Positions 1-64,000 of a DNA stretch of 64,000 bases are shown here, piece by piece. Where the stretch lies: the NCBI RefSeq assembly GCF_001854325.1, contig NZ_CP017754.1:868001-932000 (forward strand). The letters are read 5' to 3'. The position numbers and the translations under genes were made by a program. Within the stretch, counting starts at the first letter, position 1, and the number at the start of each line of letters is the position of its first letter. Source of the stretch: Cupriavidus malaysiensis. Lineage in GTDB: Bacteria; Pseudomonadota; Gammaproteobacteria; Burkholderiales; Burkholderiaceae. Under the pieces are notes generated by a model, which saw only the letters and a program-made list of their open reading frames with translations, did no database searches and was not told the origin of the DNA.

Positions 1-19
1 AAGCCCAGGAGACCTGCCG

Positions 20-1222
20 ATGTCCCAGCCAGCGGTTCCCCCTTCCGCCGAGTTTCCCGCGCAGGCACGCGCGGCCGTGCGCCAGCTGCGCGCCTCGCGC
101 ATCCGCGAGGTCGCCAATGCCGGCATCGGCCGGCCCGACGTGCTGCCCTTCTGGTTCGGCGAGTCGGACCAGGTCACGCCAGCCTTCATCCGCGAGGCCG
201 GCAGCCGGGCGCTGGAGGCCGGCGCCACCTTCTACACGCACAATCTCGGCATCACCGCGCTGCGCGGCGCGCTGGCCGAGTATGTCAGCGCGCTGCACGG
301 ACCCACCAGCGTGGCGCAGGTCGCCGTGACCAGTTCCGGCGACAGCGGCCTGATGCTGGCGGCCCAGCTGGTGGCCGGCGCCGGCGACCGCATCGTCGCC
401 GTCACGCCGCTTTGGCCCAACCTGGTGGAGATCCCCAAGATCCTCGGCGCCGCGGTGCATACCGTATCGCTCGACTATGGCGCCGACGGCTGGACCCTGG
501 ACCTGGAGCGTCTGCTGGCCGCGCTGACGCCGGACACGCGCGCGCTGCTGATCAACTCTCCCAACAACCCGACCGGCTGGACCATGCCACGCGCGGTACA
601 GCAGGCGGTGCTGGCGCACTGCCGCCGCCACGGCATCTGGATCATCGCCGACGAGGTCTACGAGCGGCTGTACTACGGCGACGAACCCGGCGTGGGCGGC
701 GCCGCGCCATCCTTCCTCGACATCGCCAGGCGCGACGAGCGCGTGATCTGCATCAATTCCTTCTCCAAGGCCTGGCTGATGACCGGCTGGCGGCTGGGCT
801 GGATGGTCCTGCCCGAGGCGATGGAGGGCGACCTGGGCAAACTGATCGAGTACAACACCTCGTGCGCCCCCGCCTTCGTGCAGGAAGCCGGCGTGGTGGC
901 GGTGCGCGAGGGCGAGGCCTTCACGCGCGACCTGGTCGGCCGGCTGCGCGCGGCGCGCGATCATCTGGTCGGCGCGCTGTCGGCCTTGCCGGGCGTGGAC
1001 GCCCATGCCCCCGATGGCGCCATGTACGTGTTCTTCCGCCTGGCCGGCACGCGTGACAGCTTGGACCTGTGCAAGCGCCTGGTGCGCGAGGCCGGCCTCG
1101 GCCTGGCGCCCGGCAGCGCCTTTGGCGACGAAGGCGAGGGATTCGTGCGCTGGTGCTATGCCTGCGGCACGGAGCGCCTGGACGAGGGCGTGCGGCGCCT
1201 GCGGGACTACCTGGCGCGCTGA
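20..1222 (+). CDS. Pyridoxal-phosphate-dependent class I/II aminotransferase
   Basis: A 400-residue fold-type I aminotransferase, transferring an amino group from an amino acid to a 2-oxo acid in the cytoplasm; the substrate cannot be read from the sequence. Family hallmarks are SPNNPTGW near residue 180, the IIADEVYERLYYG block that positions PLP, and INSFSKAWLMTGWRLGW, whose Lys (about residue 250) should form the Schiff base. Length is normal for the family. The ATG follows AGGAG at about positions 7-11 with good spacing. The gene stands alone in this window, and its last 16 bases overlap the convergent outer-membrane efflux gene. Aspartate-type or broad-specificity amino acid transaminase are both possible; the family call is secure, the substrate is not. 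Confidence 0.9.
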   Translation: MSQPAVPPSAEFPAQARAAVRQLRASRIREVANAGIGRPDVLPFWFGESDQVTPAFIREAGSRALEAGATFYTHNLGITALRGALAEYVSALHGPTSVAQVAVTSSGDSGLMLAAQLVAGAGDRIVAVTPLWPNLVEIPKILGAAVHTVSLDYGADGWTLDLERLLAALTPDTRALLINSPNNPTGWTMPRAVQQAVLAHCRRHGIWIIADEVYERLYYGDEPGVGGAAPSFLDIARRDERVICINSFSKAWLMTGWRLGWMVLPEAMEGDLGKLIEYNTSCAPAFVQEAGVVAVREGEAFTRDLVGRLRAARDHLVGALSALPGVDAHAPDGAMYVFFRLAGTRDSLDLCKRLVREAGLGLAPGSAFGDEGEGFVRWCYACGTERLDEGVRRLRDYLAR

Positions 1223-2862
1223 GCCATGCTGGCGCCGTCCGCGCCCGCGCGCGGATGTGCGGCGCGAGCGGCGGGTGCCGGTTCCGTTCGCGCTTCCGTT
1301 TCCGTTTCCCTCTCCGTCTCCTGCCACCAGCCTCCGCCCAGCGCCTGCAGCAGCGCCGCCGAGTCCGCCAGGCGGGCGGCCTGGGCCTGTACCAGGTCCT
1401 GCGCGGCCTGGCGGTACTGGCGTTCGGCATCGAGCAGCGCGAGCTGGCTGACGCCGCCGGCCCGGTACTGCGCCGCGACGATGTCCAGCGTCTCACGCGC
1501 CCGCTGCGCGGCATCGGCGCGCGCGCGCAGGGCCAGCGCATCGGCCTCCAGCGCGCGCAGCGCGTCGGCCACCTCCAGCAGGCCCTGCAGCACCACCTGG
1601 CGGTAGGCCGCCAGCGATTGCGCGTAGGCGGCCTGCGCACTGCGCCGGCGCTCGAGCAGCTCGCCGCCGTGGAAGACCGGTTGGGCCAGGCCGGCCGCCA
1701 GGCTCCACACGTTCAGGCTGCGGAAGAGGTCGCCGGCCGACAGGCCCTGCGTGCCGGCGCTGCCGCTCAGGGTCAGCTGCGGGTAGAGGTTGGCGGTGGC
1801 CACGCCGATATTGGCCGAGGCCTGCTGCAGCAGGGCCTGGGCGGCGGCGATGTCGGGACGCCGCTGCGCCAGTGTCGACGGCAGGCTGAGCGGCAGCGCC
1901 GCGGGCAGGTGCAGGGTGTCGAGGTCGAAGGCGGGCACCGCGCCCTCGCCGCTACTGTGGTCCGACGCGCTGTCGTCGTCGCTGGTGCCGGCGGGCGCCA
2001 GGCCCAGGTAGACAGCCAGCTGGTGGCGGCAGGCGGCAAGCTGGCGCGCCAGGCCGGGCAATTGCGCCTCGGTCTGGTCGAGCACGCCCTGCTGGCGCCG
2101 CACGTCGACCTCGGCCACGCCGCCGGCCGCGAGCCGCGCGCGCGTGATGTCCAGGCTGCGCCGTTGCGCGGCCGTCTGTGCGCGCAGTTCGGCAATCTGC
2201 GCGCGCAGGCCGGCCTCGCGGATGGCCGCCGTGACCACGTTGGCGGCGAGCGCCAGGCGCGCCGCCTGCCATTCGAAGCGCTGGTAGTCGACCGCCGCGC
2301 GCAGGCCCTCCAGCTCGCGCCGCTGCGCGCCGAACAGGTCCAGCACATAGGACACCTGCACCGAGGCCCCGTACAGCGTGAACGGTCCGGGGCTGGGAAA
2401 AGCGGTAATGCCCAGGCTCTTGATATCGACCTGCTGGCGCGTGCTGCTGAGCCTGGCGTCGATGGCCGGCCATTGCGTCGCCCCGCTGCGTGCGGCGAGA
2501 TCGTGGCCGGCCTGCTCCAGGCGCGCGCGGGCCTGGGCGACGCCCGGATTGGCTGCCAGCGCGGCCTCGACGGTGCGGTCCAGCGCGGGACTGCCGAACA
2601 AGGTCCACCAGCGCTCGGGCACGTCGGCGCCGTCGTCGAGGACCTGCGCGCCGCCGTGGCTGCCTTCGGCCTGCGCCGTCCGGGGCGGCGCAGGCGGCAT
2701 CGTGTAGCCGCTGTCCAGTGGGGGCTGCGGCGGCCGGAAGTCCGGTCCGACCGTGCAGCCCGCCGCCAGTGCCAGGCAGGCGGCGAGCACCGCCCGCCGG
2801 CGCAGGTGGCGCAGGCGGAGGACGGGGGCGGGACTGGCGTTGACTCCGGCAGGTCGACCCAT
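1207..2862 (-). CDS. Outer-membrane efflux lipoprotein, NodT/OprM type
   Basis: A 551-residue TolC-like outer-membrane channel, last gene of a tripartite exporter operon. The N-terminus has basic residues, a hydrophobic stretch and the lipobox LAAGC, giving a lipidated Cys36, followed by the TVGPDFRPP start typical of NodT-family efflux lipoproteins. Two OEP repeats follow, with the usual LDLFGAQRRELE and NLYPQLTLSGSAG segments. The ATG is preceded by AGGAGG with a 6-base gap and lies 9 bases after the permease stop, so it is probably translated from the same mRNA. The C-terminal part is rich in acidic and Arg residues (about residues 515-535), which is not conserved in the family. The 3' end overlaps the convergent aminotransferase by 16 bases. 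Confidence 0.92.
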   Translation of the reverse strand: MGRPAGVNASPAPVLRLRHLRRRAVLAACLALAAGCTVGPDFRPPQPPLDSGYTMPPAPPRTAQAEGSHGGAQVLDDGADVPERWWTLFGSPALDRTVEAALAANPGVAQARARLEQAGHDLAARSGATQWPAIDARLSSTRQQVDIKSLGITAFPSPGPFTLYGASVQVSYVLDLFGAQRRELEGLRAAVDYQRFEWQAARLALAANVVTAAIREAGLRAQIAELRAQTAAQRRSLDITRARLAAGGVAEVDVRRQQGVLDQTEAQLPGLARQLAACRHQLAVYLGLAPAGTSDDDSASDHSSGEGAVPAFDLDTLHLPAALPLSLPSTLAQRRPDIAAAQALLQQASANIGVATANLYPQLTLSGSAGTQGLSAGDLFRSLNVWSLAAGLAQPVFHGGELLERRRSAQAAYAQSLAAYRQVVLQGLLEVADALRALEADALALRARADAAQRARETLDIVAAQYRAGGVSQLALLDAERQYRQAAQDLVQAQAARLADSAALLQALGGGWWQETERETETEARTEPAPAARAAHPRAGADGASMAQRAR

Positions 2863-2871
2863 GCTTGCCTC

Positions 2872-4023
2872 CTAGTCGAGCGTGCGCCGGTAGAAGCGCA
2901 AGGCGATGCCCATCACCACCACGGTGAACAGCGCCAGCGGCCACACATTGGGCCAGAGCTCCGGCCAGCCGTTGCCCTTCAGCAGGATGCCGCGGATCAG
3001 GCGGTGGAAGTAGGTCATCGGCAGGACGTTGCCGATGGCCTGGGCCCAGCCCGGCATGCCCTGGAAGGGGAACATGAAGCCGGACAGCAGGATGTTGGGC
3101 AGGAAGTAGAAGAAGGTCAGTTGAACCGCCTGCAACTGGTTCTGCGCCAGCGAGGACAGGGTGATGCCCACCGTCAGGTTGGCCGCGATGAACAGCAGCG
3201 CGGCCAGGTAGACCGCCAGCACGGAGCCGACGAAGGGCACGTGGAACACCCAGCGCGCCGCCAGCAGGATGATGGTGGCCTGGATCAGGCCGATGAAGAT
3301 GTAGGGCACGATCTTGCCGGTCATCACTTCCAGCGGCCGCACCGGGGTGGCCAGCAGGTTCTCCATGGTGCCGCGCTCGCGCTCGCGCGTCATCGCCAGC
3401 CCGGTCATCATCACCATGGTCATGGTCAGGATCACGCCCATCAGGCCGGGGACGATGTTGTACTGGGTGATGCCTTCCGGGTTGTAGAGGCGCTGCACCT
3501 GCACGTCGAAAGGCGGATGGCCGCCGGCCAGCGGCGCCAGCGCGCCTTGCAGGTCCTTGCCGGCCACGTTGTAGGGCAGCTGGGTGAGCGCGGCGATGGC
3601 TGCGCTGGTGGCCGACGGGTCGGTGGCGTCCGCTTCCACCAGCAGGGCGGGGCGCTCGCCGCGCAGCAGGCGCCGCGTGAAGTCGGCCGGAATGCTGACC
3701 ACGAACTGGACCTCCCCCTTCATCAACGCTTCGCGCCCCGCCTGCTCGCCGGGCAGCGTGCCCGCCACGCGGAAGTAGCTGGAATTCTGCAGCCCGGCGA
3801 TGAAGGAGCGGGTGAACTCGCTCTGGTCGGCGGCGATCACCGCCGTGGTCAGGTGGCGCGGGTCGTTGTTGATGGCGAAACCGAACAGAAGCAACTGCAT
3901 GATGGGGATGCCGACGATCATGGCGAAGGTGACGCGGTCGCGCCGCAGTTGCAGGAACTCCTTCAGCACGATGCTCCACCAGCGCTGCAGCGAGAAGCCG
4001 GGACGGGGCGCGGTGCCGTTCAT
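2872..4023 (-). CDS. ABC-2 type transporter permease (YbhR/YhhJ-like)
   Basis: A 383-residue inner-membrane permease. After a cytoplasmic start (LKEFLQLRRDR) comes one membrane segment near residues 33-52, a long periplasmic domain (about 55-180), then a cluster of five hydrophobic segments to the C-terminus. This is the layout of the YbhS/YbhR/YhhJ family. The motif RERERGTMENLLATPVRP near residue 240 is the conserved coupling region of ABC-2 exporters. Its start overlaps the stop of the ATPase gene (ATGA), indicating translational coupling. It should form the pore of the exporter with the upstream ATPase, probably as a homodimer because only one permease gene is present. Confidence 0.92.
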   Translation of the reverse strand: MNGTAPRPGFSLQRWWSIVLKEFLQLRRDRVTFAMIVGIPIMQLLLFGFAINNDPRHLTTAVIAADQSEFTRSFIAGLQNSSYFRVAGTLPGEQAGREALMKGEVQFVVSIPADFTRRLLRGERPALLVEADATDPSATSAAIAALTQLPYNVAGKDLQGALAPLAGGHPPFDVQVQRLYNPEGITQYNIVPGLMGVILTMTMVMMTGLAMTRERERGTMENLLATPVRPLEVMTGKIVPYIFIGLIQATIILLAARWVFHVPFVGSVLAVYLAALLFIAANLTVGITLSSLAQNQLQAVQLTFFYFLPNILLSGFMFPFQGMPGWAQAIGNVLPMTYFHRLIRGILLKGNGWPELWPNVWPLALFTVVVMGIALRFYRRTLD

Positions 4024-5009
4024 GGCCGCGCTCCGCCATGCGCCGGAGCCGGCGCGCTGGCCGGCGCCCGCATATTGTCCTCGGAGCGGCTCATCATATG
4101 GATGAAGACATCCTCCAGGCTGGTCTCGGTGGCTTCGACGCGGTGCCGGGGCCCGGCCACGCGCGCGAGCGTGGCCGCCAGCGTGTCGGCATCGCGGCCG
4201 GTGACGTGCAGCGCGTTGCCGAACACCACGGTCTGCTCCACGCCGGGGGCGCCCTGCAACTGCTGCGACAGCGCGGCGAGGTCGTCGCCCAGCACCGACC
4301 AGGTGCTGAGCCGCTGGCCGGCCACCACCTCGGCCGCGGTGCCCTGTGCCAGCAGCTTGCCGTAGGCGATGTAGGCCAGCTTGTGGCAGCGCTCGGCCTC
4401 GTCCATGTAATGGGTGCTGACCAGCACCGAGATGCCGCGCGCGGCGAGCTGGTGGAGCTGTTCCCAGAAGTCGCGCCGCGCCTTGGGGTCGACCCCGGCG
4501 GTGGGCTCGTCGAGCAGCAGCAGGCGCGGTTCGTGCAGCAGGCAGGCGGCCAGCGCCAGGCGCTGCTTCCAGCCGCCGGACAGTGCGCCCGCGAGCTGGC
4601 CGGCGCGCGCCGCCAGGCCGAGATCCTCGAGCGCACGCTCGACCGCCTCGCGCCGGCGCGGCATGCCGTAGACGCGGGCGACGAAGTCCAGGTTCTCGCG
4701 GATCGACAGGTCGTCCCAGTAAGAGAACCGCTGCGTCATGTAGCCGACACGGCGCTTGATCTCCGCGCTCTCGCGCAGGATGTCGAAACCCAGGCAGCTG
4801 CCCGCGCCGCCGTCAGGAGTCAGCAGGCCGCACATCATGCGGATCGAGGTCGTCTTGCCGCTGCCGTTGGGGCCGAGGAAGCCGAAGATCTCGCCGTGTC
4901 CGACCTGCATGGTCAGGCCGTCCACCACCAGGCGGTTGCCGTAGCGCTTGCTCAGGCCGCGCACGTCGATGGCGGGCGCGGCGTGGTCCGGTGCGTCGGT
5001 CGGGCTCAT
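4020..5009 (-). CDS. ABC transporter ATP-binding protein (drug/efflux type)
   Basis: A 329-residue ATPase energising the exporter. Walker A GPNGSGKT is at 46-53, the signature LSGGWKQR at 143-150, and Walker B LLLLDEP at about 163-169, followed by TAGVDPKARRDFW, typical of the CcmA/YbhF class. The frame is open far upstream, but family length and the ATGA overlap with the HlyD gene fix the start at 5009. E. coli YbhF is a double-domain ATPase; this one has a single nucleotide-binding domain and so probably works as a homodimer. Substrate unknown; hydrophobic drugs or cations are what characterised relatives export. Confidence 0.93.
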   Translation of the reverse strand: MSPTDAPDHAAPAIDVRGLSKRYGNRLVVDGLTMQVGHGEIFGFLGPNGSGKTTSIRMMCGLLTPDGGAGSCLGFDILRESAEIKRRVGYMTQRFSYWDDLSIRENLDFVARVYGMPRRREAVERALEDLGLAARAGQLAGALSGGWKQRLALAACLLHEPRLLLLDEPTAGVDPKARRDFWEQLHQLAARGISVLVSTHYMDEAERCHKLAYIAYGKLLAQGTAAEVVAGQRLSTWSVLGDDLAALSQQLQGAPGVEQTVVFGNALHVTGRDADTLAATLARVAGPRHRVEATETSLEDVFIHMMSRSEDNMRAPASAPAPAHGGARP

Positions 5010-6010
5010 GGACGGAAGACCTCCACCGGCTGCCCCGGGTGCAGGGCCGCCGCGTCGGCGAGCGCGGGATGGGCTTCGACGAGGAAGACCAGCTTGCGCC
5101 GTGTCTCGTTGCTGTAGATCACCGGCGGGGTGTACTCGGCCTCGTTGGCGATGTAGCTGATGCGCACCTGCAGCGGTCGGGCGCAGCCGTCGCAATGCAT
5201 CGTGACCGCTTCGCCATTGCGCAGCGCGCCCACCTCGGCCTCGGGCACGAAGAAGCGCACCTTGACGTTGCCCGGCGGCAGCATGCGCACCACCGGGCTG
5301 CCGGCCGGGACCCACTCGCCGAGGCGGAACACGGTGTCGTAGACCAGTCCATCCTGCGCGGCGGCGACGCGCTTGCGCGACAGCTTCCATTCCGCCTGGG
5401 CCAGCGCCGCGCGCAGCGCTTCCACCTGGCGTGCCTGCGCCTCGCGCTGGGCTTCGCGTCCCGGCAGGCGGGCCACCGCGACGCTGCGCTCCAGCTCGCG
5501 CACGCGGGCCGCATCGGCCGCGGCGCCGGCGCGGCTGTCATCGAGCTGGGCCCGGGCGATGCCGCCGGCGGCGAACTGGACCTGGTCGCGCGCGTACTGG
5601 GTGGCGCTGCGCTGCGCCTGGGCACGCGCCTGGGCGAGCTGGGCGCGGTTGACGTCGACCTCCGGCCGGCGCTTGCCGGTCGCCAGGTCCGCCAGCTGGG
5701 CCTGGGCCGCCTGCAGGGCGGCGGCGGCCTGGTCGCGCGCGGCGCGCTCGTCGTCGTTCTCCAGCGCGAACAGCGGCGCTCCCGCCACGACCTGCTGGCC
5801 GCGCGCCACCGACAGCTGGTCGAGCCGGCCGGCGAACGGCGAGGCCACATTGACGAACTCGCCTTCGACATAGCCCTGCCAGGCAGTCGGTGCCGGCTTG
5901 CCGCAGCCGCCCAGGGCCGAGGCCGCGGCCGCCAGGACCAGCCAGGTGCGGGCAGGAGAGGCACGCGGCAGGCGCGGGCGGCAGGGCAGGGTGCGCAGGC
6001 GGTTCGGCAT
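5006..6010 (-). CDS. HlyD-family periplasmic adaptor lipoprotein (YbhG-like)
   Basis: A 334-residue membrane-fusion protein that should bridge the inner-membrane ABC pair and the outer-membrane channel. The N-terminus has a hydrophobic stretch ending in SALGGC, a lipobox with Cys36, so it is probably an inner-membrane-anchored lipoprotein. It continues with a biotinyl/lipoyl-like half (GEFVNVASPFAGRLDQL), a long Ala/Gln-rich coiled-coil hairpin (about residues 95-205), the second lipoyl half and a beta-barrel domain. E. coli YbhG has the same general plan. It lies 20 bases after the TetR gene stop and overlaps the ATPase start by 4 bases. Confidence 0.92.
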   Translation of the reverse strand: MPNRLRTLPCRPRLPRASPARTWLVLAAAASALGGCGKPAPTAWQGYVEGEFVNVASPFAGRLDQLSVARGQQVVAGAPLFALENDDERAARDQAAAALQAAQAQLADLATGKRRPEVDVNRAQLAQARAQAQRSATQYARDQVQFAAGGIARAQLDDSRAGAAADAARVRELERSVAVARLPGREAQREAQARQVEALRAALAQAEWKLSRKRVAAAQDGLVYDTVFRLGEWVPAGSPVVRMLPPGNVKVRFFVPEAEVGALRNGEAVTMHCDGCARPLQVRISYIANEAEYTPPVIYSNETRRKLVFLVEAHPALADAAALHPGQPVEVFRP

Positions 6011-6030
6011 GGCGGCTCCGGATGGCGGGC

Positions 6031-6774
6031 TCAGGCGTTGGCGGGTGGCCAGGGCCGTGCTGGCGCGAGGGCATGCGCCAGCAGCGTGCTGACGTGGCGT
6101 ACCAGGGCCTCGCTGTCGAGCGCGGCGGCGCCGGGCAACTGTCGCCAGATGTGCGCGGTAGCGAGCGGCAGCAGCGTCAGCCCGATCAGCGAAACGATCA
6201 GCAGGGGCGGCTCCAGCCCGGGGGCGAGCGCGCCGCGCGACTGGGCTGAGCGCAGCAGCACGATCAGCCGCCCTGCGCGCGGCAGCGCGAAACGCTGCAG
6301 CATCCGTTCACGCAGTTGGCCGTCGACGCCGGCGATCTCGCGGATCCACAATCCGGGAAACCATGGCGTCGCGGCCGCGGCGCGGATCAGGCGCTCGGCG
6401 ATGCCGCACAGCAGGGCCGCGAGGTCGGCGGCGCTATCGCCGGCCTTGGCCGTGCTGCCGTCGGCCAGCACGGCATCGATCGGGGAAAAGACCTGGTCGA
6501 CCAGGGGATGCAGGCGTTCGTCGACCACGGCATCGAGCAATTGGCCGCGCTCTCGGAAATAGTAGTGAACCAGGGCCGGCGTGACGCCGGCAGCGGTCGC
6601 GATGGCCCGGATCGGCGTGGCGGCGACGCCGCGCTCGGCGAACAGCGAGGTGGCCGTATCGAGCAGGTGGGAGCGCTGGTCCGGGCCGGCGTCGCCGGAA
6701 GGGCCGGGCCGGCTCGGCCGCCCCGGCCGGCGGCGACCGGCGCAAAGGGGTGCGGTGAGAGGTGGTGCGGCCAT
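6031..6774 (-). CDS. TetR-family regulator of the exporter operon (CecR/YbiH-like)
   Basis: A 247-residue TetR repressor, first gene of the operon. The helix-turn-helix lies around residues 33-80 (LLDTATSLFAERGVAA, then ATAAGVTPALVHYYF), followed by a long ligand-binding domain. The order TetR, HlyD, ATPase, permease matches the E. coli ybiH-ybhGFSR set, whose regulator CecR responds to drugs. That supports autoregulation plus control of the exporter; the effector is unknown. The ATG at 6774 is preceded by AGGAGGG. The N-terminal 30 residues are rich in Pro, Arg and Gly and are probably disordered. A nested palindrome immediately upstream is the likely operator. Confidence 0.9.
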   Translation of the reverse strand: MAAPPLTAPLCAGRRRPGRPSRPGPSGDAGPDQRSHLLDTATSLFAERGVAATPIRAIATAAGVTPALVHYYFRERGQLLDAVVDERLHPLVDQVFSPIDAVLADGSTAKAGDSAADLAALLCGIAERLIRAAAATPWFPGLWIREIAGVDGQLRERMLQRFALPRAGRLIVLLRSAQSRGALAPGLEPPLLIVSLIGLTLLPLATAHIWRQLPGAAALDSEALVRHVSTLLAHALAPARPWPPANA

Positions 6775-6787
6775 GGCGCCCTCCTGT

Positions 6788-6834
6788 CGATCGTTTCATA
6801 TTAATTGTTGGGTTAATTAATTCAAGAACGATCG
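6788..6834 (-). promoter_or_regulatory. Promoter and nested palindromic operator for the TetR-exporter operon
   Basis: Two inverted repeats share almost the same centre. The outer arms are CGATCGTT (6788-6795) and AACGATCG (6827-6834). The inner arms are ATTAATT (6800-6806) and AATTAAT (6815-6821). On the minus strand a promoter can be drawn inside it: -35 TTGAAT (6820-6825), a 16-base spacer, and -10 TAATAT (6798-6803). A TetR dimer or pair of dimers bound here would block RNA polymerase. The AT-rich core stands out strongly from its GC-rich surroundings. The repeats are seen directly; binding by the adjacent TetR is inferred. Confidence 0.65.
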
Positions 6835-6913
6835 CCAGGTGCTGCGGACCTGGGCCAGGATGACTGGAAAAGCCCGCTCGGGGTGGCGTTTGTTGCAATG
6901 CAGCAATACAAGG

Positions 6914-6942
6914 TGGACATGTCATGCAGGCTTGGCTATGCT
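6914..6942 (+). promoter_or_regulatory. Putative sigma70 promoter for the porin gene
   Basis: TGGACA (6914-6919), a spacer of exactly 17 bases, then TATGCT (6937-6942), upstream of the porin start at 7007. The match to the TTGACA/TATAAT consensus is moderate and the spacing ideal. Only the sequence pattern supports this. Confidence 0.45.
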
Positions 6943-7006
6943 TCGTGCGCCCAATAACCGAGCGGACCCGTGCAAGCCCGCTCCCTGCCCCTCCTGCCGC
7001 CATTCC

Positions 7007-8431
7007 ATGCTGTTCCGCCGACTCGCCAACGGGGCGCTGCGTCCCCTGCCTTGCCTGCTGTTGAGCGCCGCCTGCTCGCTGGCCGCCGCGCCGGCATGGG
7101 CGCAGAGCACGGCACAGGACGCGCCGCCCGCGGCTGCCGCACCGGATGCCGCCGTCGCGCCGCCGGCGCAGCGTACGCCGCTGGAGATCCTGGAAGACCG
7201 CTTCGCCTTCCACGGCCAGGCCACCTATATCTGGCAGCGCCAGCCGGCCTTCGATGCGGCCTATTCGGGACCGAACAGCCTGATGTCGCAGCGGGCCAAG
7301 AGCTACTCGTTCAGCACCACGCTGGATTTCGGCGCCAGGCTGTGGAACGGGGCCGAGTTCCACTTCAATCCCGAGGTCACGCAGGGCGTGCCTTTCTCCG
7401 ACCTGCACGGCGTAGGCGGCCCCACCAACGGCGAACTGGCCAAGGTATCGAGCACCAACCCGACCATCTACCGTGCGCGCGCCTTCCTGCGCCAGACCTG
7501 GGGGCTGGGTGGCGGCAGCGAGGAGCAGGAGGCCGACTTCAACCAGTTTGCCGGTTCGGTCGACAAGCGCCGCCTGGTGCTGACCGCCGGTAACTTCGGC
7601 GTGCTCGATGTGTTCGACCAGAACGACTACGGTTCCGACCCGCGCACCCAGTTCATGAACTGGTCCTTCATGGCGCACGGCTCCTTCGACTATCCCGCCG
7701 ACGCGCGCGGCTACGACTGGGGGTTCGCGCTGGAGTATGTCGGCGACGATTGGTCGGTGCGCTTCGGCCATTTCCTGCAGCCGCGCGAATCGAACGGGCT
7801 GCCGCTGGATACGCGCCTGTTCAAGCACTACGGCGATATCCTGGAATTCGAGCGCCGCTACCGCCTGGCCGGGCAGCCCGGCGTGGCGCGCCTGCTGCTG
7901 TGGCGCAACCAGGCGCGCATGGGCTCCTTCAGCGATGCCCTCGGCTACGGACAGGCCACCGGCACCACGCCCGACGTCGCCAACGTGCGCGAGGAGCACG
8001 CCAAGCTCGGCATCGGCGTATCGCTGATGCAGAAGGTCAATGACTCGCTCGGCGTGTTCCTGCGCGCCAATATGTCGGACGACAAGACCGAGACCTACGC
8101 CTTCACGGAGATCGGCCGCCAGGTGGCGGTGGGCGGCATGCTGGCCGGCACGGCCTGGGGCCGGCCGCGCGACAACCTCGGCATGGCGGTGGCGATCAAT
8201 ATGCTGGGGCCGAACCATCGCGCCTACCTGGCCGCGGGCGGGCAGGGCGCCTTCCTGGGCGACGGCGCGCTCGACTATGCGCCGGAACAGGTGTTCGAAG
8301 TGTTCTACAGCTTCCAGGCCTTCAAGTACCTGAGCATCAGCCCGGACTTCCAGTACATCCGCAATCCCGGCTACAACGCCGCGCGCGGTCCCGCCAGGTT
8401 CTACGGCGTACGCTTCCACAGCGAATTCTGA
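7007..8431 (+). CDS. Carbohydrate-selective porin, OprB family
   Basis: A 474-residue outer-membrane beta-barrel. The signal peptide (about residues 1-32) ends in a typical AWA cleavage site, which is why the start was set at 7007 rather than further upstream. The mature protein has the OprB-type FAFHGQATYIWQRQPAF opening, alternating aromatic strands, and a C-terminal Phe (VRFHSEF) as expected for barrel assembly. No strong ribosome-binding site is visible. It is transcribed away from the TetR-exporter operon, with a plausible promoter at 6914-6942. It probably lets sugars or other small neutral molecules into the periplasm; the specificity cannot be read. Confidence 0.88.
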   Translation: MLFRRLANGALRPLPCLLLSAACSLAAAPAWAQSTAQDAPPAAAAPDAAVAPPAQRTPLEILEDRFAFHGQATYIWQRQPAFDAAYSGPNSLMSQRAKSYSFSTTLDFGARLWNGAEFHFNPEVTQGVPFSDLHGVGGPTNGELAKVSSTNPTIYRARAFLRQTWGLGGGSEEQEADFNQFAGSVDKRRLVLTAGNFGVLDVFDQNDYGSDPRTQFMNWSFMAHGSFDYPADARGYDWGFALEYVGDDWSVRFGHFLQPRESNGLPLDTRLFKHYGDILEFERRYRLAGQPGVARLLLWRNQARMGSFSDALGYGQATGTTPDVANVREEHAKLGIGVSLMQKVNDSLGVFLRANMSDDKTETYAFTEIGRQVAVGGMLAGTAWGRPRDNLGMAVAINMLGPNHRAYLAAGGQGAFLGDGALDYAPEQVFEVFYSFQAFKYLSISPDFQYIRNPGYNAARGPARFYGVRFHSEF

Positions 8432-8452
8432 GCGCCGCGCCGGCGCGCGCGA

Positions 8453-8908
8453 TCAGCCCGGGGCCGGGCCGCGCGTCTCGTCCAGCGTGCTGAGCAGGGT
8501 CCGCAACTGGCGCGCCTTGGCCGCGCCGAGGCGGTGCACCAGGCTGTCTTCGTGCGCCTGTACGAGGGCATCCAGCCGCGCCGACAACTCCAGTCCCTGG
8601 TCGGTGGCGTAGAGCAGCACGCGGCGGTTGTCTGCGCTGTCGGGACTGCGCATCGCCAGTCCCTGGGCGATCATCTTGTCGACCAGCTTGGTCAGCGTGG
8701 GCGGGTGCATCAGCAGCGACTGCGCGACTTCCCCCATCGCATGGCCGTGCGCATCCGCCAGCACGCGCAGCACTTTCCAGTGTTCGACCTGCACGCCTTC
8801 CGCGGCCAGCGCGGCTTCGAGCCGCGCCTGCACGGCGGCGTGGGCACGGGCGAGATGCTGGGTGAGGTAGCCGTCGAAGGCGGCCGGGGGCGGAGTGGTG
8901 CGGGACAT
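8453..8908 (-). CDS. MarR-family transcriptional regulator
   Basis: A 151-residue winged-helix regulator. Helices VQVEHWKVLRVLADAHGHAMGEVAQSL and the wing after PPTLTKLVDKMIAQGLAMR (DSADNRRVLLYAT) are standard MarR features. It is divergent from the AmiC-like gene, with 86 bases between starts, and those bases hold a cluster of GGAAA/TTTCC palindromes. The same palindrome type lies over the amidase promoter at 10254-10290, so this protein is the natural candidate for controlling both. The ligand may be an amide, a carboxylic acid product or an aromatic acid; none can be read. Confidence 0.9.
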   Translation of the reverse strand: MSRTTPPPAAFDGYLTQHLARAHAAVQARLEAALAAEGVQVEHWKVLRVLADAHGHAMGEVAQSLLMHPPTLTKLVDKMIAQGLAMRSPDSADNRRVLLYATDQGLELSARLDALVQAHEDSLVHRLGAAKARQLRTLLSTLDETRGPAPG

Positions 8909-8914
8909 TGCGCT

Positions 8915-8948
8915 AGTATAGGGGAAAACTTTCCCAGGAAAATATTCC
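8915..8948. promoter_or_regulatory. Divergent marR / amiC-like promoter region with palindromic operator sites
   Basis: GGGAAA (8922-8927) and TTTCCC (8930-8935) form an inverted repeat with a 2-base centre. They run straight into a second overlapping one, TTTCC (8930-8934) with GGAAA (8937-8941), and a third, GGAA (8937-8940) with TTCC (8945-8948). A minus-strand -10 TATACT (8915-8920) for marR abuts the cluster. The same units recur over the amidase promoter at 10254-10290. The palindromes are direct observation; binding by the divergent MarR protein is inference. Confidence 0.6.
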
Positions 8949-8994
8949 GCCCCAGGCCCACGGCGTGTTCCCGGGCGCGCAAGGAGACGACGCG

Positions 8995-10137
8995 ATGCAA
9001 TGGAAGCCGCTGCCCGCGAAGCCGGCCGACACCGGCGACGAGCCCGTGGACGATCCCTGTGCCACCTGCCTGGTCGGGCCGCCGCCGCCGCCCCGCACGC
9101 GCCATGCGGGCCGGCTGGAAGTGGCCTTGCTGGTGCCGGTGCGTGGAGCCACCGGTATCTGGGGACCGTCGGCGCGCGCCTGTGCCCAGCTCGCCGCCGA
9201 GGAACTGAACCGCGCCGGCGGCGTCGGCGGCCGCGAGCTGCGCCTGCACGTGTTCAACGCCGCCGACGAATGCCGCGATATTCCGCAGCAGCTGGGCGCG
9301 CTGATCGACGAGGGCGCCCTCGACGCGGTGGTGGGCATGCACACCAGCGCGGTGCGCGGCCGGGTCAGCGCCGCCACGCGCGGACGCGTCCCCTTCGTCT
9401 ACACGCCGCTTTACGAGGGCGGGGAACGCGCGCCCGGCGTGTATGCCATCGGCGAGACGCCGGAACTGCAGTTGCTGCCCGCGCTGCGCACCCTGTGCCT
9501 GCGCTACGGCGCGCGCCGCTGGGTCTTCGTCGGGCATGACTGCGTGTGGCCGCGTGCCTCGCACCGCTTCGCCGGGGCCGCCCTGCAGGCGCTGGGCGCG
9601 CAACTGCTGGCCGACCGCTACACCCGTCCGGCCTGTGGAAGCTACCGCGCGGTGCTCGACGAGATCGAACGACTGCGTCCCGATGCCGTGCTGCTGTCGC
9701 TGGTCGGCCAGGATGCCATCGACTTCAACCGCGAGTTCGCCGCGCGCGGCCTGGCGCGCCGCATACGGCGCCTGTCCTGCGCGATCGAGGAGAATGCCCT
9801 GCTCGCCATCGGCGCCGACAGTACCGCGGGGCTGTTCGCCTGCGCCGGCTACTTCGCCACGCTGGGCCACGATGCCAACATGGCCTTCAAGGAGCGCTAT
9901 CACGGCCGCTACGGCGAGCGCGCGCCGGTGCTGAACGCGCTGGCCCAGTCGGCCTACGACGGCGTGCATTTCCTGGCCGCGCTGCTGGCAGCGCCGGGCC
10001 GCGCGGCGGGACGGCGGGCGCCGCTCGCCTTCCGCAGCGTGCGCGGACTGTCCTGGCAGGGCAACGCGCGCGTGCAGCAGCCGGTCTTCCTGGCCGAGGC
10101 CGATGGCCATTTCTTCCAGGTGACTGAGCGCCTCTGA
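8995..10137 (+). CDS. AmiC-like cytoplasmic amide/urea-type sensor (Peripla_BP_6 fold)
   Basis: A 380-residue type I periplasmic-binding-protein fold starting at about residue 38 ([19 protein letters not shown]), with [19 protein letters not shown] typical of the AmiC/UrtA/FmdD branch. There is no signal peptide or lipobox, so it should stay in the cytoplasm, as Pseudomonas AmiC (385 residues) does. The N-terminal extension contains a CATC motif (Cys22, Cys25) followed by a run of prolines, which is unusual. The ATG at 8995 was chosen because AAGGAG lies 8 bases upstream; a GTG at 8965 has none. With a MarR gene on one side and an amidase on the other, it is probably the amide sensor of this module. 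No AmiR-type antiterminator is adjacent. Confidence 0.82.
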
Positions 10138-10160
10138 CGATACCGGCCAGCATGGCCGTG

Positions 10161-10180
10161 GCCGGCCGTCAACGGCCGGC
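10161..10180. other. Hairpin after the AmiC-like gene
   Basis: Perfect 8-base arms GCCGGCCG (10161-10168) and CGGCCGGC (10173-10180) with a 4-base TCAA loop, starting 23 bases after the stop codon. There is no T-tract, so it is at best a weak intrinsic terminator, or a Rho-related or mRNA-stabilising structure. It separates the sensor from the amidase, which has its own promoter. Confidence 0.4.
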
Positions 10181-10253
10181 GACAAGGGGGCCGGCGCCCC
10201 GGGGCGTGCTTGTCGGGTGTTCCTGGCGTGCTCGTGGTTTCCCCTAGGATCCA

Positions 10254-10292
10254 ATTATTTTCCTTGGAAAATATTTCCAGGGAAAATAATAT
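10254..10292 (+). promoter_or_regulatory. Amidase promoter fully covered by palindromic operator
   Basis: A perfect 10-base inverted repeat, ATTATTTTCC (10254-10263) and GGAAAATAAT (10281-10290), encloses an inner one, GGAAA (10266-10270) with TTTCC (10274-10278). A promoter fits inside it: -35 TTGGAA (10264-10269), 17-base spacer, -10 TAATAT (10287-10292). The element resembles the marR/amiC-like intergenic sites (8922-8948), so the same repressor probably binds both. The leader to the amidase start is about 110 bases. Confidence 0.65.
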
Positions 10293-10408
10293 GCTCGCTG
10301 TCGCGGCGGTGCAGGGCGATCGCATGGCGCAGCCCAGGCCCCCGCCGGCCGTCCCTTTCCGGCCGTCCCTTTTCCTGCCGTTCTGTCCCCCCCTTCCAAG
10401 GAGCCCCC

Positions 10409-11923
10409 ATGACCGTGAAGCGACCGACCCTCGCCCAGATGCGCGAACTCACCGCCAGCCTGCACATGACGATGAGCGAGGCCGAATGCGCCGACTACCT
10501 GGCGCTGATGGAAGGCAGCATGCAGGCGTACGACCGCCTCGAAGCGCTGCCGGACTTCGTTCCCGCGCCGCGCTATCCGCGCGACGCGGGATACGCGCCG
10601 CCGCCGCAGGAGAACCCGCTCAATGCCTGGTACGTGAAGACCGAGGTGAAGGGCGCGCCGGCCGGGCCGCTGGCGGGGCGCGCGGTGGTCCTGAAGGACA
10701 ACATCAGCCTGGCCGGGGTGCCGATGATGAATGGCGCCTCGACGCTGGAGGGCCATGTGCCGTCCATGGACGCCACCGTGGTGACGCGCATCCTCGATGC
10801 CGGCGGCACCATCGCCGGCAAGGCGCACTGCGAGTACTTCTGCCTGTCGGGCGGCAGCCACACCAATGCCACCGGCCCGGTGCACAACCCGCACCGCCAT
10901 GGCTACATCGCCGGCGGCTCGTCCTCGGGCTGCGGCGCGCTGGTGGGCTCGGGCGAGGTCGACATGGCGATCGGCGGCGACCAGGGCGGTTCCATCCGCA
11001 TCCCGGCTGCCTTCTCCGGCTGCTACGGCATGAAGCCCACGCACGGGCTGGTGCCTTATACGGGCATCATGCCGATCGAATCCACCATCGACCACACCGG
11101 GCCGATGACGCGCACGGTGGCCGACAACGCGCTGCTGCTGGAGGTGATCGCCGGCCCGGACGGGCTCGACCCGCGCCAGTACGCGCCGCGCGTGGCGCGC
11201 TATACCGAGGCGCTGGGCAAGGGCGTGGCGGGACTGCGCATCGGCGTGGTGCGCGAGGGCTTCGGCCACGCCAACAGCGAACCCGGGGTCGATGCCAAGG
11301 TGCGGGCGGCGGCGCGGCGCCTGGCGCAGCTCGGCGCCGAGGTGGAGGAGGTCAGCATTCCGATGCATGCCGACGGCGTCGCCATCTGGACGCCGATCGC
11401 CCTCGAAGGCCTGCAGGCGCAGATGATGCACGGCGACGGCATGGGTTTCAACTGGAAGGGCTTGTACGACACCGCGCTGATGGCGCGCCATGCGCGCTGG
11501 CGCGAGCATGCCGACCGGCTCTCGCCCACGCTGAAGCTGTCGATGTTCGTCGGCGAGTTCTACCTGCGCCAGTACGGCGGGCGTTTCTATGCCAAGGCGC
11601 AGAACCTGGCGCGCCAGCTGCGGCTGGCCTACGACGCGGAGCTGGAGCGCTTCGACCTGCTGCTGATGCCGACCCTGCCGATCACCGCCAAGCCGATCCC
11701 GGCGCCGGACGCGCCGCTGGCCGAGGTGATCCAGCGCGGCTTCGAGATGGTGGCCAACACGGCGCCCTTCGACGCCACCGGCCATCCGGCCATGAGCCTG
11801 CCCTGCGGTCTCGACGATGGCCTGCCGGTGGGCCTGATGCTGGTGGGCCGGCACTGGGGCGAAGCCACGATCTACCAGGCCGCGCATGCCTTCGAGCAGG
11901 CCGGCGACTGGCGCGGGCTGTAA
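10409..11923 (+). CDS. Amidase, amidase-signature family
   Basis: A 504-residue amidase hydrolysing a carboxamide to acid plus ammonia. The Ser-cisSer-Lys catalytic set is visible: Lys96 in VVLKDN, the GGSSSG loop at 169-174, and the nucleophile Ser195 in [11 protein letters not shown]. The sequence, including [11 protein letters not shown] and the [13 protein letters not shown] segment, resembles the enantioselective amidases of Rhodococcus more than GatA. The ATG at 10409 has AAGGAG 5 bases upstream (10398-10403); the frame stays open further back through the operator, but that part is not protein-like. The AmiC-like sensor and MarR gene upstream suggest induction by amides or their products. 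The natural substrate is unknown. Confidence 0.9.
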
Positions 11924-11946
11924 GGCGTTCGGGCGTTCGGGCGGAC

Positions 11947-11964
11947 CGGCCGCGGCAGCGGCCG
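11947..11964. terminator. Bidirectional hairpin between the convergent amidase and queF genes
   Basis: Arms CGGCCGC (11947-11953) and GCGGCCG (11958-11964) with a GGCA loop sit in the 55-base gap between two convergent stops. There is no T-tract on either side, so termination is inferred from position only. A short tandem repeat GGCGTTC/GGGCGTTC precedes it. Confidence 0.4.
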
Positions 11965-11978
11965 TGCCGTCCCGTGGA

Positions 11979-12812
11979 CTACTGGCGCGCGTTGCGCCGG
12001 TTGTCCGGCCAGGGCGTGTTGTAGTTGGTGCGGAAGGGGTTGATGTCGAGCCCGCCGCGCCGCGTGTAGCGGGCGTAGACGGCGAGCTTGACCGGCTTGC
12101 ACTGCCGCAGCACGTCCATGAAGATGCGTTCCACGCACTGCTCGTGGAATTCGTTGTGGTTGCGGAACGAGATCAGGTACTTGAGCAGGCCTTCCTGGTC
12201 GATCGGCGCGCCCACGTAGCGGATCTGCACGCTGCCCCAGTCGGGCTGGCCGGTCACCAGGCAGTTCGACTTGAGCAGGTGCGAGACCAGCGTCTCTTCC
12301 ACCGGCGGCGCTTCCTGGTCCGCGCGCAGCAGATGCGGCGCGGGCTCGTAGACGTCGGTCTCGATGTCGAGGCGGTCCAGCAGCAGGCCGTCCAGCTCGC
12401 CCATCTGCTGGCGCGCGAAGTCCCCTTCGGCGGCGAGCCGGACCTGCACGGTGGCGCCGGCGGCTTCCGACAGGTCGTGGTGCAGCAGCTGCTGCAGGGC
12501 CTCGGGCGAAGCGATCTTGCTCTGGTTGAACGAGTTCAGGTAGAGCTTGAACGACTTCGACTCGACGATATTCGGCGACTCGGCCGGGATGATGAAGCTG
12601 GCCAGGGCGACCTGCGGCTTGCCCTTCATATTGAGCCAGGACAGCTCGTAGGCGTTCCAGATGTCGACGCCGAAGAAGGGCGGCCGCTTGCCTTCGGGCA
12701 GGCCGATCTCGGTGCGCTTGGGCTGGCGCGGGATGGGGAAGAGCAGGGTGGGGTCGTACTCGGTCTTGTAGGCCGAGGGCTTGCCCAGCGGGGAATGTTC
12801 GGGAAGGCTCAT
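11979..12812 (-). CDS. queF: NADPH-dependent 7-cyano-7-deazaguanine reductase QueF (long form)
   Basis: A 277-residue enzyme reducing preQ0 to preQ1 in queuosine tRNA modification, in the cytoplasm. It has the E. coli-type two-domain length. The QueF motif [14 protein letters not shown] is at 84-97, and the catalytic Cys is Cys184 in [18 protein letters not shown], which forms the thioimide with substrate. The start at 12812 has GAGG a few bases upstream. It follows ilvA on the same strand with a 93-base gap and could be co-transcribed. I see no preQ1-riboswitch-like leader in that gap. Confidence 0.97.
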
Positions 12813-12829
12813 GGTTTGCCTCGCTGGCC

Positions 12830-12849
12830 GTTCCCGCGCGGGCGGGAAC
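12830..12849. other. Hairpin between ilvA and queF
   Basis: GTTCCCGC (12830-12837) and GCGGGAAC (12842-12849) form perfect 8-base arms with a 4-base loop. No T-run follows on the minus strand. It may be a weak terminator after ilvA or an mRNA-processing structure. Confidence 0.35.
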
Positions 12850-12905
12850 AGCCTGGGGTTGTGCCGGGATCCGGGCAGAACGCGGGCGGAACGCGGGCGA
12901 AATGC

Positions 12906-14432
12906 TCAGGCCAGGAACAGCTTGTAGACGGGATTGTCGGTCTCGTCGGTGTGCGTGTAGCCCAGCGTGGACAGGAAGGCGCGGAAGGCGCGCTTGTCGC
13001 TCTTCGGCACCTGGATGCCCACCAGGATATTCGAGGTGTCGCCGCCCTGGTTGCGGTAGTGGAACAGGCTGATGTTCCAGTTCGGGCTCATGCTGGTCAG
13101 GAACTTCATCAGCGCGCCGGGACGCTCGGGGAACTCGAAGCGGTACAGCAGCTCGTCCTGCGCCAGCGGCGAATGGCCGCCCACCATGTAGCGGATGTGC
13201 TGCTTGGCCAGCTCGTCGTTGGACAGGTCCAGGGTGGCAAAGCCGTGGCGGCGGAAGTTGGCGGCGATCTTGTCGCTCTCCGCGCGGCTGCTGATCTGCA
13301 CGCCGACGAAGATGTGCGCCACGTCGTTGTCCGCGATGCGATAGTTGAACTCGGTCACGCTGCGCGTGCCCACCAGCTCGCAGAAGCGCTTGAAGCTGCC
13401 GCGCTCTTCCGGGATGGTGACCGCGAACACCGCCTCGCGCGCCTCGCCGACCTCGGCGCGCTCGGCGACGAAGCGCAGGCGGTCGAAGTTCATGTTGGCG
13501 CCGCAGGCGATGGCCACCAGTGTCTCGCCCTTGAGCTTCTCGCGCTCGGCGTAGGCCTTCAGGCCGGCGACCGCCAGCGCGCCGGCCGGCTCGAGGATGC
13601 TGCGGGTGTCCTGGAACACGTCCTTCAGGCCGGCGCAGATGGCGTCGGTGTCCACCAGGATGATGTCGTCGACCAGTTCGCGCGTGATGCGGAAGGTCTC
13701 CTTGCCGACCAGCTTGACCGCGGTGCCGTCCGAGAACAGGCCGACGTCCTTGAGCTCGACGCGCTTGCCGGCGTCGACCGAGCGCTTCATGGCGTCCGAG
13801 TCCACCGTCTGCACGCCGATGACCTTGATGTCGGGGCGTACCGCCTTGACGTAGGCGGCGATGCCGGAGATCAGGCCGCCGCCGCCGATGGCGACGAAGA
13901 TGGCGTGGATCGGCGCCGGGTGCTGGCGCAGGATCTCCATGGCGATGGTGCCCTGGCCGGCGATCACCTCGGGATCGTCGAAGGGATGGATGAAGGTCAG
14001 CTTGTGCTTCTTCTCCAGCTCGGCGGCGTGCAGGTAGGCGTCGCTGTAGGACTCGCCGTGCAGCACGATTTCCACCCACTTGCCGCCGCGCTCGCGCACC
14101 GCATCGATCTTGACCTGGGGCGTGGTGACCGGCATGGCGATGATGGCGCGGCACTGCAGGCGCGCTGCCGACAGTGCCACGCCCTGCGCGTGGTTGCCCG
14201 CCGACGCAGCGATCACGCCGCGCTTGAGTTCCTCGGCCGTCAGCGAGGCCATCTTGTTGTACGCGCCGCGCAGCTTGAAGGAGAACACCGGCTGGGTGTC
14301 CTCGCGCTTGAACCACACGGCATTGCCGGTGCGGGCCGAGAGCTGGTGGGCGTAGGTCAGGTCGGTCTCCTGCGCCACGTCGTACACCTTGGCGGTCAGG
14401 ATCTTCTTCAGGTAGTCGGGTTTGCGGGTCAT
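12906..14432 (-). CDS. ilvA: Biosynthetic threonine ammonia-lyase
   Basis: A 508-residue PLP enzyme converting threonine to 2-oxobutanoate plus ammonia, the first step of isoleucine synthesis. The PLP Lys is Lys53 in SFKLRGAYNKM, and the Gly loop IGGGGLISGIAAYVK binds the phosphate. The C-terminal 180 residues hold two ACT-like regulatory domains (ELVGTRSVTEFNYR and YRFEFPERPGALMKFL), which marks the isoleucine-inhibited biosynthetic form rather than the short catabolic form. The start was set at the ATG at 14432 (MTRKPDYLKK); the upstream 14 codons are Pro-rich and atypical. Its neighbour queF is unrelated in pathway. Confidence 0.97.
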   Translation of the reverse strand: MTRKPDYLKKILTAKVYDVAQETDLTYAHQLSARTGNAVWFKREDTQPVFSFKLRGAYNKMASLTAEELKRGVIAASAGNHAQGVALSAARLQCRAIIAMPVTTPQVKIDAVRERGGKWVEIVLHGESYSDAYLHAAELEKKHKLTFIHPFDDPEVIAGQGTIAMEILRQHPAPIHAIFVAIGGGGLISGIAAYVKAVRPDIKVIGVQTVDSDAMKRSVDAGKRVELKDVGLFSDGTAVKLVGKETFRITRELVDDIILVDTDAICAGLKDVFQDTRSILEPAGALAVAGLKAYAEREKLKGETLVAIACGANMNFDRLRFVAERAEVGEAREAVFAVTIPEERGSFKRFCELVGTRSVTEFNYRIADNDVAHIFVGVQISSRAESDKIAANFRRHGFATLDLSNDELAKQHIRYMVGGHSPLAQDELLYRFEFPERPGALMKFLTSMSPNWNISLFHYRNQGGDTSNILVGIQVPKSDKRAFRAFLSTLGYTHTDETDNPVYKLFLA

Positions 14433-14638
14433 CGTCGGCGCCGGCGGGCGGGTCAGTAGCGGCGGCCGGCGCAAGCGCGGCCGTGTGGCTGGAAAATGCG
14501 GAAAGCGCTAATGATAATGGATGGCAGGGTGGGGCGAAGCGGCGGCCGATGCGGCGCCGACGCCATGTCGCCGGCGCCGGCCGTGTAGGACAGCGCCGGG
14601 TGGACGATCGCCGGAACCGCATGCTAGGGTGTGCAACG

Positions 14639-15403
14639 ATGCCTTCGCTTCCTCTGATCGAACCGGATACCGCGCTGTTCCTCGACTTCGACGGCACGCT
14701 GGCCGACCTGGCGCCGCGCCCCGACCTGGTGCGCGTCGAGCCGGAACTGCTCGGCACGCTGCGGCGCTTGCACGAGGCGCTGGATGGCGCCCTGGCCATT
14801 GTCTCGGGACGCCCGATCGCCGAGCTGGACGCTTTCCTGCACCCGCTGCGCCTGCCCGCCGCCGGCGTGCACGGTGCCGAGTACCGCCACGATGGCGAGG
14901 CCGCAGCAGTGGCCGCGCCGCCGGCGCTGGCGCTGCTGTGGGAGCGCCTGGCGCCGCTGGCGCGGGCCTATCCCGAGCTGTTGCTGGAGCCGAAATCGGC
15001 CGCGCTGGCCGTGCACTACCGCGCCGCGCCGCAGCTCGAGGCCCTGGTGCGCGCGGCCTTGGCCGAGGCGGTGCGCGGGCTGCACGGCCTGGAGATCCTG
15101 CCGGGCAAGATGGTGATGGAAGTCAAGCCGGCGGGCATCGACAAGGGCAGCGCCATTGCCGCCTTCATGCGTGCCGAACCGTTCGCTTCGCGCCGGCCGC
15201 TGTTCGCCGGCGACGACGTGACCGACGAAGCGGGCTTCGTCGCCGTGCATGCGCTGGGAGGCCTTGGCGTGCTGGTGGGCGAGCGCCCCAGCGCCGCCGG
15301 CGTCAGCGTGCCGGGCCCGGCGGCGCTGCGCTGCTGGCTGCACCGATCCGCCGCGGCGCTGGCCGCGCCGCGCGGGGGACCGTTCCGGACCGCGTTCACC
15401 TGA
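14639..15403 (+). CDS. otsB: Trehalose-6-phosphate phosphatase
   Basis: A 254-residue HAD-superfamily phosphatase releasing trehalose from trehalose 6-phosphate. Motif I DFDGTLADLAP starts at residue 16 with nucleophile Asp16 and acid/base Asp18; the late motif FAGDDVTDEAGF binds magnesium. The ATG at 14639 gives normal family length and has AGGG upstream. Another ATG at 14621 is possible but adds an atypical leader. It is the first gene of otsB-GH15-otsA; the next gene begins 13 bases on, with its ribosome-binding site overlapping the stop codon. Confidence 0.95.
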   Translation: MPSLPLIEPDTALFLDFDGTLADLAPRPDLVRVEPELLGTLRRLHEALDGALAIVSGRPIAELDAFLHPLRLPAAGVHGAEYRHDGEAAAVAAPPALALLWERLAPLARAYPELLLEPKSAALAVHYRAAPQLEALVRAALAEAVRGLHGLEILPGKMVMEVKPAGIDKGSAIAAFMRAEPFASRRPLFAGDDVTDEAGFVAVHALGGLGVLVGERPSAAGVSVPGPAALRCWLHRSAAALAAPRGGPFRTAFT

Positions 15404-15416
15404 AGGAGGCATCCCT

Positions 15417-17267
15417 GTGACCCAAGCGCCCACCGCAGCTGCCGCGGCTGCCGATCCCTCTGCCCAGCCGGATGCCGGGCCGCATGCGCCGTCCTCGCTC
15501 GCGCTCGGCATGATCGGCAACTGTTCGTTCTCGGCGCTGGTCGATGCGCGCGCCCGCATCGTCTGGTGCTGCCTGCCGCGCTTCGACGGCGACCCGGTCT
15601 TCAATGCCCTGCTCGATCCCAGCGAGAACGGCGGTCATTTCTCCGTCGAGCTGGAGAATTTCCACCGCTCGCGCCAGTGGTACGAGCCGAACACCGCCGT
15701 GCTGCACACGCGCCTGACGGATACCCACGGCAATTGCGTGGAAGTGACCGATTTCGCACCGCGCTTCTTCCGCATGGGGCGCTACTTCCGCCCCATCACC
15801 CTGGTGCGGCGCATCCGTCCCGTGCGGGGTGCGCCGCGCGTGCGCGTGGTGGTGGCGCCGCGCTTCGAATGGGGCCGCACGGTGCCGCAGGTCACGCGCG
15901 GCAGCAGCCATGTGCGCTTCATCGGCGAGAACATGACGCTGCGCATGACTACCGATGCGCCGCTGACCTATGTGATGTCAGGAACGCCTTTCCTGCTGAC
16001 CCGGAGCTGCGACTTCATCCTCGGGCCGGACGAGACCCTGGCCGGCGGCGTGGAGCAGACCGCACGCGACTTCGAGCAGGAAACCGTTGCCTACTGGAAG
16101 ATATGGTCGCGCCGGCTGGCGGTGCCGCGCGAATGGCAGGACGCGGTGATCCGCGCGGCCATCACGCTCAAGCTGTCGCTGTTCGAGGAAACCGGCGCGA
16201 TCGTGGCCGCCATGACCACCAGCATTCCCGAGGCACCGCACAGCGGCCGCACCTGGGACTACCGCTTCTGCTGGCTGCGCGACGCCTTCTTCGTGATCCG
16301 CGCGCTCAACAGCCTGTCCGAGGTCGGCACCATGGAAGACTATCTGCGCTGGCTGTCCAATGTGGTGATGCAGTCGCGTGACGGCCATATCCAGCCGCTC
16401 TACGGCATCGGCCTGGAGCGCGAATTGCCCGAGGCCGTGCTGGACTACCTGCCGGGCTATCGCGGCATGGGGCCGGTGCGGGTCGGCAACCAGGCGCAGG
16501 AGCATTTCCAGCACGATGTCTACGGCAATGTGGTGCTCGGCGCGGCGCAGGCCTTCCATGACCACCGCCTGCTGCACCGTGGCGGCCCCACCGAGTACCA
16601 CATCCTCGAGCAGGTGGGCGAACAGGCGGTGCGCGTGTTCGGCACGCCCGATGCCGGCATGTGGGAGCTGCGCACGCGCGCCCGCGTGCATACCTCGTCG
16701 GCATTGATGAGCTGGGCGGCCTGCGACCGTCTCGCCAAGATCGGTGACAAGCTGCAGCTGCCCACGCGCGCGGCCTACTGGCGCGAGCACGCCGAGCGCA
16801 TGCGCGCGCGCATCCTGGCCGAAGCGTGGAGCGAATCGCGCCAGGCCTTCGCCGAGAGCTTCGGCGGGCGCGATCTCGATGCCAGCGCGCTGCTGATGAT
16901 CGAGGTGGGCTTCATCGACCCGCTCGACCCGCGCTTCGTCGCCACCGTGGACGCGCTCGAGAGGTCGCTGTGCGACGGACCCTTCATGCGTCGCTACGAG
17001 GCTCCCGACGACTTCGGCAAGCCCGAGACCGCCTTCAACATCTGCACATTCTGGCGTATCGACGCGCTGGCGCGCATCGGCCGGCGCGAGCAGGCGCGCG
17101 AGATTTTCGAAGCCATGCTGGCGGCGCGCAATCCACTCGGACTGCTGTCGGAAGACACGCATCCGGTCAGCGGCGAGATGTGGGGGAACTTTCCGCAGAC
17201 CTATTCGATGGTCGGCCTGATCAACGGCGCCGTGCGCCTGTCGGCGCCGTGGGACTCGGTGATCTGA
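15417..17267 (+). CDS. Glycoside hydrolase family 15 protein (glucoamylase/trehalase-like)
   Basis: A 616-residue cytoplasmic GH15 enzyme with an N-terminal trehalase-like beta-sandwich domain (about residues 30-225, SLALGMIGNCSFSALVD) and a C-terminal (alpha/alpha)6 barrel. Barrel hallmarks are RTWDYRFCWLRDAFF, the usual substrate-binding segment, and HPVSGEMWGNFPQTYS, which carries the expected catalytic Glu. Translation starts at GTG 15417, preceded by AAGGAGG; the longer open frame upstream overlaps otsB and is not real. There is no signal peptide. Placement between otsB and otsA suggests action on trehalose or a related glucoside, but characterised GH15 relatives include glucoamylases and trehalases, so activity is uncertain. 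Confidence 0.9.
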   Translation: MTQAPTAAAAAADPSAQPDAGPHAPSSLALGMIGNCSFSALVDARARIVWCCLPRFDGDPVFNALLDPSENGGHFSVELENFHRSRQWYEPNTAVLHTRLTDTHGNCVEVTDFAPRFFRMGRYFRPITLVRRIRPVRGAPRVRVVVAPRFEWGRTVPQVTRGSSHVRFIGENMTLRMTTDAPLTYVMSGTPFLLTRSCDFILGPDETLAGGVEQTARDFEQETVAYWKIWSRRLAVPREWQDAVIRAAITLKLSLFEETGAIVAAMTTSIPEAPHSGRTWDYRFCWLRDAFFVIRALNSLSEVGTMEDYLRWLSNVVMQSRDGHIQPLYGIGLERELPEAVLDYLPGYRGMGPVRVGNQAQEHFQHDVYGNVVLGAAQAFHDHRLLHRGGPTEYHILEQVGEQAVRVFGTPDAGMWELRTRARVHTSSALMSWAACDRLAKIGDKLQLPTRAAYWREHAERMRARILAEAWSESRQAFAESFGGRDLDASALLMIEVGFIDPLDPRFVATVDALERSLCDGPFMRRYEAPDDFGKPETAFNICTFWRIDALARIGRREQAREIFEAMLAARNPLGLLSEDTHPVSGEMWGNFPQTYSMVGLINGAVRLSAPWDSVI

Positions 17268-17303
17268 GCCCGCGCGAGGCTGCCATGGCGGCCTCGCGCG
17301 GGC
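17268..17303. other. Very stable hairpin between the GH15 gene and otsA
   Basis: Perfect 13-base arms GCCCGCGCGAGGC (17268-17280) and GCCTCGCGCGGGC (17291-17303) surround a 10-base segment that itself contains the palindrome GCCATGGC, so the stem can extend further. It begins immediately after the GH15 stop codon and lies 38 bases before the otsA start. No T-tract follows, so it is more likely an attenuator, Rho-dependent element or mRNA-stability hairpin than a simple terminator. Confidence 0.6.
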
Positions 17304-17341
17304 ACGCTCGGCGACTGGAGTGAACGACGACAAGGAAGACG

Positions 17342-18736
<1,395 letters not shown>

Positions 18737-18780
18737 CCGGGTGGGCGCGGACCGCCGCCAGGGCGCGTGGCTGCGTGCGC

Positions 18781-19377
18781 TCAGCGCAGGTCGGCGGGCG
18801 TATCCACGTCGCGGAAGGCGCCGTCGTCCTCGGTCAGGATGCGCGTCACCGGCTGGGTCTTGAGCAGCGCGCGCGCGCCTTCGTCGCCGTCGAGTTGCAG
18901 CAGGGCCTCGCGCCAATGGGGGCCGAAGCCGACCGGGTGTCCGCGCCGGCCGTCGCGCCACGGCGCGGCGATGGTGTCCGGCGTGGTGATGGACAGCGCG
19001 ACCGCGCGCACCAGTTCGAGGCTGAGCCAGGGCATGTCGGCCAGTGCCACTACCCAGCCGCGCGCCTGCGGGGTCGCCGCCACGGCGGCGCGCAGCGCGG
19101 CGCCCATGCCGGCCCGCGCCTCGGGCGCTTCCAGCACGCGGCAGCCGGCGCGGCGCAGCTCCTGCGCCAGCGCCTCGCTGCCCGGGCGCACCACGGCGAG
19201 CGCACCCGGCAAGGCCACCGCCAGCGTGCGCGCGCTGCGCCAGGCGACCGTGGTGCGGCCGCCGGGCAGCGTTTCCAGCAGCTTGTCGCGCGCGCCGGCG
19301 GGATCGAAGCGCCGGCCGAAGCCGGCCGCCAGCAGGATGCCGGTGGGCAGGTCGGTGCCGTCCGGCGCGCCGTTCAT
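18781..19377 (-). CDS. MocA-like molybdenum-cofactor nucleotidyltransferase
   Basis: A 198-residue NTP-transferase-like protein. The nucleotide-binding loop is GILLAAGFGRRF with a following Lys (RDKLLETL). The LAAG form, rather than MobA's LAGG, is typical of MocA enzymes that use CTP to make the cytosine-dinucleotide form of the cofactor. GWVVALADMPWLSLE supplies the metal-binding Asp. It is the last gene of the cox-like operon, and its start overlaps the XdhC-like stop (ATGA). It therefore probably supplies the dinucleotide cofactor to the operon's hydroxylase; the CTP preference is inferred. Confidence 0.85.
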   Translation of the reverse strand: MNGAPDGTDLPTGILLAAGFGRRFDPAGARDKLLETLPGGRTTVAWRSARTLAVALPGALAVVRPGSEALAQELRRAGCRVLEAPEARAGMGAALRAAVAATPQARGWVVALADMPWLSLELVRAVALSITTPDTIAAPWRDGRRGHPVGFGPHWREALLQLDGDEGARALLKTQPVTRILTEDDGAFRDVDTPADLR

Positions 19378-20423
19378 GGCGCCGTGCCGCAGGTACTGGC
19401 GGCACCGGCCGCCAGCTCGCGCGCGGCCTTGGCGCCCTCGACCTGCAGGATGTCGGGCAGGGAGACGTGGTTCTTGGCGGCGACCACCTCGGCCAGGATC
19501 GAGATGGCGATCTCGGGCGGCGTGCGGCTGCCGATGTAGATGCCGACCGGGCCGTGCAGGCGGGCGAGCTGGAGCTCGCTGAGGTCGAACTCCTTGAGCC
19601 GTTCGCGGCGCGCCTGGTTGTTGCGGCGTGAGCCGAGCGCGCCGACGTAGAAGGCCGGGGTGCGCAGCGCCTCCATCAGGGCGAGGTCGTCGAGCTTGGG
19701 ATCGTGGGTCAGGGCGATCACCGCGCAGCGTTCATCGAGCTGCATCTCGGTGACGGTGTCGTCGGGCATGGTGCGCACCATCGTGATGCCGGGGATGTCC
19801 CAGGTCTCGGTGTACTCTTCGCGCGGGTCGCACACGGTGACCTGGAAGCCGAGGCCGACGGCGATCTGGCACAGGTACTTGGAGAGCTGCCCGGCGCCGA
19901 TGACGAGCATGCGGTAGCGCGGCCCGTGGATGGTCAGCAGGGTCTTGCCGTCGAAGGCGAGGCCGTCGGTGGCCAGGGCCGGGCCGAGGGCCGCGTCGCC
20001 GCTGGCCATGTCGAGGCTGCGCGCCACCAGGCGGCCGTTCTCGACCGCGTGCAGCAGGGCGGGCAGGGCGCTGGCGTCGGCGCGTGCGGGGGCGAGGGGC
20101 TCGCAGACGAGTTCGATGGTGCCGCCGCAGGGCAGGCCGAAGCGGTGGGCCTCCTCGGCGCTGATGCCGTACTTGACGGCCTCCGGGCGGGCGCGGTCGC
20201 TGGCGGGAATGCCTTCGCGGCGCACGCGGTCGATGATGTCGTCCTCGATGCAGCCGCCGGAGACGGAGCCGACCACCAGGCCGTCGTCGCGCACGGCCAG
20301 CATGGCGCCTTCGGGGCGGGGCGAGGAGCCCCAGGTTCTGACCACCGTCACCAGCAGCGCGCGGTGGCCCTCGGCCATCCAGCGCACGCTGCTCTTCAGG
20401 ACTTCGAGATCCACGCTGTCCAT
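19374..20423 (-). CDS. XdhC/CoxF-family maturation protein
   Basis: A 349-residue protein with the XdhC/CoxI domain at the N-terminus (VVRTWGSSPRPEGAML and SGGCIEDDIIDRV, the latter holding the conserved Cys) and a C-terminal Rossmann domain (MLVIGAGQLSKYLCQIAVGL). Relatives insert or sulfurate the molybdenum cofactor of xanthine and CO dehydrogenases. The open frame extends far upstream, but MDSVDLEVLKSSVRW is the family start. The start overlaps the CoxG stop by 28 bases, so the genes are tightly coupled. Confidence 0.9.
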   Translation of the reverse strand: MDSVDLEVLKSSVRWMAEGHRALLVTVVRTWGSSPRPEGAMLAVRDDGLVVGSVSGGCIEDDIIDRVRREGIPASDRARPEAVKYGISAEEAHRFGLPCGGTIELVCEPLAPARADASALPALLHAVENGRLVARSLDMASGDAALGPALATDGLAFDGKTLLTIHGPRYRMLVIGAGQLSKYLCQIAVGLGFQVTVCDPREEYTETWDIPGITMVRTMPDDTVTEMQLDERCAVIALTHDPKLDDLALMEALRTPAFYVGALGSRRNNQARRERLKEFDLSELQLARLHGPVGIYIGSRTPPEIAISILAEVVAAKNHVSLPDILQVEGAKAARELAAGAASTCGTAP

Positions 20424-20980
20424 GATCGTTTCCGCTTGGGTTCGTCTGACTGTCCGCCGCCCTGGCTGCTGTCCTGGCTGCCGTCCTGGTTCTTGTCCTG
20501 GCCGCTGCCTTCGCCTTCCTGCGCGGCGGCTTCCTGCGCGCCGCCGCCGAGCGCTTCGGTGAAGCGGGTGAAGAAACTGTCGGCCATCTTGCGCGCGGCG
20601 GCATCGACCAGGCGCGAGCCGATCTGCGCGATCTTGCCGCCCACCTGCGCGTTGACCGTATAGCTCAGCAGCGTTTCCTCGCCTTCGGCATCGAGCCTGA
20701 CGTGGGCGGAGCCCTTGCCGAAGCCGGCCGCGCCGCCCTGTCCGTCGAACTGGATAGTGTAACTGTCGGGCGCCTGGATGTCCTGCAGGGCCATGCGGCC
20801 CTTGAAGCGTGCCTTGACCGGGCCGATCGCCGCGGTCAGCGCCAACAGGTAGGCGTTGTCGCCATCGGGTTCGATGCTCTCGCAGCCCGGGATGCACTGC
20901 TTGAGCAGGGCGGTGTCGTTCAGTGCTTCCCAGGCCACCTGCTTGGGCACCGGCAGGCGCTGGGTCTGGTTCATTTCCAT
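20396..20980 (-). CDS. CoxG/SRPBCC-family carbon monoxide dehydrogenase subunit G
   Basis: A 194-residue protein. The first 143 residues are the CoxG domain (QTQRLPVPKQVAWEAL, then IPGCESIEPDG), an SRPBCC fold that in Oligotropha recruits the CoxD/CoxE machinery to the membrane. Residues 145-186 are a Gln/Gly/Ser/Asp-rich low-complexity stretch ending in PKRKRS, then SWTAWISKS, which may be a short membrane-contact helix. The AGGAGG 10 bases upstream fixes the start at 20980. The start codon overlaps the CoxE stop codon region. Confidence 0.9.
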   Translation of the reverse strand: MEMNQTQRLPVPKQVAWEALNDTALLKQCIPGCESIEPDGDNAYLLALTAAIGPVKARFKGRMALQDIQAPDSYTIQFDGQGGAAGFGKGSAHVRLDAEGEETLLSYTVNAQVGGKIAQIGSRLVDAAARKMADSFFTRFTEALGGGAQEAAAQEGEGSGQDKNQDGSQDSSQGGGQSDEPKRKRSWTAWISKS

Positions 20981-22239
20981 GGTCGGGGTTCCTCCTGGTG
21001 CGTCGGCGCCGCGTGCGCGGCAGGTGGGTGCGGGACGGCCGCGCGGCCGGCATCGTCGGTGAGCAGCGCCTCGAGCGCGAACAGGCTGTCCAGGTTGTGG
21101 GCGGAGCGCAGCGCGTCGACGTGGGGCAGGATGGCCTGCACCCCGCGCGCGCGCGGCGTGAAGCCGGCGAAGCGCAGCAGCGGGTTGAGCCAGATGATGC
21201 GGTGGGCGAAGCGGCGCAGGCGCGCCATCTCGCTGTCGAGCAGGTCGATGTGCTCGTGGTCGAGGCCGTCCGTGACCAGCAGCACGGTGGCGCGGCCGGC
21301 CAGTACGCGGCGCGCCCATTCGCGGTTGAAGCTGGCCAGCGCGGCACCGATGCGGGTGCCGCCGGCCCAGTCGCGCACGTGGCTGGAGATGGCCTCGACC
21401 GCCTCGTCCGGATCGCGTTCGCGCAGGGAGCGCGTGATATTGGTCAGGCGCGTGCCGAACAGGAAGACCGAGAGGCGCTCGCGCGACTGCATCAGGGCGT
21501 GGCAGAAGTAGAGCACCGCGCGCGAGTACTGGCTCATCGAGCCCGAGATGTCGAGCAGCAGCACCAGCGGCGGGCGGCGCTCCACGCGGCGGCGGAACTT
21601 CCAGCGCATCCATTCGCCCTGCTGGCGCACCGCCAGGCGCGCGCTGGCGCGCACGTCGGCCCGGCAGCCGCTGGCCGCGGTGCGCAGGCGGCGGGTGTGC
21701 TGCATGGCGAGGCGGGTGCGGCGCGCCCGCACCAGGTGGCGCAGGGCACGCCACTCTTCGGCGCTCAGGGTCTCGAAGTCGCGCTGGGCCAGGCGTTCCT
21801 GATCGGAGAAGGTGAGCGGCGCGCTGAAGCGCTCGGCCTGTCCGGGCTCCGGCGGGGCGCGCAGGCCGGGCGGCACCTGCGCCGCCAGCGCGTCGGCCAG
21901 GCGGTTGCTGCGTCGCGGCGGCGGCGCGCCCGCGTCGACGCGCGGCAGCAGCAACGCGCGCAACTTGCCTTCCCAGTCGGGGTCGCGCCAGAACAGGTCG
22001 AAGGCGGCATCGAACAGCGGACGCTGGTCCGGCCCCGATAGCACCAGCGCCGCCAGCGCGGCGCGTACCTCGTCGCGCCTGCCGATGTCGACCAGTTGCA
22101 GCGCCTGCAGGGCGTCGGCGGCGTGCGCGGGCGACAGCGGGAAGCCAGCCTCGCGCAGCAGGCGCATGAAATGGGTGACGTTGCGCGCCAGCATCGGCGG
22201 ACCGTGGCGCTGGCCGGGGGCGGCATGCGGGCGTGCCAT
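20971..22239 (-). CDS. CoxE-type VWA-domain protein
   Basis: A 422-residue protein with a C-terminal von Willebrand A domain. The MIDAS motif is LLLDISGSMSQYSR near residue 230, with TDGLDHEHIDLLD as a later metal-site segment. CoxE partners with the MoxR-type ATPase to remodel the molybdenum/copper site in CO dehydrogenase. It starts 4 bases after the CoxD stop and overlaps the CoxG start by 10 bases. The central region (about 110-210) is Arg-rich. Confidence 0.92.
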   Translation of the reverse strand: MARPHAAPGQRHGPPMLARNVTHFMRLLREAGFPLSPAHAADALQALQLVDIGRRDEVRAALAALVLSGPDQRPLFDAAFDLFWRDPDWEGKLRALLLPRVDAGAPPPRRSNRLADALAAQVPPGLRAPPEPGQAERFSAPLTFSDQERLAQRDFETLSAEEWRALRHLVRARRTRLAMQHTRRLRTAASGCRADVRASARLAVRQQGEWMRWKFRRRVERRPPLVLLLDISGSMSQYSRAVLYFCHALMQSRERLSVFLFGTRLTNITRSLRERDPDEAVEAISSHVRDWAGGTRIGAALASFNREWARRVLAGRATVLLVTDGLDHEHIDLLDSEMARLRRFAHRIIWLNPLLRFAGFTPRARGVQAILPHVDALRSAHNLDSLFALEALLTDDAGRAAVPHPPAAHAAPTHQEEPRPWK

Positions 22240-22243
22240 GGCG

Positions 22244-23140
22244 TCAGCGGGCCGGCTCGGGCGCGGCCAGCAGTTCGGCGATGGTGGGGCCGTCCACGCG
22301 CGCCAGGTCGTCCTGGTACTTCAGCAGCACGCCGAGCGTATCGCGCACCGACTGCGGGTCGAGCTCGGTGGTGCCGAGCGCGGCTAGCGCACGGGCCCAG
22401 TCGATGGCCTCGGCGATGCCCGGCGCCTTGTACAGGTCGAGGGTGCGCAGCCGGTGGATCACGCTGACCACCCGGTGCTGCAGCGCGGTGGCGGCCTCGG
22501 GCGCGCGCGCCGCCACGATCTGCAGTTCGCGCTCGCGCGACGGGTAGCCCATCCACTGGTACAGGCAGCGGCGCTTGAGCGCGTCGTGCACCTCGCGCGT
22601 GCGGTTCGAGGTGACCAGGATCAGCGGTGGCCGCTCGGCGCGGAGGGTGCCGATCTCGGGGATCGACACCTGGTATTCGGACAGCACTTCGAGCAGGAAG
22701 GCCTCGAACGGCTCGTCGGCGCGGTCGATCTCGTCGATCAGCAGCACGCGCGGCACACCCGGCGCCGCGGGATCGGGCAGCAACGCCTCCAGCAGCGGGC
22801 GCTTGAGCAGGAAGTCGTCGTGATAGAGCGACTGCGCCTCGGGCCGCTCGCCGCGTGCCTCGGCCAGCCGCAGCGCCATGATCTGGCGCGGGTAGTCCCA
22901 CTCGTACAGGGCACTGGAGGCATCGAGGCCTTCGTAGCACTGCAGCCGCAGCAGGCGCGTGCCGAGCGTGGCGGCAATGGCCTGGGCCAGCGCGGTCTTG
23001 CCGACGCCGGGCTCGCCCTCCAGGAACAGCGGGCGCTGCATGCGCAGGGCCAGGTAGAGCACGGTCGCCGTCTCGCGGTCGGCGAAATACTGCTGGGCTT
23101 CGAGCAGGGCGAGGGTCTGGTCGATGGAAGCGGGAAGCAT
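22244..23140 (-). CDS. CoxD-type MoxR-family AAA+ ATPase
   Basis: A 298-residue MoxR ATPase. Walker A is GEPGVGKTALAQAIA, Walker B VLLIDEIDRADEPFEAFLLE, and the arginine-sensor region follows EVHDALKRRCLYQWM. Start MLPASIDQTLALLEAQQYF is the family start; the 64 codons upstream run through an intergenic palindromic repeat and are not coding. In CO dehydrogenase systems CoxD acts as a chaperone for active-site assembly with CoxE. It is separated from the upstream CoxM-like gene by 202 bases, the only large gap in the operon. Confidence 0.93.
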   Translation of the reverse strand: MLPASIDQTLALLEAQQYFADRETATVLYLALRMQRPLFLEGEPGVGKTALAQAIAATLGTRLLRLQCYEGLDASSALYEWDYPRQIMALRLAEARGERPEAQSLYHDDFLLKRPLLEALLPDPAAPGVPRVLLIDEIDRADEPFEAFLLEVLSEYQVSIPEIGTLRAERPPLILVTSNRTREVHDALKRRCLYQWMGYPSRERELQIVAARAPEAATALQHRVVSVIHRLRTLDLYKAPGIAEAIDWARALAALGTTELDPQSVRDTLGVLLKYQDDLARVDGPTIAELLAAPEPAR

Positions 23141-23191
23141 GGATGCGTCAGGTCGGCTTGGCGGCACGTTGGCAATGACCGCCGGTGAGCT

Positions 23192-23217
23192 CCCCTCTCC
23201 CGCATGCGGGAGAGGGG
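23192..23217. repeat. CCCCTCTCCC-type palindromic intergenic repeat (single copy)
   Basis: A perfect 26-base palindrome: CCCCTCTCCCGCA (23192-23204) followed directly by its complement TGCGGGAGAGGGG. It sits in the 202-base gap between the coxM-like and coxD-like genes and is preceded by GCT and followed by a G-rich tail. The same core recurs at 32138-32329 and 51815-51939. Apart from this element I see nothing else recognisable in the gap. Confidence 0.85.
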
Positions 23218-23342
23218 CCGGAGGCGCGGGCAGGCGGTTTCTATGCGGCAAGGCCCGAAGCGCGCTGGCTCGGGGCTCCGATCCCTCCCACGCCCGGCGG
23301 AAGCGGGAAGCCCGCGGCGGAGAAGTCAGCAAGCAGGCGCCA

Positions 23343-24143
23343 CTAGCCCCGCGTCGCCGCCTCCACCGCCCGCGCCGCCAGCACCGGGATCAGGTGGGCC
23401 CGGTACTCCGGCGAGGCATGCAGGTCGCCGTTCAGGCCCGCCGGGTCCAGCGTGACCGCGCGTGCCGCCGCCGGCGTGAAGCTGGCGGACAGCGCCTGCT
23501 CCAGCGGCTGGCAGCGGAACACGCAGTCGGCCGCCCCGGTCACGGCCACGCGCACGGCGTTGCCGCTGCGCGCCACCATCACGCCGACCAGGGCGAAGCG
23601 CGAGGCGGGGTTGCGGAACTTGACGTAGGCCGCCTGCTCGGGCACCGGGAAGCGCACCGACAGGATCAGCTCGTCCGGCTCCAGCGCGGTCTCGTACAGG
23701 CCCCGGAAGAAGTCGTCGGCGCCGATCTGGCGGCGGTCGGTCGTCACCGTGGCCCCCAGCGCCAGCACCGCGGCCGGGTAGCACGCGGCAGGGTCGTTGT
23801 TGGCGAGCGAGCCGCCCAGCGTGCCCATGGCGCGCACCTGGCGGTCGCCGATGCCGCCGGCGAGCGCGGCCAGCGCCGGGATGCGGCGCCGCACCTCGGC
23901 GTCGGCGGCCACGTCGGCATGGCGCGTGGCCGCGCCGATCACCAGCGCGCCGTTCTCCGCGCCGACCCCGGCCAGGCCGGGAATGCGCGTCACGTCGACC
24001 AGCGCCGAGGGCGCGGCCAGGCGCAGCTTCATCGCCGCCAGCAGGCTCTGCCCGCCGCCGAGGTACTTGGCGTCGGGATCGGCCTTGAGCTTCGCCACCG
24101 CGGCCTGGGTGTCCGCGGCACGTTCGAATTGGAATGCGTACAT
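23343..24143 (-). CDS. Molybdenum hydroxylase FAD-binding medium subunit (CoxM-like)
   Basis: A 266-residue FAD subunit passing electrons from the 2Fe-2S protein to the acceptor. The two FAD motifs are AKYLGGGQSLLAAMKLRL near residue 28 and MGTLGGSLANNDPAACYPA near residue 107. The ATG at 24143 (MYAFQFERA) is the family start; the longer open frame reads back into coxL. It lies 22 bases after coxL, in the same operon. A short C-terminus, as in other CoxM/CutM proteins, completes the subunit. Confidence 0.93.
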   Translation of the reverse strand: MYAFQFERAADTQAAVAKLKADPDAKYLGGGQSLLAAMKLRLAAPSALVDVTRIPGLAGVGAENGALVIGAATRHADVAADAEVRRRIPALAALAGGIGDRQVRAMGTLGGSLANNDPAACYPAAVLALGATVTTDRRQIGADDFFRGLYETALEPDELILSVRFPVPEQAAYVKFRNPASRFALVGVMVARSGNAVRVAVTGAADCVFRCQPLEQALSASFTPAAARAVTLDPAGLNGDLHASPEYRAHLIPVLAARAVEAATRG

Positions 24144-24165
24144 GTCGGATCCTCGTGCGTCGGGG

Positions 24166-26544
<2,379 letters not shown>

Positions 26545-26560
26545 GGCGTCCTCCTCGCGC

Positions 26561-27058
<498 letters not shown>

Positions 27059-27375
27059 GCTTGTCTCCATGTGGGTGGACGCGCATGGACAGGACCCGGA
27101 TCCCGAAAGCGACGGCGCGGGACTGGCCACTGCGCGGTACTGCCGTTTGTCGGTACGGCTATTTCGTGATGGTGGTGCCGCCGGCGCTGCCGCCGGGCCC
27201 GGAGCGGGCCTTGGCGGGCGGTGGCGCGGCGGCCCGGGCGGCCGGCGAAGGATCGGCCGCGACAGGCTCTAACAGTTAATCACAAATCGCACGAGGCCGC
27301 CATGCGGGCAGGGCCGGAGGTGGGGCACTGATAGAATGTCGCCCCCAACCGTGCCCGCTACCGGCCATACGTTCC
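27059..27375. other. Divergent intergenic region upstream of coxS and the yqaA-like gene
   Basis: This 317-base gap separates two divergent genes and so must hold both promoters. For the plus-strand gene a -10-like TAGAAT is at 27332-27337, without a convincing -35. For the minus strand I see no good sigma70 promoter; an AT-richer patch (27271-27290, TAACAGTTAATCACAAATCG) is the most likely control region. No open frame here looks protein-coding. Confidence 0.4.
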
Positions 27376-27954
27376 ATGGAAGGATTCCTCGACTGGCTGT
27401 TCGGCATCGTCGCCCTGCCCAAGGTGGGGCTGCCGGCCATCTTCCTGGTCAGCCTGGTGTCGGCCACGCTGCTGCCGCTGGGTTCGGAGCCGGCCGTGTT
27501 CGGCTATATCAAGCTGAACCCGCACATGTTCTGGCCGGCGGTGATCGTGGCCGCGATCGGCAATACCATCGGCGGCGCGATCGACTGGTGGATGGGTTAT
27601 GCCGCCAAGCTGGCGCTGGTACGCTACCGCAAGCATCGCCAGGCGCGGCTGCACGAACAGGAACGCGCCCAGCATCGCGCCCATGAGAGGCGGCCGCGCA
27701 AGCCGGCCCTGGATGAACGCTATTTCCGCTGGATGCGCCGGCTGGGGCCGCCGGCGCTGCTGCTGTCCTGGCTACCGGCCATTGGTGATCCTTTATGCAC
27801 ATTGGCGGGGTGGCTCCGGCTGCGCTTCTGGCCCAGTGTGGCCTATATGGCCATCGGCAAGTTCCTGCGCTACCTGGCCATGACCAGCGCGCTGCTATGG
27901 ATTCCCGACGGGTTCTGGCATCAGATGGGGGTGTTCCTGAAGCAACTCTTCTAG
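27376..27954 (+). CDS. YqaA-family (DedA/SNARE-associated-like) membrane protein
   Basis: A 192-residue inner-membrane protein of the YqaA/VTT-domain group. The conserved segment LLPLGSEPAVFGYIKL is followed by FWPAVIVAAIGNTIGGAIDWWMGY, then a basic cytoplasmic loop rich in Arg and His (about residues 80-115) and further hydrophobic segments (PPALLLSWLPAIGDPLCTLAGWL). Relatives are linked to membrane homeostasis or lipid scrambling, but the function here is not established. It is a stand-alone gene between the cox-like operon and the DUF3683 dehydrogenase. Confidence 0.9.
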   Translation: MEGFLDWLFGIVALPKVGLPAIFLVSLVSATLLPLGSEPAVFGYIKLNPHMFWPAVIVAAIGNTIGGAIDWWMGYAAKLALVRYRKHRQARLHEQERAQHRAHERRPRKPALDERYFRWMRRLGPPALLLSWLPAIGDPLCTLAGWLRLRFWPSVAYMAIGKFLRYLAMTSALLWIPDGFWHQMGVFLKQLF

Positions 27955-28140
27955 CCATTCCCGGTTTTCCATTCCCGGATTTCCCCTGGCTTCCGGCCAG
28001 TAGAGCACTTCGGGAGAAAAGTTCCCCACGCTTCAAGGGTCTTGTCATGCTGCGGCGCAGCGATTCCAGCCCTTGCAGTACAATTCCCGTTTAAAGACGA
28101 CTTGCGCACCGTCCCCGTGCGCTGCAGGAAGCGGTCCCCC

Positions 28141-31100
28141 ATGAACGCCCCACTCGTGCTCGACGCCAAGCTCGCTGCGCAGGACGCCCCGCCGCGCCTG
28201 CGCGAAATCCCCTACAACTACACCTCGTTCTCGGACCGCGAGATCGTGATCCGCCTGCTCGGCGAGGAAGCCTGGCGCATCCTGGACGAGTTGCGCGGCG
28301 AGCGCCGCACCGGGCGTTCCGCGCGCATGCTGTACGAGGTGCTGGGTGATATCTGGGTGGTGCGCCGCAATCCCTACCTGCAGGACGACCTGCTGGAGAA
28401 TCCCAAGCGCCGCGAGATGCTGGTGGGCGCGCTGCACCATCGCCTCGGCGAAGTGGAGAAGCGCCGCGCCGCCGACCGCGCCGAGCATGCCGAGCCTGCG
28501 GCCGAGGGCCGCTCGCACCGGGTCGAGCAGCTGGTCGCCTTCGCCAAGCAGGCCATCGAGGACTTCAAGCAGGAGTTCGCCCACGCCTATGATCTGCGCA
28601 AGCGCGCCCAGCGCGTGCTGGGCCGGGTCACGCAGAAGGACAACATCAAGTTCGACGGCCTGTCGCGCGTCTCGCACGTGACCGATGCCACCGACTGGCG
28701 CGTGGAGTATCCCTTCGTCGTGCTGACGCCCGACACCGAGGAAGAGATCGCCGGCCTGGTCAAGGGCTGCTTCGAGCTGGGCCTGACCATCATCCCGCGC
28801 GGAGGCGGCACCGGCTACACCGGCGGCGCCGTGCCGCTGACGCCGATGAGCGCGGTGATCAACACCGAGAAGCTGGAGCAGCTCGGTCCGGTCGAAGACA
28901 CCGACCTGCCGGGCGTGGCGGGCAAGGTGGCCACCATCTTCTCCGGCGCCGGCGTGGTCACGCGCCGCGTGGCGGACGCGGCCGACAAGGCCGGGCTGGT
29001 GTTCGCGGTCGACCCGACCTCGATCGATGCGTCCTGCATCGGCGGTAACGTGGCGATGAACGCGGGCGGCAAGAAGGCCGTGCTGTGGGGCACCGCGCTG
29101 GACAACCTGGCCTGGTGGCGCATGGTAGATGCCGAGGGGAACTGGCTCGAGATCACCCGCCTGAACCACAACCTGGGCAAGATCCACGACGTGCCGGTGG
29201 CCGACTTCGAACTGAAGTGGTTCGACGGCAGCCGGGCGCCGGGCGAAAAGCTGCTGCGCACCGAGACCCTGTCCATCGAAGGCCGCAAGTTCCGCAAGGA
29301 AGGCCTGGGCAAGGACGTCACCGACAAGTTCCTGGCCGGCCTGCCGGGCATCCAGAAGGAAGGCTGCGACGGCATCATCACCAGCGCGCGCTGGATCCTG
29401 CACCGGATGCCGAAGCACATGCGTACCGTGTGCCTCGAGTTCTTCGGCCAGGCGCGCGATGCCATTCCGAGCATCGTCGAGATCAAGGACTTCCTCGACA
29501 TCGAGTCGAAGACGCCCGGCGGCGCCATCCTGGCCGGCCTGGAGCACCTGGACGAGCGCTACCTGCGCGCGGTCGGCTATGCCACCAAGAGCAAGCGCAA
29601 TGCCTTCCCCAAGATGGTGCTGATCGGCGACATCGTCGGCGACGATGAAGACGCCGTCGCGCGCGCCACCTCGGAAGTCATCCGCATGGCCAACGGCAAG
29701 AGCGGCGAGGGTTTCGTCGCGGTCAGCCCCGAGGCGCGCAAGAAGTTCTGGCTCGACCGTTCGCGCACCGCCGCCATCGCACGCCACACCAACGCCTTCA
29801 AGATCAACGAAGACGTGGTGATCCCGCTGCCGCGCATGGGCGAGTACACCGACGGCATCGAGCGCATCAATATCGAGCTGTCGATCAAGAACAAGCTGGT
29901 GCTGGTCGACGCGCTGGAAGGCTTCTTCGCGCGCGGCAACCTGCCGCTGGGCCGCAGCGACGACGCCAACGAGATCCCCAGCGCCGAACTGCTGGAAGAC
30001 CGCGTCCAGCACGCGCTGCAACTGCTGCGCGAGATCCGCGCGCGCTGGCGCTTCCTGCAGGACAGCCTCGACATGCCGCTGGCCGCGGCCAAGGCATCGC
30101 TGATCGGCCACGGCCTGGGCCTGCTCGGCCAGGCCTTCGAGGCGCGCCTGGCGCAGCAGCCGGACGCCACCGTGTTCCACCTGCTGCAGGACCGCACCAT
30201 CCGTGTGTCCTGGAAGAACGAGGTGCGCGCCGAACTGCGCAAGATCTTCAGCGGCGGCGAGTTCAAGCCCATCCTCGACGAGGCGCAGAAGATCCACAAG
30301 CAGGTGCTGCGCGGCCGCGTCTTCGTGGCGCTGCACATGCACGCCGGCGACGGCAACGTGCACACCAACATCCCCGTCAACTCGGACGACTACGACATGC
30401 TGCAGGACGCCCACCGCGCGGTGGCCCGCATCATGACGCTGGCGCGTTCGCTGGATGGCGTGATTTCGGGCGAGCACGGCATCGGCATCACCAAGCTCGA
30501 GTTCCTCACCGAGGACGAGATCGGCGACTTCCGCGCCTACAAGCAGCGCATCGACCCGCAGGGCCGCTTCAACAAGGGCAAGCTGTTGCCTGGCGCCGAC
30601 CTGCGCAACGCCTACACGCCGTCGTTCGGCCTGATGGGCCACGAATCGCTGATCATGCAGCAGAGCGACATCGGTGCCATCGCCGACAGCGTCAAGGACT
30701 GCCTGCGCTGCGGCAAGTGCAAGCCGGTGTGCGCCACCCACGTGCCGCGCGCCAACCTGCTGTACAGCCCGCGCAACAAGATCCTGGCCACCTCGCTGCT
30801 GGTCGAGGCCTTCCTGTACGAGGAGCAGACCCGCCGCGGCGTGTCGATCAAGCACTGGGACGAGTTCTCCGACGTGGCCGACCACTGCACGGTCTGCCAC
30901 AAGTGCGTGACGCCCTGCCCGGTGAAGATCGACTTCGGCGACGTGTCGATGAATATGCGCAACCTGCTGCGCAAGATGGGGCAGAAGAAGTTCAACGCCG
31001 GCACTGCCGCGTCGATGTTCTTCCTCAATGCCACCAACCCGCAGACGATCAACCTGGCCCGCAAGGCGATGATCGACTGGGGCTACAAGGCGCAGCGCCT

Positions 31101-32115
31101 GGGCAACGATGTGCTCAAGACGCTGGCGAAGAAGCAGACCGCCCATCCGCCCGCTTCGGTGGGCCGCCCGCCGGTGCGCGAGCAGGTGATCCACTTCGTC
31201 AACAAGAAGATGCCGGGCAACCTGCCCAAGAAGACGGCGCGCGCGCTGCTCGACATCGAGGACAACGAGATCGTGCCGATCATCCGCGACCCGAAGCGGA
31301 CTTCGCCCGAGACCGAGGCGGTGTTCTACTTCCCGGGCTGCGGCTCGGAGCGGCTGTTCTCGCAGGTCGGCCTGGCCACCCAGGCCATGCTGTGGCATGT
31401 CGGCGTGCAGACCGTGCTGCCGCCGGGCTACCTGTGCTGCGGCTATCCGCAGCGCGGCGCCGGCCAGTTCGACAAGGCCGAGAAGATCGTCACCGACAAC
31501 CGCGTGCTGTTCCACCGCGTGGCCAACACGCTGAACTACCTCGACATCAAGACGGTGGTGGTCAGCTGCGGCACCTGCTACGACCAGCTTGCCGGCTATG
31601 AATTCGAGAAGATCTTCCCGGGCTGCCGCATCATCGACATCCACGAGTACCTGCTGGAGAAGGGGGTCAAGCTCGAGGGCGTGACCGGTACGCGCTACAT
31701 GTACCACGATCCCTGCCACACGCCGATCAAGACCATGGATCCGACCAAGCTGGTCAACGAACTGGTCGGCGGCAACGGCGCGGCGGGCAAGATAGAGAAG
31801 AACGAGCGCTGCTGCGGCGAGTCGGGCACGCTGGCCGTGACCCGTCCGGACGTGTCGACGCAGATCCGCTTCCGCAAGGAAGAGGAAATGCGCAAGGGCG
31901 CGGACAAGCTGCGCGGCGACGGCTTCGACGGCGACGTCAAGATCCTCACCAGCTGCCCGTCCTGCCTGCAGGGCCTGTCGCGCTACAACGAAGACGCCAC
32001 GGTGCAGGCCGACTACATCGTGGTCGAGATGGCGCGCCACCTGCTGGGCGAGAACTGGATGCCGGAGTATGTGGAGAAGGCCAACGCCGGCGGTATCGAG
32101 CGGGTGCTGGTGTAA
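28141..32115 (+). CDS. DUF3683 FAD/4Fe-4S D-lactate dehydrogenase-like oxidoreductase
   Basis: A 1324-residue fusion. It opens with a DUF3683 region (about 1-190), then an FAD_binding_4 domain ([13 protein letters not shown] near 220), an FAD-oxidase C-terminal domain carrying [12 protein letters not shown] and GEHGIGITK, a ferredoxin-like module with two 4Fe-4S motifs ([11 protein letters not shown] near 853, [12 protein letters not shown] near 916), and CCG repeats ([10 protein letters not shown] near 1063, LCCGYPQ near 1099, RCCGESGTL near 1224). The CCG-type heterodisulfide-reductase part resembles GlcF. The whole thus looks like GlcD plus GlcF in one chain, oxidising a 2-hydroxy acid, possibly D-lactate, and passing electrons to quinone. 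The substrate is not established. A -10-like TACAAT lies at 28079-28084. Confidence 0.93.
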
Positions 32116-32137
32116 GGCATAGCCAGCACCCTTGGTT

Positions 32138-32182
32138 GGCTCCCCTCTCCCGCTTGCGGGAGAGGGGCAGGGGGAGAGGGCG
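32138..32182 (+). repeat. CCCCTCTCCC palindromic repeat, left copy of an inverted pair
   Basis: CCCCTCTCCCGC (32142-32153) and GCGGGAGAGGGG (32156-32167) form 12-base arms around TT, followed by CAGGGGGAGAGGG. It lies 22 bases after the stop codon of the dehydrogenase gene. Its inverted partner is at 32286-32329. Confidence 0.85.
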
Positions 32183-32285
32183 GGCGCCGGCAGATCGCGA
32201 CGTGCTCGACCACACCGTGGGCTTTGTTCGGGCCTCGGCGCGCTGGATAACACCGAAGGCTTCGTTATGCGTGGCGCCTTGCTGG

Positions 32286-32329
32286 ACCACCCCTCTCCCC
32301 CGCCCTCTCCCCATGAGGGGAGAGGGAGC
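32286..32329 (-). repeat. CCCCTCTCCC palindromic repeat, right copy of an inverted pair
   Basis: Read on the minus strand, this is the same unit as 32138-32182: GGCTCCCTCTCCCC, then a 4-base loop, GGGGAGAGGG, C and GGGGGAGAGGGG. The palindrome arms are 32302-32311 and 32316-32325. About 103 bases separate the two copies; they hold no gene I recognise. Only the HIT gene start lies beyond, 78 bases on. Confidence 0.85.
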
Positions 32330-32406
32330 CCAGACACTATGCTTGGCGATGGGTGTCGGTGCATCCGCACCCACGCCTGCCGACCTCGATCAACAGTCCC
32401 CGTCCG

Positions 32407-32841
32407 ATGACCTCAGTCCCGAACTGCCCCCTCTGCGACACCGATGGCGGCGAACTCCTCTGGCGCGGCGCGCGTGCGCGCCTGATCCTGGTCGAGCATG
32501 AGCGCTTTCCCGGCTTCTGCCGCATCGTCTGGAACGACCATGTCGCCGAGCTGAGCGACCTGTCGCCCGATGACCAGGCCTGGCTGATGCGGCTGATGGT
32601 CGCGGTGGAGCAGACGCTGCGCGAGGTGATGGCGCCGGACAAGATCAACCTGGCGGCCTTCGGCAATATGGTCCCGCACCTGCACTGGCACGTCATTCCG
32701 CGCTACCGCTGGGACACGCACTTCCCCGAGCCGGTATGGGGCAACGCCCAGCGTGAGGCCGATGCGGCCCGGCTGGCGGGCCTCGGCAAGCTGTTGCCGG
32801 CGCTGCGCACCGCGCTGGCGCCGCTGCAGGACCTGCGCTGA
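32407..32841 (+). CDS. HIT (histidine triad) family protein
   Basis: A 144-residue nucleotide-binding protein. It starts with NCPLCDTDGG (a CxxC as in many HIT proteins) and carries the triad HLHWHVIPRYRWD near residue 97, whose central His is the nucleophile on AMP-linked substrates. The FPEPVWG ending is common in bacterial HIT hydrolases. The ATG at 32407 matches family length; the longer frame upstream runs into the repeat region. It probably hydrolyses nucleoside phosphoramidates or dinucleoside polyphosphates. Confidence 0.93.
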   Translation: MTSVPNCPLCDTDGGELLWRGARARLILVEHERFPGFCRIVWNDHVAELSDLSPDDQAWLMRLMVAVEQTLREVMAPDKINLAAFGNMVPHLHWHVIPRYRWDTHFPEPVWGNAQREADAARLAGLGKLLPALRTALAPLQDLR

Positions 32842-33016
32842 GCGCGCGTTGCGCGGCCGTCCGAGCGCACCCTTGTGCACGTCCAGGCGGTTTCCGGCGT
32901 TGAAGGGAGGGGTGCGGAACCTGGCCCGCCTTCCCGGCTTCTAACAGCGTCCCGCTTTCTGTTCCCACCATACGCGGCCCGTGCCACCATGCCGGCCCGC
33001 GTTCGCGAAAGGTCTT

Positions 33017-34858
33017 ATGTCTACACCGACCTCCGTTACCGTGCCGGGTCCGGCCGTTCCTGTCCGTGCCCTCGAGATCCAGAGCCGGCTGCGGCTGGCT
33101 GCCACCTGGGCGCTGATCAAGCCCTACTGGAAATCGGAAGACCGCAAGGCCGGGCTGGGCCTGCTGGCCTTCGTGGTCGCGCTCAACCTGGGCATCGTCT
33201 ACATCAACGTGCTGCTCAACGAGTGGAACCGCGTCTTCTACAACGCGCTGGAGCAGCACGACTACGCCGCCTTCAAGACGCTGCTGATCCGTTTCTCCTG
33301 GATCGCCGCCTTCTTCATCGTTGCCGCCATCTCGCGCCAGTACTACACGATGATGCTGCAGATGCGCTGGCGTACCTGGATGACCGGCCGCTTCATGGAT
33401 CACTGGCTCGGGCACCAGGCCTACTACCGCATCGAGCAGACCCACGCCACCGACAACCCCGACCAGCGTATCGCCGATGACCTGCGCTCCTTCACCGACG
33501 GCGCGCTGACGCTGTCGCTGGGGCTGCTCAACTCGGTGGTCACCCTGGTCTCCTTCGTCGGCATCCTGTGGAGCGTGTCGGGTCCGATCAGCTTCGCGCT
33601 CGGCGGCGGCGAGATCGTGATTCCCGGCTACATGGTCTGGTTCGCGGTCGGCTACGCGGTGATCGGTTCGCTGGTCGCCCACCTGGTGGGCCGGCCGCTG
33701 ATCGGCCTGAGCTTCCAGCAGGAGCAGTACGAGGCGGATTTCCGTTTCACCCTGGTGCGCCTGCGCGAGAACAGCGAGCCGGTCGCGCTCTACCGCGGCG
33801 AGCCGACGGAAAAGGCCGGACTGGGGGCGCGCTTCGGCCGCATCCGCGCCAACTGGAACCAGCTGATGCGCTACACACGGCGCCTGACCTTCGTCAATTC
33901 CGGCTATAGCCAGTTCGCCATCATCTTTCCGCTGATCGTGGCCGCGCCGCGCTACTTCGCCGGCAAGATGACGCTGGGCGGGCTGATGCAGATGAGTTCG
34001 GCCTTCGGCCAGGTGCAGGGCGCGCTGTCGTGGTTCGTCGACAGCTATTCCACGCTGGTGGGCTGGAAGGCAGCGGCCAACCGCCTGATCGACTTCCAGG
34101 AGGCCATCCGCATCGCCGAGCGGCAGGACCAGGAACATACCGGCGTGCGCGATATCGAGGTGGTGTCCACCGACGACGCCAGCATCCGGCTCGACGCCCT
34201 GGCCCTGGCGCTGCCGACGCCGCGCCGCAGTTCCAGCGCCCAGGCAGCGCTGGTGGCGCCGTTCTCGCTGACCATCGCGCCGGGTGAGCGCTGGCTGGTC
34301 AACGGTCCTTCCGGCTGCGGCAAGAGCGTGCTGGTACGCGCGCTGGCGGGCATCTGGCCCTATGGCAGCGGCACGGTGGAGCTGCCGCGCGCCGCCCGCA
34401 TGCTGTTCCTGCCGCAGCGCAGCTACCTGCCGATCGGCACGCTGGCCGACGCGCTCGCTTATCCGGACGCGGGCACCGCGCACAGCAGCGAACGGCTGCA
34501 GCAGGTACTGCGCGAGACCCGGCTGGGCCAGCTCACCGGCCAGCTCGACGTGCTCGACAACTGGTCGCTGCGCTTGTCGCCGGGTGAGCAGCAGCGCCTC
34601 GCCTTCGCCCGTGCGCTGCTGCAGAAGCCCGACTTCCTCGTGCTGGACGAGGCCACCAGCGCGCTGGACGAGGACACCGAGGCCGCCATGTACGAGCTGG
34701 TGGTGGGAGCGCTGCCGCGCTCGGCCATCATCAGCGTGGCGCACCGGAGCACGGTGGCGCGCTTCCATGACAAGCGCCTGCGCTACCTGCCGGCCGACGG
34801 TGTGGATGGGCAAGGCCTGGCGCCTGCGGTAAGCTATCGGGTCGTACACGAAGCGTGA
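33017..34858 (+). CDS. SbmA/YddA-type ABC transporter, fused permease and ATPase
   Basis: A 613-residue half-transporter with an ABC_membrane_2 domain (LNEWNRVFYNALEQHDYAAF, WRTWMTGRFMDHWL) and a C-terminal ATPase: Walker A GPSGCGKSVLV near 430, signature LSPGEQQRLAFARALL near 520, Walker B FLVLDEATSALDED. This is the layout of YddA and of peroxisomal ABCD proteins, whereas SbmA and BacA lack the ATPase. Relatives handle peptides, vitamin B12 or long-chain acyl-CoA; the substrate here is unknown. The start at 33017 was chosen over an upstream one on composition. The 175-base gap before it holds no clear promoter. Confidence 0.92.
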   Translation: MSTPTSVTVPGPAVPVRALEIQSRLRLAATWALIKPYWKSEDRKAGLGLLAFVVALNLGIVYINVLLNEWNRVFYNALEQHDYAAFKTLLIRFSWIAAFFIVAAISRQYYTMMLQMRWRTWMTGRFMDHWLGHQAYYRIEQTHATDNPDQRIADDLRSFTDGALTLSLGLLNSVVTLVSFVGILWSVSGPISFALGGGEIVIPGYMVWFAVGYAVIGSLVAHLVGRPLIGLSFQQEQYEADFRFTLVRLRENSEPVALYRGEPTEKAGLGARFGRIRANWNQLMRYTRRLTFVNSGYSQFAIIFPLIVAAPRYFAGKMTLGGLMQMSSAFGQVQGALSWFVDSYSTLVGWKAAANRLIDFQEAIRIAERQDQEHTGVRDIEVVSTDDASIRLDALALALPTPRRSSSAQAALVAPFSLTIAPGERWLVNGPSGCGKSVLVRALAGIWPYGSGTVELPRAARMLFLPQRSYLPIGTLADALAYPDAGTAHSSERLQQVLRETRLGQLTGQLDVLDNWSLRLSPGEQQRLAFARALLQKPDFLVLDEATSALDEDTEAAMYELVVGALPRSAIISVAHRSTVARFHDKRLRYLPADGVDGQGLAPAVSYRVVHEA

Positions 34859-34920
34859 GGCCCGCGCCGCCGTGAGCCTGCCGGCTCGCCGCGGCCCGCC
34901 GGGCGCCCGCGCCAATCATC

Positions 34921-35337
34921 ATGGCAGGCCTAGAGAAAGACACTCCCCATCCCACGGCGCTGACCGTCCACACCCAGTCCCGCGTGCTGGAGATCGGTTT
35001 CGACAACGGCCGCGCCTTCCGCCTGCCGTTCGAGCTGCTGCGCGTCTACTCGCCCTCGGCGGAGGTGCAGGGGCATGGTCCCGGACAGGAAGTGCTGCAG
35101 ACCGGCAAGCGCGAGGTCGGCATCGACGCGGTGGAGCCGGTGGGCAACTACGCGGTGCTGATCCGCTTCAGCGACGGCCACGATACCGGCATCTATTCCT
35201 GGGAGCTGCTGTACCGCCTGGGCGACCAGCAGGAATCGCTGTGGCTGGCCTACCTGGATCGCCTGGCCGCGGCCGGCGCCGATCGCGACACCCCGATGCC
35301 GGCGGCTGCCGGCCACGCCTGCGGCCACCACCACTGA
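34921..35337 (+). CDS. DUF971 (gamma-butyrobetaine hydroxylase-like N-terminal) protein
   Basis: A 138-residue protein carrying the DUF971 domain ([30 protein letters not shown], given here in outline), usually found just upstream of ubiE in Burkholderiales, as here (31 bases apart). The N-terminal part resembles the zinc-binding beta domain of gamma-butyrobetaine hydroxylase. The C-terminus ends in HACGHHH, a potential metal-binding tail. Function is not established; linkage with ubiE suggests a role near quinone or iron-sulfur metabolism. Confidence 0.9.
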
Positions 35338-35368
35338 GCCGCATCCGCATTCCCCTGGAGTCAGATAT

Positions 35369-36100
35369 ATGAGCGAGACCCACTTCGGGTTCGAGAAGGT
35401 CGACGAGGCCGAGAAGGCCGGCAAGGTGGCCGGCGTCTTCCACTCGGTGGCCAGCAAGTACGACGTGATGAACGACTTGATGTCGGGTGGGCTGCACCGG
35501 CTGTGGAAGACGTTCACCATCGCCCAGGCCGCGGTGCGGCCCGGGTACAAGGTGCTGGACATCGCCGGCGGCACCGGCGACCTGGCGCGGGCCTTTGCCC
35601 GCCAGGCCGGTCCCGCCGGCGAGGTCTGGCTGACCGACATCAATGAATCGATGCTGCGCGTCGGCCGTGACCGCCTGCTCGACAAGGGCGTGATGACGCC
35701 GGTCTGCCTGTGCGACGCCGAGCGCATTCCTTTCCCGGACAACTATTTCGACGTGGTCACGGTGGCCTTCGGCCTGCGCAACATGACGCACAAGGATGCC
35801 GCGCTGGCCGAGATGCGCCGCGTGGTCAAGCCGGGCGGCAAGGTCATGGTGCTGGAGTTCTCCAAGGTATGGAAGCCGCTGGAGAAGGTCTACGATGTCT
35901 ATTCGTTCAAGGTGCTCCCCTGGCTGGGCGAACGCATCGCCGGGGATGCCCCCAGCTATCGCTACCTGGCTGAATCGATCAGAATGCATCCAGACCAGGA
36001 TTCACTTGTACGTTTAATGGAACAAGCGGGCCTGGAGAAGGTCGAATACTTCAATCTGACGGCAGGAGTCGTGGCGCTCCACGTCGGGCGAAAGTACTGA
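35369..36100 (+). CDS. ubiE: Ubiquinone/menaquinone C-methyltransferase
   Basis: A 243-residue SAM-dependent methyltransferase acting on the quinone ring in the ubiquinone pathway. [18 protein letters not shown] is the UbiE start, [16 protein letters not shown] the SAM-binding motif I, and [17 protein letters not shown] and MVLEFSKV are later family motifs. Length is standard. It is followed by a Tim44-like gene, ubiJ and ubiB on the same strand, a quinone-biosynthesis neighbourhood. Confidence 0.98.
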
Positions 36101-36144
36101 TCTATCACTTTTTGCTCGCGATGCGCGAATATATTGGGGGATAA

Positions 36145-37140
36145 ATGAAGAAGTCGTCGCTTTACGGGAAATTCCTGGCGGGGTCGCTGGTTGCCGTGCT
36201 GGCATTCAGCACCACGTTCGACGCGGAAGCCAAGCGTCTGGGCGGCTCGCGCAGCGTGGGTAAGCAGTCTTCCAATGTGACGCAGCGCCAGCAGCAGGCT
36301 CCGGCCCAGCAGACGCCGCCGGCCCAGCAACCGGCGCAGCAGCCCGGCCAGCAGGCGGCACCGGCCACGGCCGGCGCTGCCGCCGCAGCCGCCGCCGCAG
36401 CCAAGCCCAAGCGCAACTGGGGCGGCATCCTGGGCGGCATCGCCGCGGGCCTGGGCATCGGCTGGCTGTTGTCGCACTTCGGCCTCGGCGGCGCGGCGCT
36501 GAGCTTCCTGTCCAACCTGATCCTGATCGCGCTGGCCGCCTTCGTCGTGATCTGGCTGATCCGCAAGTTCCGTGGCGGCGCCAGCCGTCAGCAGCCGGCC
36601 TACGCCGGCGCGGGCGGCCCGGCGGGCGGCTTCGGTGGCGAGCCCACGCTGCGCCAGCAGGAAGCGGCCCCGTCGCCGGCTTCCGTAGCTGCACCGGCAG
36701 CGGCTGCCACGGCAGCCGCTGCGACCACCGCAGCCAACGCGGTCTCGGCCGGCCAGCCCTGGGGCGTGCCGGCGGACTTCGACACCGAGGCCTTCCTGCG
36801 TAACGCCAAGGTGCACTTCGTCCGCCTGCAGGCGGCCTGGGATGCCGGCAACCTCGATGACATCCGCGAGTTCACCACGCCGGAAATGTTCGCCGAGATC
36901 AAGATGGACCTGAGCGAGCGCGGCGGCGAGTCGAACAAGACCGACGTCGTCACGCTCGAGGCGCGCATGCTGGGCATCGAATCGACGGACACGCAGCACA
37001 TTGCCAGCGTCGAGTTCGCCGGCATGATCCGCGAGCGCGCGGGCGATCCGGCCCAGCCGTTCACCGAAGTCTGGAACCTCGCCAAGCCGACCACCGGCAG
37101 CGGCGGCTGGCTGCTGGCCGGTATCCAGCAGGCATCCTGA
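36145..37140 (+). CDS. Tim44-like domain membrane protein
   Basis: A 331-residue protein. An N-terminal hydrophobic signal/anchor (about residues 9-27) is followed by RLGGSRSVGKQSSNV and a Gln/Pro/Ala-rich linker with repeated QQ and PA units. A Gly-rich membrane segment (GILGGIAAGLGIGWLL) and another (FLSNLILIALAAFVVIWLI) come next, then a second Ala-rich linker and the C-terminal Tim44-like domain (about 205-331, FLRNAKVHFVRLQAAWDAGN). Bacterial Tim44-like proteins are of unclear function and have been linked to envelope assembly. Its place between ubiE and ubiJ is conserved in related genomes, as far as I recall. Confidence 0.9.
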   Translation: MKKSSLYGKFLAGSLVAVLAFSTTFDAEAKRLGGSRSVGKQSSNVTQRQQQAPAQQTPPAQQPAQQPGQQAAPATAGAAAAAAAAAKPKRNWGGILGGIAAGLGIGWLLSHFGLGGAALSFLSNLILIALAAFVVIWLIRKFRGGASRQQPAYAGAGGPAGGFGGEPTLRQQEAAPSPASVAAPAAAATAAAATTAANAVSAGQPWGVPADFDTEAFLRNAKVHFVRLQAAWDAGNLDDIREFTTPEMFAEIKMDLSERGGESNKTDVVTLEARMLGIESTDTQHIASVEFAGMIRERAGDPAQPFTEVWNLAKPTTGSGGWLLAGIQQAS

Positions 37141-37182
37141 GCGGCTTTGCCGCCTCTGCGACGGCGACTGGCTTAGAATGGA

Positions 37183-37209
37183 GGCCCACGCGAAGGCGTG
37201 GGCCTTTTT
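37183..37209 (+). terminator. Rho-independent terminator after the Tim44-like gene
   Basis: Arms GGCCCACGC (37183-37191) and GCGTGGGCC (37196-37204) with a GAAG loop and then TTTTT. It is a textbook intrinsic terminator, 42 bases after the stop. ubiJ therefore probably has its own promoter downstream, or is read through. Confidence 0.85.
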
Positions 37210-37353
37210 GTTTCCGGCTTGCCTGGCCGGCTCGCCGTTGCCGTTGCCGCTGCCGTTGCTGTCCTGCAGGCGCCGACGCGGACCGGACGCACGGCATCCG
37301 GCAATCCAGTATCCGGCCGTACCCAGCCGTACCCAGCATTCTCTTCCACCGCC

Positions 37354-38022
37354 ATGAGCCAACTTCCCACCCCCCTGGCCTCGCCCGCGATCACGGCACT
37401 GAACCACCTGCTGGCACAGGAGCCTTGGGCCCAGCGCATGCTCGCGCCGGCGGCCGGGCGTGTGATCCGCTTCGATGCCGCGGCGTTCACGCTGGGGCTG
37501 CGCGTGACCGACGAAGGCCTGGTCGAGGTGGCGGCAGCCGATGCCGAGCCGTCGGTGACCCTGAGCGTGCCGTTGCAGCAATGGCCGCTGGTGGCGGGCG
37601 ATATCTCGTCGGGCGGTCAGGCGGCGGCGATGAAGCACGTGCGCATCGAGGGCGATGCCGAGCTGGCCAACACCGTGTCGACGCTGGCGCGCAGCCTGCG
37701 CTGGGATGCTGCCGAGGATCTGGCGCGCGCGCTGCGCGGCGTGCTCGGCGGCGTGGCGGGCGACAGCCTGGCGCAGCGCCTGGTCGACGGCGCGCGCCGG
37801 GCCCACGCGCACGCCGACGGTGTGCGGCGTGCGATGGTGGAAAATGTGACCGAATATCTGCTGGACGAGCGTCCCCTGCTCGTGCGCCATGCCGCGCTCG
37901 ATACCTTCGGTGCCGAGGTGGCGGCCTTGCGCAATGACCTGGCGCGGCTGGAGAAGCGCCTGGAGAAGCTAGAGCCCGGCAGCGGCATGGGCCCGCGGGC
38001 ACTGCCGTCGGCGCACCGCTGA
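37354..38022 (+). CDS. ubiJ: Ubiquinone biosynthesis accessory protein UbiJ (SCP2 domain)
   Basis: A 222-residue protein with an SCP2-like lipid-binding domain (about 40-130, [16 protein letters not shown] and [19 protein letters not shown]) and a C-terminal coiled coil ([20 protein letters not shown]). It scaffolds the Ubi complex and binds ubiquinone intermediates together with UbiB. The longer open frame upstream passes through the terminator region and is not coding; [13 protein letters not shown] is the chosen start. ubiB begins 67 bases downstream. Confidence 0.9.
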
Positions 38023-38089
38023 TGCCCGTGCGCCATACCGCCTCGACCGGCCCCCGGCCGGCCTACCTCCTGCTCCTGACTACCCCTGC

Positions 38090-39667
38090 ATGACCCGTTT
38101 CCTGCGCCTCTGCAAGATCGTCTTCGTCGTCCTCTACTACGGGCTCGACGAACTCGTGCTGTCCGGCTTCAAGAGCCGCCGCATCCGCTTCCTGGTCAAG
38201 ATCATCACCATCGGGCGCCGCCTGGATGCGCCGCGCGGCGAGCGCCTGCGGCTGGCCCTGACGCGGCTGGGCCCGATCTTCGTCAAGTTCGGCCAGGTGC
38301 TGTCGACCCGCCGCGACCTGATGCCGCAGGACATTGCCGATGAACTCGCCAAGCTGCAGGACCAGGTGCCGCCCTTCGACCCGGCGCTGGCCGTGAAGAT
38401 CGTCGAGCGCTCGCTGGGCCGGCCGTTGGCGGAGCTGTTCGAGCAATTCGAGCAGCAGCCGGTGGCCAGCGCGTCGATTGCCCAGGTGCACTTCGCCAAG
38501 CTCAAGGGCGGGCCGAACCATGGGCGCGAAGTGGCGGTCAAGGTGCTGCGCCCGGGCATGCTGCCGGTGATCGACAGCGACCTGGCGCTGATGCGCGACG
38601 TCGCCACCTGGCTCGAGCGGCTCTGGGCCGACGGCAAGCGCCTCAAGCCGCGCGAGGTGGTGGCCGAGTTCGACAAGTACCTGCACGACGAACTCGACCT
38701 GATGATCGAGGCGGCCAACGCCAGCCAGCTGCGCCGCAATTTCTCCCAGACCAATCTGCTGCTGGTGCCCGAGGTGTTCTGGGACTGGTGCAGCAGCGAG
38801 GTGTTCGTGATGGAGCGCATGCATGGCATCCCCATCTCGCGCACCGAGGCCCTGCGCGCGGCCGGCGTCGACATGCACAAGCTGGCGGAGGAGGGCGTCG
38901 AGATCTTCTTCACCCAGGTGTTCCGCGACGGTTTCTTCCATGCCGACATGCACCCGGGCAATATCCTCGTCTCGGTCCAGCCGGAGACCTTCGGCCGCTA
39001 TATCGCCCTCGACTTCGGCATCGTCGGCGCGCTCTCCGAATTCGACAAGAACTACCTGGCGCAGAACTTCATCGCCTTCTTCCGGCGTGACTACCACCGC
39101 GTGGCGCTGCTGCATGTGGAATCGGGCTGGGTGCCGCCGGAGACACGCGTGGAGGAGCTCGAGAGTGCCGTGCGCGCCTGCTGCGAGCCGTATTTCGACA
39201 AGCCGCTCAAGGAAATCTCGCTGGGCATGGTGCTGATGCGCCTGTTCCAGACCTCGCGCCGCTTCAATGTGGAGATCCAGCCGCAGCTGGTGCTGCTGCA
39301 GAAGACCCTGCTCAATATCGAAGGGCTGGGGCGCCAGCTCGATCCCGACCTCGACCTGTGGAAGACCGCCAAGCCCTTCCTCGAACGCTGGATGCACGAA
39401 CAGGTGGGCTGGAAGGGGGCGTGGGAGCGTATCCAGATCGAGGCGCCGCAATGGGCCAAGATGCTGCCCGACTTCCCCCGCCTGGTACATCAGTTCCTGG
39501 AGCGGCGCGCGCTCACCAGCGAGGCCGGGCAGGAGAAGCTGCTGGCGGCGCTGCTGCAGGAACAGCGCCGTACCAACCGGCTGGTCGGTGTGGCCGTGCT
39601 GCTGCTCGGCGGCTTCGTGGCCGGCGTGGTGCTGACCCAGCTGTTGTCGCTGGCCGGCTACTGGTAG
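38090..39667 (+). CDS. ubiB: ABC1-family atypical kinase/ATPase UbiB
   Basis: A 525-residue ADCK/COQ8-type protein needed for ubiquinone synthesis. The family-defining KxGQ motif is in [14 protein letters not shown] near residue 66; [10 protein letters not shown] holds the Ala-rich loop region, VAVKVLRPG the ATP-binding Lys, and [12 protein letters not shown] and ALDFGIVG the catalytic HxDxxxxN and metal motifs. Two C-terminal hydrophobic helices ([18 protein letters not shown] onward) anchor it in the inner membrane. Its length matches E. coli UbiB. Confidence 0.98.
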
Positions 39668-39786
39668 CCGCGGTGCCGCGCGGGCCGCTGTCGCGCCGCC
39701 GGCACAGGCCGTGGCCGGAACGCCACGCGCAGGCCTGCCGAATCTCCCGGACCCCTGGTTTTTTCTCCCGAGCGGGCCGGCGTCGC

Positions 39787-39792
39787 TATAAT
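39787..39792 (+). promoter_or_regulatory. -10 element for the sodium:solute symporter gene
   Basis: A perfect TATAAT in otherwise GC-rich DNA, 165 bases before the symporter start. A T-run (39759-39764) upstream gives no good -35 at normal spacing, so this is a partial promoter call. The long leader that would follow (39799-39957) holds no recognised riboswitch. Confidence 0.45.
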
Positions 39793-39957
39793 CCGCGTTT
39801 TGATTCGGCTACGACCGCAGGCAGGCGCAATCCCCAGGCGGCCCCGACCGATGAATTGGACTCCGGCGGAGTGGAGCCGGCCAGCAGCCGCTGGCGGCCG
39901 CCCGACCCGGCATTCGGTTTCTCGCCAACAGGGCATCTCTGGGCATAGGGCGGCGTC

Positions 39958-41394
39958 ATGCTGATCTGGTTCGTCATCATCTACTGGGTAATCTCGGTCG
40001 GCATCGGCCTGTGGGCGGCGCTGCGCGTGCGCAACACCACGGACTTCGCGGTCGCCGGCCGCAGCCTGCCGTTCTACATCGTCACCGCCACCGTCTTCGC
40101 CACCTGGTTCGGCTCCGAGACGGTGCTGGGCATCCCCGCCGTGTTCCTGCGCGAGGGCTTGTCCGGCGTCGTGTCCGACCCCTTCGGTTCCTCGCTGTGC
40201 CTGATCCTGGTGGGCCTGTTCTTTGCCCGGCCGCTGTACCGGATGAACCTGCTGACCATCGGCGACTACTATCACAACCGCTACGGGCGGCTCGCCGAGG
40301 TCTTGACCACGCTGTGCATCGTGGTGTCCTACCTGGGCTGGGTGGCGGCGCAGATCAAGGCGCTCGGGCTGGTCTTCTTCACCGTCTCGGACGGCGCGCT
40401 GTCGCAGGAGGCCGGCATGATGATCGGCGCCGCCAGCGTGCTGGTCTACACGCTGTTCGGTGGCATGTGGTCGGTCGCGGTAACCGACTTCATCCAGATG
40501 ATCATCATCGTGGTCGGCATGCTCTACATCGGCTACGAGGTCAGCGGCCAGGCCGGTGGCGTGGCGGCGGTGGTGTCGCACGCGGCGGCGGCCGGCAAGT
40601 TCGAGTTCCTGCCCTCGCTCGACCTGCTGCAGATCATCGGCTTCGCCGCGGCGCTGTTCACCATGATGCTGGGCTCCATTCCCCAGCAGGACGTGTTCCA
40701 GCGGGTCACCTCCTCGCGTACCGAGCAGATCGCCGGCCGCGCATCGGTGCTGGGCGGCGTGCTGTACTTCTGCTTTGCCTTCGTGCCGATGTTCCTGGCT
40801 TACTCGGCCACGCTGATCGACCCGCAGATGGTGGAGAAGTACATCAACGCCGATTCGCAGCTGATCCTGCCGCAACTGATCCTGCAGCATGCGCCGATGT
40901 TCGCCCAGGTGATGTTCTTCGGCGCGCTGCTGTCGGCCATCAAGAGCTGCGCCTCGGCTACCCTGCTGGCGCCCTCGGTGACGTTCGCCGAGAACATCCT
41001 GCGTCCGTACTTCCGCCATCTCGACGACCGCCGCTTCCTGCGCGTGATGCAGGCCGTGGTGCTGGGGTTCACCACGCTGGTGACGCTGTTCGCGCTCAAC
41101 TCGCACCTGTCCATCTTCCACATGGTGGAGAACGCCTACAAGGTGACCCTGGTCTCGTCCTTCGTGCCGCTGGCCTTCGGCCTGTTCTGGAAGCCGGCCA
41201 CGCGCCAGGGCGGCCTGGCCGCGATCCTGCTGGGGCTGGCGTCCTGGCTGGTGTGCGAGGTGTCCTTCGCCGACGCGGCCGTGCCGCCGCAGCTGGTGGG
41301 GCTGCTGTTCTCGGTCGGCGGCATGGTGCTGGGCTCGCTGCTGCCGCAGTGGATCGGCGACCATCCGCGCGTGAAGGAAGTGCATATCGCCTGA
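39958..41394 (+). CDS. Sodium:solute symporter (SSS family)
   Basis: A 478-residue inner-membrane transporter with about 13 hydrophobic segments. RNTTDFAVAGRSLPFY near residue 25 and ATWFGSETVLGIPAVF are typical of the SSS/PutP fold, and the sodium-site region is in the SIPQQDVFQRVTSSRT segment near residue 240. Substrate cannot be read; SSS relatives carry proline, pantothenate, carboxylates or sugars. It is a single gene with its own promoter. Confidence 0.93.
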   Translation: MLIWFVIIYWVISVGIGLWAALRVRNTTDFAVAGRSLPFYIVTATVFATWFGSETVLGIPAVFLREGLSGVVSDPFGSSLCLILVGLFFARPLYRMNLLTIGDYYHNRYGRLAEVLTTLCIVVSYLGWVAAQIKALGLVFFTVSDGALSQEAGMMIGAASVLVYTLFGGMWSVAVTDFIQMIIIVVGMLYIGYEVSGQAGGVAAVVSHAAAAGKFEFLPSLDLLQIIGFAAALFTMMLGSIPQQDVFQRVTSSRTEQIAGRASVLGGVLYFCFAFVPMFLAYSATLIDPQMVEKYINADSQLILPQLILQHAPMFAQVMFFGALLSAIKSCASATLLAPSVTFAENILRPYFRHLDDRRFLRVMQAVVLGFTTLVTLFALNSHLSIFHMVENAYKVTLVSSFVPLAFGLFWKPATRQGGLAAILLGLASWLVCEVSFADAAVPPQLVGLLFSVGGMVLGSLLPQWIGDHPRVKEVHIA

Positions 41395-41512
41395 TTCGGC
41401 CGGCATCGCGTCGGCCGGCGGCGATGCCGGAAGACGGTGCGCGCGGCCGAAGGGGCTTAGCAGGCGCCTTGTCCCCCCTCTTTTCCCCGGGCCAGCTTTC
41501 CCGCGAACGGTT

Positions 41513-41518
41513 TATAAT
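41513..41518 (+). promoter_or_regulatory. -10 element for the fmdB-DUF502-aspS operon
   Basis: A perfect TATAAT about 105 bases upstream of fmdB, in GC-rich DNA. No convincing -35 hexamer is visible at 16-18 bases, so the call rests on the -10 and its position. Confidence 0.45.
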
Positions 41519-41622
41519 TCAAGGCTTTGCATCGCCGGTTGCCGTGTCCCCGGGCATCGATCCGCCTTCGCGGCACCGGGGTTTGCCGGAATTCCACCCC
41601 AGTCTTTCACCATAGAGCCACC

Positions 41623-41964
41623 ATGCCGATCTATGCCTACCGTTGCGACGCCTGCGGCCACGGGCGCGATGTGCTGCAGAAAATGAGCGATGCTCCGCTT
41701 ACCGACTGCCCTTCGTGCGGTGCGAGCGGCACATTCAAGAAGCAGCTGACCGCGGCCGGCTTCCAGCTGAAAGGCTCGGGCTGGTACGTGACCGATTTCC
41801 GTGGCGGCAGCGGCGGTACCAGTGCGCCGGCCAGCTCGTCGACGTCCGCCGCTTCCTCGTCATCCGACGCGGGCGCGGCATCCTCTGCCGGCGCCGGTTC
41901 GGACTCGGCGGCCAGCACGCCGGCCGCCTCGGGCGGTTGCGGCAGCGCCTGTGCCTGCCACTGA
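41623..41964 (+). CDS. FmdB-type zinc-ribbon protein with Cys-rich tail
   Basis: A 113-residue protein. The N-terminal zinc ribbon has CxxC pairs in YRCDACGHG and TDCPSCGASG. The middle (about 70-102) is a low-complexity Ser/Ala stretch, and the C-terminus reads GGCGSACACH, a second potential metal site. FmdB-family proteins are small regulatory proteins of poorly known role. It sits 13 bases before the DUF502 gene, in a likely operon with aspS. The start was placed at MPIYAYRCD, the universal family start. Confidence 0.9.
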   Translation: MPIYAYRCDACGHGRDVLQKMSDAPLTDCPSCGASGTFKKQLTAAGFQLKGSGWYVTDFRGGSGGTSAPASSSTSAASSSSDAGAASSAGAGSDSAASTPAASGGCGSACACH

Positions 41965-41977
41965 GCCCAGGTAAGCC

Positions 41978-42691
41978 GTGGCGAGCAACAAGACGTCGGC
42001 CCTGAAGACCTGGTTCCTGACCGGGCTGCTGGTGCTGGTACCGCTGGGCATCACCCTGTGGGTGCTGAACCTCGTCATCAGCACCATGGACCAGAGCCTG
42101 GCGCTGCTGCCGCTGTCCTGGCGGCCCGATCGCCTGATCGGCTGGCGCGTGCCCGGGCTGGGCGCGATCCTGACGCTGCTGTTCATTCTGCTGGTGGGCA
42201 TGCTGGCCCACAACTTCATCGGCCAGCGCCTGGTGCGCTGGTGGGAAGCCCTGCTGCGCCACATTCCCGTGGTCGGCCCCATCTACACGAGCGTCAAGCA
42301 GGTCTCGGATACCTTGCTGTCGTCTTCCGGCAATGCCTTCCGCAAGGCGCTGCTGGTGCAGTACCCGCGCGAAGGCTCGTGGACCATCGCCTTCCTGACC
42401 GGCCGGCCGGGCGGCGACGTGCAGAACCACCTGCAGGGCGAATACGTGAGCGTCTACGTGCCCACCACGCCCAACCCGACCTCGGGCTTCTTCCTGATGA
42501 TGCCCAAGGCCGACACCATCGAACTCGACATGACCGTCGATGCCGCGCTCAAGTACATCGTTTCGATGGGCGTGGTGGCACCGGCCGACCTGCCGCGCAA
42601 GCACGGTGGCGGCGCCCGCGCCGCCGATGCCGCGGCACCGGCGCATGCCAGGCCGGCCGAAGAAGCGGCCGACCCTTCGCACACCAATTGA
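41978..42691 (+). CDS. DUF502 membrane protein
   Basis: A 237-residue protein with a GTG start. Two membrane helices ([19 protein letters not shown] and [19 protein letters not shown]) precede the conserved DUF502 region ([18 protein letters not shown], then [14 protein letters not shown]). Its C-terminus is Ala/Pro-rich. It commonly lies next to fmdB and aspS in betaproteobacteria. Function is unknown; a plant homologue (COV) affects vascular patterning, which is no guide here. Confidence 0.92.
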
Positions 42692-42734
42692 CCGCGGCCG
42701 CCCGGGGCGGCCGCGACATTCCAGGGATCCTTTT

Positions 42735-44540
42735 ATGTCCTCCATGCGTACTCACTACTGCGGTCTGGTGACCGAACAACTGATCGGCCAGGAAGTGGCC
42801 CTGACCGGCTGGGTGCAGCGCCGCCGCGACCACGGTGGCGTGATCTTCATCGACCTGCGCGACCGCGAAGGCCTGGTGCAGGTCGTGTGCGACCCCGACC
42901 GTCCCGAGATGTTCAAGGTCGCGGAAGAGATCCGCAATGAGTTCTGCATCCGTATCACCGGCAAGGTGCGCGCCCGTCCGGACGGTACCGAGAACAGCAA
43001 CCTGACCTCGGGCAAGATCGAGGTGCTGTGCCACGAACTGGCCGTGCTGAACCCGTCGGTCACGCCCCCGTTCCAGCTCGATGACGACAACCTGTCCGAG
43101 ACCACGCGCCTGACGCACCGCGTGCTGGACCTGCGCCGCCCGCAGATGCAGTACAACCTGCGCCTGCGCTACAAGGTGGCGATGGAAGTGCGCAAGTACC
43201 TCGATGCCCAGGGCTTCATCGACATCGAGACGCCGATGCTGGGCAAGAGCACGCCGGAAGGCGCGCGCGACTACCTGGTGCCGTCGCGCGTCAACCCGGG
43301 CCACTTCTTCGCGCTGCCGCAGTCGCCGCAGCTGTTCAAGCAGATGCTGATGGTGTCGGGCTTCGACCGCTACTACCAGATCACCAAGTGCTTCCGCGAC
43401 GAAGACCTGCGCGCCGACCGCCAGCCCGAGTTCACGCAGATCGACTGCGAGACCTCCTTCCTGACCGAGCAGGACATCCGCGACATGTTCGAGAACATGA
43501 TCCGCACCGTGTTCAAGAACACCATGTCGGTGGACCTGGATGCCAAGTTCCCGGTGATGGAGTTCCGCGAGGCCATGGCCCGCTTCGGCTCGGACAAGCC
43601 GGACCTGCGTGTCAAGCTCGAATTCACCGAGCTGACGGACGTGATGAAGGACGTCGACTTCAAGGTCTTCTCCGGCCCGGCCAACGCCGAAGGCGGCCGC
43701 GTGGTGGCGCTGCGCGTGCCGGGCGGCGCCCAGATCAGCCGCAGCGAGATCGATGCCTATACCCAGTTCGTCGCCATCTACGGTGCCAAGGGCCTGGCCT
43801 GGATCAAGGTCAACGAACTGGCCAAGGGCCGTGACGGCCTGCAGTCGCCGATCGTCAAGAACCTGCATGACGCGGCCATCGCCGAGATCCTGAAGCGCAC
43901 CGGCGCCCAGGACGGCGACGTGATCTTCTTCGGCGCCGACAAGGCCAAGGTCGTCAACGACGCCATCGGCGCGCTGCGCCTGAAGATCGGCCACTCCGAG
44001 TTCGGCAAGTCCAGCGGCCTGTTCGAGGACGCCTGGAAGCCGCTGTGGGTGGTGGACTTCCCGATGTTCGAGTACGACGAGGAAGACGCGCGCTGGGTGG
44101 CCATGCACCACCCGTTCACCAGCCCGAAGGACGAGCACCTCGAGTACCTGGAGACCGACCCGGGCAAGTGCCTGGCCAAGGCCTACGACATGGTGCTCAA
44201 CGGCTGGGAGATCGGTGGCGGTTCGGTGCGTATCTTCCGCGCCGACGTGCAGAGCAAGGTGTTCCGCGCGCTCAAGATCAACGACGAGGAAGCCCGCGTC
44301 AAGTTCGGCTACCTGCTGGATGCGCTGCAATACGGTGCGCCCCCGCACGGCGGCATCGCCTTCGGCCTGGACCGCATCGTGACCATGATGGCCGGCGCCG
44401 ACTCGATCCGTGACGTGATCGCCTTCCCGAAGACCCAGCGTGCCCAGGACCTGCTGACCCAGGCCCCGAGCGCGGTCGACGAGAAGCAATTGCGCGAACT
44501 GCACATCCGCCTGCGCCAGGCCGAGCCGAAGGCCGGCTGA
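42735..44540 (+). CDS. aspS: Aspartate--tRNA ligase
   Basis: A 601-residue class IIb aminoacyl-tRNA synthetase. The N-terminal OB-fold anticodon-binding domain ([20 protein letters not shown]) is followed by motif 2 ([17 protein letters not shown]), a bacterial GAD insertion (about 300-420) and motif 3 ([16 protein letters not shown]). Whether it is discriminating or charges tRNA-Asn as well cannot be settled from this window alone. A strong intrinsic terminator follows. Confidence 0.98.
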
Positions 44541-44571
44541 GCCACGGCGGCATCACGCCGGGCAGGGAAAG

Positions 44572-44597
44572 GCCGCGCACAAGCGCGGCTTTTTTTT
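44572..44597 (+). terminator. Rho-independent terminator after aspS
   Basis: GCCGCGC (44572-44578), ACAA loop, GCGCGGC (44583-44589) and a run of eight T. It ends the fmdB-DUF502-aspS operon. Confidence 0.9.
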
Positions 44598-44740
44598 CGC
44601 GTGGTGCCGGGCGCTTGGTTTCCAATTGTTACTGTCCGGAACGAAGCGCCGCGCCGCCGTGTCCTTCTGCTTCAGGCACATGCCGTGGGCCCGCGACGAG
44701 GCTGCGGGCGGTGCCGCGACGACTGTTGGGAGGACTGCTC

Positions 44741-45667
44741 GTGAACCTGGATGTTGAACTGATCCGCCAGTTCCTGCTGGCCCATGCCGAGACCTTGCTG
44801 GCCTGGCTGGCGGCGGGGCTGGCGATGCTGCTGCTGGCGCGTTTCGAACTGCGGCGCGCCGTGCGCCGCGCCACCCAGGCCATGGCCGAATCGGTGGCCA
44901 CCACGGTGGCCGCCTGCGTGCCGGATATCGCCCATGCCGTGCGCGGCGATGAGGGCAACGGCGCGGCCGCGCCGGTCGAGGCCCAGCGTGCCGAGGCCCT
45001 GCGCCGCGTGGCGCTGGATACCGTGGCGACGGTGATGGCGCGCGAACGCTGGCTGGGCGACCTGGGCAATCTGCGCCTGCCCGACGAGGCGCTGCTGGCC
45101 GGCCGCCGCGGCGCCGGCGCGGATCCGCTGCTGGTGGTGGCGCCGCAGCCCGTGGTCCAGGCCTACCTGGCGGCGCAACGCGTGTTCGAGGAAGAAGCCG
45201 CCGCGCTGCAGGCGATGCGGCGCGAGGCCCAGGCCCTGCAGGACAGCGTCCAGGCACTGGCTGGCGAGGCCGAGCGCATCGACCAGGAGACCGCTGCCAT
45301 CGTGCTGCGTTTCGAGCAGGCCAACGCGCAGGCGGCGGGCGCAGACGGGGGCGACTACCAGCGCCTGCTGATCCAGAAGTACAACGCGCTCGGCCTGCGC
45401 GAGAAGGAGGTGGCCCAGCAGCGTGGCCGGTGCCGGCAGCAGGCCCATGACAGCGCCGAGACGCTGGCCCGGCGGGCTGTCGAGGGCGCCCGCCGCTACG
45501 GGTGGGAACTGCTGCCGCTGATGGAGCAACTGCGCGCGGCCTGGGGGCATGGCGATACGCCGGCCGTGTTCGATACCTGGCTGGGCGAGCCGCCCGCCGT
45601 GCCGTCCACCTCGCCGTCCGCCGCGTCGTCCGCCGCGTCGTCAGCGCGCGGCGACGCCGCCGCCTGA
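44741..45667 (+). CDS. Unrecognised membrane-anchored coiled-coil protein
   Basis: A 308-residue protein that I do not recognise. It begins with GTG (GGGAGGA 6 bases upstream, at 44728-44734) and has one hydrophobic helix at about 17-34. A long Ala/Glu/Arg-rich helical region with heptad-like spacing follows (about 150-270, including QAMRREAQALQDSVQALAGE and NALGLREKEVAQQRGR), and the tail is Ser/Ala-rich (295-308). An upstream frame reaching further back contains the aspS terminator region and is not coding. It lies between aspS and nudB on the same strand. A scaffold or chemotaxis/secretion-like role would be a guess. Confidence 0.75.
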   Translation: MNLDVELIRQFLLAHAETLLAWLAAGLAMLLLARFELRRAVRRATQAMAESVATTVAACVPDIAHAVRGDEGNGAAAPVEAQRAEALRRVALDTVATVMARERWLGDLGNLRLPDEALLAGRRGAGADPLLVVAPQPVVQAYLAAQRVFEEEAAALQAMRREAQALQDSVQALAGEAERIDQETAAIVLRFEQANAQAAGADGGDYQRLLIQKYNALGLREKEVAQQRGRCRQQAHDSAETLARRAVEGARRYGWELLPLMEQLRAAWGHGDTPAVFDTWLGEPPAVPSTSPSAASSAASSARGDAAA

Positions 45668-45785
45668 TGCGCGGCGCCGCGCCAGGCCTGGAAAGCCGGC
45701 GGATCCGCCCGAATTTTCCTGGCGCGGTGGCCCATCTGGGGTAAGCTTAGGTTCGCTGTCGCCCGCCGTCGCTGCCGCATCTCCC

Positions 45786-46244
45786 ATGTCCTACAAGATT
45801 CCCGAATCCGTACTCGTTGTCATTCACACCCCCGATCTCCAGGTGCTGCTGCTGGAGCGGGCCGACCGGCCGGGTTTCTGGCAGTCCGTGACCGGCAGCC
45901 TGGATGCCGTGGACGAGCCGCTGGCCGGGACGGCGGCGCGCGAGGTGGCGGAAGAGACGGGCATCGTGGCCAGCGAGCATGTGCTCACGGACTGGCACCA
46001 CACCATCGAATACGAGATCTATCCACAGTGGCGCCATCGCTATGCCCCGGGCGTCACCCGCAACACGGAGCATTGGTTCGGCCTGTGCGTGGCGCGGCCG
46101 CTGGAACCGAAGCTGGCGCCGCGCGAGCACCTGCAGTGGCAATGGCTGCCCTGGGAGCAGGCCGCCGAGCGCTGCTTCTCGCGCAGCAATGCGGAAGCGG
46201 TGCGCCAGCTGGCCTGGCGCGTGGCGCCGTGCGGAGCTGCTTGA
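45786..46244 (+). CDS. nudB: Dihydroneopterin triphosphate diphosphatase (Nudix)
   Basis: A 152-residue Nudix hydrolase that removes pyrophosphate from dihydroneopterin triphosphate in folate synthesis. The Nudix box is present (TGSLDAVDE through REVAEETGIV, about residues 36-60), and VLLLERADRPGFWQSVTG precedes it. Its placement after aspS is a common arrangement and supports nudB. Its stop TGA overlaps the next start (TGATG). Confidence 0.92.
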   Translation: MSYKIPESVLVVIHTPDLQVLLLERADRPGFWQSVTGSLDAVDEPLAGTAAREVAEETGIVASEHVLTDWHHTIEYEIYPQWRHRYAPGVTRNTEHWFGLCVARPLEPKLAPREHLQWQWLPWEQAAERCFSRSNAEAVRQLAWRVAPCGAA

Positions 46245-47008
46245 TGAAGCTGCGCGTCGTCACTTACAACATCCACAAGGGCGTGACGGGCATCGCGCGC
46301 CGGCCGCGCATCCAGAACGTGCGCGACGGCTTGCAGGCCATGGATGCCGACATCGTGTTCCTGCAGGAGGTGCAGGACCGCAACGACCGCCTGGTCGCGG
46401 CGGCGCTGTTCGATCCCGACCACACGCAGCTCAACTACCTGGCCACCGACGCCTATCCGCACGCGGTCTACGGACGCAACGCGGTCTACGACCATGGCCA
46501 CCACGGCAACGCCATCCTGTCGCGCCATCCGATCCTGATGTCGGAAAACCTCGACATCTCCGACCATCGCTTCGAGCAGCGCGGCCTGCTGCATGCGGTG
46601 GCGGACGTCAACGGCATCGAGGCGCACCTGATCTGCGTGCACTTCGGCCTGTTCGCCCGCAGCCGCGCGCGCCAGGCCGAGGCGCTGGTGGAGCGGGTGC
46701 GCAAGGTGGTGCCGCGCGAGGCGCCGCTGGTGATCGCCGGCGATTTCAATGACTGGAACCACCGGCTCGATGCCAGCATCTGCTCCACCCTCGGCGTGCT
46801 GGAGGCCTCGCACGCGCGCGGCGCCCGCCTGCACACCTTTCCCAGCCACATGCCCTGGTGGCAGCTCGATCGCATCTACGTGCGCGGCTTCCACATCGAG
46901 CGGGCCGCCGCCCTGACCGGGCGCGACTGGGCCCAGCGTTCCGACCATGTGCCGCTGGTGGCCGAACTGGCCCGCGGTGGCGATCCCGGGCTGGCGGACG
47001 CGGCCTGA
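46244..47008 (+). CDS. Endonuclease/exonuclease/phosphatase (EEP) family protein
   Basis: A 254-residue EEP-fold hydrolase. VTYNIHKGV near residue 6, IVFLQEVQDRN with the metal-binding Glu, HGNAILSRHPIL, the catalytic His region in ICVHFGLFARSRARQAEAL, GDFNDWNHRLD and SDHVPLVAEL are all in place. It could be a metal-dependent phosphodiesterase or nuclease; the substrate is unknown. It is translationally coupled to nudB and is often found just before clsB in related genomes. Confidence 0.92.
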   Translation: MKLRVVTYNIHKGVTGIARRPRIQNVRDGLQAMDADIVFLQEVQDRNDRLVAAALFDPDHTQLNYLATDAYPHAVYGRNAVYDHGHHGNAILSRHPILMSENLDISDHRFEQRGLLHAVADVNGIEAHLICVHFGLFARSRARQAEALVERVRKVVPREAPLVIAGDFNDWNHRLDASICSTLGVLEASHARGARLHTFPSHMPWWQLDRIYVRGFHIERAAALTGRDWAQRSDHVPLVAELARGGDPGLADAA

Positions 47009-47053
47009 CAGGATGCGGTGCCACGCCTTGCCGGGCGTGCCTTGGCGGATGTT

Positions 47054-47578
47054 TCAGTCCGGCTGCGGCCAGGGCGTGGCGTGGGCGCGGACCAGGGCGC
47101 AGATGCCGTCGATGTCCGCCAGGTCCAGCACCGGCAGTGCGGTGAGGGTACCCACTTCGGCCACGGCGTCGCTGGCTACCGCGATCACGCCAGGCGTGTC
47201 CGGCCAAAGCGGTGGCCGCCCGTGGGCGGGGCGGAAGACCTCCAGCTTGGGGATGCCGCTGCGCTTGTAGCCTTCCACCAGCACCAGGTCGATGTCGGCG
47301 GGCAGCACGGCCAGGGCATCGGCCAGCTCCGGCGACGGGTGGTCCTCGGGATAGCGGCGCAGCAGCGTCAGGTGGCGCGCGCCGACCAGGACCACGTTTT
47401 CGCAGCCGGCTTCGCGCATGCGCCAGGAGTCCTTGCCCGGCGTATCCGGATCGAAGCCGTGATGGGTGTGCTTGACGCCCGCCACGCGCAGGCCGGCGCC
47501 GACCAGGCGCGCGATCAGTTGGTCGAGCAGGGTGGTCTTGCCGCTGCCGGACGTGCCGGCGATGCCGAATACCTTCAA
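47054..47578 (-). CDS. mobB: Molybdopterin-guanine dinucleotide biosynthesis protein B
   Basis: A 174-residue GTP-binding P-loop protein. Walker A is GTSGSGKTTLLDQL at residues 7-20, followed by VAGVKHTHHGFDPDTPGKDS and LVLVEGYKRSGIPKLEVFR, both typical of MobB. It assists delivery of GTP or the nucleotide during cofactor maturation. It interrupts the plus-strand run between the EEP gene and the cardiolipin synthase. With the cox-like operon elsewhere in the window, it is part of the molybdenum-cofactor gene set, though unlinked. Confidence 0.95.
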   Translation of the reverse strand: MKVFGIAGTSGSGKTTLLDQLIARLVGAGLRVAGVKHTHHGFDPDTPGKDSWRMREAGCENVVLVGARHLTLLRRYPEDHPSPELADALAVLPADIDLVLVEGYKRSGIPKLEVFRPAHGRPPLWPDTPGVIAVASDAVAEVGTLTALPVLDLADIDGICALVRAHATPWPQPD

Positions 47579-47687
47579 GATGCGTTCCGTGGGGGCGTGG
47601 TCGAATGATCCCGACGATAGCAGATTGCGGCCGCGCGGCGCATCCCGCGCCCTGGCCTGCGGCGCCGGCGTGGCCGATAATCACCGC

Positions 47688-48998
47688 ATGTCACGGATAA
47701 CCAACCCGGCCGGCCCGGCGCGGCCGGAAGTCAAGGCGACGGCGTTCGCGCCCGGTGCCCATGGCCGCCCGGCCGGCCCGCTGCGCTCGGAGTGGCGCCG
47801 CGGCCGGCCCGTGGGGGGCAACCACGTGCGTTTGCTGCACGGCGGTGCCGAGTTCTTCCCGGCGCTGATCGGCGCCATCGACCGTGCCCTGTTCTCGGTG
47901 GCGCTGGAGACCTATATCTATGCGGACGATGCCGTCGGCGCGGCGGTGACCGACGCGCTGGTGCGTGCCGCGCAGCGCGGCGTGGACGTGCGCGTGGCGG
48001 TCGACGGCTTCGGCGCCGGCGACATGCCGGCCACGCTGGCGGCAAGGCTGCGCGAGGCCGGCGCCGGCTTCCGCATCTATCGGCCGCTGCGCGGTTTCCG
48101 CCTGGCGCGGCGCCACCTGAGGCGGCTGCACCGCAAGCTGGCGGTGATCGATGGCCGCATCGGCTTCGTCGGCGGCATCAATATCATCGACGACCATAAC
48201 CACGGCCCGATGGACGACGCCGGCCTGGGGCCACGCTACGATTTCGCGGTGGCGGTGGAAGGGCCGCTGGTCGACCAGATCGCCCTGACCACCGAGCGGC
48301 TCTGGTGGCAGCTGTCGCTGCGCGACGAGATGCAGATGGTCGGCCTGGCCGGCGCCGCCGCCGAGTTCCCGCTGCTCACCGACCTGCCGCCGGCCCAGCG
48401 CCAGGACAGCGCGGGCAGCATGCGCGCGGCGCTGCTGCTGCGCGACAACCTGCGCAACCGCCGCGCCATCGAGCGCGCCTACCTGCAGGCGCTTGGCGCC
48501 GCGCGCCGCGATGTCGTCCTTGCCAACGCCTACTTCCTGCCGGGACACAAGCTGCGCCGCGCGCTGCTGTCGTGCCGGCGCCGCGGCGTGCGCGTGCGGC
48601 TGCTGCTGCAGGGCAGGGTGGAATACCGCCTGCAGCACTACGCCACCCATGCGCTGTACGCGACGCTGCTGGAGGCGGGCGTGGAGATCCACGAGTACGA
48701 CGACAGCTTCCTGCACGCCAAGGTGGCCGTGGTCGACGACACCTGGGCCACCGTCGGCTCCAGCAATATGGACCCGTTCAGCCTGCTGCTCGCGCGCGAG
48801 GCCAACGTGGCGGTGTACGATGCCGGCTTCTGCGCCGGGCTGCGTGCCGAACTGGAACATGCCATCTCGCAGCGCAGCGTGCCGGTGCGCGCCGACGCGC
48901 ATGCCAGGCGCTCGCCGCTGCGCCGGCTGGTCAACTGGGCTTCCTACCTGGTGCTCCGGCTCGGTGTCATGATCGCCGGCGTGACCGGCCGCTACTGA
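47688..48998 (+). CDS. clsB: Cardiolipin synthase B-type phospholipase D protein
   Basis: A 436-residue protein with two PLD (HxKxxxxD) motifs, HRKLAVIDGRIGFVGG near residue 148 and HAKVAVVDDTWATVGSSN near residue 343. Together they form one active site transferring phosphatidyl groups to make cardiolipin. The NIIDDHNHGP segment and the LLQGRVEYRLQHYATH region resemble ClsB/YbhO. Unlike ClsA it has no strong N-terminal membrane pair; the C-terminus (YLVLRLGVMIAGVTGRY) is hydrophobic. The divergent mobB gene starts 109 bases upstream. Confidence 0.9.
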   Translation: MSRITNPAGPARPEVKATAFAPGAHGRPAGPLRSEWRRGRPVGGNHVRLLHGGAEFFPALIGAIDRALFSVALETYIYADDAVGAAVTDALVRAAQRGVDVRVAVDGFGAGDMPATLAARLREAGAGFRIYRPLRGFRLARRHLRRLHRKLAVIDGRIGFVGGINIIDDHNHGPMDDAGLGPRYDFAVAVEGPLVDQIALTTERLWWQLSLRDEMQMVGLAGAAAEFPLLTDLPPAQRQDSAGSMRAALLLRDNLRNRRAIERAYLQALGAARRDVVLANAYFLPGHKLRRALLSCRRRGVRVRLLLQGRVEYRLQHYATHALYATLLEAGVEIHEYDDSFLHAKVAVVDDTWATVGSSNMDPFSLLLAREANVAVYDAGFCAGLRAELEHAISQRSVPVRADAHARRSPLRRLVNWASYLVLRLGVMIAGVTGRY

Positions 48999-49071
48999 GT
49001 CTTGCTGCTCTGCCGCATGCACCACCGCAAGCCCTTGCGCGGCAGTCCTGTCGGCCATGCTGCGGCGCGCT

Positions 49072-49085
49072 CCGTTTAGAAACGG
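49072..49085. promoter_or_regulatory. Palindrome upstream of the TetR gene (secondary site)
   Basis: CCGTTT (49072-49077), AG, AAACGG (49080-49085): perfect 6-base arms. It lies 49 bases upstream of the main palindrome and shares the CGTT/AACG character, so it may be a second binding site for the same repressor. Confidence 0.4.
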
Positions 49086-49133
49086 TGATCTAATTAATTG
49101 CTTGCTGCCGGACGGGCCCATTCACAATAATCT

Positions 49134-49145
49134 GAACGACCGTTC
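49134..49145. promoter_or_regulatory. TetR-type operator upstream of the beta-oxidation regulator
   Basis: GAACG (49134-49138), AC, CGTTC (49141-49145), a perfect inverted repeat about 120 bases before the TetR gene start. A -10-like TAGACT (49156-49161) sits 10 bases downstream, so bound repressor would cover the -35 region. The operator role is inferred from the adjacent TetR gene. Confidence 0.6.
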
Positions 49146-49265
49146 TTTTTTGGCTTAGACTGCGTGCATTCGCGGCTGCCAGGGCAGCCGCAAGGTCAAC
49201 GTCAGATCAACGTCAGATACGTGGCATGCAGCGTGCTGCCACGCAAAAGAACGGAGAAATCAATC

Positions 49266-49910
49266 ATGCGACACCAGTCAGCCCGTCTCGAATCCGCCGC
49301 TTCCGCCTCGCCCGCGCCCATGCGCAAGGGCGAGCTGACGCGCGCGGCCATTCTGGACGCCGCACTGGAACTGTCGTCCCGCGACGGGCTCGAAGGGCTG
49401 ACCATCGGCCTGCTCGCGGAACGCATGCAGATGAGCAAGAGCGGCGTTTTCGCGCATTTCGGTTCGCGCGAAGACCTGCAGGTGGAAGTGGTGCGCGAGT
49501 ATCACCGCCGGTTCGAGCAGGAGGTGTTCTATCCCTCCCTGCAGGAGCCGCGCGGCCTGCCGCGCCTGTGGTCGATGGTTCGCCGGTGGATGGAAAAGCG
49601 CATCCAGGAAGTGACCACCGGCTGCATCTACATCAGCGGCGCGGTCGAATATGACGACCGTGCGGGCAGTCCGGTACGTGACGAACTCGTCAAGAGCGTC
49701 ACCATCTGGCGCGCCGCGCTGACGCGCGCCATCGCCCAGGCCAAGGAAGAGGGGCACCTGCGTGCGGATTGCGATCCGCGCCTGATGCTGTTCGAGATGT
49801 ACAGCCTTGAACTAGGCTTGCATCATGACGCCCGCTTCCTGCGCCTGCCTGACAGCGCCGAACTTGCCATGGTCGCGTTGAACAAGCTGATCCAGTCGTA
49901 CCGTACCTGA
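49266..49910 (+). CDS. TetR-family regulator of the beta-oxidation operon
   Basis: A 214-residue repressor. The helix-turn-helix is at about 25-68 (RAAILDAALELSSRDG, IGLLAERMQMSKSGVFAHF). The C-terminal domain contains TTGCIYISGAVEYDDRAG, the TetR_C segment common in regulators next to acyl-CoA dehydrogenases. It is co-directional with the fad genes, which begin 73 bases downstream, and is preceded by a matching palindrome. Acyl-CoA is the likely effector, by analogy only. The start at 49266 has ACGGAG upstream. Confidence 0.9.
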   Translation: MRHQSARLESAASASPAPMRKGELTRAAILDAALELSSRDGLEGLTIGLLAERMQMSKSGVFAHFGSREDLQVEVVREYHRRFEQEVFYPSLQEPRGLPRLWSMVRRWMEKRIQEVTTGCIYISGAVEYDDRAGSPVRDELVKSVTIWRAALTRAIAQAKEEGHLRADCDPRLMLFEMYSLELGLHHDARFLRLPDSAELAMVALNKLIQSYRT

Positions 49911-49983
49911 GGCCGCCGCGGCGTTCCGTGCCCACCATGCGCACGGTCGGCTCGGCGGCATCACAACCTCGAAGGAGTCTTTG

Positions 49984-51771
49984 ATGGGCCAGTACACCGC
50001 ACCGTTGCGCGACATGCAGTTCGTGCTCCATGAATTGCTCGGCGTGGAAGCCGAACTCAAGGCGATGCCGCCGCACGCCGACATCGACGCGGATACCATC
50101 AACCAGGTGCTCGAGGAAGCGGGCAAGTTCTGCTCCGAGGTCATCTTCCCGCTCAACCAGAGCGGCGACCGCGAAGGCTGCACCTACGTCGGCGACGGCG
50201 TGGTGCGCGCGCCCAAGGGATTCAAGGAAGCCTACCGGCAGTATGTCGAGGCCGGCTGGCCGGCGCTGGGCTGCGATCCGCAGTACGGCGGCCAGGGCCT
50301 GCCCATCCTGGTCAACAATGCGCTGTACGAGATGCTGAACTCGGCCAACCAGGCCTGGACCATGTATCCCGGCCTGTCGCATGGCGCCTACGAGGCCCTG
50401 CACGCGCACGGCACGCCCGAACTGCAGCAGCGCTACCTGCCCAAGCTGGTCTCCGGCGAGTGGACCGGCACCATGTGCCTGACCGAGCCGCACTGCGGCA
50501 CCGACCTGGGCATCCTGCGCACCAAGGCCGAACCGGCCGCCGACGGCTCCTATCGCCTGACCGGCACCAAGATCTTCATCTCGGCCGGCGAGCACGACCT
50601 GTCCGAGAACATCATCCACCTGGTGCTGGCGCGCCTGCCGGACGCGCCGCAGGGTACCAAGGGCATCTCGCTGTTCGTGGTGCCCAAGTTCATCCCCGAC
50701 GCCGACGGCAAGCCGGGCCAGCGCAACGGCATCCAGTGCGGCTCGATCGAGCACAAGATGGGCATCCACGGCAACGCCACCTGCGTGATGAACCTGGACG
50801 GTGCGCAGGGCTGGATGGTGGGCGAGCCCAACAAGGGCCTGAACGCCATGTTCGTGATGATGAACGCGGCCCGCCTGGGCGTGGGCATGCAGGGCCTGGG
50901 CCTGACCGAGGTGGCCTACCAGAATTCGCTGGCCTACGCCAAGGACCGCCTGCAGATGCGCGCGCTGACCGGTCCCAAGGCGCCGGACAAGCCGGCCGAC
51001 CCCATCATCGTGCATCCGGACGTGCGCCGCATGCTGCTGACGCAGAAGGCCTACGCCGAAGGCGGCCGCGCCTTCAGCTACTGGGCCGCGCTGCAGATCG
51101 ACCGCGAACTGTCGCACCCGGACGAGGCCGTGCGCAAGCAGGCCGCCGACCTGGTGGCGCTGCTGACGCCGGTGATCAAGGCTTTCCTGACCGACAACGC
51201 CTTCACCGCCACCAACGAGGGCATGCAGGTGTTCGGCGGCCACGGCTACATCTCCGAATGGGGCATGGAGCAGCACGTGCGCGACGCCCGTATCAACATG
51301 ATCTACGAGGGCACCAACACGATCCAGGCGCTCGACTTGCTGGGCCGCAAGATCCTGGGCGACATGGGCGCCAAGATGAAGGCCTTCGGCAAGATCGTGC
51401 AGGACTTCGTCGAGGCCGAAGGCACCAACGAAGCCATGCAGGAGTTCGTCAACCCGCTGGCCGACCTGGGCGACAAGGTGCAGAAGCTGACCATGGAAAT
51501 CGGCATGAAGGCGATGGGCAACGCCGACGAAGTGGGCGCCGCCGCCGTGCCTTACCTGCGCGTGGTGGGCCACCTGGTGTTCTCGTACTTCTGGGCACGC
51601 ATGGCCAAGATCGCGCTGGAGAAGGAAGCCGGCGGCGACAAGTTCTACACGTCCAAGCTGGCCACCGCACGGTTCTACTTCGCCAGGCTGCTGCCGGAAA
51701 CGGCCGCCGAGATCCGCAAGGCGCGCGCCGGTTCGGCCACGCTGATGGCGCTGGACGCCGACCTGTTCTGA
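49984..51771 (+). CDS. Acyl-CoA dehydrogenase (FadE-type, with extra C-terminal domain)
   Basis: A 595-residue flavoenzyme catalysing the first step of beta-oxidation. The N-terminal MGQYTAPLRDMQFVLHEL extension and C-terminal domain (about 470-595) mark the longer DmdC/AcdA-like subclass. CLTEPHCGTDLGILRTK contacts FAD and substrate, and the catalytic base should be Glu442 in MIYEGTNTIQALDLLGRK. The ATG at 49984 has AAGGAG in place; the in-frame TTG just before it is not used. It is the first enzyme gene after the TetR gene. Confidence 0.95.
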   Translation: MGQYTAPLRDMQFVLHELLGVEAELKAMPPHADIDADTINQVLEEAGKFCSEVIFPLNQSGDREGCTYVGDGVVRAPKGFKEAYRQYVEAGWPALGCDPQYGGQGLPILVNNALYEMLNSANQAWTMYPGLSHGAYEALHAHGTPELQQRYLPKLVSGEWTGTMCLTEPHCGTDLGILRTKAEPAADGSYRLTGTKIFISAGEHDLSENIIHLVLARLPDAPQGTKGISLFVVPKFIPDADGKPGQRNGIQCGSIEHKMGIHGNATCVMNLDGAQGWMVGEPNKGLNAMFVMMNAARLGVGMQGLGLTEVAYQNSLAYAKDRLQMRALTGPKAPDKPADPIIVHPDVRRMLLTQKAYAEGGRAFSYWAALQIDRELSHPDEAVRKQAADLVALLTPVIKAFLTDNAFTATNEGMQVFGGHGYISEWGMEQHVRDARINMIYEGTNTIQALDLLGRKILGDMGAKMKAFGKIVQDFVEAEGTNEAMQEFVNPLADLGDKVQKLTMEIGMKAMGNADEVGAAAVPYLRVVGHLVFSYFWARMAKIALEKEAGGDKFYTSKLATARFYFARLLPETAAEIRKARAGSATLMALDADLF

Positions 51772-51814
51772 GGCGGCGCGGCCCGAGGCGGGAGTTCCTC
51801 GCCAGCGCGGGTTT

Positions 51815-51858
51815 GCTCCCCTCTCCCATGCAATGGGAGAGGGGCCGGGGGTGAGGGC
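51815..51858 (+). repeat. CCCCTCTCCC palindromic repeat, left copy of second inverted pair
   Basis: CCCCTCTCCCAT (51818-51829), GCA, ATGGGAGAGGGG (51833-51844) and then CCGGGGGTGAGGGC. It lies 44 bases after the acyl-CoA dehydrogenase stop. The mirror-image copy is at 51897-51939. Confidence 0.85.
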
Positions 51859-51896
51859 CGGCGGTGCTTGTTGCGATCACGCATGGTCCAGCGCCT

Positions 51897-51939
51897 GCCC
51901 TCACCCCCAACCCCTCTCCCGCAAGCGGGAGAGGGGAGC
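51897..51939 (-). repeat. CCCCTCTCCC palindromic repeat, right copy of second inverted pair
   Basis: On the minus strand it reads GCTCCCCTCTCCCGC, TT, GCGGGAGAGGGG, TTGGGGGTGAGGGC, the same unit as 51815-51858 with small changes. Only 38 bases lie between the copies. The pair interrupts an otherwise tight fad operon. Confidence 0.85.
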
Positions 51940-52019
51940 CGCCAAGCAGGGTACCCGCCGCCAGCCATCGTCTCAGCCACCCCCACACACCTCCAACGCT
52001 CACCTCCCAAGGAGCGCGC

Positions 52020-54446
52020 ATGTCCAATTTCATCGTCAAGAAAGTCGCCGTGCTCGGTGCCGGCGTCATGGGCGCGCAGATCGCCGCCCACCTCGTCAAC
52101 GCGCGCGTGCCAGTCGTGCTGTTCGACCTGCCTGCCAAGGAAGGTCCCAAGAACGGCATCGCGCTGCGTGCCATCGACAACCTCAAGAAGCTGTCTCCCG
52201 CCCCGCTGGGCATCAAGGACGAAGCCGGCCTGATCCGCCCCGCCAACTACGAGGACGATCTCGCCCTGCTGGGTGAATGCGACCTGGTCATCGAGGCGAT
52301 CGCCGAGCGCATGGACTGGAAGCACGACCTGTACAAGAAGGTACAGGGCGCGCTGGCGCCGCATGCGATCTTCGCCACCAACACCTCGGGCCTGTCGATC
52401 ACGGCGCTGTCCGAAGGCTTCGACGCCGGCCTCAAGGCGCGCTTCTGCGGCGTGCACTTCTTCAACCCGCCGCGCTACATGCACCTGGTGGAGCTGATTC
52501 CGACCGCCACTACGCAGCCGGAGATCCTGGACCACCTGGAAGCCTTCCTGACCACCACGCTGGGCAAGGGCGTGGTGCGAGCCAAGGACACGCCCAACTT
52601 CATCGCCAACCGCGTTGGCATCTTCTCCATCCTGGCGGTGTTCGCCGAGGCCGAGAAGTACGGCATTCCCTTCGATGTGGTCGATGACCTGACCGGTTCC
52701 AAGCTGGGCCGCGCCAAGTCGGCAACCTTCCGCACCGCCGATGTGGTGGGCCTGGACACCATGGCCCACGTGATCAAGACCATGCAGGACAACCTGCAGG
52801 ATGATCCTTTCGCACCGGTGTACAAGACCCCGGCCGTGCTCAAGGGCCTGGTCGATGCCGGCGCGCTCGGCCAGAAGACCGGCGCCGGTTTCTACAAGAA
52901 GGACGGCAAGGCCATCAAGGTGCTCGACGCCAAGACCGGCCAGTACGTCGACTCGGGCAAGAAGGCAGACGAGATCGTGGTGCGCATGCTGAAGAAGGAG
53001 CCGGCCGAGCGCATCAAGCTGCTGCGTGAATCGTCCAATCCGCAGGCGCAGTTCCTGTGGAGCGTGTTCCGCGACGTGTTCCACTACATCGCGGTCTACC
53101 TCGAGCAGATCGCCGGTTCCGCCGCCGACGTCGACCTGGCGATCCGCTGGGGCTTCGGCTGGAGCAGCGGACCCTTCGAGGACTGGCAGGCGGCCGGCTG
53201 GAAGCAGGTGGCCGAATGGGTCAAGGAAGACGTCGAGGGCGGCAAGGCGCTGTCCAAGGCACCGCTGCCGGCCTGGGTGTTCGAAGGTCCGGTGGCCGAG
53301 GCGCAGGGCGTGCATACCGCGGCAGGCTCCTGGGCGCCCGCCACGCACTCCTTCGCCGCGCGCAGCGCACTGCCGGTGTACCAGCGCCAGCTGTTCCGTG
53401 CCGCGCTGAAGGGCTCGGCGGCGCTCGACCCGCGCCAGGCCGGCCGTACCGTCGAGGAGAACGACGCCGCGCGCATCTGGGTGGCCGAAGGCCAGGATGA
53501 CGTGCTGGTGATCTCGTTCAAGAGCAAGATGAACACCATCGGACCGGACGTGATCGACGCGCTGACGCGCGCCGTCGACCTGGCCGAAGCCGGGTACAAG
53601 GGCCTGGTGGTATGGCAGCCGACCTCGCTGCAGCTGGGCGCGCCCGGCGGCCCGTTCTCCGCCGGCGCCAACCTGGAGGCGGCCATGCCGGCCTTCATGA
53701 TGGGCGGTGCCAAGGGCATCGAGCCCTTCGTCAAGAAGTTCCAGGACGGCATGATGCGCGTCAAGTACGCACAGGTGCCGGTGGTGTCGGCGGCTTCCGG
53801 CATCGCGCTGGGCGGCGGCTGCGAGCTGATGCTGCATTCGGCACGGCGCGTGGTGGCGCTCGAGACCTACATCGGCCTGGTGGAGGTCGGCGTGGGCCTG
53901 GTGCCGGCCGGCGGCGGTCTCAAGGAAGCGGCGCTGGCGGCTGCGCGCGCGGCGCAGGCAGCCGGCAGCACCAACCTGCTGCAGTTCCTCACCAATCGCT
54001 TCCAGGCGGCGGCCATGGCCAAGGTCTCCGCGTCGGCGCTCGACGCGCGCAAGATCGGCTACCTGCAGGAATCCGATCCCGTCGTGTTCAACGTGCACGA
54101 GTTGCTGCACGTCGCGCTGCAGCAGGTGCGCGCGCTGGCCGACGCCGGCTACCGTCCGCCGGTGGCGGGCGCGCTGGTGCCGGTGGCGGGCCGCTCGGGC
54201 ATCGCCACCATCAAGGCCTCGCTGGTGAACCTGCGCGACGGCGGCTTTATCTCGGCCCACGATTTCCTGATCGCCAGCCGGATCGCCGAAGCGGTGTGCG
54301 GCGGTGACGTCGAGGCGGGTTCGCTGGTCAGCGAGGAATGGCTGCTGGCGCTGGAGCGCCGCGCCTTCGTCGACCTGCTGGGCACGGCCAAGACGCAGGA
54401 ACGCATCATGGGCATGCTGCAGACCGGCAAGCCGGTGCGCAACTAA
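52020..54446 (+). CDS. fadN: FadN-type 3-hydroxyacyl-CoA dehydrogenase/enoyl-CoA hydratase fusion
   Basis: An 808-residue bifunctional beta-oxidation protein with the dehydrogenase first: NAD-binding VAVLGAGVMGAQIAAHL near residue 10, then the NTSGLSITALSEG and HFFNPPRYMHLVELIP catalytic regions. The enoyl-CoA hydratase half lies at the C-terminal side (oxyanion-hole segment PGGPFSAGANLEAAMP near 543, and GIALGGGCELMLHSARR near 595). This order is reversed relative to E. coli FadB and matches Bacillus FadN. The ATG at 52020 has AAGGAG upstream (52009-52014). fadA follows 23 bases on. Confidence 0.93.
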   Translation: MSNFIVKKVAVLGAGVMGAQIAAHLVNARVPVVLFDLPAKEGPKNGIALRAIDNLKKLSPAPLGIKDEAGLIRPANYEDDLALLGECDLVIEAIAERMDWKHDLYKKVQGALAPHAIFATNTSGLSITALSEGFDAGLKARFCGVHFFNPPRYMHLVELIPTATTQPEILDHLEAFLTTTLGKGVVRAKDTPNFIANRVGIFSILAVFAEAEKYGIPFDVVDDLTGSKLGRAKSATFRTADVVGLDTMAHVIKTMQDNLQDDPFAPVYKTPAVLKGLVDAGALGQKTGAGFYKKDGKAIKVLDAKTGQYVDSGKKADEIVVRMLKKEPAERIKLLRESSNPQAQFLWSVFRDVFHYIAVYLEQIAGSAADVDLAIRWGFGWSSGPFEDWQAAGWKQVAEWVKEDVEGGKALSKAPLPAWVFEGPVAEAQGVHTAAGSWAPATHSFAARSALPVYQRQLFRAALKGSAALDPRQAGRTVEENDAARIWVAEGQDDVLVISFKSKMNTIGPDVIDALTRAVDLAEAGYKGLVVWQPTSLQLGAPGGPFSAGANLEAAMPAFMMGGAKGIEPFVKKFQDGMMRVKYAQVPVVSAASGIALGGGCELMLHSARRVVALETYIGLVEVGVGLVPAGGGLKEAALAAARAAQAAGSTNLLQFLTNRFQAAAMAKVSASALDARKIGYLQESDPVVFNVHELLHVALQQVRALADAGYRPPVAGALVPVAGRSGIATIKASLVNLRDGGFISAHDFLIASRIAEAVCGGDVEAGSLVSEEWLLALERRAFVDLLGTAKTQERIMGMLQTGKPVRN

Positions 54447-54469
54447 CAGGCAAGCGAGGAACCGAGATC

Positions 54470-55666
54470 ATGAAACAACTGCAAGACGCCTACATCGTCG
54501 CCGCGACCCGCTCGCCGATCGGCAAGGCCCCCAAGGGCATGTTCAAGAACACCCGTCCCGACGACCTGCTGGCCACCGTGCTGAGGGCCGCCGTGGCCCA
54601 GGTGCCGGGACTCGATCCCGCGCTGATCGAAGACGCCATCGTCGGCTGCGCCATTCCCGAGGCGCAGCAGGGCCTGAACGTGGCGCGCATCGGCGCGCTG
54701 CTGTCCGGCCTGCCCAATACCGTGGGCGGCATCACCGTCAACCGCTTCTGTGCCTCCGGCGTCAGCGCGGTGGCGATGGCGGCCGACCGCATCCGCGTCG
54801 GCGAATCGGACGTGATGATCGCCGCCGGCGTGGAATCGATGAGCATGGTGCCGATGATGGGCAACACGCCGTCGATGTCGCCGGCCATCTTCACCCGCGA
54901 CGAGAACGTCGGCATTGCCTATGGCATGGGCCTGACCGCCGAGAAGGTGGCGCAGCAGTGGAAGGTCAGCCGGGAGGACCAGGATGCCTTCTCGCTGGCT
55001 TCGCACCAGAAGGCCGTCAAGGCACAGCAGGCTGGCGAGTTCGCCGACGAGATCACCCCGATCGAGATCAGCGAGCGATTCCCCGACCTGGCCAGCGGCG
55101 AGATCACGGTCAAGAACCGCACCGTCGCGCTGGACGAAGGCCCGCGTCCCGACACCTCGCTCGAAGGCCTGGCCAAGCTGCGCCCGGTGTTCGCCAACAA
55201 GGGCAGCGTCACCGCCGGTAACAGCTCGCAGACCTCCGACGGCGCCGGCGCGCTGATCCTGGTCTCCGAGAAGATCCTCAAGCAGTTCAACCTGGTGCCG
55301 CTGGCCCGCTTCGTCTCCTTCGCGGTGCGCGGCGTGCCGCCGGAGATCATGGGCATCGGCCCCAAGGAAGCGATCCCCGCCGCGCTGAAGGCCGCCGGCC
55401 TGACCCAGGACCAGATCGACTGGATCGAACTGAACGAAGCCTTTGCCGCGCAGTCGCTGGCGGTGATGCGCGACCTGCAGCTGGATCCGGCCAAGGTCAA
55501 TCCGATGGGCGGCGCCATTGCGCTGGGCCACCCGCTCGGCGCCACCGGGGCGATCCGCTCGGCCACCGTGGTGCATGCGCTGCGCCGCCACCAGCTGAAG
55601 TACGGTATGGTCACGATGTGCGTGGGCACCGGCATGGGTGCCGCGGGAATCTTCGAGCGCGTCTGA
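54470..55666 (+). CDS. fadA: Acetyl-CoA C-acyltransferase (3-ketoacyl-CoA thiolase)
   Basis: A 398-residue thiolase releasing acetyl-CoA in the last step of beta-oxidation. The acyl-carrying Cys is Cys94 in NRFCASGVSAVAMAA. The C-terminal NPMGGAIALGHPLGATGA supplies the His, and CVGTGMGAAGIFERV the second Cys. Length and motifs are standard. It forms the complex with the fusion protein encoded upstream; the next enoyl-CoA hydratase gene is 329 bases downstream. Confidence 0.96.
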   Translation: MKQLQDAYIVAATRSPIGKAPKGMFKNTRPDDLLATVLRAAVAQVPGLDPALIEDAIVGCAIPEAQQGLNVARIGALLSGLPNTVGGITVNRFCASGVSAVAMAADRIRVGESDVMIAAGVESMSMVPMMGNTPSMSPAIFTRDENVGIAYGMGLTAEKVAQQWKVSREDQDAFSLASHQKAVKAQQAGEFADEITPIEISERFPDLASGEITVKNRTVALDEGPRPDTSLEGLAKLRPVFANKGSVTAGNSSQTSDGAGALILVSEKILKQFNLVPLARFVSFAVRGVPPEIMGIGPKEAIPAALKAAGLTQDQIDWIELNEAFAAQSLAVMRDLQLDPAKVNPMGGAIALGHPLGATGAIRSATVVHALRRHQLKYGMVTMCVGTGMGAAGIFERV

Positions 55667-55995
55667 ACGCGCCACGCGGGGCCGGGGCTGCTGCGGCCCC
55701 TCTCCCTGTCAGGCGAAGAAAGGCAGTGCCTCGGCCGGCAGCGTTCCGGCCGGCAGTGCCTTGCCGCCCGCCGGGCGGTTCACCGGACGGAAGGGGAGAC
55801 GAGACGAAGGAGACGGTCATCCTGGCGGATGCGGCCTGCGACATGCCGCGCGCGCTGTTCGACACGCTCGGGGTTGGCACGGTGCGAAGGCCTTCGGGCT
55901 GAGCTATCTTTCCTTTCCGAGGATCCACCGCCGCTGGACTGAGCGCGGCGGACCCCGGCCACCGCAACACAGACGACGAGAGAGACAAGACAAGC
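55667..55995. other. 329-base gap between fadA and the enoyl-CoA hydratase gene
   Basis: The longest gap in the fad block. A short coding-like remnant occupies 55810-55902. The rest has no recognised gene, strong hairpin or repeat; the last 70 bases are purine-rich (ACGACGAGAGAGACAAGACA) before the next ATG. Confidence 0.5.
55810..55902 (+). pseudogene. Possible 5' remnant of a DegV-like gene
   Basis: This 30-codon stretch translates as ETVILADAACDMPRALFDTL followed by GVGTVRRPSG and a stop. The VILADAACDMP part resembles the N-terminal DxxxD(L/M)P motif of DegV-family fatty-acid-binding proteins. No start codon with a ribosome-binding site and no downstream continuation in any frame are visible. 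DegV proteins bind fatty acids, so finding one in a beta-oxidation operon would make sense, but the similarity is short and may be chance. Confidence 0.3.
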
Positions 55996-56772
55996 ATGAG
56001 TATCCAGACCCGAATCGAACAGGGCGTGCTGACCATCGCCTTCGACCGCGCCGACAAGAAGAATGCCATCACCGCAGCGATGTACCAGGCGATGGCCGAC
56101 GCGCTGCGCGAGGCCGAAGGCGATCCGGCCGTGCGCGCCATCCTGTTCTGCGGCAAACCGGAGATCTTCACCGCGGGCAACGACCTGGAAGACTTCGCAC
56201 AGCGCCCGCCGGTGGACGGCGCGGACGCGGCCGAGGCCCCGGTGTTCCAGTTCCTGTACCAGATCAGCCATGCCAGCAAGCCGCTGCTGGCTGCCGTGAG
56301 CGGTCCCGCAGTGGGCGTGGGCACCACCATGCTGCTGCACTGCGATTTCGTCTACGCCTCCGAGACGGCCAGGCTGTCGCTGCCCTTCGCGCAGCTCGGC
56401 CTGTGCCCGGAGGCGGCTTCCAGCCTGCTGCTGCCGCGCCTGCTCGGCTACCAGCGCGCGGCCGAGAAGCTGATGCTGGGCGAGGCGTTCGATGCGGAAG
56501 AGGCTTATCGCATCGGCCTGGTCACGCGCGTGCTGCCGGTGGGCGAGCTGGAGGCCTTCGCGCGCAAGCAGGCCGCCAGGCTGGCCGCGCTGCCGGCCTC
56601 CTCGCTGCGCGAGACCAAGCGCTTGATGAAGGGCGGCGATATGGCCGCCGTGGAGGCGAGGATGGCCGAGGAGGGGGCGGTGTTCCGCCGCCTGCTGCAG
56701 TCGCCCGAGGCGAAGGAAGCCTTCGCAGCCTTCTTCGAGCGCCGCAAGCCGGACTTCACTCGCTTCCAGTGA
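55996..56772 (+). CDS. Enoyl-CoA hydratase/isomerase family protein
   Basis: A 258-residue crotonase-fold protein. The oxyanion-hole segment is FCGKPEIFTAGNDLEDFA (about 53-70) and the second AVSGPAVGVGTTMLLHCDFV near 98-117. The catalytic-Glu region reads LGLCPEAASSLLLPRL, with only the second of the two Glu of classic hydratases clearly placed, so isomerase or auxiliary activity is possible. It sits in the fad block but with a long gap upstream. Confidence 0.92.
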   Translation: MSIQTRIEQGVLTIAFDRADKKNAITAAMYQAMADALREAEGDPAVRAILFCGKPEIFTAGNDLEDFAQRPPVDGADAAEAPVFQFLYQISHASKPLLAAVSGPAVGVGTTMLLHCDFVYASETARLSLPFAQLGLCPEAASSLLLPRLLGYQRAAEKLMLGEAFDAEEAYRIGLVTRVLPVGELEAFARKQAARLAALPASSLRETKRLMKGGDMAAVEARMAEEGAVFRRLLQSPEAKEAFAAFFERRKPDFTRFQ

Positions 56773-56775
56773 GGG

Positions 56776-56803
56776 CCGGGGCAGCCCCTTTGCGCTGCCC
56801 CGG
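56776..56803 (+). terminator. Hairpin after the enoyl-CoA hydratase gene
   Basis: CCGGGGCAGC (56776-56785), 8-base loop, GCTGCCCCGG (56794-56803), 3 bases after the stop codon. Arms are perfect but no T-tract follows, so it may be a weak or Rho-assisted terminator. Confidence 0.5.
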
Positions 56804-56970
56804 TGCGATGTTCCGTTTCTTCCTGGGCGCCGGGCTCGCCGCGCGACCGGCCGATCCGACCAGTCATTCCTGAACCGGTCGGAACCGGTCGGCGCCGGCG
56901 ACGGTCCTGCTGCCGTGCCGGCACCGCTGCGCCCTGCAGCGATGGCGCAGCTGTGGTAAAAAACCAGTTT

Positions 56971-56993
56971 CGCGGCCGGGTTTCCCGGCCGCG
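56971..56993. other. Very GC-rich hairpin upstream of the acyl-CoA ligase gene
   Basis: CGCGGCCGGG (56971-56980), TTT loop, CCCGGCCGCG (56984-56993): perfect 10-base arms with a minimal loop. It ends 78 bases before the ligase start, and TAAAAAACC just upstream (56957-56965) could belong to a promoter. The rest of the 299-base gap shows nothing else. Confidence 0.5.
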
Positions 56994-57071
56994 AAGCATG
57001 CCGGAAAACGATACGAACGACGGCAGCAGCGGCGCCGGCCGGCGCCGCCGCGGAACCACCCAGGAGACAAG

Positions 57072-58640
57072 ATGACGACGGCAGCCAGCCTGCTAGAGCA
57101 GGCCTTTACCCCGGTCACCGACATGATCCGGCAGTACGCGGTCGAGCGTGCGGCACATCCCGCGCTGATCCTCGACGAGCGGCGCGTGAGCTATGCGGAA
57201 CTGGACGCGATGACGGATCGCTTCGCCGCTTCGTTGCAGCGCGACGGCTTCGGCCCCGGCGATGCGATCGCCCTGTGCGCGGCTGGCTCGATCGATTACG
57301 CCGTGGCCTTCCTCGGCAGCCTGCGCGCCGGGGTCGCCGTGGCGCCGCTGGCGCCATCGTCCACCGCCGCCGGCCTGCTCGGCATGATCGGCAACGCGCA
57401 GGCACGACTGCTGTTCCTGGATGCCGAGGTCTCGGCGGCGCTGGCGCCGCACGCGGAGCAGCTGCGCAAGCTCGGCACGCGCCGCGTGCGCCTGGACAGC
57501 GGCGCCGCGCCGTCCGAAGCGCCGCTGGCCGACTGGCTGGCCGGCCCCGGGGCCCGTCCTCAGCCGGTGGCGATCCAGCCCGAATGGCCGTTCAACATCA
57601 TCTATTCCTCCGGCACCACGGGCACGCCCAAGGGCATCGTGCAGTCGCATGGCATGCGCTGGTCGTACGCCAAGCGCGCCGGCGGCGCGGTCTACAGCCC
57701 GGAGGCCGTGACGCTGGTGTCCACGCCGCTGTACTCCAACACCACGCTGGTGAGCTTCTTCCCGGCCCTGACCTTCGGCGGCACCGTGGTGCTGATGCCC
57801 AAGTTCGATGCCAAGCGCTACCTGGACCTGGCGCAGCAGCACCGCGTCACCCACAGCATGCTGGTGCCGGTGCAATACCAGCGCCTGATGGCGCATCCCG
57901 ATTTCGACCGCTACGACCTGTCCTCCTTCCAGGCCAAGTTCTGCACCAGCTCGCCGTTCGCCGCCAAGGTCAAGGCCGACGTGCTGCGCCGCTGGCCGGG
58001 CCGCCTGACCGAGTACTACGGCATGACCGAAGGCGGCGGCTCGTGCGAACTGCGCGCCCATGACTTCCCGGACAAGCTGCACACCGTGGGCCGGCCGGTC
58101 GAGGGCCACGACATCCGCCTGATCGACGACCAGGGCCGCGAGGTGCCGCACGGGGAGGCCGGCGAAGTGGTCGGCCACTCGGCCACCATGATGAGCGGCT
58201 ACCACCGCGAGCCGGGCAAGACCGCCGACGCGGAGTGGTACGACCCCGCCGGCAAGCGCTTCATCCGCACCGGCGACATGGGTCGCTTCGATGCCGACGG
58301 CTTCCTCACGCTGCTGGACCGCAAGAAGGACATGATCATCTCGGGCGGCTTCAACGTGTATCCGAGCGATCTCGAGTCGGAGTTGCGCGAACACCCGGAC
58401 GTCGGCGACGTCGCGGTGGTCGGCGTGCCTTCCGACGCCTGGGGAGAGACGCCGGTCGGTTTCGTGGTGGCGCGCGAAGGCGCGGGTGCCTCCGAGGCGG
58501 AACTGCTGTCCTGGATCAATGCCCGGCTGGGCAAGACGCAGCGGCTGGCCGCGCTGCACTATGTCGAGTCGCTGCCGCGCAGCGCGATCGGCAAGGTGCT
58601 CAAGCGGGAGTTGCGGGACGGCTATGGCAAGCGTTTGTGA
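57072..58640 (+). CDS. AMP-binding acyl-CoA ligase
   Basis: A 522-residue adenylate-forming enzyme activating a carboxylic acid to its CoA thioester. The P-loop-like motif IIYSSGTTGTPKGIVQSH is near residue 175. YYGMTEGGGS (A5), GDMGRFDADGFLTLLDRKKD and IISGGFNVYPSDLE (A8) follow, then the A10 Lys in LPRSAIGKVLKREL. The chain length of the substrate cannot be read; a medium- or long-chain fatty acid is expected from its fad neighbours. A strong terminator lies just after it. Confidence 0.93.
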   Translation: MTTAASLLEQAFTPVTDMIRQYAVERAAHPALILDERRVSYAELDAMTDRFAASLQRDGFGPGDAIALCAAGSIDYAVAFLGSLRAGVAVAPLAPSSTAAGLLGMIGNAQARLLFLDAEVSAALAPHAEQLRKLGTRRVRLDSGAAPSEAPLADWLAGPGARPQPVAIQPEWPFNIIYSSGTTGTPKGIVQSHGMRWSYAKRAGGAVYSPEAVTLVSTPLYSNTTLVSFFPALTFGGTVVLMPKFDAKRYLDLAQQHRVTHSMLVPVQYQRLMAHPDFDRYDLSSFQAKFCTSSPFAAKVKADVLRRWPGRLTEYYGMTEGGGSCELRAHDFPDKLHTVGRPVEGHDIRLIDDQGREVPHGEAGEVVGHSATMMSGYHREPGKTADAEWYDPAGKRFIRTGDMGRFDADGFLTLLDRKKDMIISGGFNVYPSDLESELREHPDVGDVAVVGVPSDAWGETPVGFVVAREGAGASEAELLSWINARLGKTQRLAALHYVESLPRSAIGKVLKRELRDGYGKRL

Positions 58641-58663
58641 TCTGCCCGCAGCGGGCATCACGC

Positions 58664-58690
58664 AAAGGGCGCCGGGCGGCGCCCTTTTTT
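58664..58690 (+). terminator. Rho-independent terminator after the acyl-CoA ligase gene
   Basis: AAAGGGCGCC (58664-58673), loop GGGC, GGCGCCCTTT (58678-58687) then TTT. It ends the beta-oxidation cluster. A smaller hairpin (TGCCCGC/GCGGGCA, 58643-58656) lies just before. Confidence 0.88.
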
Positions 58691-58742
58691 CCGCGCCGGG
58701 CACGGCAGGCGCGGCCTGCCGATGGCCCGGCGGACGGCCGCG

Positions 58743-59147
58743 TCACGGCATCGGCAGGACCCGGGGCTGGCGTTCTTCATCCGTCGCCACGTAGGTCAGC
58801 GTCGCCTCCGTCACCTTGACGATCTCGTTGCTGTGGCGCATGCGCTGCGCGTAGACCTCGACCGAGACCGTGATCGAGGTGCGCCCGGTCTTGACGATGT
58901 CGGCATAGAAGCTCACCAGGTCGCCGACGAAGACCGGATGCTTGAACAGGAAGCTGTTGACCGCCACCGTGGCCACGCGGCCCTGGGCGCGCTCCACCGC
59001 GGGGATGGAGCCGGCGATGTCGACCTGGGACATGATCCAGCCGCCGAACACGTCGCCGTGGACATTGGCGTCGGCGGGCATCGGGACGACGCGCAGCGCG
59101 GGGTTCTTGCCTGCCGGCAGTGCAGGGACGACGTGGGAATGGCTCAT
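58743..59147 (-). CDS. Acyl-CoA thioesterase (YciA/BACH-like hotdog)
   Basis: A 134-residue hotdog-fold thioesterase hydrolysing acyl-CoA. The segment RVVPMPADANVHGDVFGGWIMSQ in outline (ADANVHGDVFGGWIM) holds the catalytic Asp region of YciA-type enzymes, and VFVGDLVSFYADIVKTGRTS the second strand pair. The start at 59147 (MSHSHVVPAL) matches family length; the frame is open much further upstream but reads across the divergent ABC exporter gene. It converges on the acyl-CoA ligase. Confidence 0.93.
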   Translation of the reverse strand: MSHSHVVPALPAGKNPALRVVPMPADANVHGDVFGGWIMSQVDIAGSIPAVERAQGRVATVAVNSFLFKHPVFVGDLVSFYADIVKTGRTSITVSVEVYAQRMRHSNEIVKVTEATLTYVATDEERQPRVLPMP

Positions 59148-59282
59148 GATGCTGGAATCGGGAAGATGGCGGCCTGCGCGCAAGGCCGGTGGGTCCGGCC
59201 GGGTGGCCGCGGCGCGCGGGGAGCGTGCCAGCCGGGTGCCGCGAACTCTGCGACAATCGGACATCGGCCTGAATTCTAACGT

Positions 59283-61184
59283 ATGAGACGCTTCCCCACA
59301 TCGTCCGAGCCGGCACCGGCCGCCTCCCATCCGCTGCTGCCCGGCCAAGGCGCGCGGCGCGGCGACTGGCAGACCGTGCGCAACCTGCTGCCCTACGTCT
59401 GGCACTACAAATGGCGCGTGCTGCTGGCGCTGGCCTGCCTGGTGACGGCCAAGGTGGCGAACCTGGGCGTGCCGGTGCTGATGAAGAAGCTGGTCGACAG
59501 CATGAACATCGCGCCCGGCGACACGCGCGCGCTGCTGGTGGTGCCGGTCGGCCTGATCGTCGGTTACGGCCTGCTGCGCCTGTCCGGCACGCTGTTCACG
59601 GAGCTGCGCGAGATCCTCTTCTCCAAGGTGACGCAGAGCGCGGTGCGCGAGATCGCGTTGCAGGTGTTCCGCCACCTGCACGGCCTCTCGCTGCGTTTCC
59701 ACCTCGAGCGCCAGACCGGCGGCATGAGCCGCGACATCGAGCGCGGCACGCGTGGCATACAGTCGCTGATCTCGTACTCGCTGTACAGCATCCTGCCCAC
59801 GCTGGTGGAGATGGCGCTGGTGATGGGTTTCTTCATCGTGCGCTACGACATCTGGTTTGCCGGCATCACCGCCGTGGCGCTGGCGGGCTATATCGTGTTC
59901 ACGGTGGTGGTGACGGAGTGGCGCACCCATTTCCGGCGCCGCATGAACGAACTGGATTCGCGCGCCAACCAGAAGGCCATCGATTCGCTGCTCAATTTCG
60001 AGACCGTCAAGTACTTCGGCAACGAAGAGTACGAGGCGCGCCGCTATGACGAGAACCTGCGCACCTACCGTACCGCGGCGATCCGTTCGCAGAATTCGCT
60101 GTCCTTCCTCAACTTCGGCCAGCAGGCCATCATCGCCGTCGGCCTGATCCTGATCCTGTGGCGCGCCACCGTCGGGGTCGCCGCCGGGCGGCTGACGCTG
60201 GGTGACCTGGTGCTGGTCAACACCCTGATGATCCAGCTGTATATCCCGCTGAACTTCCTCGGCGTGATCTACCGCGAGATCAAGCAGGCCACCACCGACA
60301 TGGACCGCATGTTCGTGCTGCTCGGCACCAACCAGGAAGTCGCCGATGCACCCGGCGCGCCGGCGCTGCGCGTCGCGGGCGCCGAGGTGCGTTTCCGCGA
60401 CGTCGGCTTCGGCTATGAGCGCGACCGCACCATCCTGGACGGCGTCGACTTCACCATCGCCGCCGGCACCACCACCGCCGTGGTCGGGCACAGCGGCTCG
60501 GGCAAGTCGACCCTGGCACGGCTGCTGTTCCGCTTCTACGACGTCGGCGCCGGCGCCATCCTGGTCGACGGCCAGGACATCCGCGCGGTTTCGCAGGACA
60601 GCCTGCGCCGGGCCATCGGCATCGTGCCGCAGGACACCGTGCTGTTCAACGACAGCATCTACTACAACATCGCCTACGGCCGCCCCGAGGCGAGCCATGA
60701 CGAGGTCATCGCGGCCGCGCGCGCCGCGCAGATCGACACCTTCATCCGCGAGCTGCCGCAAGGCTACGACACGCCCGTCGGCGAGCGTGGGCTCAAGCTA
60801 TCGGGTGGCGAGAAGCAGCGCGTGGCGATCGCGCGCACGCTGCTGAAGAACCCGCCCATCCTGGTCTTCGACGAGGCGACCTCCGCGCTCGATTCGCGTA
60901 CCGAGCAGGCGATCCAGGCCGAGCTGATGCGCTTGGCGCAGGACCGCACCACGCTGCTGATCGCGCACCGCCTCTCCACCGTGGTGCATGCGGACCAGAT
61001 CCTGGTCATGGACCATGGCCGCATCGTCGAGCGTGGCACCCATGCCGAACTGATGCGCGCCGGCGGCCGCTATGCGGAAATGTGGGAGATCCAGGCGCGC
61101 AGCGCGCGCGAGGGCGAGGCCGACGCGGCCTCAGGCGCGGACGCGCGCGCCATCGAGGTCGGCGACGAGACGCAGGACGCCTGA
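59283..61184 (+). CDS. atmA: Atm1/HMT1-type ABC exporter (fused permease-ATPase)
   Basis: A 633-residue half-transporter of the Atm1 group. Six membrane helices occupy about 35-320 (FGNEEYEARRYDENL and the FETVKYFGN segment are Atm1 hallmarks). Walker A is GHSGSGKSTLARLLFR near 402, the signature LSGGEKQRVAIARTLL near 506, and VFDEATSALDSRTEQ Walker B. Relatives export glutathione- or metal-linked compounds; in Cupriavidus metallidurans AtmA contributes to nickel and cobalt resistance. The symbol rests on that similarity. The C-terminus is Asp/Glu/Ala-rich. Confidence 0.88.
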   Translation: MRRFPTSSEPAPAASHPLLPGQGARRGDWQTVRNLLPYVWHYKWRVLLALACLVTAKVANLGVPVLMKKLVDSMNIAPGDTRALLVVPVGLIVGYGLLRLSGTLFTELREILFSKVTQSAVREIALQVFRHLHGLSLRFHLERQTGGMSRDIERGTRGIQSLISYSLYSILPTLVEMALVMGFFIVRYDIWFAGITAVALAGYIVFTVVVTEWRTHFRRRMNELDSRANQKAIDSLLNFETVKYFGNEEYEARRYDENLRTYRTAAIRSQNSLSFLNFGQQAIIAVGLILILWRATVGVAAGRLTLGDLVLVNTLMIQLYIPLNFLGVIYREIKQATTDMDRMFVLLGTNQEVADAPGAPALRVAGAEVRFRDVGFGYERDRTILDGVDFTIAAGTTTAVVGHSGSGKSTLARLLFRFYDVGAGAILVDGQDIRAVSQDSLRRAIGIVPQDTVLFNDSIYYNIAYGRPEASHDEVIAAARAAQIDTFIRELPQGYDTPVGERGLKLSGGEKQRVAIARTLLKNPPILVFDEATSALDSRTEQAIQAELMRLAQDRTTLLIAHRLSTVVHADQILVMDHGRIVERGTHAELMRAGGRYAEMWEIQARSAREGEADAASGADARAIEVGDETQDA

Positions 61185-61228
61185 GCCGGCGCGCCTGCCA
61201 CGCGGCCGCGTGGCCGTGCTGACGATGG

Positions 61229-61240
61229 ATTGTCGACAAT
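61229..61240. promoter_or_regulatory. ATTGTCGACAAT palindrome, GntR-type operator candidate
   Basis: A perfect 12-base palindrome, ATTGTC/GACAAT, 146 bases upstream of the ABC importer gene and 45 bases after the atmA stop. It fits the TNGTNNNACNA pattern bound by FadR-subfamily GntR proteins. No GntR gene is present in the window, so the regulator would lie elsewhere. Confidence 0.5.
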
Positions 61241-61385
61241 GTGCTGTCGCAATCCGCTGCGGATAAGCCGCTGCACAGATTTGGTTCGACAGTCGCGCAA
61301 GCCCACGCCCCGGGGTAGTGCGCGCGTGCATGGCACGGGGCTTGCTGAGACTCTCTCCATCGAGACTAAGGAATGGAGAAGAGAG

Positions 61386-62507
61386 ATGCAGAAAACCCCT
61401 GCTGCCGCCGCACCCATCACCGCTTTCCCGCTGGACGGCATGCCCGCTGCTGGCGCGCGCCGCGCGCGCGGGCGCCGTCGCCTGCTGCAGCTCGCCCTGG
61501 GGCTGGGCACTGTCATGGTGCTGTCGACACAATTCGCGGCATCCGCGCAGGCACAGACCAAGGTCCGCTTCCAGCTCGACTGGCGCTTCGAGGGACCGTC
61601 GGCACTGTTCCTGCTCGGCGAGCAGAAGGGCTACTACAAGGCGGAGAAGCTCGATGTGTCGATCGACGCCGGCAACGGCTCGGGCAACGTCGTCAACCGC
61701 GTGGCTTCCGGCACCTATGACATGGGCTTCGCCGACATGGCCTCGGTGATGGAGTTCTACGGCAACAACCCGGACGCGAAGAACAAGCCGGTAGCCGTGA
61801 TGATGGTCTACAACAACACGCCGGCCGCGGTGCTGGCGCTGAAGAAGTCCGCCATCCGCGCGCCCAGGGACCTGGCTGGCAAGCGCCTGGGCGCACCGGT
61901 CTTCGATGCCGGCCGCCGTGCTTTCCCGATCTTCGCCAAGGCCAACGGGCTGCAGGCGGCGGCCTTCAACTGGCAGGCGATGGACCCGACGCTGCGCGAG
62001 ACCATGCTGGTGCGCGGCGACCTCGATGCCATCACCGGCTTCACCTTCACCTCGATCCTGAATCTCAATGCGCGCGGCGTGAAGGACGAGGACATCGTGG
62101 TGCTGCCGTATCCGCAGTACGGCGTGAAGATGTACGGCAACGCCGTGGTGGTGTCCGAGGACTTCCTGAAGAAGAACCCCGAGGCGGTCAGGGGCTTCCT
62201 GCGTGCCTTCGCCAAGTCGGCGCGCGACGTGATCGCGCATCCGGAAGAGGGCGTCAAGGCGATCAAGGCGCGCGACGGCATCATCGACGAGAAACTCGAG
62301 TTGAAACGCCTGAAGATCGCGCTGGATGGCGTGGTCAAGTCGCCCGACGCGCGTGCCGAGGGCTTCGGCCGCATCAGCAAGCCGCGCCTGTCGCTGATGG
62401 CCTCGCAGGTAGCCGACGCCTTCGCCACCAAGGGCCGCATCAATCCGGATGCGGTCTGGACCGACGCCTATCTGCCCGGCGCGGCGGAACTGGATGTGCT
62501 GCGATGA
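61386..62507 (+). CDS. NMT1/THI5-type ABC transporter substrate-binding protein
   Basis: A 373-residue periplasmic binding protein. A long basic signal region (RRARGRRRLLQLALGLG, cleavage near ASAQA around residue 56) is followed by the NMT1 fold: FQLDWRFEGPSALFLLGEQ, the YDMGFADMASVMEFYG ligand region and GKRLGAPVFDAGRRAFP. This family binds pyrimidine precursors, taurine, sulfonates or aromatic compounds; the ligand cannot be read. The arginine cluster is not a strict twin-arginine motif. The ATG at 61386 has GGAG with 7-base spacing. It overlaps the next gene's start. Confidence 0.92.
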   Translation: MQKTPAAAAPITAFPLDGMPAAGARRARGRRRLLQLALGLGTVMVLSTQFAASAQAQTKVRFQLDWRFEGPSALFLLGEQKGYYKAEKLDVSIDAGNGSGNVVNRVASGTYDMGFADMASVMEFYGNNPDAKNKPVAVMMVYNNTPAAVLALKKSAIRAPRDLAGKRLGAPVFDAGRRAFPIFAKANGLQAAAFNWQAMDPTLRETMLVRGDLDAITGFTFTSILNLNARGVKDEDIVVLPYPQYGVKMYGNAVVVSEDFLKKNPEAVRGFLRAFAKSARDVIAHPEEGVKAIKARDGIIDEKLELKRLKIALDGVVKSPDARAEGFGRISKPRLSLMASQVADAFATKGRINPDAVWTDAYLPGAAELDVLR

Positions 62508-63364
62508 GCGCGACGTCCGCCATGCTGCGTGCCGGCGCGCCAGCGGCCACGGCTACCTCCACCGTCGCCACCACGCCGTTCGTCGAATTCAACCGGGTCT
62601 GGCTGGCTTATAACGACGAGCTGGCCCACCGGGGCGAGTTCGCCGTCGAGGACGTCTCGCTGCGTGTCGAGCCCGGTGAGTTCATCGCCATTGTCGGCCC
62701 GTCCGGCTGCGGCAAGTCGACCTTCATGAAGCTGGCCACCGGCCTGCGGCCGGCCACGCGCGGCGTGGTCAAGGTCGCCGGCGAGAAGGTCACGGGGCCG
62801 CTGCAGCAGGTCGGCATGGCCTTCCAGGCGCCCACGCTGCTGCCCTGGCGCACCACGCTGGACAACGTCATGCTGCCGCTGGAGATCGTCGAGCCCTATC
62901 GCTCGACCTTGCGCGCGCGCCGCGACGAGTACGTGGCGCGTGCGCGCGAACTGCTGCGCACGGTGGGGCTGGCCGGCTACGAGGACAAGTACCCCTGGCA
63001 GCTCTCGGGCGGCATGCAGCAGCGCGCCTCGATCTGCCGGGCCTTGATCCACCAGCCGCGCATGCTGCTGCTGGACGAGCCCTTCGGCGCGCTCGACGCC
63101 TTCACGCGCGAGGAACTCTGGTGCGTGCTGCGCGACCTGTGGCAGGCCCAGCGCTTCAACGTGATCCTGGTCACGCACGACCTGCGCGAAGCCGTGTTCC
63201 TGGCCGACACCGTCTATGTGATGAGCCAGCGGCCGGGCCGCATCCTGCTGCGCAAGGAGATCGACCTGCCGCGCCCGCGTGACCTCGACCTGACCTACAC
63301 CGAACCCTTCGCCGAACTCGTGCACGCGCTGCGCGAGAAGATCGGCCACGTACGCCAGCACTGA
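62504..63364 (+). CDS. ABC importer ATP-binding protein (TauB/SsuB-like)
   Basis: A 286-residue ATPase. Walker A GPSGCGKST is at 65-73, the signature LSGGMQQR at 167-174, and Walker B MLLLDEPFGALD just after. ILVTHDLREAVFLADTVYVM carries the switch His. The first 26 residues are Ala/Thr-rich. Its start overlaps the binding-protein stop by 4 bases (ATGA) and its stop overlaps the permease start, so all three are coupled. Confidence 0.95.
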   Translation: MSATSAMLRAGAPAATATSTVATTPFVEFNRVWLAYNDELAHRGEFAVEDVSLRVEPGEFIAIVGPSGCGKSTFMKLATGLRPATRGVVKVAGEKVTGPLQQVGMAFQAPTLLPWRTTLDNVMLPLEIVEPYRSTLRARRDEYVARARELLRTVGLAGYEDKYPWQLSGGMQQRASICRALIHQPRMLLLDEPFGALDAFTREELWCVLRDLWQAQRFNVILVTHDLREAVFLADTVYVMSQRPGRILLRKEIDLPRPRDLDLTYTEPFAELVHALREKIGHVRQH

Positions 63365-64000
63365 TGATGACGATGACCTCCGCCCAGCAACGCCGCGTGC
63401 AGCGCGTGGCCCCGTGGATCCTGCTCGGCGCCGTGCTGGTGCTGTGGCAGGGCGCCTGCCTCGTGTTCGACGTGTCGGACTTCATCCTGCCCAGTCCCGC
63501 CAGCATCGCCACGGCGCTGTTCCAGTACTGGGATGTGATCGGCGGCCACGCCTGGCGCACCTTCTGGACCACCATGGCGGGCTTCGCGCTGGCCATCGGC
63601 GTGGGCGTGGTGCTGGGCCTGGTGATGGGCTCCTCGCGCCTGGCCTATGCCGCGGGCTACCCGCTGATGACGGCCTTCAACGCGCTGCCCAAGGCCGCCT
63701 TCGTGCCCATCCTGGTGGTGTGGTTCGGCCTTGGCGTGGGGCCGGCCATCCTGACCGCCTTCCTGATCTCCTTCTTCCCTATCATGGTCAACATCGCCAC
63801 CGGGCTGGCCACGCTGGAGCCGGAGCTGGAGGACGTGCTGCGGGTGCTCGGCGCCAAGCGCCGCGACGTGCTGTTCAAGGTCGGCCTGCCGCGCGCGATG
63901 CCGTTCTTCTTCGCCTCGCTGAAGGTGGCGATCACGCTGGCCTTCGTCGGGACCACCGTTTCCGAGATGAACGCCGCCAACGAGGGGGTCGGCTATCTGC
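63364..64000 (+). CDS. ABC importer permease, 3' end outside the window
   Basis: The first 212 residues of a BPD-type permease are visible. It starts MMTMTSAQQRRVQRV with a membrane segment (WILLGAVLVLWQGACLVF). The importer signature LPSPASIATALFQYW and the TauC/SsuC-like loop FNALPKAAFVPILVVWFGLG follow, then the coupling helix with LGAKRRDVLFKVGLPRAMPFFFASLK. The 63364 ATG directly overlaps the ATPase stop (TGATG); a second ATG three bases on is equally possible. The reading frame is intact to the window edge. Confidence 0.93.
   Translation, partial: MMTMTSAQQRRVQRVAPWILLGAVLVLWQGACLVFDVSDFILPSPASIATALFQYWDVIGGHAWRTFWTTMAGFALAIGVGVVLGLVMGSSRLAYAAGYPLMTAFNALPKAAFVPILVVWFGLGVGPAILTAFLISFFPIMVNIATGLATLEPELEDVLRVLGAKRRDVLFKVGLPRAMPFFFASLKVAITLAFVGTTVSEMNAANEGVGYL

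Follow-up and report, generated by a model that had tools for sequence, protein, structure and literature searches.

Results

Components of the module

How would an AmiC-like sensor control an amidase gene when its neighbour encodes a MarR repressor instead of AmiR? The question is raised by a locus in a 64,000-nucleotide stretch of Cupriavidus malaysiensis DNA (NZ_CP017754.1, positions 868,001 to 932,000), which is called the window here. The module at 8453-11923 consists of a MarR gene, a divergent gene for an AmiC-like type-I binding protein and a gene for an amidase-signature amidase (Table 1). An earlier note on this DNA had named these three genes, the 380-residue sensor among them; all were found at the positions it gave, and their products match Pfam families. 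By Pfam, a DNA-binding domain is present in MarR alone among the three proteins (PF12802, MarR_2, 36.4 bits; PF01047, MarR, 35.1 bits; both over the cut-off). Its nearest PDB sequence is 3cdh, of the MarR family (E=1e-17).

Table 1. Coordinates of genes and candidate sites of the module in the window
Feature	Position	Strand	Basis
MarR-family repressor gene, 151 aa	8453..8908	-	Pfam MarR_2 and MarR over cut-off
Candidate operator in the 86-bp marR-sensor gap	8922..8943		TTTCCCAGGAAA at 8930-8941 within ACTTTCCCAGGAAAAT at 8928-8943, overlapping GGGAAAACTTTCCC at 8922-8935
AmiC-like type-I binding protein, 380 aa, probably cytoplasmic amide sensor	8995..10137	+	Pfam Peripla_BP_6, AmiC similarity
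Paired candidate operator before the amidase	10257..10287		TTTCCTTGGAAA at 10259-10270 and TTTCCAGGGAAA at 10274-10285, 15 bp apart
Candidate amidase promoter, TTGGAA-17-TAATAT, 8/12 (weak)	10264..10292	+	Inside the operator pair
Amidase-signature amidase, 504 aa	10409..11923	+	Pfam Amidase, NCBIfam PRK07235

The amidase matches PF01425 (Amidase) with 309.3 bits and PRK07235 with 819.8 bits (cut-off 545). Reading by eye located LKDN, GGSSSG and GGDQGGSIR, which we take to be the Lys, cis-Ser and Ser triad motifs of amidase-signature enzymes. The best PDB sequence is 3a1k (515.9 bits); this amidase (3a1k/3a1i), presumably that of Rhodococcus sp. N-771, is the closest solved relative by sequence, in a comparison that concerns the enzyme alone.

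The sensor gene starts with ATG, 8 nt downstream of AAGGAG, and its product matches Peripla_BP_6 with 198.8 bits. Sequence comparison with AmiC (1pea) gave E=1.3e-20, and the best PDB sequence was 8tg1 (E=4.6e-30), a urea-binding protein by its entry title. The protein has a type-I binding fold close to AmiC, and in structure comparison urea and amide receptors come closest to it. Residues 1-17 have pLDDT < 50 in the predicted model. There is no close paralogue in the genome, the next best match being 26% identical. At Cys183 the family nearly always has Tyr, a difference hinting that the window receptor may recognize a different amide.

By hydropathy, no signal peptide is apparent in the window sensor, which the earlier note had described as lacking one, although the measure does not separate the whole family. 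The highest 12-residue mean hydropathy in the first 45 residues is 0.64, with no hydrophobic N-terminal segment; the range for 11 ABC binding proteins from related loci is 1.19-2.16. The 15 other sensors of the family range from 0.39 to 1.78 because several of them start directly at the first core strand. The window sensor is AmiC-like and probably cytoplasmic.

Search for AmiR

AmiR_N had 0 matches in the whole genome, and the same search was positive in 4/4 control genomes, chosen for carrying AmiC relatives. The sole ANTAR protein has the domain set NIT plus ANTAR. Its gene adjoins an ORF that, read by eye, resembles formate/nitrite transporters. The sensor is paired with MarR instead of AmiR, as the earlier note had stated, and an AmiR encoded away from the module is unlikely. 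On the same grounds AmiR-based control of the amidase was rejected.

Candidate operators and promoter

The palindrome TTTCCNNGGAAA was chosen after it had been noticed in the window, where 100 shuffles gave 0 sites. It occurs at 5 sites in the 7.95 Mb genome (1 for the reversed control). Three of the five lie in the two gaps of the module, one between marR and the sensor gene and two before the amidase gene, so that candidate sites occupy both the own-promoter gap and the target-gene gap in which MarR-type palindromes are looked for. The remaining two exact sites are inside ORFs; thus no further target was found by exact match, and a regulon beyond the module was dropped.

Related palindromes occur in both gaps of many Burkholderiales relatives and are mostly absent from more distant ones. 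A palindrome with no more than 3/14 mismatches was present in 8/22 marR-sensor gaps, the window included, and 10/22 gaps were at chance level. In the gaps after the sensor gene, an operator match stood at the same place in 11/17, again with the window included, and 4/17 were at chance level. Of the 24 tested survey loci, for which the regions are approximate, the majority were at chance level. The short palindrome is found at 1-9 copies in 34/35 genus mates, none of which has the sensor at E <= 1e-40. We therefore abandoned uniqueness of the operator as an argument; what counts is that three sites fall within 1.4 kb and in the right places.

The promoter score of the window was reached by 38/300 shuffles, and a stricter promoter scan found nothing at the operators. 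In 7/14 loci, a degenerate operator copy (4-5/14 mismatches) is fused to TTGACT or TTGACC, with a constant spacing of 22-24 bp to the first copy. The better copy in these loci is upstream of the -35-like box, and the degenerate one overlaps it. Their promoter hexamers (9/12) are modest, each being reached by 12-47/300 shuffles.

Recurrence of the MarR-sensor pair

A MarR homologue lies less than 1 kb from the sensor gene in 43/45 relative loci; since the MarR profile was partly built from 20 of these 45, the independent part of this count is 23/25. These 25 surveyed loci, 20 of them with a divergent MarR gene, contained no ANTAR gene (0/25), and 16/25 had an amidase-signature ORF in the examined stretch. 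MarR was found in 0/25 control loci (L059-L083). This search for AmiC-like genes near MarR genes, proposed by the earlier note, thus bore out the pairing. Loci L039 and L050 have no MarR gene within 1 kb of the sensor gene. The pair was found in Alpha- and Betaproteobacteria and in Actinomycetota (loci L022, L027 and L028 among them).

In the tree, the sensor group (45 rows, picked by similarity) forms one side of a branch with support 100/99, and the ANTAR-linked group (12 rows) one side of a branch with 100/98. The sensor falls outside the AmiR-linked AmiC clade. Partner genes in the relatives encode amidases or ABC transporters of the urea/branched-chain type. In many relatives the transporter comes with a binding protein of its own, distinct from the sensor and placed elsewhere in the tree. 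In M. fortuitum and M. mageritense, the name "aliphatic amidase regulator" is attached to a homologue that shares 68% identity with the M. arabiense member of the group.

Discussion

The earlier note left the relay from the sensor to either MarR or an unlinked partner. MarR is the likely relay, since palindromic operators precede the sensor and amidase genes and the pairing is seen again in other phyla; an unlinked AmiR does not fit the genome search. The shared operator, the widespread pairing and the separate sensor clade suggest that MarR is probably the repressor of its own gene as well as of the sensor and amidase genes, and that the sensor probably lifts this repression. We consider it reasonably probable that the module is an amide-inducible repressor switch. 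We infer that a MarR dimer would bind the palindromes of both gaps, between marR and the sensor gene and ahead of the amidase gene, and block transcription; acting from the marR-sensor gap, it would control its own gene and the sensor gene too. The sensor would be a cytoplasmic receptor for an amide, either the amidase substrate or a relative of it. Once amide-bound, it would act on MarR, presumably by contact, MarR would leave the DNA and the amidase would be made. Hydrolysis of the amide would then reset the switch.

Direct ligand binding is usual for MarR proteins, so the sensor may be unnecessary for MarR release. MarR could sense the amide or its acid directly, with the sensor in an accessory role, for instance to buffer or prime the inducer. 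We judge this rather unlikely, though it is helped by the two sensor relatives with no MarR gene within 1 kb and by the best NCBIfam match of the module MarR, HpaR (61 bits, below the cut-off of 121.2), a regulator that senses an aromatic acid. It is hard to explain in this way why a separate receptor has been retained next to MarR in Alpha- and Betaproteobacteria and Actinomycetota, and M. smegmatis AmiC is reported to be a positive regulator (PMC12719403). The same source describes AmiA as negative, which argues against MarR as an activator with the amide-bound sensor as co-activator rather than anti-repressor. Two operator copies before the operon, and the better copy upstream of the -35-like box in seven loci, would suit an activator; the degenerate copy overlaps that box, which is a repressor position, and we regard activation as improbable.

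Readings that take MarR out of the sensor's pathway fare worse. It is very unlikely that the sensor is a substrate-binding protein of an ABC transporter for urea or amide uptake. The Peripla_BP_6 match, the 133.6 bits with the UrtA model TIGR03407 (below its cut-off of 492.75) and the "urea transport system" in many database names point that way. We set a transport role aside on three grounds: the window sensor shows no signal segment by hydropathy; no transporter gene adjoins it, and the closest ABC-type ORFs, an export-type set beside an HlyD gene, come only after oprB and a TetR gene; and many relatives have the separate transporter-linked binding protein described above. Least probable of all, to a nearly negligible degree, is that the sensor acts as P. 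aeruginosa AmiC does, via an RNA-binding AmiR encoded elsewhere. Its resemblance to AmiC in fold and sequence is what speaks for this; the AmiR_N search with its positive controls, the NIT-ANTAR composition of the one ANTAR protein and the position of the sensor outside the AmiR-linked clade speak against it.

If the switch operates as proposed, with a binding-protein receptor acting on MarR, it would be a modular sensor. A broader reading, to which we give somewhat less than even weight, is a widespread class of two-protein regulators, with a cytoplasmic type-I binding protein as the detachable ligand-sensing subunit of MarR. From Actinomycetota to Proteobacteria, the same pair would then control several amidase families as well as amide-type ABC transporter operons, some of which include a flotillin gene; amide specificity would evolve in the receptor, with the DNA-binding part kept constant. 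For the receptor-to-MarR step, the module provides a candidate operator together with a compact system of two genes.

Compared with P. aeruginosa AmiC-AmiR, the window has MarR as the neighbouring partner, a sensor of a separate clade and no AmiR in the genome. Two other systems are alike by description. In R. rhodochrous J1, AmiC-like NhhC and MarR-like NhhD jointly control amide-induced nitrile hydratase genes; the likeness to the window pair lies in the types of the two regulators. Among the literature matches listed, we noticed no work on NhhC/NhhD or on a MarR-sensor pair in Proteobacteria. AmiA of M. smegmatis is a MarR-type protein. The acetamidase operon of this species is regulated by AmiA (negative) and by AmiC and AmiD (positive), according to PMC12719403. 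The route that the earlier note had suggested would be different was therefore already on record: there too an amidase is under a negative regulator and an AmiC-named positive regulator, a likeness by description and with the signs that the proposed switch predicts. The window has a MarR gene beside an AmiC-like gene and an amidase gene, as in the AmiA/AmiC-type arrangement, but unlike the M. smegmatis regulon it lacks both an AmiS gene and a third regulator gene in the module. In the mycobacterial relative L027, MarR is divergent from a member of the same sensor family, followed by AmiS and an aliphatic amidase; that amidase is a CN_hydrolase, whereas the window enzyme is of the amidase-signature type. 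Since the arrangement resembles the mycobacterial one, we regard the module as a further example of a known arrangement and not a new kind. A pair of this kind may also underlie the acetamide promoter of mycobacterial genetics.

A further likeness is found on pBAM1 of Aminobacter sp. MSH1, which we take to be the plasmid with the 2,6-dichlorobenzamide amidase. It carries a divergent MarR and sensor pair (sensor 47% identical) with an operator-like site in the gap before marR and the sensor gene, and an amidase, presumably BbdA, that is 48% identical to the window enzyme. About 3.7 kb separate this amidase gene from the pair, a stretch with genes for IS5 transposase, nitroreductase and acyl-CoA synthetase, and no operator site with <=3 mismatches was seen before it. 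With a relative of the pair on such a plasmid, the ligand logic of the module could have practical use.

Anatomy of the module and search for AmiR

The earlier note had placed the three genes from sequence alone, and a reading of the window ORFs gave exactly the same positions. The module stands alone between an OprB-type porin gene, which is convergent with marR and ends just short of it, and queF, which lies downstream of the amidase on the opposite strand. The sensor had been described as lacking a signal peptide, and by a hydropathy measure it indeed has no hydrophobic N-terminal segment; applied to the rest of the family, it cannot tell every member from an exported protein, since several start directly at the first core strand. 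No close sensor paralogue was found in the genome, where the next best match has 26% identity. The TCLV stretch is kept in the window sensor and three of its closest relatives (P0002-P0004); the remainder of the N-terminal extension is variable, unlike TCLV.

Features of the module and of the loci compared with it
Feature	Position	Strand	Remark
marR	8453-8908	minus	diverges from sensor gene across 86-bp gap
TTTCCNNGGAAA site	8930		marR-sensor gap
Sensor gene	8995-10137	plus	Peripla_BP_6 domain
TCLV stretch	9064-9075		sensor residues 24-27, N-terminal extension
TTTCCNNGGAAA sites	10259, 10274		before amidase
Amidase gene	10409-11923	plus	271 bp after sensor gene; amidase-signature family (NCBIfam PRK07235, 819.8 bits)
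ANTAR domain (L001)	G000:C2:184856		only one in the genome
Aminobacter sp. MSH1 pBAM1	L021:2135-9092		MarR-sensor pair and operator-like site between two transposase genes
Paraburkholderia largidicola	L023:3736-9083		acetamidase/formamidase gene with AmiC-AmiR close to MarR-sensor-amidase-transporter module

AmiR and ANTAR domains were searched in the entire genome (7.95 Mb, 99.99% complete). The AmiR N-terminal family (AmiR_N) had no match genome-wide; the same search gave a match in 4/4 genomes chosen for carrying AmiC relatives. The sole ANTAR protein is a NIT-ANTAR protein whose gene adjoins a formate/nitrite-transporter-like ORF (identified by eye), and its domains and this neighbour make it look like a nitrate regulator. 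No AmiR was thus found in the genome; the earlier note had seen none near the module.

Recurrence of the MarR-sensor pair

MarR was divergent from the sensor in 10/10 loci located by peptide pattern and in 10/10 plasmid loci, the latter picked for diversity among 40 of 599 matching records. Because the MarR profile was built from many MarR proteins of these 20 loci and is partly self-derived, a survey offers the fairer test. It covered 60 close relatives (E <= 1e-40), 399 order genomes and 397 phylum genomes (E <= 1e-45), scoring no more than four candidates in each genome, and the sensor was present in 2, 7 and 17 of these, respectively, own genome counted each time. This yields 25 places besides the window (L020 was found twice; L035, with scores equal to those of L004, may be identical to it). 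MarR lay within 1 kb of the sensor in 23/25 survey loci, divergently in 20, whereas it was found within 1 kb in 0/25 controls, which were 25 of 44 listed places around AmiC-like proteins (L059-L083). The pairing sought by the earlier note does therefore recur. A strict ANTAR search matched 0/25 survey loci and 11/25 controls, and an amidase-signature ORF was present in the examined stretch of 16/25 survey loci.

A flotillin-like gene replaces the amidase after the sensor in L002-L006, L010, L020 and L024 (Flot and Band_7 in L002, annotation in L024, the others by eye), followed by a urea/branched-chain-type ABC transporter where the stretch extends that far; there is no obvious reason for an amide-type regulator to govern a flotillin.

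A midpoint-rooted tree was made of 93 binding proteins. The 45 rows of the sensor group (43 MarR-linked) formed one side of a branch with support 100/99, and the 12 rows of ANTAR-linked AmiC formed one side of another with 100/98. Since the sensor group was chosen by score (>170 bits), selection accounts for part of its unity, and the informative outcome is that it stands apart from AmiC. The loci without MarR, L050 and L039, were the first to split, with weak support (81/57 for the remainder without L050). Both have an amidase-signature ORF nearby and no MarR within 1 kb, and the genome of L050 has three AmiR_N matches. Second binding proteins of module loci fell in other parts of the tree. 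In P. largidicola an AmiC-AmiR pair, with AmiR_N and ANTAR confirmed, ends 765 bp from marR, which argues that both systems coexist as separate things.

Among genus mates, the sensor (E <= 1e-40) was not found in 35/35 genomes examined, nor the amidase (E <= 1e-120) in 39/39, suggesting that the module was either gained in this lineage or widely lost.

Candidate operator and promoter position

The palindrome TTTCCNNGGAAA was noticed in the window first and tested afterwards. It has five sites in the genome (one for the reversed control), three within the module and the remaining two inside ORFs. It was absent from all 100 shuffles of the window. Here and in the shuffles cited below, only base composition was preserved. 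In the 35 genomes of genus mates the copy number ranges from 0 to 9, so the weight lies on the clustering.

Eight of 22 marR-sensor gaps, window included, matched ACTTTCCNNGGAAAGT with up to 3/14 mismatches (each in <=4/500 shuffles), and four more matched at 4 mismatches (14-33/500); ten were at chance level (107-457/500). The gap after the sensor, tested in 17 of the 22 loci, matched within 3 mismatches in 11, window included (0-6/300 shuffles), and at 4 mismatches in two (9 and 23/300); four were at chance level. When the whole stretches were scanned at up to 3 mismatches, L006 and L020 also proved to have a site after the sensor, and no site turned up at any position in L022, L024, L025, L027, L028 and L030. 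Copies are frequently paired, at a spacing of 15-29 bp. Of 24 survey loci, tested over approximate stretches, only three had matches within 3 mismatches: L020 has its match after the sensor, and L038 and L055 have theirs before it. Seven survey loci (L043-L049) have another string, ACTTGAAAAGGAAAAT, common to all just after the sensor gene, perhaps a related operator.

Promoter position was compared in fourteen loci that carry a site downstream of the sensor. In seven (L007, L008, L009, L011, L020, L023, L029), TTGACT or TTGACC lies 22-24 bp past the first base of the first copy, a -10-like hexamer follows 17-18 bp further on, and a degenerate second copy (4-5/14 mismatches) is in register with TTGACT/TTGACC. 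Since 12-47/300 shuffles per locus reached their hexamer score of 9 of 12, the constant position from locus to locus is more telling than the score. The other seven reached 7-9 of 12 without TTGAC; five of them (L002, L003, L005, L006 and L010) have a good second copy, with 1-2 mismatches. The candidate promoter hexamers of the window are weak (TTGGAA-17-TAATAT, 8 of 12, 38/300 shuffles). Outside this group of loci the motif fades, so the operator is a feature of the Burkholderiales relatives and, probably, of Aminobacter.

Ligand, mechanism and precedent

The structure model of the sensor (mean pLDDT 88.7) was nearest to a urea-binding protein, AmiC and UrtA, the top rows being tied. AmiC Tyr104 aligns with sensor Tyr136, the residue differing between 1pea and 1qnl falls on Pro138, and GSDYIYPR lies opposite GHDCVWPR; we take these AmiC stretches to line the amide pocket. 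All 49 family members compared share Y136, L139, E141, G142, G180, D182, W185 and P186; position 183 is Tyr in at least 90% of them and Cys in the window sensor and P0001-P0004. The nearest structures and the pocket alignment make an amide or urea-like ligand likely.

The M. smegmatis amidase regulators offer a precedent, its AmiA being presumably MarR-type. By their titles, Parish (2001; cited in PMC4523840) describes amiA as a negative regulator, Venkatesan (2018) AmiC as a positive one, and Sundararaman (2014) concerns AmiA (both cited in PMC13209695). NhhC/NhhD of R. rhodochrous J1 are another precedent. For the acetamidase operon of M. smegmatis, AmiA is described as a negative regulator and AmiC and AmiD as positive ones (PMC12719403), and the signs of AmiA and AmiC set the direction of the regulation we propose: MarR would bind the palindromes and repress, and the amide-bound sensor would lift this repression. 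Either MarR itself may read the amide or the sensor may touch MarR. The anatomy, the shared palindromes, the failure to find AmiR and the recurring pairing are what the sequences establish.

The different signalling route envisaged for the module is not new, given the mycobacterial AmiA/AmiC precedent; the module is real, functional-looking and ordinary in kind, and the new piece is the candidate operator. In M. arabiense (L027) MarR and the sensor are accompanied by AmiS and an amidase of the CN_hydrolase type, and in M. fortuitum and M. mageritense close homologues of the L027 sensor carry the name 'aliphatic amidase regulator'. On the dichlorobenzamide plasmid pBAM1, some 3.7 kb separate the MarR-sensor pair from the amidase. 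The pBAM1 amidase BbdA hydrolyses 2,6-dichlorobenzamide (PMC8460812), and the one amidase annotated in the stretch of pBAM1 examined shares 48% identity with that of the window.
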